Origin: an uncultured Opitutales bacterium
Lineage (GTDB): Bacteria > Verrucomicrobiota > Verrucomicrobiia > Opitutales > Seribacteraceae
Assembly (NCBI GenBank): GCA_938091675.1
Contig: CALKMX010000032.1
Location: 1-38,095 of the forward strand
Length of the DNA stretch: 38,095 nt
Direction of reading: 5' to 3'
The notes below the pieces were generated by a model. The model had not been told where the DNA came from, ran no database searches, and was given only the letters and a program-made list of their open reading frames with translations. This document shows positions 1-38,095 of this stretch, one piece after another (the first letter of the stretch is position 1; every line of letters starts with the position of its first letter). Position numbers and translations under genes: made by a program.

Positions 1-473
1 ATTGCAATGCGGGTGGCAAGCCAGGCACCGGTGATGGAAGCGGTACGGGTGCCTCCGTCTGCCTGGATGACATCGCAATCAATCCACAAGGTTTTGTCGG
101 TTAATTTTTTGAGATCGAGCACGGCGCGCAGGGAACGCCCGATAAGTCTTTGAATTTCAATATTTCTCCCGTCCTGCCTTCCCCGGGAAATCGGCCGGTC
201 CTTGCGGGTAAGAGTGGCGTAGGGGAGCATACTGTACTCGGCGGTGAGCCAGCCCCCTTCTATTTTTTGCTGCCGCATCCACCCGGGCACCTTGTCCTCA
301 ATCATCGCCGAGCAGATCACCCGGGTATTGCCAAAGGAGCAAAGCACCGAGCCATTGGCATGGGGGGCAATGCCGGTCTGGAAATCGACAGGGCGCATTT
401 CATCAAGGGCCCGGCCGGAAGGACGCTCAAAAATTTGATCCAACTGGGAGGCAAGGTCGGTAGGTTCGTTCAT
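1..473 (-). CDS. rph: Ribonuclease PH, N-terminal part (runs off left edge)
   Basis: This is a phosphorolytic 3'-5' exoribonuclease that trims tRNA 3' ends and acts as a ring-shaped hexamer in the cytoplasm. Reading leftward from the ATG at 473, the protein has the family's opening features: [13 protein letters not shown], then [30 protein letters not shown], the [23 protein letters not shown] segment and [20 protein letters not shown]. About 157 residues are present and the frame stays open to base 1, so roughly the last third is missing because of the window boundary and not because of a break. The start lies one base downstream of the TGA of the metallo-beta-lactamase gene, so the two are probably co-transcribed and translationally coupled. 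Recognition is confident from the motif order. Confidence 0.95.
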
Positions 474-474
474 C

Positions 475-1827
475 TCAGACTTCATATTCGATTAGAGGCT
501 CGGGGTCGAGCACGGGAAGGTCGTTTTGTTCAAATTGGGAGGAAAACCAGGCCCGGGCTTCCGGGTCGCCATGGTGAAGTAGGATCTTTCTTGGGCTTAC
601 CGATCGGGCAAAAGCAAGCAGTTCGTCGCGGTCGGCATGACCGCTGAGGTCGTACTGCCGGATGGTTGCCCGGATTTTTTCCTTCAGGTCGACCGCCTCG
701 AAAAGAAACTCCTCTCCTGGCTGGCCTTGCAGCAACTGTCCACCGGGGGTGGAGGGATCGCAATATCCGACAAAGAAAATACCATTGCGGTCATCGCCCA
801 ACATGGAGGAGGCCAGCATGTAGGATGGGGTGTTTTCCACCATCATGCCACTGCTCACCAGATAAATGCCCTGCATGGGTAAGGGTTCGCCCGGTTGCAG
901 ACGTCTGGGCAATGGCTGAACCCCGAGGGAGCGCAAAACTTTGCGGGAAAAGTTGATCCGGCTGAAGTTTTGCGAAATTTGATGGATATGATTGACCAGG
1001 TCCATTCCCAGCCCGGAACAAAAAACGGGGCTTGGGGGCAGGGCTTTGTTTTTGCGGGCCTCATCGAGCACTACCAGCATTTCCTGCATCCGGCCAAGGG
1101 CAAACACCGGAACCAGGGCGGAACCGCCACGCTTGAGGGTTTTGCGGATATCCTGGAGCAGGCGGACGATTTCTGCCTCTCTTTGCTGGCCAGCGGGCCG
1201 TTCGGAAACTCCCCGGGTGGTTTCCATCACCAGTAGGTCAACCGGATGACGGGGAAGTTGGGCACCCTCAAGAGTCCGCAAATCATTAAATAAAAGGTCA
1301 CCGGTGAAAAAGATGTGCTTTCCCTCATATTTTAAATCGAAGGATACCGCCCCGGCAACATGACCGGCATGGTAGGCGGTGATCTCCATTTCCTGCCCGT
1401 CTTTTTCGAAAATCATAGGCTCCCCAATGGGCATGATTTCCATACGGTCATAGAGGGCACTCAGATCCGAACGGCCGTAAAGAGGAAGCTCAGGCAATTT
1501 GAGTTCACTGCGTTGACGCTTCATCACTGCGAGCGAGTTGGAAAGCATCCTCCGGATAAGGATGGAGCTTGGATAGCTCAGGAAAACCGGAGCCTGGGGA
1601 TGCAGGCGGGCTAGCAGAGGCAGGCTGCCGAGATGGTCGAGGTGGCAATGGGTAAGGAGGATGAAATCGAGTGTGCCGGGCTGGATCCTGTCATGCCGGG
1701 GTAAGGATTCATTGCCCGCATACTTGGGGTGCAGGCCGGAATCTATGACAAAGCGGAAGGGGCCGACCTGGCAAAAGGAACAGTTTGCCCCGATACCACC
1801 ATGGGGATTTAAGTCGGTAAATTTCAT
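475..1827 (-). CDS. Beta-CASP metallo-beta-lactamase RNA-processing nuclease
   Basis: This 450-residue protein belongs to the CPSF73/RNase J-like beta-CASP nucleases. The metal-binding motif HCHLDHLG lies at residues 60-67, a further His at 156 (HAGH) and the Asp of FTGDL at 177. The beta-CASP insertion follows ([13 protein letters not shown] near 239-251), and the C-terminal RMMBL part has SGHADRDEL near 395-403 and LLHHGD near 416-421. This layout predicts a two-zinc endo- or exoribonuclease. The gene sits between apaG (4-nt ATGA overlap upstream) and rph (1-nt gap downstream), so an RNA-processing role fits the neighbourhood. It lacks the length and C-terminal domain of RNase J, so it is closer to the short YSH1-like bacterial group. 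The substrate is unknown. Confidence 0.9.
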
Positions 1828-2258
1828 GAATCGAAGGGAGGGGCGGAGGAATCAATGGGGACCTCAAGACGGAATGGATTCATCCGGACATGCACTTTAT
1901 CGCCATGTTGATCCACTCCATGAAAAGATCCGCGTGCTTCCGCCGAGAGATGGGTGACATGATAACTGTTGTAGGAAAAGGAACCGCCCGGTTCCAGCAC
2001 CGGGCATTCGCCCACGATCTTGTCCCCCTCGACCACAGTGGTGGTGCCGTCCTCATTGACCAGAATCCATTTTCTGCCCAGCAGGGTGATGGTGGACTCG
2101 GTGAGGTTGTGAATGGTGATAAAATAAATGAAGGCATGCAGGTGGGCACCTTGCACCGCAGACTTTTCCTTGTGGTGGACGAGTTTGTCGAGCTTTGCCT
2201 GGAGGCCGCTGAGTTCCTTGCTGTCTTCTTGCACGGGCTGATGAGTTGATAAAGGCAT
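1824..2258 (-). CDS. apaG: ApaG-domain protein
   Basis: This 144-residue protein has an ApaG/DUF525 beta-sandwich fold. The diagnostic segments are FIYFITIHNLTEST, LGRKWILVNEDG, the VEGDKIVGECPVLEPGGSFSYNS stretch and GSFHGVD. The first 35 or so residues form a charged, helical-looking extension before the domain. ApaG was linked genetically to Co2+/Mg2+ efflux in enterobacteria, but its biochemical role is unclear; the same fold also occurs in F-box and polymerase-interacting proteins. The ATG at 2258 is the first in frame. Its TGA overlaps the start of the beta-CASP nuclease by 4 nt. It is divergent from purH, with 116 bp between the two starts, which must hold both promoters. Family assignment is secure; function is not. 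Confidence 0.88.
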   Translation of the reverse strand: MPLSTHQPVQEDSKELSGLQAKLDKLVHHKEKSAVQGAHLHAFIYFITIHNLTESTITLLGRKWILVNEDGTTTVVEGDKIVGECPVLEPGGSFSYNSYHVTHLSAEARGSFHGVDQHGDKVHVRMNPFRLEVPIDSSAPPFDS

Positions 2259-2374
2259 TTACACATAACAACGGAGATGGAAATCACCAATTCTTTTCCA
2301 CCCATCCTGATGAGTTGTCCACAATTGGCGGAAAAATGTTGCCCGAATCGCAGAGGCTTGCAGTAAGTTTTCGG

Positions 2375-3925
2375 ATGTCCAAATTTGCATTGCTATCCGT
2401 CAGCGACAAGTCGGGGATTGTTCCCTTTGCCCGGTCCCTGGTCGATCACCATGGTTTCACCCTGCTATCCACCGGGGGGACCGCCAAGCTGTTGCGGGAG
2501 GAAGGCGTGCCGGTCACCGATGTGAGCGAGCACACCGGTTTCCCCGAAATGATGGACGGAAGGGTGAAAACCCTGCACCCCAAAATCCACGGCGGGCTGC
2601 TCTGCCTGCGCGATGATACCGGCCACCGGGAAGCTGCGCAAAAACACAGCATCGGGATGATCGATCTGGTGGTGGTCAACCTTTATCCCTTCGAGGAAAC
2701 CGTCGCCCGGACGGGAGTGAGTTTTGAGGAGGCGATCGAACAGATCGATATAGGGGGGCCCTCCATGCTCCGCAGTGCGGCCAAGAACCATCGCGATGTC
2801 ACCGTGGTTTGCGATCCCACCGATTATGACCGGGTGCTGGAGTCTTTTCAATCACCCGAGGAGGGTGCTTCCCTGCGACGCGAGCTGGCCCAGAAAGTCT
2901 TTGCCCGCACCGCCTCTTATGACCGTGCGATCAGTGAGTATTTGCAGGAGCAGGCATCGGATGTTCCGGACTTGGATGCCATATCCGGGTTTCCCGCCCA
3001 GATGAATATTCAATCGTCCAAGGCGATGGGCCTGCGCTACGGGGAAAACCCGCACCAGCAAGCCGCCCTGTACGGGGAATTCCTTGACCATTTTGAACAA
3101 CTCCAGGGTAAGGAACTTTCCTACAATAATATCCTCGATGTTTCCGCAGCGGCCTATCTGATTGGCGAATTTGAGCGTCCCACTGTGGCTATCCTCAAGC
3201 ATACCAACCCTTGCGGGGCGGCCAGTGCGGACGATCTGGAAACCGCCTGGGAATATGCCTATGCCACCGACCGGCAGGCTCCTTTTGGCGGTATCATTGT
3301 GGTAAACAATACGCTCGATCAGGGACTGGCATCCAAAATAAGTGAAATCTTTTGCGAGGTGATCATTGCTCCCGGATTTACGGATGATGCCCGCGAAGTC
3401 TTTGCCAAAAAGAAAAATCTTAGATTGCTGGTATCCAAGTCCGGTTTTGGGGCGGAGACCCTGCAGGAAATACGTTCTATCCCCGGAGGATACCTCGCCC
3501 AGGACAGGGACCAGAAAAAGATCAACCCCAAGGCCTTTGAAGTGGTGACTGAGCGTCAGCCCACCGCGGAGGAGTGGCGCTCGATGCTTTTTGGTTGGCG
3601 GGTGGTCAGGCATGTGAAAAGTAATGCCATTGTCTACGCGGGGGATGAGCGGACTCTGGGCGTGGGAGCCGGGCAGATGTCCCGGGTGGACAGTTCCCGC
3701 ATTGCAGTATGGAAGGCGGGCGAGGCCAAGCTTTCCCTGACCGGTTCGACCATTGCATCCGATGCCTTTTTTCCCTTTGCCGATGGATTGATTGCGGCAG
3801 CGGATGCCGGAGCCACCGCTGCCATTCAACCGGGGGGAAGTGTGCGGGATGAAGAGGTGATCCAGGCGGCCAACGAGCGGGGCCTGGCCATGGTCTTTAC
3901 CCGAACCCGTCACTTTAAACATTGA
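2375..3925 (+). CDS. purH: Bifunctional AICAR transformylase / IMP cyclohydrolase
   Basis: PurH carries out the last two steps of purine synthesis, formylating AICAR and closing the ring to IMP. I chose the ATG at 2375, giving 516 residues, because the family begins with the segment [20 protein letters not shown]; the longer frame back to 2246 has no homologous character. The cyclohydrolase domain contains [19 protein letters not shown], the [15 protein letters not shown] segment and [16 protein letters not shown]. The transformylase domain contains [13 protein letters not shown], the catalytic Lys-His in [11 protein letters not shown], and the final [10 protein letters not shown] and [13 protein letters not shown]. 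The length and all key motifs are intact. It is followed 42 bp later by an unrelated metalloprotease gene. Confidence 0.97.
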
Positions 3926-3967
3926 TCCGTTCTTGTCTACCTGGCAACTGGCGCTATCGATAGAAGT

Positions 3968-4771
3968 GTGATCACGAGTATCTTTACAAATATCAGATGG
4001 TCCGCCCTGGGCCTGCTCGCTTACACCTGTCTGCTCTTTGGCTGTGGGCAGGCGATGCTCTCGGACGAGCATCTGGCCAACCGTTCCAAAAAGGAATTCG
4101 TCAAGATGAAGCAAAAGGAGACCATTTCCTCCAATTCCACCCATCAGGAAATGATCAAGGAAATTGGGGAGCGGATTGCCGGGGTTGCCCAGGTCGACCT
4201 GCCGGGGACGGAATGGGAGTTTGTGGTCTTTGACAAAGGGGATGCCAATGCCTTTGCCATGCCCGGTGGCAAGGTGGGGGTGAACAGCGGCCTGATTGAT
4301 CTGGCAGCGGGAAATGAGGATGAAATTGCCGCAGTCATGGGGCACGAAATTGCCCATGTTGCCCTGCGCCATAGCAACAAACGGATGAGCCAGGCAATCG
4401 GTCTGGGGGTGGGGGGGGTGATTCTCGATGTCGCCCTGCGTAACCAAAGTTCCACCGAGCGTATGCTTGGACGGACCGCCTATGGGGTGGGGACCACCGT
4501 GGGGCTGGCCTTGCCCTTCAGCCGGGAAAACGAACGGGAGGCCGATCACCGGGGTCTCTACTATGCAGCGATGGCGGGGTACGATCCGCGCGGTGCAGTC
4601 AGTTTCTGGCGGAAAATGGAGGCAAAAAACAAGGGAAAACGAATGCCCCAGTTCCTCTCCACCCATCCGAACCCGGGAAACCGGATCCAATTTCTAGAAC
4701 AAAATATGGACCATGCCCTGGGGCTTTACCGGCAGGCAAAACAAGCCAGGGGAGAAAGGGCAAACCCATGA
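3968..4771 (+). CDS. M48-family zinc metalloprotease lipoprotein
   Basis: This is a 267-residue periplasmic metallopeptidase related to LoiP and the protease part of BepA. A GTG start gives a short basic N-terminus, a hydrophobic segment and a lipobox ending LLFGC at Cys26, so the mature protein is probably membrane-anchored by lipid. The zinc motif HEIAH is at 126-130 and the third ligand lies in ENEREADHRG (Glu191). A serine-rich STHPNPGNRI motif near the C-terminus is typical of this group. Members degrade misfolded envelope proteins or help outer-membrane assembly; the exact substrate cannot be read from sequence. Its TGA overlaps the ATG of the M20 peptidase by 4 nt, so the two form a small operon. 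Confidence 0.92.
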   Translation: MITSIFTNIRWSALGLLAYTCLLFGCGQAMLSDEHLANRSKKEFVKMKQKETISSNSTHQEMIKEIGERIAGVAQVDLPGTEWEFVVFDKGDANAFAMPGGKVGVNSGLIDLAAGNEDEIAAVMGHEIAHVALRHSNKRMSQAIGLGVGGVILDVALRNQSSTERMLGRTAYGVGTTVGLALPFSRENEREADHRGLYYAAMAGYDPRGAVSFWRKMEAKNKGKRMPQFLSTHPNPGNRIQFLEQNMDHALGLYRQAKQARGERANP

Positions 4772-6141
4772 GCTTACTCCTGCAAGACCCAGTCGAGGCA
4801 CTCAGGCGTTATGTCGCCCATCCCAGCGTGTCTGCCGATTCCTCTTTTGCCTCCGGAGTGACCGGTGCACGGGATTGTGCCTGCACTATGCTCAAAGAGC
4901 TTGGCTTTTCGGTGGATCTGGTGGATACGCCGATTCATCCAATTATTGTGGCCACCCGGGGGGAGCCTTCCTGGCCGGGCATAGTGATCTACGGGCATTA
5001 CGATGTGCAACCGCCCGATCCCCTGGGTTTATGGACCAGTGATCCCTTTGATGCTCAGGAACGAAACGGCAGGCTGTACGGCCGTGGTGCCGCAGACAAT
5101 AAGGGGCCACAAATTGTGCATATGGCCGCCCTGGCTCGTGCCCTGAAAAAAAATCCCAATCTTCCCCTGCGCATCACTTATCTGATTGAAGGGGAGGAGG
5201 AAATTGGCAGCCCCAGTTTCCGCAAATTCCTGGAGGATGGAAAAGACCGTTTGCAGGGAGATTTTTTACTGGTTTCCGACACCGGCAGTCCCGGCCCAGA
5301 ACAACTGGCGGTGACCACCGGTCTGCGCGGACTGGTCGCTCTGGAAGTGAAAGTGTACGGCCCCAAGCAGGACTTGCATTCCGGCGTGCATGGTGGGGCA
5401 TTGCTCAACCCCTTACAGGCTCTGGCTCATGCCTGTGCATCTTTGCACGACGCAGAGGGCAGGGTGACGGTGCCGGGATTTTACGACGGGGTAAAAGCAC
5501 CCGAGGACTGGGAACGTGAGGAGCTGGGCAAGCTGCCCATCACCGAGTCTTCCTATGCGGAATTTCTTGGTGCCCCAGGATTTTTCCCGCCGCCTGGATA
5601 TTCCCCGCTGGAAGCCATCCGTTTCTGTCCGACCCTGGAATTTAACGGTCTTGGTGGGGGCTACCAGGGAGAGGGTTCCAAAACCGTTATCCCGGCGGAA
5701 GCTTTTGCCAAGATTACCTGCCGTCTGGTGCCCGACCAATCCGCAGATGATATTGCCAACAAAGTAAAGTCTGCCCTGCAGGCCGCTTTCCCTTCCGCCG
5801 TGCGGGTGGAAGTGGAAGCAAAGGGAGGGGGCGACCCCTATGCCATTTTACCGCCGGGCAAACCGGGGGCGGACGAACAGGCAAAGCCGTTGCTCAAACG
5901 GGCCTTCCCCCTGGCGGAAAAGTGTATTGAGCATGCCTTTGGGTCCAGTCCCCTGTACCTGCGGGAGGGTGGGAGCATTCCCATTATCCGGGATCTCAAA
6001 GAAGTGGCGGGGCTGGATTCCCTGATGCTTGGGCTATTTACCAATGAGGACAACCTGCACGCCCCGGACGAGAGTTTTAACTTGGAAATTATGCACAAGG
6101 CAATCGATGCCTTTGAGGAGTTTTTCCTCGGGTTGGCTTAG
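4768..6141 (+). CDS. M20-family dipeptidase
   Basis: This 457-residue cytoplasmic metallopeptidase resembles carnosinase/CNDP and other dipeptidases of the M20 (ArgE/DapE/CPG2) family. Visible metal ligands and catalytic residues are GHYDVQP (His77, Asp79), GAADNKG (Asp110, bridging), EGEEEIG (Glu143/144) and SDTG (Asp171), plus the C-terminal His in NLHAPDE. The lid/dimerisation domain sits between about residues 190 and 300 and includes DLHSGVHGG, a hallmark of the dipeptidase branch. It probably cleaves small peptides; substrate choice is not predictable. The start codon overlaps the M48 stop by 4 nt. Its 3' end overlaps the convergent pal-like gene by 4 bp. Confidence 0.92.
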   Translation: MSLLLQDPVEALRRYVAHPSVSADSSFASGVTGARDCACTMLKELGFSVDLVDTPIHPIIVATRGEPSWPGIVIYGHYDVQPPDPLGLWTSDPFDAQERNGRLYGRGAADNKGPQIVHMAALARALKKNPNLPLRITYLIEGEEEIGSPSFRKFLEDGKDRLQGDFLLVSDTGSPGPEQLAVTTGLRGLVALEVKVYGPKQDLHSGVHGGALLNPLQALAHACASLHDAEGRVTVPGFYDGVKAPEDWEREELGKLPITESSYAEFLGAPGFFPPPGYSPLEAIRFCPTLEFNGLGGGYQGEGSKTVIPAEAFAKITCRLVPDQSADDIANKVKSALQAAFPSAVRVEVEAKGGGDPYAILPPGKPGADEQAKPLLKRAFPLAEKCIEHAFGSSPLYLREGGSIPIIRDLKEVAGLDSLMLGLFTNEDNLHAPDESFNLEIMHKAIDAFEEFFLGLA

Positions 6142-6734
6142 TTTCCTTTGGAGATTACAAATTCCGCCCGTCTGTCCAGGCCTGCCTGATCGGCCATGGC
6201 CTGGGGGATGGCATGTTCATCCCCGATCGATAGGGTATCGATGCGGCGAGGGTCTGTGCCCAGTTCCACCAGATAGTCCTTGATTGTATGTGCCCGGCGC
6301 TCACCGAGGGATTTGTTGTATGCGGAAGTTCCCTTCCAGTCGCAGTAGCCCTCAATCAAAAGGCGTGCATCCCGGTTTTCGGCCAGGAAATTGGCCAGAT
6401 CGATGACCTTGCCGCGCTCGCTGGGAGCAAGGTTGAATTGATCAAAATCAAAATAGACTGCCTCAAAGGGACGGATGGAGTTTCCCGGGTCCATGAACTT
6501 TTCATGCTCGGGATTGCGGGGCAGGAGAAGATCGGGGGTACCCAGCACACCGGGGATGGGTTCGCCGATGGGGGAGATAAGGTTTTGCTCTTCTCCGCGG
6601 TCAAGCAGCAGACCGGCAGGATCTTCGGTGGTGGGCGAACGAGATAATTCGCTCCTGGGCACTGCGGTACGGGAGCAACCCGCAAGCCAGGTAAGCAAAA
6701 AGGCCAGTCCGAAGAGGCCCGGAAACCTAAGCAT
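6138..6734 (-). CDS. Pal/OmpA-family peptidoglycan-associated lipoprotein (copy 1)
   Basis: This 198-residue protein has a signal peptide ending in a lipobox (WLAGC, Cys20), then a low-complexity linker and an OmpA_C domain from about residue 88. The domain opens with VYFDFDQFNLAPSER and carries LIEGYCDWKGTSAYNKSLGERRA; the Asp in GYCD and the Arg in GERRA are the residues that bind diaminopimelate in the family. Pal proteins tie the outer membrane to peptidoglycan and work with TolB, but no tolB or tolA is in this window. The next gene upstream on the same strand, 3 nt away, is a close paralogue, so this pair arose by tandem duplication. The final 4 bp overlap the convergent M20 peptidase gene. 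Confidence 0.9.
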   Translation of the reverse strand: MLRFPGLFGLAFLLTWLAGCSRTAVPRSELSRSPTTEDPAGLLLDRGEEQNLISPIGEPIPGVLGTPDLLLPRNPEHEKFMDPGNSIRPFEAVYFDFDQFNLAPSERGKVIDLANFLAENRDARLLIEGYCDWKGTSAYNKSLGERRAHTIKDYLVELGTDPRRIDTLSIGDEHAIPQAMADQAGLDRRAEFVISKGN

Positions 6735-6737
6735 TAA

Positions 6738-7331
6738 TCAGGAACCGCCAAGCACCACAAAGTGGGCTTTCCGCTCCAGGGCAGAGGTGGTGGAGTCCGC
6801 ATTGGGGGTGGCAAATTCATCCCCCATCGAAAGAATATCCACTCGGTTGGTGTCAGCTCCGAGATCTGCAAGGTATTGTTTTACGCTGGATGCACGGCGG
6901 TCTCCCAGCGACTTGTTGTAAGCGGGCGTTCCCTTCCAGTCGCAATACCCTTCGATAAGGATGCGGGCCTCTGGGTTGGATTGCAGGTACGCAGCCACAT
7001 CCTGTAGCTTGGCCCGTTCATCGGATCCAATGTTGTATTGATCAAAGCCAAAAAAGATTGGCTCGAAGGGACGTTCACCATTGGCCAGGTTGTCTCCCCA
7101 GAAAGGATCCTGCGGGGCGAGACCGTCCCCGTTTAAACCGGTGATAGTGGCCCCAACCGGGGACAAAAGTTCCTCGTCCGTGCCGTCTTGGGCAACACCG
7201 TTTACAAAGGTCCCACGGTTTGCTCCCTTAAGCAAAGCCGTGTCCTCCGGGGACAGGGCCTGTTTTTTGGAACAACCAATAAATCCAGCTGACAAAATTG
7301 CCATGCACAATATCCACACTTTATTATTCAT
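6738..7331 (-). CDS. Pal/OmpA-family peptidoglycan-associated lipoprotein (copy 2)
   Basis: This 197-residue paralogue of the downstream gene has a basic N-terminus, a hydrophobic core and a lipobox ending GFIGC at Cys20. The linker contains LLSPVGATITG, which parallels LISPIGEPIPG in the other copy, so the two proteins align over their whole length and not just in the domain. The OmpA_C domain includes FFGFDQYNIGSDER and LIEGYCDWKGTPAYNKSLGDRRAS, again with the ligand-binding Asp and Arg. It is the first gene of the two-gene unit and begins 109 bp from the divergent chelatase homologue, so the promoter must lie in 7332-7440. Which copy serves as the main Pal is not clear from sequence. Confidence 0.9.
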   Translation of the reverse strand: MNNKVWILCMAILSAGFIGCSKKQALSPEDTALLKGANRGTFVNGVAQDGTDEELLSPVGATITGLNGDGLAPQDPFWGDNLANGERPFEPIFFGFDQYNIGSDERAKLQDVAAYLQSNPEARILIEGYCDWKGTPAYNKSLGDRRASSVKQYLADLGADTNRVDILSMGDEFATPNADSTTSALERKAHFVVLGGS

Positions 7332-7440
7332 GTTATTTACTCCCGCATTTGAATGTTTGGGCTGAGACCCATCATCTCAACCTTCTTAAGTATTTCCTTG
7401 CGCGCGTTCCATGGATCGTCAATGGGAAAAGAGCTGTAAA

Positions 7441-8256
7441 ATGGAATATTTTCTTATTGATAACGGATCCTTGCGTGCGGGCTCAATTTTGCAAATGCGC
7501 AAAATCGCCACTTCTTTGTCGAATGCATCCGGGCATAAGGTCCGCCCTTTTGGCTTAATGCATTCCCACAAGGTTGATCCTGGTGAACTGGAGGGAATGC
7601 CGGGAGAATCGATGCAGGACTTCCTCCTGAGCGATCGGGCGGAGGAGGTGGAGGAAATCCGGGCATTGCCCTTTTTTCTCGGTCCCAGCCTGGCGATTAC
7701 CGATTGGTTGCCCGAAAATTTGCAACTCTGGAAAGAGAAAAATCCGCAGCATAGAAAATTCCGGATTCTCGATCCCCTATACCAACCGGGGGAGGATCGT
7801 CTGGCCCAGGCAATGGCTGAACTGTGTATCGAACAGATCAAAAGTGCGGGCTTTGAAAAACCTGCGGTCGCGATGGTGGACCATGGCACTCCCTTGCCTG
7901 AGGTCAACCAGGTGCGGGAGGATGTGGGGGAGGACATGTGCCAGAGGCTGGGGAGTCAAGTATCTGGATTTTCCACCTGTGCCATGGAACGCCGGCCCGA
8001 CCCGCAATACGATTTTAATGATCCTTTGCTGGAGAATCTTCTGGAAAAATGGATGCGGGATGGCACCAGGGAAGTGGTGGTTTCCCAGTTCTTTTTACTC
8101 CCCGGCAGGCATGCCGGGCCCGGGGGGGACCTAGCTCAAATTTGCCAGCCCTTCACCGATCGGGGAATGAAGATTGCCCGGTCGGAAAACCTGGGGGCTC
8201 ATCGATTGGTCCAGGAAATTCTGCTCGAGCGTATCCGGGCAGACCAGGCAAGTTAG
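7441..8256 (+). CDS. CbiX/sirohydrochlorin chelatase-like protein with degenerate N-terminal half
   Basis: The 271-residue protein is made of two chelatase-like halves. The C-terminal half starts near residue 140 and has AMVDHGTPLPEVNQV and QFFLLPGRHAGPGGD, which supply the two His residues expected at a CbiX metal site. The matching places in the N-terminal half read FLIDNGSLRAG and PFFLGPSLAIT, so both His residues are missing there. I chose the ATG at 7441 because the first beta strand (YFLIDNGS) follows directly; an ATG at 7411 would add ten unremarkable residues. CbiX-type enzymes insert Co, Fe or Ni into tetrapyrroles, but no cobalamin, siroheme or heme gene is nearby, so the substrate is uncertain. 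The stop overlaps the convergent permease gene by 4 bp. Confidence 0.75.
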   Translation: MEYFLIDNGSLRAGSILQMRKIATSLSNASGHKVRPFGLMHSHKVDPGELEGMPGESMQDFLLSDRAEEVEEIRALPFFLGPSLAITDWLPENLQLWKEKNPQHRKFRILDPLYQPGEDRLAQAMAELCIEQIKSAGFEKPAVAMVDHGTPLPEVNQVREDVGEDMCQRLGSQVSGFSTCAMERRPDPQYDFNDPLLENLLEKWMRDGTREVVVSQFFLLPGRHAGPGGDLAQICQPFTDRGMKIARSENLGAHRLVQEILLERIRADQAS

Positions 8257-9146
8257 GCAATAAGCAAAATACAAATGCCCAGCAAGAGGGAGCCGGCAAA
8301 CCGGCGTGCCTTGACCCAGGGGGAAAGGGTTCCCTCGCTCAGGCAGAGCCGTTTGCCCAGCCAGGCCACAAAGAGTATGGTCCACAGACCCCGGCTCGAG
8401 TAGACCACATTTACTTCGGTGGGTACCCGGTAGCAGGCAATGGCGGTGGACATAAGCACGGCCTGCAGGGCGATTAATCCGCCGCTTCGCCAGACCCACA
8501 AATCTCCGGCTTGATCGCGCCGGAAAAGGGCTTCCTCCTTCCAGGGTAATAAAAAGAGGGAGAGTAGGCCGAGGGATCCAAAGATGCAAAAAAGCATGCG
8601 CACCGGATCTGTCTGGTGACTGAAGTGCGGAACCATAGAATCGAGCAGACTGAAGGCAGCCGCCGAACCGATGGCCAGGAGGATGCCCTTGGCACTGGCC
8701 CGCCCATGGTGCCGTGCCGGCCAGCCGATCAGGGCAACTGCGATTGCACTTAGCCCGGCTGCCAACCAGGTGGCAGAAGAAAGGGGAGCATCGGAAAAGC
8801 CAAGCAGGACAAGAAAGAAAGCAACGAGGATAGACTTTACCCCCATCAGGGGAGAGACCAGCGAGGCATCCCCCGCCCGCAGGGCCCGGAAAAGCAGGGC
8901 CTGGGCAAGCAGGAAAACCGAACCCAGTCCCGCACCAATGGCGAGCTCCCGCAAGCTTGGCCATCCCGAAGATATAAAGAGGTGGGGAATGAAACAGACC
9001 GAGAGGATGAGGTTGGAAAGGATGACGGCACGCACCTGACCGCATCCAAGCTCCATCGCTTTCTTTCCTGCAATCGCCCCGCCCGCATAAATTAAACCAG
9101 CCAGCAGGGCGAGCAGGTAAGCGTTCCAACTATCGTTGAGTTCCAT
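8253..9146 (-). CDS. DMT/EamA-type inner-membrane transporter
   Basis: This 297-residue, very hydrophobic protein has about ten predicted membrane segments arranged as two similar halves. That is the pattern of the drug/metabolite transporter superfamily. Useful segments are LALLAGLIYAGGAIAGKKAM at the start, FLLAQALLFRALRAGDASLVSPLMG (end of helix 3 into helix 4) and the second-half equivalent YRVPTEVNVVYSSRGLWTIL. I chose the ATG at 9146 (MELNDSW) because the 33 residues before it in the same frame are polar and unlike the family. The substrate could be a metabolite, amino acid or drug and cannot be assigned. It is divergent from the c-heme/LRR gene and convergent, overlapping by 4 bp, with the chelatase homologue. 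Confidence 0.8.
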   Translation of the reverse strand: MELNDSWNAYLLALLAGLIYAGGAIAGKKAMELGCGQVRAVILSNLILSVCFIPHLFISSGWPSLRELAIGAGLGSVFLLAQALLFRALRAGDASLVSPLMGVKSILVAFFLVLLGFSDAPLSSATWLAAGLSAIAVALIGWPARHHGRASAKGILLAIGSAAAFSLLDSMVPHFSHQTDPVRMLFCIFGSLGLLSLFLLPWKEEALFRRDQAGDLWVWRSGGLIALQAVLMSTAIACYRVPTEVNVVYSSRGLWTILFVAWLGKRLCLSEGTLSPWVKARRFAGSLLLGICILLIA

Positions 9147-9375
9147 GGTTAAGGGACGGAAAAGTTGAGCCTCTGAAGACCTGAAACTGGAAATGTCCAA
9201 TGCATACAAATTCTTGCCAATAAGCCGGGAGCTCAGGAAGGGCAACTGTCATTCGGTGGGCAACCACCATTATCGGCAAAAAGACGGGCCGATATCCTCA
9301 AGGATTTATTTTCTCAAAAACCGGAAATTTGGTTGGTCATCCCATCCCGTTTCTGCTGATAGTGGGAAAAATTTC

Positions 9376-10332
9376 ATGATTGCCCGGATTTTTATTTTTC
9401 ATGCTCTTTGGGTCCCCTATCTTCTGGTTTTGGGGGAGGGCATAAATTTTGTTAAGGAAATCCTGCCCATTTTACAGGACCGCTGCATCGAATGCCACCA
9501 GGCAACCCATGAGAAAAATGGCCGCATGATCCACCCCAAGGCGGGCTTGCGCCTGGACGGTTTGGCTCACTTGATGTTTGGTTCGGATGAGGGTGCCGTG
9601 CTCGTGCCCAACCATCCGAGTAAGAGCCCGTTTTATACCCGGGTAATTTTACCTTCCGATGACGATGACCGCATGCCTCCCAAGGGGGATGCGCTCACCG
9701 TTCATCAGCAAGACCTGATCCGGCAATGGATCGGGCAGGGGGCCGATTTTGGATCCTGGCGGGGTGCCACTGACGGGATCGATAAACTTGAAAGAAAAGA
9801 TCCTTCGGAACTGGCAAAAGTGCCGGCTTTTGTAACTTTTTTCCAAAAACTGGGAGAGGGTACAGAACCTGCGGATCCCCAGCTTATCTCGAGTATCCGA
9901 AAGGCCACAGGGTTGCTCATCCGCCCGATCGGTAAGGGTAGTCCCCTGCTGGAAGCACGGGTGGTTACCCGGCATGAGCGGGTCAGGGATGAGACAGTGG
10001 AAAAACTTCTTCCTTTGACCAGGTGGGTGGTCAAGCTGGACCTTCGGGATACCGGTATTTCGGATCTGGGCTGCGCCACCGTTGCCCAGTTCCCAAACCT
10101 GGTGGAAGTTAACTTGCGGGGATGCCGCATTGGGGATAAGGGAGCGGCTCAATTGATGGGTTTGGCCAAATTACAAAACCTTAACCTGGGAAAGACCGAG
10201 GTGAGCAAAGAGGGGGCTGCCAAATTGCTCAAACTTCCCGCCCTGACCACCCTTAATCTTTGGCAGTCCAAAGCGGGGGCAGACCCGGCGAAGTTCGGAC
10301 AGGTTCGTTCCGGGTTGCATATTATTAACTAG
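9376..10332 (+). CDS. Planctomycete-type cytochrome c domain fused to leucine-rich repeats
   Basis: This 318-residue secreted protein begins with a signal peptide (about residues 1-21). A single heme-binding motif RCIECHQ follows at residues 36-42, and then comes the motif DDRMPPKGDALT, whose Met is the likely distal heme ligand. That combination is the PSCyt1-type domain common in Planctomycetes and Verrucomicrobia. The C-terminal third (about 205-300) contains leucine-rich repeats with the pattern L.LRDTGISDLG, VNLRGCRIGDKG and LNLGKTEVSKEG. I chose the ATG at 9376 because the 61 in-frame residues before it lack structure and the signal peptide starts here. In other members this domain precedes sulfatase- or DUF1549/1553-linked modules, which are absent here. 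The redox partner is unknown. Confidence 0.85.
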   Translation: MIARIFIFHALWVPYLLVLGEGINFVKEILPILQDRCIECHQATHEKNGRMIHPKAGLRLDGLAHLMFGSDEGAVLVPNHPSKSPFYTRVILPSDDDDRMPPKGDALTVHQQDLIRQWIGQGADFGSWRGATDGIDKLERKDPSELAKVPAFVTFFQKLGEGTEPADPQLISSIRKATGLLIRPIGKGSPLLEARVVTRHERVRDETVEKLLPLTRWVVKLDLRDTGISDLGCATVAQFPNLVEVNLRGCRIGDKGAAQLMGLAKLQNLNLGKTEVSKEGAAKLLKLPALTTLNLWQSKAGADPAKFGQVRSGLHIIN

Positions 10333-10386
10333 GAAACTTTTTCGAATCGCCCATGCCCGGCTTACGGGCTAATGATTTGAGGCACG

Positions 10387-11412
10387 ATGAATAAGGAAAT
10401 CCCCAGTTCCCATAAGGCCCTGCAATACCAGGCATACGGTGATCCCAGCGAGGTGCTCTCCCTTATTGAACTGCCGGTCCCAGAGCCCGGTCCCGGCGAG
10501 GTCTTAATCGAGATGCAGGCATGCCCGGTCCATCCATCCGATCTTGGATTGATCATGGGATCCTATGGCCGGCCACGTACCCCGCCTGCGATTGCCGGAC
10601 GCGAGGGAGTGGGCACGGTGGTGAAGTGCGGGCCGGGAGTGGATGCAAAAGTGATGAACCGCCCGGTTGCCCTGCCCGAAGATGGCGGTGCTTGGCAGGA
10701 ATACCAGCTGGCCAAAGCAGATGATTTGATTCTTTTCCCGGCGTTAGTGCCGTTTGAACAGCTGGCGGTTTCCCTCGTCAACCCGCTGAGTGCCTGGCGT
10801 CTGCTCAATGATTTTGAATATTTGAATGCGGGCGATGTGATGATCCAAAACGCGGGCAATTCTGCGGTCGGACAGTCGGTCATCCAGTTTGCCAAAAAGA
10901 TGGGCATCCAGTGCATCAGCCTGGTGCGCAACCTCGACAGCGTGAACCATTTGAAAGCTCTTGGCAGCACCGAGGTATGGCCGGATGATGATGAGGTGCC
11001 CGGGCGTACCCAAGTTTTCACCGGGGGCAAGGGGTGCAAACTTGCCCTCAACTCGGTGGGTGGGCGGAGTGCCCTGCGGCTTGCCCGCTGCCTCTGCCCG
11101 GGCGGAGTGCATGTCACCTTTGGGGCGATGGACGGATCGGCGGTCCGTTTTCCCACCCGTAACCTGATCTTTGATGATGTGCGATTGGTCGGATTTTGGC
11201 TGGACCGCTGGCGGAGGAAACAAAGCCCGGCGGGTTTACGCAATGCCTGTGAACAGGTCTTGCAACCCCTCGCCATGACCGAGATTAAACACTCGATCGA
11301 TCAGGTGTTTAACCTGTCCGAATTTAAGGATGCACTCACCCGCAATGCCGAGCCAAGAATGGGGAAAGTTCTGCTCGCCCGGGATAAGGAATTCCTGGAG
11401 TCCCTGCAATAA
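10387..11412 (+). CDS. MECR-like zinc-free MDR oxidoreductase (putative 2-enoyl thioester reductase)
   Basis: This 341-residue medium-chain dehydrogenase/reductase resembles mitochondrial trans-2-enoyl-CoA/ACP reductase (MECR/ETR1). The supporting segments are CPVHPSDLGLIMGSYG, AGREGVGTVV, VNPLSAWRLLNDFEYLNAGD and especially VMIQNAGNSAVGQSVIQFAKKMG, which is the NADPH-binding motif in the form typical of MECR. There is no run of structural-zinc cysteines, as expected for the quinone-reductase/MECR branch. It could supply an enoyl-reductase step in fatty-acid metabolism, or simply be a related quinone reductase; the sequence favours MECR. It stands 54 bp after the c-heme gene and is convergent with the LysM amidase. 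Confidence 0.82.
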   Translation: MNKEIPSSHKALQYQAYGDPSEVLSLIELPVPEPGPGEVLIEMQACPVHPSDLGLIMGSYGRPRTPPAIAGREGVGTVVKCGPGVDAKVMNRPVALPEDGGAWQEYQLAKADDLILFPALVPFEQLAVSLVNPLSAWRLLNDFEYLNAGDVMIQNAGNSAVGQSVIQFAKKMGIQCISLVRNLDSVNHLKALGSTEVWPDDDEVPGRTQVFTGGKGCKLALNSVGGRSALRLARCLCPGGVHVTFGAMDGSAVRFPTRNLIFDDVRLVGFWLDRWRRKQSPAGLRNACEQVLQPLAMTEIKHSIDQVFNLSEFKDALTRNAEPRMGKVLLARDKEFLESLQ

Positions 11413-11414
11413 AG

Positions 11415-12293
11415 CTAATCGACCAGGCGGCGACGCAGTCCGGTGAGCGAGAAATGTTTGCCCGGACATACGGTGTGCTTGGGATGAAAAAGGGTGTGGG
11501 TGGTGACCTCGTTTGCCTGCAGGTTGCAGCGTTTCATCAAATATTCGCAGAGGCCTTCCAGGGCAGATAATTGTTTGGAGGTGGGGGGTCTGATCTCGAA
11601 GTTTCCAATCAGGCAGATTCCGATGCTCGTCTGGTTCCATGACTGTTTTTTTACATGGCCCCCGTCCAGTTGTCCTTTCCAGCGGCTGCCAATATAAATC
11701 TCGCCATCCTTTGCCTTGCGGGAACCATTGGAGATGACAAAGTGATAGGCCAGCCCGTTCTTCATCCCCCTGGCCAGATGAACTTTGTGCATGTTGACCG
11801 CATCGTCAATGGGAGTGGCGGAGTGGTGAATGATAATCCGTTGCCACTTACCAGAAGACGGCCGGATGGAATCGAGCCTGGCCAGGGTGGTGGAATCAAG
11901 CAGTTTGGGGACGGCCGGACGTCTCGAGCCGGACAGCGGGATGGTAAGTTTCTGCCCCACCCGGATCAGGTCGGGCCGGCTGATCTTGTTGATCAGGGCA
12001 AGATCGCTGGAGGACACGCCAAAGCGTTTGGCAATGATCCCAAGGCTCTCGCCCTTGCGCACCACATAGGAAACTTCCCGCACAGTGCCCGATGGAATTT
12101 TGAGCTTCTTGCCAACATAGAGAAGGTTCGGGTTTGAAATTCCGTTGTAGGCCTGGAGGGCGGAGACCGATACCCCGTATCGCTGGGCTATGCCACCAAG
12201 GGTTTCATTTTTTTGAACCACATGGGTGGTGCTTGCCCATAAAGTTATGGCAGCAACCAGTGCAAAAAATACAGTTACATAAAAGATCCTCAT
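11415..12293 (-). CDS. Secreted N-acetylmuramoyl-L-alanine amidase with two LysM domains
   Basis: This 292-residue cell-wall hydrolase has a signal peptide (about 1-20), then two LysM repeats at roughly 23-67 and 74-119. Each repeat shows the YGVSVSALQAYNGIS or FGVSSSDLALINKIS core and ends in GKKLKIP or GQKLTIP. The C-terminal amidase_2/PGRP-like domain (about 150-290) has the zinc ligands in IIHHSAT and HPKHTVCPG, which is the His/His/Cys set. It should cut the bond between MurNAc and the stem peptide in the periplasm, with the LysM domains holding the glycan. It is convergent with the MECR-like gene, with only 2 bp between the stops. The upstream region 12294-12420 separates it from a divergent small membrane-protein gene. 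Confidence 0.93.
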   Translation of the reverse strand: MRIFYVTVFFALVAAITLWASTTHVVQKNETLGGIAQRYGVSVSALQAYNGISNPNLLYVGKKLKIPSGTVREVSYVVRKGESLGIIAKRFGVSSSDLALINKISRPDLIRVGQKLTIPLSGSRRPAVPKLLDSTTLARLDSIRPSSGKWQRIIIHHSATPIDDAVNMHKVHLARGMKNGLAYHFVISNGSRKAKDGEIYIGSRWKGQLDGGHVKKQSWNQTSIGICLIGNFEIRPPTSKQLSALEGLCEYLMKRCNLQANEVTTHTLFHPKHTVCPGKHFSLTGLRRRLVD

Positions 12294-12420
12294 TTACCCA
12301 CCTGAACTTAGACTCAAAAATATGCTCCACTTGGCAACTACGAATTGTTTACGATCCAAAGATTGAAAGATCTTCGGCTTTGCCCAGTGGATGAAAACTG
12401 CTTAAAACAATCTGTACAAA

Positions 12421-12831
12421 ATGAAGATCAAAACCAAGGCATGGCTCGTATCGCAGGGAATACTGGTAATTACCGCATTGCTCATACAGATAACCTTTTA
12501 TCGGGAAATCCAGTTGGGCCCGCTTTTGGGTATGACCAAGCGGCCCTACTGGGACATTATTTATGACCGTCCGCCCGACATACCGGATTTTATCAGGGAG
12601 AAAGGATTGCCCCCCCATCTGTGGGATGCCCGGCTCCCCTTATCGGTCACTGAAATCCGGGCGGCAAAACTGGCGGGGCATCAAAGGGCACACCGCAGGG
12701 AGGAGGGCTTGCGCACCGCCTTTCAGGGAGGTTTGCTGGTAAACGGATTGTACTTGGTGATTTTTCACGCACTTTGGTGGTATATCCCAAGGCAGGTAAG
12801 ACCCAAAGAGAAGCGGGCACTTAATCATTAA
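12421..12831 (+). CDS. Small two-helix membrane protein of unknown function
   Basis: I do not recognise this 136-residue protein. It has one hydrophobic segment near the N-terminus (WLVSQGILVITALLIQITF, preceded by a basic MKIKTK) and another near the C-terminus (LLVNGLYLVIFHALWWYI). Between them lies a soluble loop of about 70 residues rich in Pro, Arg and acidic residues (RPPDIPDFIREKGLPPHLW). The topology would place both ends on the same side of the membrane. The codon usage resembles its neighbours, and the frame starts at an ATG with a plausible leader, so I think it is real. It is followed 43 bp later by an outer-membrane protein gene on the same strand; a shared envelope role is only a guess. 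Confidence 0.65.
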   Translation: MKIKTKAWLVSQGILVITALLIQITFYREIQLGPLLGMTKRPYWDIIYDRPPDIPDFIREKGLPPHLWDARLPLSVTEIRAAKLAGHQRAHRREEGLRTAFQGGLLVNGLYLVIFHALWWYIPRQVRPKEKRALNH

Positions 12832-12874
12832 GATTGCTAATATTTTGGCTCTTGTTTTATAAAATTCAACGTCC

Positions 12875-13993
12875 GTGAAAAACTTTGCCTGCATCGCTTT
12901 TTTGATTCTTTTAGTTTCCAGTACCCAGGGGATAGCCCAATCCCCGAGTGCGCTGGGAGCGAGAAAAGTGCAGGACTATTTTCAGGATGTGGAAAGCAAG
13001 AGCTACTACCAGCAGGAACGCATCCGTTCGATGAAGGGAGAGATGAATGAGTATTCCGAAAGGCTCCATGGATTACAGGAAAAATTCCACAAGATATTTT
13101 ACGGAAAACCAACCGATGAGTTGCACCAATCTCCCTTTGGGGAAAAAGATAAAATCTCCTATCCCCAGAGAAAATACCGGGACCCTGTTCCGTTGGCCGA
13201 GGTCGAATCTATTGTTCGCAGACCGTCCAAATATTCGGCTTCCCAAAAAGAAACCAACCAGCTTGCTTTCACCGTGGATGAGGCAAGGCCTGCTTATCAA
13301 CCGAGACCGGTGCAGGCGGAACAGTCGAATTTAGATTTAACTGAAACTACGGAAGAACCCACGGGCTACGACTTCAGGGATGAACCATTTGCAGAGCAGC
13401 AGGATTCCTCCTGGGAGGAAGAAAAAAGCCAACCTTCAACCGCATCTGATTTTGGTGGATATCTAATTCTCCGTCCGGGAGTTGTCTTTCCCTACAAGAC
13501 TCAAACCACGCATCAGGGAGCATCCAAAACCAAACACCGCGATTACAAACCTGGCATGGCAATCTCCCTGTCTGGGGGGTATCGTTTAAAGGGCTGGAAA
13601 TTGGGTGCCGGTGTGCTCTACCGCAAGAATGAGCACGATTCCAAGAGTTATGAACGGGTTGGGGCACAGATAAAACCCTTTGCCAAGGGGAGTGAATCTA
13701 TGTCAATCGCAGGATTTTTAGAGGTTGGGTACACCCATGCCTTTACTCCCTGGTTTGGCTTGTACAGCAGCCTGGGCCTGGGATACGGGGTATCGGTGGT
13801 GGAGGATTATGCACCTCTTTTATCTAGTGGTAGGGACCGTTCCCGGCTGGATCCCTTTTTCTATGCATCCGGCGGGCTGGGTGCTGTATTTACGCCAACA
13901 GACCACCTGGCCCTTAGCCTGGGCTACCGGTACCATCACGAGCGGGAGGTTCCTGCACACGCTCTGGAGTTAGGCCTGGAAGGTAAATTCTAA
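12875..13993 (+). CDS. Outer-membrane beta-barrel protein with N-terminal coiled-coil-like region
   Basis: This 372-residue protein starts with a GTG and has a classical signal peptide (ACIAFLILLVSSTQGIAQ, cleavage near residue 22). Residues about 30-75 are helical and charged, suggesting a short coiled coil. A Gln/Glu/Pro-rich linker follows to about 190. The C-terminal half alternates aromatic and polar residues in amphipathic strands, for example YLILRPGVVF, AISLSGGYRLKGWKLGAGVLYR and LGLGYGVSV, and ends in Phe (LGLEGKF), the usual C-terminal signature of BAM substrates. It most resembles an OmpW/OmpA-like 8-stranded barrel, but I cannot place it in a named family. It comes just before a DUF374 acyltransferase gene, 4 nt downstream. 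Confidence 0.75.
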   Translation: MKNFACIAFLILLVSSTQGIAQSPSALGARKVQDYFQDVESKSYYQQERIRSMKGEMNEYSERLHGLQEKFHKIFYGKPTDELHQSPFGEKDKISYPQRKYRDPVPLAEVESIVRRPSKYSASQKETNQLAFTVDEARPAYQPRPVQAEQSNLDLTETTEEPTGYDFRDEPFAEQQDSSWEEEKSQPSTASDFGGYLILRPGVVFPYKTQTTHQGASKTKHRDYKPGMAISLSGGYRLKGWKLGAGVLYRKNEHDSKSYERVGAQIKPFAKGSESMSIAGFLEVGYTHAFTPWFGLYSSLGLGYGVSVVEDYAPLLSSGRDRSRLDPFFYASGGLGAVFTPTDHLALSLGYRYHHEREVPAHALELGLEGKF

Positions 13994-13997
13994 AGCA

Positions 13998-14678
13998 ATG
14001 AGCCTTCCCTTAGGGAGGGATAAAAATGCCCCTCATCACCAATCTTTCGGACTTAAAACAATCCTTTCCCCATTGGGAATTTTTTATCGTCTCTGGACCT
14101 TGACCTTGCGGTTGTCTTACCGCGATGAAGACGGACGGGCCGAAATAAAAAAGGTAAACGAGCCCATTACCATCGTACTTTGGCACAACCGTCTGTTTAT
14201 TGCGGGGGAATGGCATCAACGATTTCGCAAAAAACGACGGTGTTATGGATTGATCAGCGGGAGTCGGGATGGTGCCTGGCTGGAAACTTTTTACGGATGG
14301 GCTGGGATCCGGGCGATCCGGGGATCCCGCAACCGTAGGGGGGCGGAGGCGACCCGTGAGCTTATCCGCCTGGTCAAGGCCGGGCACGATGCGGGCGTAA
14401 CTCCGGATGGATCAAGAGGGCCAAAGTATCAGGCGAAATCCGGAGCCCTGCTGATTGCCCGGGCGAGCCGTTCGCCCGTTGCCCTGTTGTCTTTTTCCTA
14501 CAATTGGGCGATTCGTTTAAATTCCTGGGACCAGTTTGTGATTCCTCTCCCTTTTGCCAAGGTTCGGGTAAGAACAAAGATTTTGCCTTACGAGGAGCTT
14601 TTTTGTGAGCGGGACCTGGAGGAGGCGACCCGTCGGGTTGAGCACCTTTTGATGGAGATGACCGATGACCCCAAGTGA
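13998..14678 (+). CDS. DUF374 lysophospholipid-acyltransferase-like protein
   Basis: This 226-residue protein matches the DUF374 family. The supporting motifs are VLWHNRLFIAGEW (a HxxxxxF variant of the acyltransferase motif), LISGSRDGAWLE, RAIRGSRNRRGAEATRELI, VTPDGSRGPKYQAKSGALLIA and LNSWDQFVIPLPFAKV. Relatives transfer acyl groups onto lipid A-like or other lipid acceptors at the inner membrane; the exact acceptor is unknown. A hydrophobic N-terminal segment (about 20-40) may attach it to the membrane. The last 14 bp overlap the start of the ABC ATPase gene, and the ABC permease follows in turn. This makes an envelope-lipid operon plausible, although the ABC pair has no lipid-specific feature. 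Confidence 0.85.
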   Translation: MSLPLGRDKNAPHHQSFGLKTILSPLGIFYRLWTLTLRLSYRDEDGRAEIKKVNEPITIVLWHNRLFIAGEWHQRFRKKRRCYGLISGSRDGAWLETFYGWAGIRAIRGSRNRRGAEATRELIRLVKAGHDAGVTPDGSRGPKYQAKSGALLIARASRSPVALLSFSYNWAIRLNSWDQFVIPLPFAKVRVRTKILPYEELFCERDLEEATRRVEHLLMEMTDDPK

Positions 14679-15408
14679 TCCTTTGCTTGAAATTGTTGGA
14701 TTGACCAAAAAGTTTGGTCCGGCAAGGGCAGTGGACGATGTGTCCTTTTCTTTATCCAGGGGAAGCATTGTCGGTTTGCTTGGCGGAAATGGGGCCGGAA
14801 AGACCACGACCCTGTCCATGCTCCTTGGCTTACTGGAACCAACCTCCGGGTCCATCCGTATGTTTGGTCATGATTTTGTGAAGAACCGGCACGCGGTGCT
14901 TCACCGGATGAATTTCTGCTCCCCCTATGTGGATCTTCCCCAGCGTCTGACGGTGCGGGAAAATTTGCGGGTGTTTGCCCGTTTATATGGAGTGGAGAAT
15001 GCGGCTCAAAAGATTTCCCAACTGGCCGATGATTTCCGGTTGCTCGAGCTGATGGAACAACCCATCCGCCGTCTATCATCCGGGCAAAAGACCCGGGTGT
15101 CCCTGGCCAAGGCATTGATTAATACCCCGGAGTTCTTGTTGCTGGATGAGCCCACGGCCAGCTTGTCCCCGGATGTATCGGAGTGGATCCGCCACCGCCT
15201 GGCAGAATATCGCGACCAGACGGGTGCGACCATTCTTTTTGCCAGTCACGACATGAGAGAGGTGGAATTGCTCTGCGACCATATCATTATGATGAGTCAT
15301 GGCCGAGTGATGGAGGAGGGAAGTCCCGATGAATTGAAAGCCAGGCATGAGCGGGAATCCCTGGAGGAAGTTTTTCTGGTCATGAACAGAAAAGGGGGAG
15401 GGGCATGA
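14665..15408 (+). CDS. ABC transporter ATP-binding protein
   Basis: This 247-residue nucleotide-binding protein carries Walker A GGNGAGKTTT at about 40-49, the signature LSSGQKTRVSLAKAL, Walker B FLLLDEPTASLSP and the H-loop in FASHDMRE. The sequence type, with a short ATPase followed by a single ABC-2 permease, is that of exporters related to NodI/DrrA and the ABC-2 family. It starts inside the acyltransferase gene (14-nt overlap), and its TGA overlaps the permease start by 4 nt, so the three genes should be co-translated. Two copies each of the ATPase and permease would form the transporter at the inner membrane. The cargo could be a lipid, polysaccharide or drug and cannot be read from the sequence. 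Confidence 0.93.
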   Translation: MTPSDPLLEIVGLTKKFGPARAVDDVSFSLSRGSIVGLLGGNGAGKTTTLSMLLGLLEPTSGSIRMFGHDFVKNRHAVLHRMNFCSPYVDLPQRLTVRENLRVFARLYGVENAAQKISQLADDFRLLELMEQPIRRLSSGQKTRVSLAKALINTPEFLLLDEPTASLSPDVSEWIRHRLAEYRDQTGATILFASHDMREVELLCDHIIMMSHGRVMEEGSPDELKARHERESLEEVFLVMNRKGGGA

Positions 15409-16202
15409 ACTCATCCACCACCGGGAGGATCTCTGCCCTTTTACTGCGGTATTTTTTCCTGCTTCGGTCCTCCTGGCCAAGGTTGCTGGAAATTGCCTAC
15501 TGGCCAACCGTGCAGATGATCATCTGGGGGTTTACCTCCATCCATTTCTCCAATTCCAGTCCAGAACTTACGGCGGGGGGCATTCTGATCTCCGCTGTTT
15601 TGATTTGGGATTCTCTGTTCCGTTCGCACATCAGTTACACCCTTTCCTTTCTTGAGGAAATGTGGTCACGCAACCTGGCAAACTTATTTGTCAGTCCCCT
15701 GCGCCCCTGGGAACTCATTCTCTCCTTGGCCACAGTCAGTATGATCCGCACCCTTATTGGAATGGTGCCGGCTGCTTTGCTTGCCATTCCTTTTTTTGGC
15801 GTGTCTGTTTTTGAGCTTGGCCTGCCCCTGCTTGGATTCTTTTTAAACCTCGTCTTTACCGGTTGGGCAATTTCCCAGGCAGTCACGGGTATTTTATTAC
15901 GCTATGGCTTGGGGGCAGAAAGCCTGACCTGGATGCTTCCCTTTCTGCTCGCCCCCTTTTCCTGCATTTATTATCCGCTCGAAACCCTGCCCGGATGGAT
16001 GCAGATAATTGCCCAGTATCTTTCCACCACCTATGTGTTCGAAGGGATGCGTGCTTTGATTCTGCATGACCAATGGATGCCAGAACTTTTGGTCAAAGCC
16101 TTTTTGCTCAATGCCATCTATTTTATTTTGGGTCTGGTCATCTTTTGTTTATCCCTGCGTTCGGCGAGAAGACGGGGCCTGCTTTTACAATCCGGGGAGT
16201 AA
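15405..16202 (+). CDS. ABC-2 type exporter permease
   Basis: This 265-residue membrane protein has about six hydrophobic helices. The conserved ABC-2 pattern includes a central SHISYTLSFLEEMWSRNLANLFVSPLRPWELI coupling region and FLLAPFSCIYYPLETLPGWMQIIAQYLSTTYVFEGMR near the end, which is typical of the NodJ/DrrB-type permeases. It partners the ATPase encoded directly upstream, whose stop codon it overlaps by 4 nt. The region after the stop, 16203-16283, is short and has a TATAAT-like hexamer at 16216-16221 that may serve as a -10 element for the next gene, though no good -35 lies at the right distance. Confidence 0.92.
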   Translation: MNSSTTGRISALLLRYFFLLRSSWPRLLEIAYWPTVQMIIWGFTSIHFSNSSPELTAGGILISAVLIWDSLFRSHISYTLSFLEEMWSRNLANLFVSPLRPWELILSLATVSMIRTLIGMVPAALLAIPFFGVSVFELGLPLLGFFLNLVFTGWAISQAVTGILLRYGLGAESLTWMLPFLLAPFSCIYYPLETLPGWMQIIAQYLSTTYVFEGMRALILHDQWMPELLVKAFLLNAIYFILGLVIFCLSLRSARRRGLLLQSGE

Positions 16203-16283
16203 AGCCCGCGGTGGTTATAATCCGGTAAAAAGTTAGGAATTTACTCGCTTTCCATCGATGCAACCGCATGGGTATTGGATAAT

Positions 16284-17366
16284 ATGAAGAATCGATTTGT
16301 TGTGATTATGGCTGGGGGCCGGGGTGAAAGATTTTGGCCCCAAAGCCGGTTGAGAAAGCCAAAGCATTTGCTTCCCATTGTCGGGGATGCTCCCATGCTC
16401 GCCCAGACCGTTGACCGGCTGAAGGGACTGGTTCCCCCGGAGCAGGTCTTTGTGATTACCAATATTGAGCAACGCGATGCGGTGCTGGAAAGTTGTCCGG
16501 AATTACTTCCCGAACGGGTGATCGGGGAATCGCAGGGGCGGGACACGGCAGCAGCGGTCGGACTTGCCGCCCTGTTGGTGGAGAGAACGGAACCGGGTGC
16601 TGCTTTTGCCCTGCTCCCCGCGGACCATGTGATTGCAGACGGGGCCGGATTCCGCAAAGTCTTATCCGCCGCATTTGAAGCGGCCGAGAACCAGGATGTT
16701 TTGGTGACGATTGGCATAAAGCCCGATTTTGCATCGACCGGATACGGGTATCTCAGAAAGGGACCGGGGGTGGATGGCTTGGCCTCGCTCCCCGTCCATC
16801 AGGTGGAACGGTTTGTGGAAAAACCAAACCTCGAAAAGGCCCAGCAGTATTTGCAGGATGGAGGATATTTCTGGAACGCCGGCATGTTTGTTTGGAGGCC
16901 GGAAGTCATTCTTAGTGCCATTCGTCAGCATGCTCAGGAACTGAGTGCGGGATTGGATGATTTACTGGCAAATTGGCAGGAAAATGGATCCATCGAATAT
17001 GCGATGGAAAAAGTCTATCCCCTGCTTAAAAAAATATCGATTGATTTTGCGGTGATGGAAAAGGCCGCGGATGTGGTCATGCTTGAATCTGCATTTGACT
17101 GGGATGATGTCGGGGAATGGCCAGCGATTGCCCGGCACTATGAAGCCGATGATAGGGGCAATGTGTTCAAGGGAGCGGGTTCTGCCCTGGACTCAAGCGG
17201 AAACCTTACCTACGCCGAGCCCGGGCACACCATATCCCTCCTTGGGGTTAAAGACCTTATCGTGGTGCAGTCCGGAGATGCCACCCTGGTATGCCATAAG
17301 GACTGTGCCCAGCAGGTCAAGGCACTCGCCCAGCAAGTATGCCAGGAAAATCCTGACCTTGCCTAA
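16284..17366 (+). CDS. manC: Mannose-1-phosphate guanylyltransferase
   Basis: This 360-residue enzyme makes GDP-mannose from mannose-1-phosphate and GTP, a precursor for LPS, capsule or glycoprotein sugars. It opens with the nucleotidyltransferase signature MAGGRGERFWPQSRLRKPKHLL; other family motifs are LLPADHVIAD, FVEKPNLEKAQQYL, YFWNAGMFVW, IDFAVMEKA and FDWDDVGEW. The length fits the single-domain type, without the phosphomannose-isomerase half of type II enzymes. The in-frame TTG at 16275 is possible, but the ATG at 16284 starts exactly at the family's MKNRFVVIMAGG. It lies within a long plus-strand run of genes with no strict operon partner. Its role in envelope glycans fits the kdsA gene elsewhere in the window. 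Confidence 0.93.
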   Translation: MKNRFVVIMAGGRGERFWPQSRLRKPKHLLPIVGDAPMLAQTVDRLKGLVPPEQVFVITNIEQRDAVLESCPELLPERVIGESQGRDTAAAVGLAALLVERTEPGAAFALLPADHVIADGAGFRKVLSAAFEAAENQDVLVTIGIKPDFASTGYGYLRKGPGVDGLASLPVHQVERFVEKPNLEKAQQYLQDGGYFWNAGMFVWRPEVILSAIRQHAQELSAGLDDLLANWQENGSIEYAMEKVYPLLKKISIDFAVMEKAADVVMLESAFDWDDVGEWPAIARHYEADDRGNVFKGAGSALDSSGNLTYAEPGHTISLLGVKDLIVVQSGDATLVCHKDCAQQVKALAQQVCQENPDLA

Positions 17367-17387
17367 GGGAAATTCTTTTTTTTGGTC

Positions 17388-17804
17388 ATGCCCAACTACC
17401 TGGGAATCGATTATGGAACCAAGAGAATCGGTCTGGCCTGGGCGGACGAGCTTTTGATCTCCCTGCCGGCCGGGGCAATTCCCGGGGTGGAGTGTGCGGG
17501 CTGCTGGGAGGCCCTGGCTGCAGAAGTGGCAAACCGCCGGATCACCGATCTGGTGGTCGGGTATCCCGTGCATATGGATGGCAAAGTGGGCAGGCGTGCC
17601 CAGGAGGTGGACGGATTTATTGAGCAACTGCAGGCAAGGTTTGGCCTGCCGGTTTACCGGGTGGATGAACGCCTGACCAGTGCCGCAGCCAGAGAAACGG
17701 TGGGGGGGAAGCCAAGTGCCAAGGGTGCGGATAAATCGGGCCGGGTCGATGCCACGGCTGCCTGCCTGATCCTGCGTGATTTTTTAAACAATTTAAACAC
17801 TTGA
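17388..17804 (+). CDS. ruvX: Holliday-junction-resolvase-like pre-16S rRNA nuclease (YqgF/RuvX)
   Basis: This 138-residue RNase-H-fold protein has the active-site motif LGIDYGTKRIGLAWAD (Asp8), then LVVGYPVHMDGKVGRRAQEV and DERLTSAAA with the second acidic residue, and finally KSGRVDATAACLIL with the last Asp. YqgF is known as the nuclease that finishes the 5' end of 16S rRNA. The ATG at 17388 is preferred over the TTG at 17382, because MPNYLGID is the usual opening. It ends with TGA overlapping a TTG start of truA (TTGA), and truA in turn overlaps comF, giving a coupled ruvX-truA-comF run that mixes RNA processing with a DNA-uptake-type gene. Confidence 0.92.
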   Translation: MPNYLGIDYGTKRIGLAWADELLISLPAGAIPGVECAGCWEALAAEVANRRITDLVVGYPVHMDGKVGRRAQEVDGFIEQLQARFGLPVYRVDERLTSAAARETVGGKPSAKGADKSGRVDATAACLILRDFLNNLNT

Positions 17805-18589
17805 AACCAAGCCCTGAACTGAGCCGTTGGCGGTGCCTCTGTGCCTATGACGGCACTGCGTTTAACGGCTGGCAAAAGCAAACCAACCGGCAATCGGTGC
17901 AGGATAAAATTGAACAGAGTCTCGCCCAAATTTTTGGATGCCCCATCCGTACCATTGGGGCGGGCAGGACGGATGCGGGGGTACATGCCGCCGGGCAGGT
18001 TTTTCATTTTGATGCCAGGTGGAATCATTCCCCCCATGCCCTGCTGCAGGCTTTACGGGTATCCGTGCCCGTGGGCATAAGCCCGAGAAAGATCGACGCG
18101 GTGCCTCCCTCTTTTCACGCCCACCTCTCGGCAAAGGGAAAGCGCTACCTTTACCGCATTTGTAAAGGCTGGGCCATGCCTGACATGGACCGTTTTGTTC
18201 ATTCGATGAAGGATCGAAAGCTGGACTTTGAGGCAATGCAGGATGCCGCCGGCCGGTTTTTGGGCACCCACGATTTTGCCGCTTTTTCTGCAAACCGGGG
18301 GAATGGGGATGAGGAACCCACCATCCGGAAGTTGTGGAGGTCGGACTGGCGGGACCGGGGGGATGAGCTTCATTTTGTCACCGAAGGGGAGGGGTATCTG
18401 TACAAGATGGTACGCAGCATGGTTGGGGCGATGATCGATGTTGGACTTGGCCGGATGGACCCCGAAGAGATATCCAAAATTTTGCTTACGGATAAACGGA
18501 CAGCTGAAGTGGTCAGTGCCCCGGCCAGGGGATTAAGAATGGACAAAGTATTTTACCGTCTGCCCAGACGGGCCAATTTGGAGAAGTGA
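17801..18589 (+). CDS. truA: tRNA pseudouridine synthase A
   Basis: TruA isomerises U38-40 in the anticodon stem of tRNAs. The 262-residue sequence shows the family motifs CAYDGTAFNGWQKQ, the catalytic GAGRTDAGVHAAGQV (Asp58), KRYLYRIC, FLGTHDFAAFSANRG and EGEGYLYKMVRSMVGAMIDVG. The TTG start at 17801 is unusual but well placed: it overlaps the ruvX TGA by 4 nt and gives a normal N-terminus, while no ATG lies close upstream or downstream of the domain start. The gene ends in GTGA, overlapping the GTG start of comF. The length and motif set are complete. Confidence 0.94.
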   Translation: MKPSPELSRWRCLCAYDGTAFNGWQKQTNRQSVQDKIEQSLAQIFGCPIRTIGAGRTDAGVHAAGQVFHFDARWNHSPHALLQALRVSVPVGISPRKIDAVPPSFHAHLSAKGKRYLYRICKGWAMPDMDRFVHSMKDRKLDFEAMQDAAGRFLGTHDFAAFSANRGNGDEEPTIRKLWRSDWRDRGDELHFVTEGEGYLYKMVRSMVGAMIDVGLGRMDPEEISKILLTDKRTAEVVSAPARGLRMDKVFYRLPRRANLEK

Positions 18590-19323
18590 TCAACATCGAT
18601 TGGAAAGGGTGGAAGCGTGCCCTGTTTGACTTTTTTCTGCCGGGTGAATGTCCGATATGCGCCAAGGCTGCCTACCTGGATGATGTTTCCTTTTCCTGTC
18701 TTTCCTGCCTCGATTCGGTGGCCTGGATTCAGCAATCGCGCTGTAAATTATGCGGGGTGGGCATGGACGGCATGGACTATGCGGGGCTGACCTGCAAGAA
18801 TTGCCGGGAATTTCCTCCCCTGTTTGGGGCAGGCCGGGCGATGTTTTATTTAAATAAGGCAGGCCGTCAACTGGTCCATCAATTGAAATACGACCGCAAT
18901 AAAAGAATTCTCGAGGATGTTCCCTTTTTTCTGGAGAGGGCACCCCAGTTTCTCGAATTTCTGACCGGGGCCGTTCTCATTCCTGTCCCTTTGCACCCCA
19001 AAAAATTATACAAGAGGGGATACAACCAAAGCCTATGGATTGCGGAAGCCTTTGCCAGGGAGGCGGGGGTGAGCACGGTTGCCTACGATTGCCTGAAACG
19101 GGTGCGTAACACTCCCACCCAGACCAAGCTGGACCGGAAGGAGCGCCAACAGAATGTAAAAAATGCCTTTGCCCTTAAGGACGGAACTTGTTTGGATGGG
19201 TTTGATAGAGTTGTTCTTGTGGACGATGTCTACACCACTGGAGCCACGCTCGATGCCTGTGCCAAGGCACTGATCGATCGTGGAGTCGGGTTGGTGGAGG
19301 TAGCGACCCTCGGGCACGGATAA
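18586..19323 (+). CDS. comF: ComF-family phosphoribosyltransferase-like protein
   Basis: This 245-residue protein has an N-terminal zinc-ribbon-like part with paired cysteines (CPIC, CLSC, CKLCG and CKNC) and a C-terminal PRTase domain with PVPLHPKKLYKRGYNQS, NTPTQTKLDRKERQQNVKNAF and the PRPP-binding VVLVDDVYTTGAT. ComF helps DNA uptake during competence in some bacteria, and the E. coli homologue GntX has a less clear role. The family is also found in species not known for transformation, so competence should not be inferred from this gene alone. A GTG start overlaps the truA stop by 4 nt, and it is 15 bp before accD. Confidence 0.88.
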   Translation: MINIDWKGWKRALFDFFLPGECPICAKAAYLDDVSFSCLSCLDSVAWIQQSRCKLCGVGMDGMDYAGLTCKNCREFPPLFGAGRAMFYLNKAGRQLVHQLKYDRNKRILEDVPFFLERAPQFLEFLTGAVLIPVPLHPKKLYKRGYNQSLWIAEAFAREAGVSTVAYDCLKRVRNTPTQTKLDRKERQQNVKNAFALKDGTCLDGFDRVVLVDDVYTTGATLDACAKALIDRGVGLVEVATLGHG

Positions 19324-19338
19324 ACCAAACTTTCGAAT

Positions 19339-20292
19339 ATGTCTTTTTTCAGCAAACCAAAGTATTCCAAGGTAAATGTAAAATCCCGTGATGGGGTTGC
19401 CAAAGGATTGTGGACCAAGTGTCCGGAGTCCGGTGAGATGGTCTTTGTTAAGGAATTAAAAAAGAACCTCATGGTCGTGCCAGGGAGCGGATACCATTTT
19501 CCATTGCCCGCACCTGACCGTATTCAATCGCTGGTGGATCACGGCACATTTAAGGAGTATGACGGCAATATTCGCTCAGGAGACCCCCTGAAATTTAAGG
19601 GCTTGGCATCCTACGAGGAAAAACTTCAGCAAAACCGTGAAAAAACCAAGCTGGAAGATGCAGTGGTTTCCGGGACCGGGAAAATGGATGGCCGATTGGT
19701 CAGCCTGGCGGTGATGGATTTCCGTTTCCTCGGAGGAAGTATGGGGTCGGTGGTCGGTGAAAAAATTACCCGGGCGATCGAGCGTGGGCTGGAAATGAAC
19801 ATTCCAGTAATTGTGGTATCGGCTTCTGGCGGTGCCCGGATGTATGAGGGTATCCTCAGCCTTATGCAGATGGCCAAAACCAGTGCCGCCCTCGCCAAAC
19901 TGGCCAAGGCAAAAATCCCTTTCTTTTCCGTGCTGACCAATCCAACCATGGCTGGAGTCATGGCAAGCTATGCCACTTTGGGGGATGTGATCCTGGCGGA
20001 GCCAAAAGCCTTAATCGGATTTGCCGGGCGCAGGGTAATTAAGGAAACCACCCGGGCTGATCTGCCTGAAGGGTTTCAAACCTCCGAGTTCTTGCTGGAG
20101 CATGGATTGATCGATCAAATTGTCGACCGTCATGACCTGCGTGACCGCTTGATCAACCTGATGAATCATTTGGCCAACCATTTGCAACCCGCCCCTGAGA
20201 AATCTTCAGCGGCCAAAAAGAAACCGGTCGTCCGTAAAAAACCGGTCGCCAAAAAAACCGCAACCCGCAAAGCCCCGGCCAAAAAGATCTGA
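19339..20292 (+). CDS. accD: Acetyl-CoA carboxylase carboxyltransferase subunit beta lacking a complete zinc ribbon
   Basis: This 317-residue protein is the beta subunit of the carboxyltransferase that makes malonyl-CoA. The core is standard: [73 protein letters not shown] and [15 protein letters not shown]. The N-terminal zinc ribbon is not. The E. coli ligands at 27, 30, 46 and 49 align here with Cys28, Ser31, Val47 and Ser50, so only one Cys remains (KCPESGEM and VVPGSGYH). The last 31 residues are a Lys/Ala/Pro tail with 11 Lys and 2 Arg ([14 protein letters not shown] and so on), like a histone-H1 or AccA-type basic tail. No accA is in the window; the partner must be elsewhere. Confidence 0.95.
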
Positions 20293-20340
20293 TCTTCTCC
20301 CTTATATGTTCCCGGTAGCAGGAGGGGGAATACCAGGCAG

Positions 20341-21591
20341 ATGAACAACACCCTGGAGTTTTTATACTCTTTGCGCAACCAGGGTTCCCGGTTTGGCCTC
20401 GAGCGGATGGAGGCGTTTTGCCAGGAACTGGGAAACCCACAATCTGCATTCGCATCCATCCATGTGGCTGGGACCAATGGGAAGGGATCGGTATGCACAA
20501 TGCTCGATTCGGTATACCGGAAACAGGGATACCGCGTGGGCCTGTTTACCTCTCCCCATCTAATCGAACTTGGAGAACGGGTAAGGGTAAATGGAGAGAT
20601 CCTGTCATTTGCAAAAATTGAAAAGTGGGTGGAAGCACTCCTTCCCGTGGTGCAAAAAATCGAAACGAGCGAGCAGGGGATGGGGCCCACTTTTTTTGAG
20701 TTTATGACCGCGATTGCCTTTCTGGAGTTCAAGGAGCAAAAAGTTGACCTGGCCATTGTGGAGACCGGGCTGGGTGGACGGCTTGATTCCACCAATGTGC
20801 TCAACCCGGAGATTTCGGTCATTACGAGCATCGGGTACGATCATTGTGAAATGCTGGGCTATGAACTGAAACAGATAGCGGCGGAAAAAGCCGGCATAAT
20901 CAAACCCGGCAAGCCAGTAGTGACAGGTTGGCTGGAAAAAGATGCCCGGGAACAGGTCCGCCAAATGGCTCAAAATCAAAAAGCCCCCCTGCACTGGGTG
21001 GAGGATGCAAATTTGCCCGCCTTGCCCCAAACCAACCTGCATGGATCCTTTCAGCAAAGAAATGCCGCTCTGGCCTCGCGGGTTGTTCAATTACTTGATA
21101 GCCAATTCCCCTGCGAGGAGCACAAAGTCAGCAGTGCCTTGCAATCGGTAAGGTTTCCCGGGAGGTGGCAAAAAATTTGCACGGAACCAACCATTATTCT
21201 GGACGCCTGCCATAATGGGCACGGGGCACAGGCAAGTGCTGAACTTTGGGACAGTTTGCCTGAGGGTTTTGAGGTCTGGTTTGCTGCCTGCGGGCAGGAC
21301 CGTGCCCGCGATGTGCTCACCCCCCTGCTCCAAAGAACCAACCGGATCACTCTGTTCGAACTGGATCAGCCCAGGGCTTGTTCCCTTGAGGATTTACAAA
21401 AACTGGTCGAAAATTTTCCCGGAGCAGTAAAGTTTGCCAAAGAAAAGCAAGTGTTAGCACTCCACCAACAACTGGATCCCTCCACCACATTATTGGTCAC
21501 GGGATCCATTTACCTGATTGCTGCGGTTCTCTCCCAATTGAAAAAAAATCCCTCCTCTGTCCTCCTGCATAATTGGCAGGATCTTTGGTAG
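20341..21591 (+). CDS. folC: Bifunctional dihydrofolate/folylpolyglutamate synthase
   Basis: This 416-residue Mur-ligase-family enzyme adds glutamate to dihydropteroate and/or extends the polyglutamate chain of folate. The ATP-binding P-loop is in HVAGTNGKGSV, followed by LFTSPHLIELGERVRVNGE, TFFEFMTAIAFL, DLAIVETGLGGRLDSTNVL, ITSIGYDHCEMLG and AGIIKPGKPVV, all typical of FolC. The C-terminal domain has ILDACHNGHGAQA, the equivalent of the DGAHNP motif. It starts 48 bp after accD, the same order as the accD-folC pair found in many bacteria. The long gap that follows suggests the transcription unit ends near here, but I see no clear intrinsic terminator. Confidence 0.93.
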   Translation: MNNTLEFLYSLRNQGSRFGLERMEAFCQELGNPQSAFASIHVAGTNGKGSVCTMLDSVYRKQGYRVGLFTSPHLIELGERVRVNGEILSFAKIEKWVEALLPVVQKIETSEQGMGPTFFEFMTAIAFLEFKEQKVDLAIVETGLGGRLDSTNVLNPEISVITSIGYDHCEMLGYELKQIAAEKAGIIKPGKPVVTGWLEKDAREQVRQMAQNQKAPLHWVEDANLPALPQTNLHGSFQQRNAALASRVVQLLDSQFPCEEHKVSSALQSVRFPGRWQKICTEPTIILDACHNGHGAQASAELWDSLPEGFEVWFAACGQDRARDVLTPLLQRTNRITLFELDQPRACSLEDLQKLVENFPGAVKFAKEKQVLALHQQLDPSTTLLVTGSIYLIAAVLSQLKKNPSSVLLHNWQDLW

Positions 21592-21874
21592 ATAAGGCCA
21601 TTGGTCCTTTGCTTGGTTTATAAAAAATTCAAATTTGTCAGGACCGGGGGGGAGTAGGTTGGTCAAATTATTAGGTCGGGTGATCAAAAATCATCCCTCC
21701 ACCCAAGGAAAATTTGAGATTCTGCAGAATGTGAACAAATTCTTAAACCATGGCGAATAACTTAGAACAACTTGGGCTTGGAATTCGATGGATTTAAGTC
21801 TTTATTTCTTTTTTTCTCAGCAACTTGCAGGAAAAGGTTGCCAAAGAGAAAAATCAAACTAAAACTTATTAACA

Positions 21875-21922
21875 ACACTATATACAGGGGGTAATTTGTT
21901 ACACAAACACTACATGCAGGGT
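21875..21922 (+). promoter_or_regulatory. Two tandem NrdR-box-like operators upstream of nrdBA
   Basis: The first site is ACACTATATACAGGGG (21875-21890) and the second ACACTACATGCAGGGT (21907-21922). Each fits the NrdR-box pattern ACACwAyATATwGtGt at 13 of 16 positions, and they are 32 bp apart start to start, about three helical turns, which is the known arrangement of paired NrdR boxes. A perfect short dyad TTTGT-TAC-ACAAA (21895-21907) lies between them. TATATA at 21879-21884, inside the first box, could be a -10 element, so bound NrdR would block RNA polymerase. NrdR senses ATP/dATP and represses ribonucleotide reductase genes; nrdR itself is not in this window. Confidence 0.75.
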
Positions 21923-21925
21923 ACG

Positions 21926-21971
21926 GAAATGAAAAAAAAATCAACAAATTCATTTTTTTTCTTTTCATTTC
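21926..21971 (+). repeat. AT-rich inverted repeat in the nrdB leader
   Basis: The left arm at 21926-21941 reads GAAATGAAAAAAAAAT, and the right arm at 21952-21971 is its reverse complement apart from a few extra bases (ATTTTTTTTCTTTTCATTTC). The loop is about ten bases. It lies just after the second NrdR-like box and about 130 bp before the nrdB start, so it would form a long, weak hairpin in the untranslated leader. The T-rich right arm could also act as a poor terminator. It might influence transcript stability or be only an AT-rich spacer; the sequence does not decide. Confidence 0.45.
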
Positions 21972-22102
21972 TTCCCTTAATGCCCACTATTCGAAACATC
22001 GTCGAGGGGACCACGGTTTTCACCCTAAAAACCACAATTTCGTCCCCGATTTCACGCCGATATTTAAATTTTAACAGGTAAAAAGAAGGGGAAATAAACA
22101 TT

Positions 22103-23188
22103 ATGGACAAGACATACGAAATCGGCGGGAAAACTTTCGTTTTAAACGAGGAAAAAGCAAAACAGGCGTTTCAGGAGAAAAAGGTCATCAACGGGCGGGA
22201 CACCATGACCTTCAACCTGCTTCCTTTAAAGTATCAATGGGCTTATGATCTTTACCGCAAAATGAAGTCCAACCATTGGGAGCCTGAAGATATTCCTATG
22301 CAAAAAGATTTGGAACAGTGGAAAAACCCAGCGGAGCTTTCCGACAGTGACCGGTGGATTATCATGATGGGGATCGGCTATTTTTCTGCGGCAGAAGGAA
22401 TTGTTGGCGATAACATCCAGCATGTTGTCCGCGAGTTGGTCACCGCACCTGAGCTTAAGCTCGTGTTGGGCCGCCATGCCCACGAGGAAAACATCCATGC
22501 GGACAGTTTATTGTACATGATCAGCTCACTTGGCATCAATCCTCACGAGTGCGAAGCCATGTTTGAGCAAATCGAGACCATCCGCCGGAAAAATGAATTT
22601 GTTACCCGCGTATCCAAAAACCTCCGTCGTGATCTGGATCTCACCTTGACCGAGAACAAACAGGAACTGGCCAAAAATATTTTCATATTTGGGCAGTGTA
22701 TGGAAGGTACTCAATTTTACGGACTCTTTGGGATGGTCTTAAGTTTGGCCAGGCAGAACAAAGTCCCGGGCATTGGACAGATGTTCCGCTACACCCTTCG
22801 TGATGAATCCAACCACATCGAATTGTTCCGCAACCTGTTCCGTGTTCTTATTGATGAAAACCCGGACATTTGGACCACAGATTTTCGCCAGGAACTGGTG
22901 GAGATAATGAAGGAAGCCGTTGTGCTGGAAAAGGATTTTATCCGCGACTGCCTGCCCGTTAGTTCAGTCGGTCTTAGTGCGGATGAGTTCTGCAGTTATA
23001 TTGACTACATTGCGGACCGTCGCCTCAACGGAGTGGGCCTTGAGATTCTTCACCCAGGCCTGGAAAATCCATTCCCCTGGCTTGCGGAGATGATGGATGT
23101 GAAAAAAGAACAGAATTTCTTCGAAGGTCGGGTGACCGAGTACCAAAAGTCCTCTGCCCTCACCGATGTTTCGGATGATGAATTGTAA
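22103..23188 (+). CDS. nrdB: Ribonucleotide reductase beta subunit, class Ic-like (Leu at the radical site)
   Basis: This 361-residue R2 protein makes the oxidant that starts ribonucleotide reduction. All six metal ligands can be placed: Glu98 (SAAEGIVG), Glu129 and His132 (EENIH), Glu201 (CMEGTQFYG), and Glu235 and His238 (RDESNHIE). Four residues after His132, where E. coli has radical Tyr122 and Chlamydia trachomatis has Phe127, this protein has Leu136 (HADSLLYMI). The first ligand is Glu, as in Chlamydia, not Asp. Trp59 and Tyr230 align with Chlamydia Trp51 and Tyr222, which relay electrons during assembly of the Mn/Fe cofactor. Tyr347 near the C-terminus fits the radical-transfer Tyr. 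A class Ic Mn(IV)/Fe(III) enzyme is therefore predicted; the metal itself cannot be seen in sequence. Confidence 0.95.
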   Translation: MDKTYEIGGKTFVLNEEKAKQAFQEKKVINGRDTMTFNLLPLKYQWAYDLYRKMKSNHWEPEDIPMQKDLEQWKNPAELSDSDRWIIMMGIGYFSAAEGIVGDNIQHVVRELVTAPELKLVLGRHAHEENIHADSLLYMISSLGINPHECEAMFEQIETIRRKNEFVTRVSKNLRRDLDLTLTENKQELAKNIFIFGQCMEGTQFYGLFGMVLSLARQNKVPGIGQMFRYTLRDESNHIELFRNLFRVLIDENPDIWTTDFRQELVEIMKEAVVLEKDFIRDCLPVSSVGLSADEFCSYIDYIADRRLNGVGLEILHPGLENPFPWLAEMMDVKKEQNFFEGRVTEYQKSSALTDVSDDEL

Positions 23189-23189
23189 A

Positions 23190-23210
23190 CCTGACAACCG
23201 GATTGTCAGG
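23190..23210 (+). repeat. Perfect hairpin between nrdB and nrdA
   Basis: The inverted repeat CCTGACAA - CCGGA - TTGTCAGG has an 8-bp perfect stem and a 5-base loop. It starts 2 bp after the nrdB stop codon and ends 45 bp before the nrdA start. No T-run follows (the next bases are GATGTGTGTG), so it is not a standard intrinsic terminator. In an nrdBA transcript it could protect the nrdB 3' end after processing or reduce read-through, which would give more beta than alpha subunit. Confidence 0.6.
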
Positions 23211-23255
23211 GATGTGTGTGTAAATGTTTAACTGTGTAGGATGGAAATTTGACTG

Positions 23256-26200
23256 ATGCGTAATACGATATTTGAGGAAGATCGATTGTTAACCAAAGCG
23301 GCGGAAACGCCCCGAGAAGATAAGCCCCGTTTTGACTGGGCGGAAGATTTGGGAGAGAATCGGTTCGAGATTCCAAAAGTGCGTATTACAGATGGCGCGG
23401 GTGACCGTGATTTCCACATCGCCGAGGTGGCCGAGGTTATCGGGGAGGCTCTTACCGACCTGATGATCTCAAGGGAAGAAAAGGAAATATACACCCCAAA
23501 AAACCGGGAGCTCGTGGTGGAGTCCTCCCGGCTCGTCGCCAGCCGCTTAATCGAGCGGTTGGAACAAGAGGAGGAAGGCGGCGCCCCCCGCCTCTCCTTC
23601 GACGATCTTCACAAGCTGATCGAAAAAGCCCTGGTGGAAAATGATGCTTATGATGTGGCCAAAAGCCTGGTCTTTTCACGTTCCAATCAGGGTCCAGGGA
23701 ACGGGCATTTTCCAAGCAATCCCCCGGTTGACAGTTCCCTGATCCGCTTGATCCGTAGAAGCGGGCAAGTGGTGCCCTGGAATTCCTCCAAGATCGAGGT
23801 TGCTATTCGTAAAGCGTTCCTCTCCCTGCGTCTAGACTCCGAGCCGGCCGTCCGCATTTCAGATGAAGTCACCCAACGGGCAGTGGCTACGGGGCAGGCA
23901 TTTATCAATATCGAGGATGTTCAGGACATTGTGCAGGAAGAATTGATGAAGCATGGCTTCTTCAAAGTTGCGGAGTCCTACATTCTTTACCGTGCCCGCC
24001 GCCGGGTTGAGCGTGAGAGCAATACCGAGCATCATGAAGTCCGTCAGGACTCCATGATCGTGGTGAAGAAAAAAGATGGGACCACTTTTTTCTGGGACGG
24101 GATTGATCTTAAAAAGCGTATTACTTTTTCCAGTATCGGGCTCGATCTATGCCTGACCCCGGAACAAATAGAAGATGATTTGCGCCGTTCCGTTTTTTCC
24201 GAAATCACTGAGGTTGATTTGCGCAAAACCATTATTCTCAATGCAAAAGCCCTGATCGAACGGGATGCAGACTTTGCCAAATTTGCCGCCCGTATTCTCC
24301 TCACCTATGTTTATGAAGAAGTGCTTGGCTGGGATGTGGCTCATCAAAGCATCGAGGAAATCCGTACCTTTCATGCCAAGGAATTTAAGTCCTATTTAAA
24401 ACGCGGGGTGGAGATCAAGAGGCTGGATAAGAAATTGCTCAAGCTCGATATTGACCGCCTTTGCCAGGCAATTGATCCTTCCGCAGACCTTGACTTTGAT
24501 TACCTCGGTATTCAAACCCTGTACGACCGCTACCTGGTGGTGGACAAGACTGGGGAAAAGCCCCGCCGTCTGGAAACCCCCCAGTTTTTCTGGATGCGGG
24601 TAGCCATGGGTGTCTTCGCCCATGAAGACAATCCGGAGGACCAAATCATCTCCCTTTACAACCTTTACAAGAGCCGGAGGTTTTGTTCCTCCACCCCTAC
24701 GCTTTTCAACTCCGGAACCCTGCACTCCCAGCTATCTTCCTGCTACCTGTACAAGGTGGACGATACCATTGAGTCGATCATGTACCGGGGAATTGCAGAA
24801 AATGCTTTCCTTTCCAAGTGGGCGGGTGGCCTGGGTGGTAGCTGGACCGCAGTTCGGGGCACGGGCAGTCATATTGCCGGCACCAATGGCGAAAGCCAGG
24901 GGGTTATCCCATTTCTGAAAATGCACAACGACCAGCTCTGTGCAGTCAACCAGGGCGGAAAGCGCAAAGGATCCGGATGTGCATACCTTGAAACCTGGCA
25001 TTGCGACATACTTGAATTTCTGGAGCTTCGTAAAAATACCGGAGACGACCGCCGTCGTACTCACGATATGAACACGGCGAATTGGATCCCGGACTTGTTC
25101 ATGAAGCGTATGGAAGCCCGGGGAAACTGGACCCTTTTCCGGAGCAATGAAGTGCCAGACCTCCACGACCTCTACGGCAAGGCATTTGAGGAAAGATATG
25201 CGGAGTATGAATCCAAGGCAGAAAAGGGAGAAATCTGGGGGCATACTATTCCAGCCATCGACCTGTGGAAATCGATGCTCAAAATGCTTTTTGAGACTGG
25301 TCATCCATGGATAACCTTTAAGGATACCTGTAATATCCGCAGCCCGCAGGACCATGCCGGGGTGATTCATAGTTCCAACCTTTGTACCGAAATTACCCTT
25401 AATACCGGTGCGGATGAAACCGCGGTGTGCAACCTCGGATCTGTGGTGCTTGATTCCCACCTTACCCCGGAGGGAGATCTTGATCACGAGAAATTACGCG
25501 ACACCATCAGAATTGCCATTCGGGCATTGGACAATGTCATTGATGTAAACTTTTATCCCACCAAAGCAGCCAAGACTTCGAACAGCCGTCACCGTCCGAT
25601 CGGTCTTGGAGTGATGGGTCTACAGAATGCACTCTTTATCAAAGATGTTTCTTTCACTTCGGAGGAAGCGGTTGAATTCAATGATGAATTCATGGAAGCA
25701 ATCTGTTATTATGCCTATGAGGCTTCCAGTGATCTGGCCAACGAGCGCGGCACCTACTCCTCCTATCGCGGGTCCAAGTGGGACCGGGGCATTCTTCCCC
25801 AGGATACCATCCAAATGCTGGAAGAGGAGCGCGGAGAAAAAGTGGAGGTTCCCAAAACTGCAAAAATGGACTGGTCTGTGGTTCGCAAGAAAATTGCCAA
25901 GCATGGTATGCGCAACAGCAATGTGATCGCCATTGCCCCCACCGCGACCATTTCCAATATCATGGGCTCATCCCCCTGTATTGAACCGACCTACAAGAAT
26001 ATTTTTGTTAAGAGTAATCTCTCCGGTGATTTCATGGTGCTGAACCGTTTCCTGGTAAATGATTTGAAAAAGGAAGGATTATGGAACAGGGAGATGTCCG
26101 ACCAGTTAAAATACTTTGATGGTGAGCTTGGTTCAATCGAAGGCATTCCCGAACCCATTAAGAAAAAATACCTCACTGCATTTGATGTGTCTTTTGAATA

Positions 26201-26522
26201 TGTTCTTTCCGCTGCTGCACGTCGCCAGAAGTGGATTGATCAGTCCCAATCGGTCAACCTGTTTCTTGGTAGTCCTGATCTTAAAAACCTTTCTCATATG
26301 TACCGTGCGGCCTGGCGGAAAGGGCTAAAGACCACTTATTATTTACGCACCCTTGGTGCATCCAATATTGAGAAGGCAACCGTAGATCTGAAAAAAGCAA
26401 AGCCCCTGGCCGATACCCCGCTTGATGAACCCTCTGCCAAGAAGGAATTCACCGATGCGGAGAAGAAGGCATGCAGTATTCAAGCCATGCTCAATGGCGA
26501 AGAGTGCGAAGCCTGCCAGTAG
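23256..26522 (+). CDS. nrdA: Ribonucleotide reductase alpha subunit with three ATP-cone-like domains
   Basis: This 1088-residue catalytic subunit reduces ribonucleotides to deoxyribonucleotides. Usual class Ia NrdA is about 760 residues; the extra 300 are N-terminal. Residues about 162-253 are a good ATP-cone (VPWNSSKIEVAIRKAF, then FINIEDVQDIVQEEL and YILYRARRRV). Residues about 267-358 form a second (VKKKDGTTFFWDGIDLKKRI) and about 39-142 a diverged third. The barrel has the active-site Cys in SQLSSCYLYKVDD, the SSNLCTEITL segment with Asn, Cys and Glu, and the second redox Cys in CNLGSVVLDS. The C-terminus ends in CEACQ, the swinging Cys pair that is re-reduced by thioredoxin. The triple-cone layout is the same as in Chlamydia R1 and matches the class Ic-like NrdB encoded just upstream. 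Confidence 0.96.
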   Translation: MRNTIFEEDRLLTKAAETPREDKPRFDWAEDLGENRFEIPKVRITDGAGDRDFHIAEVAEVIGEALTDLMISREEKEIYTPKNRELVVESSRLVASRLIERLEQEEEGGAPRLSFDDLHKLIEKALVENDAYDVAKSLVFSRSNQGPGNGHFPSNPPVDSSLIRLIRRSGQVVPWNSSKIEVAIRKAFLSLRLDSEPAVRISDEVTQRAVATGQAFINIEDVQDIVQEELMKHGFFKVAESYILYRARRRVERESNTEHHEVRQDSMIVVKKKDGTTFFWDGIDLKKRITFSSIGLDLCLTPEQIEDDLRRSVFSEITEVDLRKTIILNAKALIERDADFAKFAARILLTYVYEEVLGWDVAHQSIEEIRTFHAKEFKSYLKRGVEIKRLDKKLLKLDIDRLCQAIDPSADLDFDYLGIQTLYDRYLVVDKTGEKPRRLETPQFFWMRVAMGVFAHEDNPEDQIISLYNLYKSRRFCSSTPTLFNSGTLHSQLSSCYLYKVDDTIESIMYRGIAENAFLSKWAGGLGGSWTAVRGTGSHIAGTNGESQGVIPFLKMHNDQLCAVNQGGKRKGSGCAYLETWHCDILEFLELRKNTGDDRRRTHDMNTANWIPDLFMKRMEARGNWTLFRSNEVPDLHDLYGKAFEERYAEYESKAEKGEIWGHTIPAIDLWKSMLKMLFETGHPWITFKDTCNIRSPQDHAGVIHSSNLCTEITLNTGADETAVCNLGSVVLDSHLTPEGDLDHEKLRDTIRIAIRALDNVIDVNFYPTKAAKTSNSRHRPIGLGVMGLQNALFIKDVSFTSEEAVEFNDEFMEAICYYAYEASSDLANERGTYSSYRGSKWDRGILPQDTIQMLEEERGEKVEVPKTAKMDWSVVRKKIAKHGMRNSNVIAIAPTATISNIMGSSPCIEPTYKNIFVKSNLSGDFMVLNRFLVNDLKKEGLWNREMSDQLKYFDGELGSIEGIPEPIKKKYLTAFDVSFEYVLSAAARRQKWIDQSQSVNLFLGSPDLKNLSHMYRAAWRKGLKTTYYLRTLGASNIEKATVDLKKAKPLADTPLDEPSAKKEFTDAEKKACSIQAMLNGEECEACQ

Positions 26523-26670
26523 ACCCTGCCCACTTTTAATGGGGTATGGCCGTCTGTCTGAGTACGGTTTGTCTGCCCGGTACCTATCTGCCCATTTCTT
26601 TGCCTGCTTGGTGAGCCTGCCACTGGATCATTGCCCCTAGCCATAATAATTTTCTACCTTTCTTTATTGT

Positions 26671-27222
26671 ATGGACACGACCGAACGCTTGGATAAACAC
26701 CTGGGAGAGGAACCGCTCTACGGGCCTGATGTCTTTGTTGCCCCCACCGCGGTGGTGATGGGCGATGTTCAAATGGACGAAGGTTCAAGCCTTTGGTATG
26801 GGGGTGTTTTGCGCGGGGATATTAATTCCATAAAGATTGGAAAGTTTTCAAACTTGCAGGACGGCGTGATCGGTCATCTTGCGGACGAACATTCCCTGGT
26901 GGTGGGCAAGTATGTGACAGTGGGGCATGGTGCAGTCATTCATGCCTGTGAGATTGCAGATGAGTGTTTGATTGGGATGAATTCAACCATCCTTGACGGT
27001 GCCAAAATCGGGAAGCAGTCAATCGTAGCGGCAGGCAGTTTGGTCCCTGCGGGAATGGATGTGCCTGCTGGTAGTTTGGTGGCCGGAGTACCTGCCAAAA
27101 TCAAGCGGAAATTATCCGGTGAGGAAAAGAAAAACCTTAAAAAGTGGGCGGAAAAATACTTGGTTGTTGCCAAAGCCCATCGGGAAAAGCTTGGAAAGAT
27201 GAGAGCCGGCCGACCTGCCTGA
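26671..27222 (+). CDS. Gamma-class carbonic anhydrase-like hexapeptide protein
   Basis: This 183-residue protein folds as a left-handed beta helix, as shown by repeated [IV]G..[STV] hexapeptides such as GDVQMDEGSSLWYGGVLRGDINSIKIG. The three His residues that bind zinc in gamma carbonic anhydrases are present at 69 (VIGHL), 86 and 91 (VGHGAVIHAC), with the correct 5-residue spacing between the last two. Many relatives (YrdA, PaaY) have little or no CO2 hydration activity, so true carbonic anhydrase function is not certain. A charged helix of about 40 residues closes the protein (KKNLKKWAEKYLVV). It stands alone, 148 bp after nrdA and convergent with a small acidic protein gene. Confidence 0.9.
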   Translation: MDTTERLDKHLGEEPLYGPDVFVAPTAVVMGDVQMDEGSSLWYGGVLRGDINSIKIGKFSNLQDGVIGHLADEHSLVVGKYVTVGHGAVIHACEIADECLIGMNSTILDGAKIGKQSIVAAGSLVPAGMDVPAGSLVAGVPAKIKRKLSGEEKKNLKKWAEKYLVVAKAHREKLGKMRAGRPA

Positions 27223-27244
27223 GGGCTAGCTCACGGTTCTGCAG

Positions 27245-27514
27245 TCATCCAGCTTCTTCCATCCCGTAACGGGAGAAAAAATCTTCCACTATGGAGGAGA
27301 GACTGGGCAGGGGCATGCTTCCCGACACCGCCTCAGCACAGCACGAGACATAGGCACGAATGGCCGCTTCCCCGGCTTGCCTGTTTTCCTGATCAAGCAA
27401 GCGAAGCAGGGTTTTGCGGGCATCTTCCCACTCCAGTTCGTCAAAGGAGTGCTCAGTCATGGTTTCGTACCATGCTTTCTGCTCCTCCTGGCTAAGTTCG
27501 GAAATGGAATTCAT
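27245..27514 (-). CDS. Small acidic helical protein of unknown function
   Basis: I do not recognise this 89-residue protein. It is acidic and looks all-helical, with clusters such as ELSQEEQKAWYETM, FDELEWEDARKTLLRLLDQENRQ and IVEDFFSRYGMEEAG. It has two adjacent cysteines (YVSCCAEAV). There is no signal peptide or membrane segment, so it should be cytoplasmic. It lies between two plus-strand genes, 22 bp from the end of the gamma-carbonic anhydrase gene and divergent from the CysJ-like gene, with its own promoter region at 27515-27639. Its composition suggests a real gene and not a chance frame, but the evidence is moderate. Confidence 0.6.
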   Translation of the reverse strand: MNSISELSQEEQKAWYETMTEHSFDELEWEDARKTLLRLLDQENRQAGEAAIRAYVSCCAEAVSGSMPLPSLSSIVEDFFSRYGMEEAG

Positions 27515-27639
27515 TTTGACTGATCAAGATGTATGCTTCATCCGGACATGCAAAGGATAAATAGCTAAGTTTTTTTTCATTTCTCTTGGATTGTCCGCTT
27601 AGGTTTGTCAAAAGATACCAATAAACATTGTTCAACCAT

Positions 27640-28776
27640 ATGTCACAGTCCCTAGATTCATCTGCTCCCACCAAAGATAATCCTTACCAGTCAAAATTAC
27701 TGGTCAATCGATTGCTCAACCAGGGTTCCGATAAGGAAACCCGCCACTTCGAACTTTCTCTTCTGCAAAGCGGGTTGACTTATGAACCGGGGGATTCTCT
27801 TGGGGTAATCCCAGAAAACAACCCCAGGGTGGTGGACGAGCTTCTCCATGCCGTCGGGATGTCGGGTGCAGAAGAGGTGCAACTGGCCGATCGCTCCACC
27901 CCGGTAAGGGATGCATTGATCCATTCCTTTGCCTGTACCGTGCTAAGCAAGATACAGGTCAAAAAATTTAATGACATCGCTCATGCGGATAAACTCTCCG
28001 GTTTGCTTGAGCCCGCCAACCGGGATGCTTTTGCCGACTATCTCTGGGGAAGGGAACTGATTGATTTGTTTACTGAATTCCCCCAGCAAGGCATCCGCCC
28101 GGACGATTTGCTGGGATTGTTGCGGCCCATGCCCCCGCGTCTGTATTCGATTGCTTCCAGTATCAAGGCCCATGAAGAGGAAGTCCACCTGACGGTTGCG
28201 ATTGTGCGCTACCAGTCACATGGCCGGGACCGCGAGGGGGTATGCTCCTCCTACCTTGCCGACCGGGTGGGGGAATATATTCCCTGCTACTTTCACCCCA
28301 ATAAAAATTTCAAACTCCCCCAGGATCCAGACGCTCCCATTATCATGGTGGGTCCGGGTACGGGCATTGCCCCGTTCCGTGCCTTTATTGAGGAACGCCG
28401 GTCCACCGGGGCGGGAGGGAAAAACTGGCTCTTTTTTGGAGACCGTTCATCCGCGACCGATTATTTGTACGGAGAAGAGTGGGAACAGTATCGCCAGGAC
28501 GGTCTGCTCACCGGTCTTGACCTCGCCTGGTCGCGCGATCAGGCAGAAAAGGAATATGTCCAGCACAAGATGCTGGCCAAGGGAAAAGAATTATTTACCT
28601 GGTTGCAGGACGGTGCGTACTTTTATGTCTGTGGGGATGCTTCCCGTATGGCCAAGGATGTGGACCTTGCCCTTCGCCAGATTGCTTCGGCTGAAGGAGG
28701 GATGTCGGATGAAGAGGCTGGCGCCTGGGTAAAATCGCTGCAGAAAGAAAAGCGCTACCTGAAGGATGTTTATTAA
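27640..28776 (+). CDS. CysJ/CPR-type FAD-NADPH diaphorase module without a flavodoxin domain
   Basis: This 378-residue flavoprotein matches the C-terminal part of sulfite reductase alpha subunit (CysJ) and cytochrome P450 reductase. FAD-binding is shown by RPMPPRLYSIASS and GVCSSYLADR, and NADPH-binding by MVGPGTGIAPFRAFIEER, FFGDRSSATDYLY, and YFYVCGDASRMAKDVD, ending with KEKRYLKDVY as in CysJ. The ATG at 27640 gives a protein that starts directly at the connecting FAD domain. The N-terminal FMN/flavodoxin domain of CysJ is absent, so electrons must leave FAD to another carrier or directly to a partner enzyme. No cysI, cysH or cysD lies in the window. Such short forms are annotated as sulfite reductase alpha in other Verrucomicrobia. 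Confidence 0.88.
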   Translation: MSQSLDSSAPTKDNPYQSKLLVNRLLNQGSDKETRHFELSLLQSGLTYEPGDSLGVIPENNPRVVDELLHAVGMSGAEEVQLADRSTPVRDALIHSFACTVLSKIQVKKFNDIAHADKLSGLLEPANRDAFADYLWGRELIDLFTEFPQQGIRPDDLLGLLRPMPPRLYSIASSIKAHEEEVHLTVAIVRYQSHGRDREGVCSSYLADRVGEYIPCYFHPNKNFKLPQDPDAPIIMVGPGTGIAPFRAFIEERRSTGAGGKNWLFFGDRSSATDYLYGEEWEQYRQDGLLTGLDLAWSRDQAEKEYVQHKMLAKGKELFTWLQDGAYFYVCGDASRMAKDVDLALRQIASAEGGMSDEEAGAWVKSLQKEKRYLKDVY

Positions 28777-28796
28777 CTTTCTGCCCCAGGAGAAAG
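28777..28796 (+). terminator. Weak inverted repeat between convergent genes
   Basis: CTTTCT (28777-28782) and AGAAAG (28791-28796) form a 6-bp stem with an 8-base loop (GCCCCAGG) directly after the stop codon of the diaphorase gene. The 3' ends of this gene and the convergent rsmG gene face each other here, which is where terminators are expected, but no T-run follows on either strand. I list it as a possible terminator only. Confidence 0.25.
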
Positions 28797-28853
28797 GGCT
28801 ACTTGTTTCTACTTGAATGCCTGGGTATGCCAGGTTGGCAACTCTTGGACTCC

Positions 28854-29504
28854 CTAAAGTTTGAAGTGAATCAGGTATTTTTCACCCAGTTCGGCCTGGG
28901 GAATGATTTCATCAAGGTTCCAGATTTTAGCCGGGGTGAGTCCGGAAGATTTTAACTCCTCGGAATAATCTCCCCCTTTCAGGTAAAGAATTCCATTGGC
29001 GGGAGAATTCCTGGAGCCTTTGGATACCTTGTCCCGTACCCAGCCAAAAAACACGGGCAGGGCAGTGACTGCACGGCCAAGCACAAAGTCATAGGTTTTC
29101 TTTCTGGGCAATTCCTCAACCCTTCCCCGGCAAACCTCGACATTGGAAAGTTCCAACCGTTTGGCAATATCTTCAACCACCATGGTTTTCTTGGCGATGG
29201 AATCGAGCAGGGTAAACTTTGCCTGTGGATAGCAGATCGCCAGGGGGATGCCGGGCAATCCTCCCCCCGTGCCCACATCAAGCAGCCTGGACTTGGGCAT
29301 GAGTCGCAAAAATTTGGTAATAGTCAGGCAGTGGGCCAGGTGCTTGGTTTCCAACCTGTCCATATCTTTTCGGGATACCAGGTTGATCTTGGCATTCCAC
29401 TCGCGAAGCAGGGTGGTGTACTCCGCAAGTTTTTCCCAGTGCGGTTCGGCGATATCGGGAAACCAGTCTTTCAGGACTGGCCAGGGGTCCATATTCTCAC
29501 TCAT
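28854..29504 (-). CDS. rsmG: 16S rRNA (guanine-527-N7) methyltransferase RsmG
   Basis: RsmG (formerly GidB) methylates N7 of G527 in 16S rRNA, the 530 loop near the decoding site. The 216-residue protein shows EYTTLLREWNAKINLVSRKDM near the start, the SAM-binding LLDVGTGGGLPGIPLAI, FTLLDSIAKKTMVVEDIAK and the VLGRAVTALPVFFGW segment with the catalytic-region Arg. Its loss confers low-level streptomycin resistance in other bacteria. It is the last gene of the minus-strand cluster, 41 bp after kdsA. It is not adjacent to mnmG or parA, with which it often clusters in other genomes. Confidence 0.94.
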   Translation of the reverse strand: MSENMDPWPVLKDWFPDIAEPHWEKLAEYTTLLREWNAKINLVSRKDMDRLETKHLAHCLTITKFLRLMPKSRLLDVGTGGGLPGIPLAICYPQAKFTLLDSIAKKTMVVEDIAKRLELSNVEVCRGRVEELPRKKTYDFVLGRAVTALPVFFGWVRDKVSKGSRNSPANGILYLKGGDYSEELKSSGLTPAKIWNLDEIIPQAELGEKYLIHFKL

Positions 29505-29545
29505 TGAATGATTGGATTGCTGGCGAACCTGGCTGAAGGAACAGG

Positions 29546-30394
29546 TTATTCCACTTCAATTTCAGGTAAATTCTTTACCAGGTCGTCCATTGCTTTTGCC
29601 TGAGCAAGAAAAAGCTCCAGCTTGTCAAGGGGGAGGGCACATGGACCATCACACTTCGCCTCCGCTGGATTGGGGTGAGACTCCAAAAATAAACCGCCTA
29701 TTCTCTGGCTCATGCCTGCGAGCATAAGCTCAAAAACTGCCTGCCTTCGCCCGCCTGCGGAATCGCTCCTGCCTCCGGGAATTTGCAGCGAATGGGTGAC
29801 ATCAAAAACCACCGGACACCCGGTCCGTTTCATGATCCCAAAATTCAGGGGGTCCACCACCAGGTTGTTGTATCCAAAGGAAGACCCGCGCTCACACAGG
29901 AGGATTTGCTTGTTTCCAGCCTCTTCAAATTTTCGGACGATATGCCCCATTTCATGGGCGGCGAGAAACTGTGCCTTTTTTACATTAATGGGCCGCCCGG
30001 TCTCGGCCATGGCAACCACCAGGTCGGTCTGCCGGCAGAGAAAGGCGGGGAGTTGCAAAACATCAACCACCTCTGCCGCAGATTTTGCCTGGAATGGTTC
30101 ATGGATATCGGAGATGACCGGCACATCAAAGGTTTCTTTGATTTCAGCGAGAATCTCGCAGCCCTTTTCCAACCCGGGCCCGCGGAAGGAGGAGACGGAA
30201 GAACGGTTGGCTTTGTCAAAGGACGCTTTGAACACAAAGGGAATGGCGAGCCGATCGGTGATCTCTTTGTATGCACTAGCGACTTCCAGGGCGAGCTCCC
30301 GAGATTCCAGCACATTCATCCCCCCAAAGAGGGTGAAAGGGAGATCGTTGGATATGCTTAACTTTCCAACCGTAATGATATTTTGGGCATTCAT
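29546..30394 (-). CDS. kdsA: 3-deoxy-8-phosphooctulonate (Kdo-8-P) synthase, metal-independent type
   Basis: KdsA condenses phosphoenolpyruvate with arabinose-5-phosphate to form Kdo-8-phosphate, the precursor of the LPS inner core. The 282-residue sequence has [85 protein letters not shown] and the end motif [19 protein letters not shown]. At the position that distinguishes the two KdsA types, it has Asn (GGMNVLES) and not Cys, so it should not need a divalent metal. Its ATG overlaps the queF TGA by one base. It shows that the organism makes LPS-type lipid and therefore has an outer membrane. Confidence 0.95.
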
Positions 30395-30813
30395 CAGTAG
30401 GCAGCTTCAGGGGGAGTCCCATGCTCTGCGGTAACCACGATGCCTATGCCTCCGCGGGCATTGAAATTTACTTCCACCCGGCACCATCTCGGACCCAGTG
30501 CCGCAACCAGGTCATCCAATAGACGGTTGGCAAAGTGTTCGTGGAAAACTCCCTCATCCCGGAAGGTCCACAGGTAGAGCTTGAGGGATTTGGATTCGAC
30601 GATTTTCTGGTCCGGGGTATACCGAATTAAAATTTCCGCAAAATCAGGCTGTCCGGTTTTGGGACAAAGACAGGTAAATTCACTGGTTTGCAATTCCACC
30701 ACATAGTCCCGTTCCGGATTGCGGTTGGGAAAGGTTTCTAAAGTACGACTTGGCTGGGTTCCCCCTTTTCCGAGTTCGGAAAGGTTGGAGTGTTCTGGGT
30801 TTTCTGTATTCAT
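30394..30813 (-). CDS. queF: 7-cyano-7-deazaguanine reductase QueF (single-domain type)
   Basis: QueF reduces preQ0 to preQ1 with NADPH, a step in queuosine synthesis for tRNA anticodons. The 139-residue protein is the short, single T-fold form, which works as an oligomer, unlike the 280-residue E. coli type. The catalytic Cys is in [16 protein letters not shown] (the second Cys), followed by the substrate-binding [31 protein letters not shown] and the final [11 protein letters not shown] chose the ATG at 30813 over an in-frame TTG at 30858, which adds 15 residues without similarity. No other queuosine gene (queC, queD or queE) is in the window, so the rest of the pathway is elsewhere or preQ0 is imported. 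Confidence 0.93.
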
Positions 30814-30860
30814 GGAAGTTGGATATAATTTCACTAACCGAGTTGGGGAGCAAGGCAAAG

Positions 30861-31574
30861 TCAGGCAATATTTTGGGCGAGGGACCGCCAGTCCGTCTCC
30901 GTGCCGGCTGGCTTACAGGCATCTGCCAGCTGGGAGAGAAAAATCTCTCTTTTTACTTCGCGGGCTCCCAGGCTTTGCAGAAAGGGGTTGGGTACCTGGC
31001 AATCGATAAAGTGGAAGCCCTCCGCCCTGGCAATATCCACAAGTTTTGCCATACATACTTTGGATGCTTCCGGGACGGTATGAAACATTGACTCCCCAAA
31101 GAATGCTTTCCCCAGGCAGAGTCCGTACAACCCACCGACCAGTTTGTCCCCCACATAGGCTTCGATCGAGTGGGCAATTCCCTGTTGGTGGAGAAGTCCG
31201 TAATCTTTTTGCATGTCCGGTTCGATCCAACTGCTTTCCTGCTGGGGCCTTTTGATCGTGGCACATGCCTGCATCACCCGGTCAAAGCGATGGTCCATCT
31301 TAATCTCAAAAATCTTATCCTTCATCACCCGGGCAAGACTTCGTGAAATTTTGAATTCTTCCGGATAGAGCAACATTCTGGGGTTGGGGGAGTACCAGCA
31401 CCAAAGGTGGGGTGGGTGGTCCATTTTCATCCACGGGAAAATGCCTTTTTGATAGGCCGAGACCAGCCGGTTGGTTCCCAGTTTGCTGCTCAGGGCGACC
31501 AGTCCGGCATCATCAAAATCGGTTGGATCGGGGAAGGATTCCTCAGTCCCGTGATCCAGCAATACCACTCCCAT
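30861..31574 (-). CDS. aat: Leucyl/phenylalanyl-tRNA-protein transferase
   Basis: Aat attaches Leu or Phe to the N-terminal Lys or Arg of proteins, making them N-degrons that ClpS passes to ClpAP. The 237-residue protein contains LVSAYQKGIFPWM, LWCWYSPNPRMLLYPEEF, SWIEPDMQKDYGLLHQQGIAHSIEAY, GGLYGLCLGKAFFGESMFH, KVCMAKLVDIA and FIDCQVPNPFLQSLGA, which cover the whole family. The ATG at 31574 gives a normal length; a TTG one codon earlier is possible. It is followed 47 bp downstream by queF. Whether clpS and clpA exist elsewhere cannot be judged from this window. Confidence 0.94.
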   Translation of the reverse strand: MGVVLLDHGTEESFPDPTDFDDAGLVALSSKLGTNRLVSAYQKGIFPWMKMDHPPHLWCWYSPNPRMLLYPEEFKISRSLARVMKDKIFEIKMDHRFDRVMQACATIKRPQQESSWIEPDMQKDYGLLHQQGIAHSIEAYVGDKLVGGLYGLCLGKAFFGESMFHTVPEASKVCMAKLVDIARAEGFHFIDCQVPNPFLQSLGAREVKREIFLSQLADACKPAGTETDWRSLAQNIA

Positions 31575-31596
31575 CAATTCAAAGGATGCGGAGGGT

Positions 31597-32532
31597 CTAG
31601 GAGATTCCGCTCACTTTGAGCAGGCTGATTTCGGGCCGGCAATTTAAGCGCACGCCATAAAGATTTCCCACCCCGCGGGTGATATGAATGATTCGTCCTT
31701 TCCAGCTAAAAGCCCCATCAACCATCGATTTGTCGAGGACCGGGGCAAAGGGTGTGTCCTTTTGGATGGGTACTTTAAACTGTCCCCCATGCGTATGCCC
31801 GGACAGCATCATGTCCCACTTGTATTCCACCAATGCTTCCTTGGCGTCGGGGTTGTGGTTGAGCAGGAAAACCGGTTTTTGGGTGCTTTTAGACGGCGTG
31901 GAAATTCGTTCCAGGCAGGATTGGGGAAGGCAGTTTTTTGACCATAAATCCCCCAGTCCGACGAGATCAATGGGTTGTCCCTTCAGATAGATTTCCTGTC
32001 TTTCATTTTCCAATACCCCAATTTTGGCCGAACGCAGGATGTTTTTTACCCGTTGGTTAGTGGAAAAACCGCCATGATCGACCGCCCACTTCCCGCCATC
32101 ATGATTGCCCAGACAGGCGTAGGTGGGCACTTTCGCGGCAAAAAATCCCAGCATTTTTTCATATTCTTTAAGTTTCTCGGGCGAGGGTTGGTCGGTGATG
32201 AAATCTCCGGTGATAAAGCAGGCATCGGGTGATTGGTCCAACCCCAGTTGCAGGGCTCTTTGCAGGTATTCCAAAGATACTGCCCGGGAAAGATGGAGGT
32301 CGGAAAGATGGAGCAGGCGAAGTTTTGCACTGGGGTTTAGGCGTTTGAGGGAGATTTCTTTCTCCACCACTTCCAGCCATTGAGCCTCAAAGGATACATA
32401 TCCGGCGGAGGCGAGCAGACCGGTTCCTCCAAGCAGTGAGTATTTCAACCATTGGCGCCGGTTCATTTTTTGCAGACGATTGGACCGTCTTTGCTCCAAC
32501 TCCTGATGAAAACCCGGAGTGTCCTTACTCAT
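31597..32532 (-). CDS. Membrane-anchored metallophosphoesterase (YkuE/LpxG-like)
   Basis: This 311-residue phosphoesterase has a twin-Arg N-terminal signal (NRRQWLKYSLLGGTGLL) near residue 25, so it should sit in or across the inner membrane. The calcineurin-type metal motifs are LHLSDLHLSR, FITGDFITD, CLGNHDGG and LSGHTHGGQ, with LLNHNPD before the last. The YkuE family and the chlamydial LpxG, which makes lipid X from UDP-diacylglucosamine, both belong to this fold group, and since the window also has kdsA, an LpxG-like role in lipid A synthesis is possible but not shown. The ATG at 32532 overlaps the hisS TGA by 4 nt, so it is probably co-translated with hisS. Confidence 0.85.
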   Translation of the reverse strand: MSKDTPGFHQELEQRRSNRLQKMNRRQWLKYSLLGGTGLLASAGYVSFEAQWLEVVEKEISLKRLNPSAKLRLLHLSDLHLSRAVSLEYLQRALQLGLDQSPDACFITGDFITDQPSPEKLKEYEKMLGFFAAKVPTYACLGNHDGGKWAVDHGGFSTNQRVKNILRSAKIGVLENERQEIYLKGQPIDLVGLGDLWSKNCLPQSCLERISTPSKSTQKPVFLLNHNPDAKEALVEYKWDMMLSGHTHGGQFKVPIQKDTPFAPVLDKSMVDGAFSWKGRIIHITRGVGNLYGVRLNCRPEISLLKVSGIS

Positions 32533-33854
32533 GACTGGGAGGAAATCCCTCCTTCCCCGTCCCAATGCTCAATCCTTTCCACCAGCCTGGTGATCTGGCA
32601 ATTTTCTTCCGACCCGTTCCTTAAATCCTTCACTTTGACCTCGGCCAGTTTGGCTTCTTCCTCCCCGAGGATGATGGCATAGCGTGCACCGGATTTTCCG
32701 GCTTCCTTAAACAGTTTGCCAAAACCCGCAGGTTTGAGGGAATAGGTGGCTGAGTGCCCGGACTTGCGTAAACGGCTGCAAAGTCGCAGGGCAAGATCCC
32801 GTTCTGATTCGCCAAAGACCAAAAAAAGATCGGGCACGGTGACGTAGCGGGGCAAAAGATTTTTGGATTCCAGGCAGTCAGACAGGGTCATGTCTCCAAT
32901 GGCAAACCCGGCCGCGGGCAGGTCGCAATTGCCCGATAACTTTTTGATCAAATGATCATAGCGTCCACCCCCGGCGAGGGCCCGTCCCTGTCCGGTTGCC
33001 TCGAAGGCCTCGTAAACAAACCCGGTGTAATAGGCAAGGCCACGCACGATGGAGAGATCCACCCGGATCATACTTTCACACCCATGGGCGGACAAACGGC
33101 TGACCAAACCTTTCCATTGCTCCGCTCTTTCCATGCCTGCACTTCCACAGGCTTGCAAGCGCGCCACAATATCGTCGAGGTTTTTCAGCCCCTTAATTTC
33201 CTGAATCTTTTCAAAAAGATTTTTTCCCTGGTCCGGATTGGCCGATTCCAGGGATTCGATGGTTTGTTCGGGCTTGCGCCGTTCACTCTTATCTATGGCA
33301 TCGAGGGTGGCGGGGCGGGCATCCTCAGATATGCCCAGATGATCGAGCAGCAATACCCAGGTGGCCCGGTCGCTCAACCGAATGACCACATCCGTACTGC
33401 TGAGGCCAAAAGTTTCCAAAATGGTACAAAGCAGGGCAATTAATTCCGCATCCGCATCGATCCCAGGCTCTCCGATCAAATCGGCATTGAATTGATAAAA
33501 GGAACGACCCCTGCCTTTTTGCGGACGTTCGTAACGGAAATGCTCCCCAATGTTAAACCATTTGACCGGTTTGGGCAGGGAGTTTGCCCGGGCAGCGATC
33601 ATCCGGGCAAGGGTGGGGGTTAATTCTGGCCGGAGGGCAACTTTTCTGCCCCCCTTGTCTTCAAAGTGAAACAACTGGTTTGCGATTTCCTCGCCTGATT
33701 TTTCCAGGTAAAGATCGAGTGGTTCGAGGATGGGGACATCGTATTCCTGAAAATCAAATGCCCTGGCAACTGTGCGAAATACCCGGAATAAGTGATTTCG
33801 CTGGGCACAGGCATCGGGTGGAAATTCCCGGAATCCAGGTAAGGTGTCAAACAT
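32529..33854 (-). CDS. hisS: Histidyl-tRNA synthetase
   Basis: This class II synthetase of 441 residues charges tRNA-His. The catalytic core has ALRPELTPTLARMIAAR, motif 2 GEHFRYERPQKGRGRSFYQFNADLIGE and the histidine-A region IVRGLAYYTGFVYEAFE with Arg; motif 3 is GGGRYDHLIKKL with AAGFAIGDMTL. The usual Asp in RGLDYYTG is Ala here. The C-terminal anticodon-binding domain (about 345-430) has PDLFLVFGESERDLALRL and ARYAIILGEEE. The length and motif 3 favour a true HisS over the catalytically inactive HisZ. It precedes the metallophosphoesterase gene in the same transcription direction and follows the HU-like gene 53 bp upstream. Confidence 0.93.
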   Translation of the reverse strand: MFDTLPGFREFPPDACAQRNHLFRVFRTVARAFDFQEYDVPILEPLDLYLEKSGEEIANQLFHFEDKGGRKVALRPELTPTLARMIAARANSLPKPVKWFNIGEHFRYERPQKGRGRSFYQFNADLIGEPGIDADAELIALLCTILETFGLSSTDVVIRLSDRATWVLLLDHLGISEDARPATLDAIDKSERRKPEQTIESLESANPDQGKNLFEKIQEIKGLKNLDDIVARLQACGSAGMERAEQWKGLVSRLSAHGCESMIRVDLSIVRGLAYYTGFVYEAFEATGQGRALAGGGRYDHLIKKLSGNCDLPAAGFAIGDMTLSDCLESKNLLPRYVTVPDLFLVFGESERDLALRLCSRLRKSGHSATYSLKPAGFGKLFKEAGKSGARYAIILGEEEAKLAEVKVKDLRNGSEENCQITRLVERIEHWDGEGGISSQS

Positions 33855-33907
33855 ACGAATACTCTACCAATATATTTATTCCCTGCAAGCGAGGGAGTGC
33901 TGGACGG

Positions 33908-34216
33908 TCAGACCGAGTCGAGATCAAGCTTGGATAACCCCGCCTTCATTTCCTTACCCGCCTTAAACTTGACCACCGCCCGGCGGGGGATGATCACATC
34001 TTTTTCAGGTTGGTTAGGATTGCGGCCAACTCTGGACTTTCGGATTTGCACCTCGAACACCCCAAAGTTGCGCAGCTCAACATTCTGCCCGCTCACCAAG
34101 CCGTTACAAATGTGATCCAATGTCTTTTGCACAATTTCGGTGACGTGTTTGTGGTTGTAATTGGCGCCCTCATAAATGGATTGGACGATCTGTCTTTTGG
34201 TCAGGTTGTTCGACAT
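33908..34216 (-). CDS. HU/IHF-family DNA-binding protein
   Basis: This 102-residue basic protein is a histone-like nucleoid protein. The core reads NLTKRQIVQSIYEGANYNHKHVTEIVQKTLDHICNGL, then VELRNFGVFEVQIRKSRVGRNPNQPEKDVIIPRRAVVKFKAGKEMK, which includes the DNA-intercalating arm around RNPNQP with the conserved Pro. The family bends DNA as a homo- or heterodimer. The ATG at 34216 is preferred; the frame extends further upstream to 34285, but those residues do not fit the family. Whether it acts as HU or as an IHF subunit cannot be told. It is divergent from the ClpX-like gene, and the 102-bp spacer holds both promoters. Confidence 0.92.
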   Translation of the reverse strand: MSNNLTKRQIVQSIYEGANYNHKHVTEIVQKTLDHICNGLVSGQNVELRNFGVFEVQIRKSRVGRNPNQPEKDVIIPRRAVVKFKAGKEMKAGLSKLDLDSV

Positions 34217-34318
34217 GTGGGGTAAAACGGTTTGAAAGACTCGGGTAAGGGGTTTAGGGTAAGGTTTCCATAAATTCCGATACACGAACGACCTGTCAAA
34301 CTATTATTTTTACTCAAT

Positions 34319-35941
34319 ATGTCTAAAAAAGACGACGAAAACCCACTGGAAGAGATCCAAAAGCAATTGCGGGACCTTTTAAAAAACAAGAATCTGCAAG
34401 TTGCCTTTGCTCCATTTATGCAATCTATGTCCTCATCGGGCGACGATCCGCAGGGCGAAAAACCCAAAGACCCACCCAAGAAAGAGCAGGCCCCATCCCC
34501 TCCCAGTGACGACCCGCTGGAGGCGATCCGCTCCTTCGACCGCAAGCCCAAGGAAGTGCGCGACTATCTCGACCGCTTTGTGATCAAACAGGAGCAAGCC
34601 AAGCGTGTGCTCTCGGTTGCGGTCTGTGACCATTACAACCATGTGCGCCGCTGCATTCAGGACGACCGGGCACAGGCTGCCGAATACCTCAAGCCCAATG
34701 TCCTTCTGCTTGGCCCCACCGGGGTGGGCAAAACCTATCTGATGCGCAATGTGGCCAAATTGATCGGCGTGCCCTTTGTCAAAGCCGATGCCACCAAATT
34801 TTCGGAGACCGGATATGTGGGCAACGATGTGGACGATCTGGTGCGCGATCTGGTCAAACAGGCAAACGGCAATGTGGAGCTTGCCCAGTACGGGATCATC
34901 TATGTGGATGAGATCGATAAAATTGCCGCCGAGGGATCCCGGGGCGGACGGGATGTTTCCGGAAGGGGTGTGCAGATCAACCTGCTCAAACTGATGGAGG
35001 AGACTGAGGTAAACCTTCACTCCGCTCAGGACATGATGGGCCAGATGAAGGCATTTATGGAAATGCAAAAAGGGGGAAAACCCAAGAAGCCCACCATATC
35101 TACCAAGAATATTTTATTCATTGTCAGTGGGGCATTTGATCAGCTGGCCGAGAGCATTCGCAAACGGCTCGATCTTAACCGCATTGGGTTTGGATCATCG
35201 GAGGAGCAGGAAATGTCCGGGAGTGGGGTCAATTTTCTCAACAAGGCGGAGACCCAGGATTTTATTAAATATGGATTTGAGCCAGAATTTGTCGGCCGGT
35301 TACCGGTACGGGTCGCCTGTGATGAACTGACCGAGTCTGACCTTGCCGATATCCTACTCTCTTCTGAGGGCAATGCTTTGGACCAATACCGTAGGGACTT
35401 CGAGGGCTACGGGATAAAGTTTGATATGGGCAATCCTGCCATCCATGAAGTCGCCAAGCTTGCCTCCAAGGAAAAGACCGGAGCCCGCGGCCTGGTCACC
35501 ATCCTTGAGCGGATCTTCCGGGATTTTAAGTTCGAACTTCCTTCGACATCCATTCGCAAGTTTTCCGTCGATGCCCAGACAGTCAGGCAACCCTCCGAGG
35601 CCCTCGTTGCCTTACTTGAAGACAACCAGGACCTACTCGATGAAAACCTCCTCGAGGATGTGGACCGCTTTGTGGACTCATTCAAACGCGAACATGGTCT
35701 GGAACTTAGGTTCCGTAAAGCAGCCAAGGTTGCAGTGGTCAAGGAGTCCCTCGAGCAAAACCGTTCCGTCCTTGCCCTGTGTGAGAAAAAATTCAAGGAC
35801 TTTGAACACGGTTTAAAAATTATTTCCCAACGTACCGGAAGAAATTATTTTGTGATCGAAAAAAAAGTGATTGAGGACCCGGATAAAGAGCTTTCCCGCT
35901 GGGTGGTGGAGAGTTTTTCCAACTCCGAAAATAAAGAGTGA
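34319..35941 (+). CDS. ClpX-like AAA+ unfoldase lacking the zinc-binding domain and with a C-terminal extension
   Basis: This 540-residue AAA+ protein matches ClpX from about residue 70 to 420. The key parts are VRDYLDRFVIKQEQAKRVLSVAV, Walker A GPTGVGKT (132-139), pore loop GYVG (165-168), Walker B IIYVDEIDK (193-201), RDVSGRGVQINLLKLME, the ClpP-contacting IGF loop (289-291) and sensor 2 GAR (388-390). The Cys4 zinc domain of ClpX (about 60 residues) is absent; in its place residues 1-68 are low complexity, rich in Pro, Lys and Ser. A C-terminal extension of about 120 residues follows the AAA+ core. The IGF loop suggests it still works with ClpP. No clpP is adjacent. Its TGA overlaps the ubiE start by 4 nt. 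Confidence 0.85.
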   Translation: MSKKDDENPLEEIQKQLRDLLKNKNLQVAFAPFMQSMSSSGDDPQGEKPKDPPKKEQAPSPPSDDPLEAIRSFDRKPKEVRDYLDRFVIKQEQAKRVLSVAVCDHYNHVRRCIQDDRAQAAEYLKPNVLLLGPTGVGKTYLMRNVAKLIGVPFVKADATKFSETGYVGNDVDDLVRDLVKQANGNVELAQYGIIYVDEIDKIAAEGSRGGRDVSGRGVQINLLKLMEETEVNLHSAQDMMGQMKAFMEMQKGGKPKKPTISTKNILFIVSGAFDQLAESIRKRLDLNRIGFGSSEEQEMSGSGVNFLNKAETQDFIKYGFEPEFVGRLPVRVACDELTESDLADILLSSEGNALDQYRRDFEGYGIKFDMGNPAIHEVAKLASKEKTGARGLVTILERIFRDFKFELPSTSIRKFSVDAQTVRQPSEALVALLEDNQDLLDENLLEDVDRFVDSFKREHGLELRFRKAAKVAVVKESLEQNRSVLALCEKKFKDFEHGLKIISQRTGRNYFVIEKKVIEDPDKELSRWVVESFSNSENKE

Positions 35942-36651
35942 GCGGGCCCGATCCCGCTGCGGTCGAGGCCACCTTTTCCAGCGTGGCCAAACGCTATGAT
36001 CTGGCAAACCACTGGCTTTCCGGCGGGGTTGACTACTACTGGCGCCACCGCCTGGTAAAGCTTGCCAGCCAAAGTCATCCGCAAGATGTGCTTGACCTTG
36101 CCACCGGTAGCGGGGATGTGCTCTTTGCCCTGCGACAGGGCCTGGGGAATGAGGTTAACCTGACTGGGCTGGACTTTTGTGAACCCATGCTCGAACAGGC
36201 CCGCAAAAAACGCTCCCTTCGTGGCTTGGAGGACCATACCAACCAGTTTCTCCACGGCGATTGCCTGGCTCTTCCCTTTGAGGATGCCAGTTTTGACTTA
36301 ATCACCATTGCCTTTGGCTTGCGCAACCTTGCCGACCGGGCAAAAGGATTGGCGGAGATGCACCGGGTGCTGCGCCCCGGTGGCCGGTTGATCATTCTTG
36401 AGTTTAGCCAGCCCTACCTGTGGTTCCGTCCATTTTATTATTTTTACCTCCGGGGCATCCTGCCCTGGGTTGCCCGCTGGCTAACCGGCGACCGCGATGC
36501 CTACCTCTACCTTGGTACCAGTATTGCCGGTTTCCCCAACCGGACCGGACTGGTCAAAGAGGTGGAACATTCCGGTTTCTTCGAAGTGTCTGATCATGCT
36601 CTTACCTTCTCCATTGTCGCCTTGCACGAAGGTAGAAAGAAAAGTAATTAA
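35938..36651 (+). CDS. ubiE: Demethylmenaquinone/ubiquinone C-methyltransferase
   Basis: This 237-residue SAM-dependent methyltransferase of the UbiE/MenG/COQ5 family adds the ring methyl group in quinone synthesis. It has FSSVAKRYDLANHWLSGGVDYYWR, the SAM motif VLDLATGSGDVLFAL, GLDFCEPMLEQARKK, LPFEDASFDLITIAFGLRNL, MHRVLRPGGRLIILEFSQP and SIAGFPNRTGL, all in the family order. A GTG start overlaps the stop of the ClpX-like gene (GTGA), so the two are translationally coupled although their functions look unrelated. The quinone (mena- or ubi-) cannot be decided here; menaquinone would be usual for this phylum. Confidence 0.9.
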   Translation: MSGPDPAAVEATFSSVAKRYDLANHWLSGGVDYYWRHRLVKLASQSHPQDVLDLATGSGDVLFALRQGLGNEVNLTGLDFCEPMLEQARKKRSLRGLEDHTNQFLHGDCLALPFEDASFDLITIAFGLRNLADRAKGLAEMHRVLRPGGRLIILEFSQPYLWFRPFYYFYLRGILPWVARWLTGDRDAYLYLGTSIAGFPNRTGLVKEVEHSGFFEVSDHALTFSIVALHEGRKKSN

Positions 36652-36672
36652 AATTGCAAAAAAGTTTAGGGA

Positions 36673-36701
36673 TTGACAAAAAATTGTTGGCCTTGTTACT
36701 T
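36673..36701 (+). promoter_or_regulatory. Possible sigma70-type promoter upstream of an orphan gene
   Basis: A consensus -35 hexamer TTGACA lies at 36673-36678, and at 17-bp spacing there is a weak -10, TTACTT (36696-36701). The ATG at 36707 would then be almost at the transcription start, which would make the transcript nearly leaderless. The perfect -35 is the only strong point; the -10 is poor. Confidence 0.3.
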
Positions 36702-36706
36702 ACATA

Positions 36707-37063
36707 ATGTCGACTGTCTTTAAGATAAGTAATTTGTTTTCCTTAAGCTCATTACTTCTTGCTCCCAGTCAATTTTTTTATCTGTCTTGTGCAAATGATA
36801 GATACAACGATGCCCTCGCTGTTGAAGCCAGCAGACAGACCCTGCAAAATTCTTTTTGGGCAACTCCTCCAGGGGCAGAGTCATTCCATTTATCTGGTAA
36901 AGAAGACCGTGTATTAGCGAACGAAAGGACCGGGGTTTCAACTTCCCGATCCCCCAACGATCGAGATTCTACTTGGCTTTATTCTGCAAAGATAGAATTT
37001 CCTTTGCGTTCCCCGAAATTGAAAATTGAGGAGGGATTGGCCAGAGCCAGCCCTTCCACCTAA
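36707..37063 (+). CDS. Orphan small secreted protein
   Basis: I do not recognise this 118-residue protein. It starts with a signal-like segment (STVFKISNLFSLSSLLLAPSQFFYLSCAND) and then is polar and Ser/Arg-rich (VSTSRSPNDRDSTWLYSAKIEFPLR). The local DNA is more AT-rich than the ubiE gene before it. It is flanked by a possible promoter (36673-36701) and a hairpin with a T-run (37083-37113), so it could be a single-gene unit. Because it is short and has no family, it could also be a spurious frame; confidence is limited. Confidence 0.4.
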   Translation: MSTVFKISNLFSLSSLLLAPSQFFYLSCANDRYNDALAVEASRQTLQNSFWATPPGAESFHLSGKEDRVLANERTGVSTSRSPNDRDSTWLYSAKIEFPLRSPKLKIEEGLARASPST

Positions 37064-37082
37064 CATCTTTTACCAACAATCG

Positions 37083-37113
37083 CTCCAATAATTCGTAAGA
37101 GAATTGGAGTTTT
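37083..37113 (+). terminator. Intrinsic-terminator-like hairpin
   Basis: CTCCAAT (37083-37089) and ATTGGAG (37103-37109) make a 7-bp stem with a 13-base loop, and the stem is followed at once by TTTT (37110-37113). It lies 20 bp after the stop of the orphan gene and 16 bp before the start of the next, so it would stop transcription between the two. Pairing can be extended inside the loop (ATTC/GAAT with a bulge). Confidence 0.55.
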
Positions 37114-37128
37114 AAATCCCGACTAGTC

Positions 37129-38095
37129 ATGAAAATTAATGCCCTCCTATTTCCCACGCTTCTATGTTTTCTGACCAGCTACATTTCCCATGCCTCCGTT
37201 CCGGTTGCTTTCACCGGCAAGATCGCGGTGGAAGGCATCAATTTTCAGGGTGCCGCAAAATTTACCTTTTCGATTATTGATGAGGAAGGGCAGGTTCACT
37301 GGAAGCATGCCTTGGAAGAAAATGCCACCATCGAGAACTTTGTGACCAATGGCAGGTATATCGTTTTGCTGGGCGGGCAGGGTATGCAGCCTTTACCTTC
37401 TGAATTATTTTTAGAGCACGATCATTTACTCCTCCGCGTTTCGGTGGACCTGCTAGACGGTGCGGGTCTGCGCCTACTGCAACCTGATCAGTCGATCACA
37501 GCCACTCCTTACTCCCTGGTTTCGGATCATGCCCGCCATGCCGATCATGCCTCGATTGCCGAGGGGGTATCCCCCAGTCAGGTATCTCGCTCCATGCTCG
37601 CCGAAGATATCCTGGCCGATCTGAACCGCACCATTGACCGTGCCCGTTTGTCAGCGGATGTGCAGGCAAAATTAGATGAGGTCTTGGTAATTACGCGGGA
37701 GATGTTGCCCGAGGATGTGCTTGCGGATTTAAACCGCACCATTGCATTGGTAGATCTTGGAGCAGATGTCCGCAATGAGCTCAATGCCACGATCGGATTG
37801 AGCCGACTGGGGGAAGAGGTGAAAGCTATGCTCAACCGTACGATCAGCAAGGCCATGCTCGCCGGAGATATCCTGGCGGATCTGAACCGCACCATTGACC
37901 GTGCCCGTTTGTCAGCGGATGTGCAGGCGAAATTAGATGAGGTTTTGGTAATTACGCGGGAGATGTTGCCCGAGGATGTGCGTGCGGATTTAAACCGCAC
38001 CATTGCATTGGTAGATCTTGGAGCAGATGTCCGCAATGAGCTCAATGCCACGATCGGATTGAGCCGACTGGGGGAAGAGGTGAAAGCTGTGCTCA
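37129..38095 (+). CDS. Large repetitive surface/adhesin-like protein, N-terminal part (runs off right edge)
   Basis: The frame is open from the ATG at 37129 to the last base, giving 322 residues. A signal peptide (NALLFPTLLCFLTSYISHA, about residues 3-21) is followed by a beta-rich N-terminal domain (VAFTGKIAVEGINFQGAAKFTFSI) and the segment ITATPYSLVSDHARHADHA, which recurs at the neck of tail-fibre-like and surface proteins of Verrucomicrobia and Bacteroidetes. From about residue 156 the protein consists of 87-residue repeats built from five 17-19-residue units, each ending like LADLNRTI or NELNATI. Such repeats suggest an elongated stalk. The function is probably adhesion or surface structure, but this is inference. 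The missing 3' part would be needed to see the distal domain. Confidence 0.8.
   Translation, partial: MKINALLFPTLLCFLTSYISHASVPVAFTGKIAVEGINFQGAAKFTFSIIDEEGQVHWKHALEENATIENFVTNGRYIVLLGGQGMQPLPSELFLEHDHLLLRVSVDLLDGAGLRLLQPDQSITATPYSLVSDHARHADHASIAEGVSPSQVSRSMLAEDILADLNRTIDRARLSADVQAKLDEVLVITREMLPEDVLADLNRTIALVDLGADVRNELNATIGLSRLGEEVKAMLNRTISKAMLAGDILADLNRTIDRARLSADVQAKLDEVLVITREMLPEDVRADLNRTIALVDLGADVRNELNATIGLSRLGEEVKAVL
37594..38095 (+). repeat. Tandem 261-bp coding repeats, nearly identical
   Basis: The first unit covers 37594-37854 and the second starts at 37855 and is cut off by the window after 241 bp. The two differ at about six bases (for example GAA/GGA near the start and CTT/CGT in the middle), giving about 97 percent identity. 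The 261-bp period equals 87 codons, so the frame is kept. The substitutions are few and mixed, as expected of recent duplication or gene conversion. More copies may follow outside the window. Confidence 0.9.

Follow-up and report, generated by a model that had tools for sequence, protein, structure and literature searches.

Classical small subunits of class I ribonucleotide reductase (RNR) carry a tyrosine at the tyrosyl-radical site. In the stretch of DNA analysed here (the window; 38,095 nt from an uncultured Opitutales bacterium), the small-subunit gene nrdB encodes a leucine at this position. Does such a protein still serve as the RNR of the cell and, if so, where is its oxidant held?

The nrdB-nrdA locus and its host genome

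The window is part of the draft genome of a marine bacterium (1.66 Mb, 91% complete); among named genomes, those of Opitutales/Opitutia (Verrucomicrobiota) are closest to it. NrdB is complete, with 361 aa counted from an ATG. It matches the Pfam family Ribonuc_red_sm (PF00268) with E=7e-70 and, above the model's cut-off, NCBIfam NF005550. The nrdA gene lies downstream of nrdB after a gap of 67 bases. The features of the locus are listed below together with the evidence for each; residues of the Chlamydia trachomatis protein are marked Ct.

22103..23188, + strand: nrdB, radical-generating (beta, R2) subunit of class I RNR (ORF; Pfam; PDB 1syy)
22277..22279, + strand: Trp59 codon; Ct Trp51, electron relay (alignment to Ct R2, relatives)
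22394..22396, + strand: Glu98 codon, metal ligand 1; Ct Glu89, Asp in class Ia/Ib (alignments, relatives)
22487..22498, + strand: Glu129-Asn-Ile-His132, ExxH metal-ligand motif 1 (alignment, relatives)
22508..22510, + strand: Leu136 codon, tyrosyl-radical position; E. coli Tyr122, Ct Phe127 (alignments, relatives)
22703..22705, + strand: Glu201 codon, metal ligand; Ct Glu193 (alignment, relatives)
22790..22792, + strand: Tyr230 codon; Ct Tyr222, electron relay (alignment, relatives)
22805..22816, + strand: Glu235-Ser-Asn-His238, ExxH metal-ligand motif 2 (alignment, relatives)
23141..23143, + strand: Tyr347 codon; Ct Tyr338, E. coli Tyr356, inter-subunit radical transfer (alignment, relatives)
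23256..26522, + strand: nrdA, catalytic (alpha, R1) subunit, 1088 aa, with ATP-cone (Pfam, NCBIfam, residues read)

Rfam found no RNA elements in the window, and promoter and terminator matches were at chance level. Further along the window, a CysJ-like flavoprotein (27628-28776) matches the sulfite reductase flavoprotein model at positions 223-597 only, so the FMN (flavodoxin) domain is apparently missing from this ORF.

The NrdA protein has Cys496, Asn708, Cys710, Glu712, Cys725, Tyr1028, Tyr1029 and a C-terminal CEAC, which we take to be the counterparts of the catalytic and transfer residues of E. coli NrdA. In the 91%-complete host genome we found no second class I/II large (alpha) subunit, no class III NrdD, no NrdI and no other NrdB or R2-like gene; the three family searches gave matches in control genomes. 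As no other RNR was detected in the host, NrdB has to function with no tyrosyl radical at the Leu136 site. It is possible that a second RNR was left out of the draft genome bins. The host genome also encodes an Nramp-type metal transporter, which is compatible with the use of Mn and is no evidence for Mn in NrdB.

Active-site residues of NrdB

NrdB was aligned with the R2 protein of C. trachomatis (PDB 1syy) using phmmer (E=2e-80), and the segment comprising residues 97-160 is free of gaps. Within this segment Leu136 falls on Ct Phe127, which is the radical position. The metal ligands of NrdB are those of the Ct protein (E98=E89, E129=E120, H132=H123, E201=E193, E235=E227, H238=H230), the relay and transfer residues pair in the same way (W59=W51, Y230=Y222, Y347=Y338), and F205 pairs with Ct F197. 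The first-pass annotation of this DNA had reported a leucine at the tyrosyl-radical site, six metal ligands with Glu98 first as in Chlamydia, and Trp59 and Tyr230 as the equivalents of the Chlamydia electron-relay residues Trp51 and Tyr222. All of this is borne out by the alignment, in which position 136 shows Leu opposite Phe127 and no Tyr. The residues read directly in the sequence (W59, E98, E129, H132, L136, Y138, E201, Y230, E235, H238, Y347) agree with the annotated ones in identity and coordinates. The wider proposal of a class Ic type active site that has no tyrosyl radical is supported by Leu136, Glu98 and the complete ligands and relay. The placement of Leu136 rests on sequence alignment and not on residue-level structural pairing.

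An AlphaFold2 model of NrdB based on a 66-row alignment reached a mean pLDDT of 87.5 and a pTM of 0.86, with low confidence for the last 28 residues; a model based on 30 close relatives only was poor (pLDDT 67). The 66-row model matches structures of Ct NrdB best, among them the Mn/Fe form, with Z 44 and ~2.2 A over ~325 residues (Foldseek E=1e-22 against Ct NrdB). The corresponding Z scores are 36-37 for E. coli class Ia and 34-35 for class Id.

Conservation of the leucine among relatives

L136, the metal ligands, W59, F205, Y230 and Y347 are identical in all loci compared (110/110), a set that includes the window's own locus and genomes duplicated between two collections, leaving about 80 to 100 independent ones. 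As L136 is invariant in all loci, it is not a sequencing accident. The Leu-type set spans a large clade of the Verrucomicrobiota and also contains records titled Armatimonadetes and Lentisphaerae. In 71 of the 74 relatives with enough flanking sequence, nrdA follows nrdB within 1.5 kb. At one locus (L164 3629-4752, genome G382) the nrdB match is split, with query residues 1-159 in one frame and 191-361 in another, which is likely a frameshift or an assembly error. A scan of viral contigs found 80 relatives when the family alignment was used as the query, and no match when the window protein alone was used.

Leu at the radical position is already documented for class Ic, and this NrdB is a further example. 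Leu stands beside Phe as a class Ic reference residue (PMC12918982), and PMC3824934 mentions Leu substitution in R2c proteins, from a 2010 survey of Mn/Fe proteins. For another ferritin-like RNR partner, Leu is described as redox-inert, “much like class Ic” (PMC9531940). The first-pass annotation had called the Leu form less well studied. In the open-licence literature we found no biochemical study of a Leu-form NrdB and no paper on NrdB in Verrucomicrobia; the form is, however, no oddity, as it is clade-wide and a recognised class Ic residue.

One Verrucomicrobiota family carries a second NrdB-like gene directly before the Leu-type nrdB (12 of 12 checked; L142 4302-5516 and L266-L277). In this paralog four of the six metal ligands are replaced (E98Q, H132R, E235V/I/T and H238R) and the C-terminal Tyr is absent, and it retains an acidic C-terminal tail ending in DL, as does its partner NrdB. 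The gene order is beta', beta, nrdA in one genome of the family with a long enough flank. The ligand-less paralog is reminiscent of yeast Rnr4, which is its nearest known parallel; no bacterial Rnr4-like paralog is reported in the titles and abstracts that we found in open-licence literature. A different beta' is located between nrdB and nrdA in two genomes of a second group, the window's own order (L140 5447-6532, L141 6896-8143), where the ligands are kept, but with the changes Y138H, F209H and Y230N.

Comparison with the known classes

The marks of class Ic are found together at this locus, namely a radical position not occupied by Tyr, a full set of six ligands that begins with Glu, W59, Y230 and Y347, and an NrdA with the cysteines and the Tyr-Tyr pair. 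With the C. trachomatis class Ic NrdB (1syy, 4m1i) the protein shares ~37-40% identity, the six ligands with Glu first, the lack of a radical Tyr, the Trp/Tyr relay and the C-terminal Tyr, and this enzyme is also the top structural match; the two differ in having Leu here and Phe there and in standing on separate tree branches. The viral Ic-like R2 proteins (PMC12918982; L190, L191 and L196, among others) likewise have Glu first, an aliphatic radical site and a Tyr at 230, but their aliphatic residue is Ile or Val and they fall on another tree branch. Class Ia-type NrdB of the Pseudomonas/Acaryochloris kind (L182-L184) belongs to the same small-subunit family, with 36-40% identity and an equivalent of Tyr230, whereas its first ligand is Asp and its radical site is Tyr. 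Class Id NrdB (Leeuwenhoekiella, Facklamia, Flavobacterium) has the Glu first ligand in common with our protein and would also have in common an oxidant on the metals; it differs in having a Tyr and a nearby Lys in place of Leu136 and Gly102, and the identity in structural alignment is 15-20%.

Classes Ia and Ib are ruled out by Glu98 and Leu136, which stand in place of Asp and the radical Tyr. In class Ie the metal ligands are lost, DOPA is made from Tyr, and NrdI is a partner; this class is ruled out as the ligands are kept, the site has no Tyr and no NrdI was found in the host genome. Class Id keeps Tyr together with Glu (PMC8463856) and does not fit Leu136, and its characterised NrdBi subgroup is disfavoured by Gly102, which takes the place of Lys in the window protein and throughout the 20 Leu-type rows (PMC6754362). 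Y347 and F205 speak against an R2-like ligand-binding oxidase (R2lox), a group that has no C-terminal Tyr and has Ala replacing Ct Phe197 (PMC4118035, PMC3824934).

Association of the first ligand with the radical site

We compiled a set of 81 R2 rows from bacterial genomes, plasmids, phages, viral contigs and the PDB. An Asp first ligand is accompanied by Tyr at the radical site in 45 of 45 rows, and the 36 rows with a Glu first ligand have Leu (15), Phe (11), Ile (6) or Val (4), with zero exceptions. The same rule is seen in the 66-row alignment. On the best tree of the 81-row set the ligand switches four times, and the radical site follows the ligand in every row. An independent-pairs sign test gave no significance; only one pair was on well-supported branches and the test hence had no power. 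It is the exceptionless association and the pairing known from the literature that carry the argument. In that pairing, Glu with Tyr is found in class Id (PMC8463856), and Glu with a non-Tyr residue goes with class Ic, which is reported to be highly active only with Mn/Fe (PMC8463856, PMC4118035). The combination of Glu and Tyr is absent from the sampled R2 rows. Ile or Val together with a Glu first ligand is seen in ten viral-contig R2s (L190, L191, L196, L198, L202, L207, L210, L223, L225, L230), which fit the description of the Ic-like group in PMC12918982.

Evolutionary history of the radical site

In trees built without the trait columns, the Leu clade is placed elsewhere than chlamydial class Ic, with long branches present, and the chlamydial Phe/Glu enzymes group with Pseudomonas/Acaryochloris-type enzymes, which have Tyr/Asp (support 99/99). 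A tree forcing all Glu enzymes together was rejected by the AU test with p=0.004 (p=0.024 without PDB 6y2n), and forcing together the Leu and the chlamydial-type Phe enzymes with wider sampling gave a marginal p=0.067. These results favour, short of establishing it, a loss of Tyr in the Leu clade that would be independent of Chlamydia. According to PMC3824934, class Ic had come out as polyphyletic in an earlier study as well. As the trees suggest an independent loss of Tyr, descent gives no ground for assigning the Ct cofactor to the Leu clade, and the resemblance to Chlamydia should not be taken to mean that both inherited the trait from one ancestor. We regard it as possible, if a little short of probable, that a class I RNR relying on metals only arose a second time, by convergence, within the PVC superphylum, namely in the Leu clade, which may then have a metal preference of its own.

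Probable cofactor and mechanism

Taken together, we consider it likely, with a probability of roughly 80%, that nrdB-nrdA encodes the aerobic RNR of the cell and that its tyrosine-free NrdB holds the oxidant in its metal centre, for which Mn(IV)/Fe(III) is the likeliest state. Two metals would be bound via Glu98, Glu129, His132, Glu201, Glu235 and His238, with Mn probably in site 1. Leu136 would be redox-inert, leaving the one-electron oxidant stored on the metals. During activation, the extra electron would pass through Tyr230 and Trp59, and the oxidant may then travel from Trp59 to Tyr347, on to Tyr1028/Tyr1029 of NrdA and finally to Cys710. Because the primary ligands alone do not fix the identity of the metals (PMC4118035), the Mn/Fe cofactor is what we infer as the best reading of the sequence; no Leu-type NrdB with a measured metal content was found in open-licence literature. 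The lower exposure to radical quenching proposed in the first-pass annotation is a hypothesis even for Chlamydia (PMC4118035).

A tyrosine-free NrdB could also work with another dimetal oxidant, for example the Mn2(IV,III) of class Id or an Fe/Fe centre in a high-valent state. A Glu first ligand is found in class Id as well (PMC8463856), the Leu clade may have an origin separate from that of chlamydial class Ic, and sequence cannot reveal the identity of a metal. Against such an oxidant, NrdB has Gly102 where characterised class Id has Lys, four residues after the first ligand, and Ile105 where NrdBi has Trp at +7 (PMC6754362); moreover, class Id retains the Tyr at its radical site, NrdI was not found in the host genome, and Tyr230, which is conserved in class Ic, is present. 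We judge this alternative to be unlikely, and prefer the Mn/Fe centre.

Even less can be said for readings that depart further from class Ic. A tyrosyl radical might sit on another tyrosine of NrdB such as Tyr138, two residues on, which is kept in the compared loci of the Leu clade. However, the C. trachomatis R2 also has that Tyr beside its Phe127, the position is His in the Leu-type protein L143, and the first ligand is Glu and not the Asp that goes with a radical Tyr, so that we find a radical there very improbable. Slightly more improbable still is that NrdB is no working RNR subunit but a degenerate paralog or one of the R2-like ligand-binding oxidases. R2lox also lacks the radical Tyr and contains Mn/Fe (PMC4118035), but NrdB retains the C-terminal Tyr347 and the relay residues, has Phe205 where R2lox has Ala (PMC4118035), adjoins nrdA and is the sole R2-like gene found in the genome.

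The class Ic biochemistry in the cited literature comes almost entirely from Chlamydia. With its conserved Leu-type enzyme, this free-living lineage would offer a non-pathogen system for studying the residues that set the choice of Mn/Fe. If the loss of Tyr and the change from Asp to Glu occurred jointly on more than one occasion, the two changes would be mechanistically coupled, and the pairing of ligand and radical site would then offer an easy way to predict the cofactor type from a genome.
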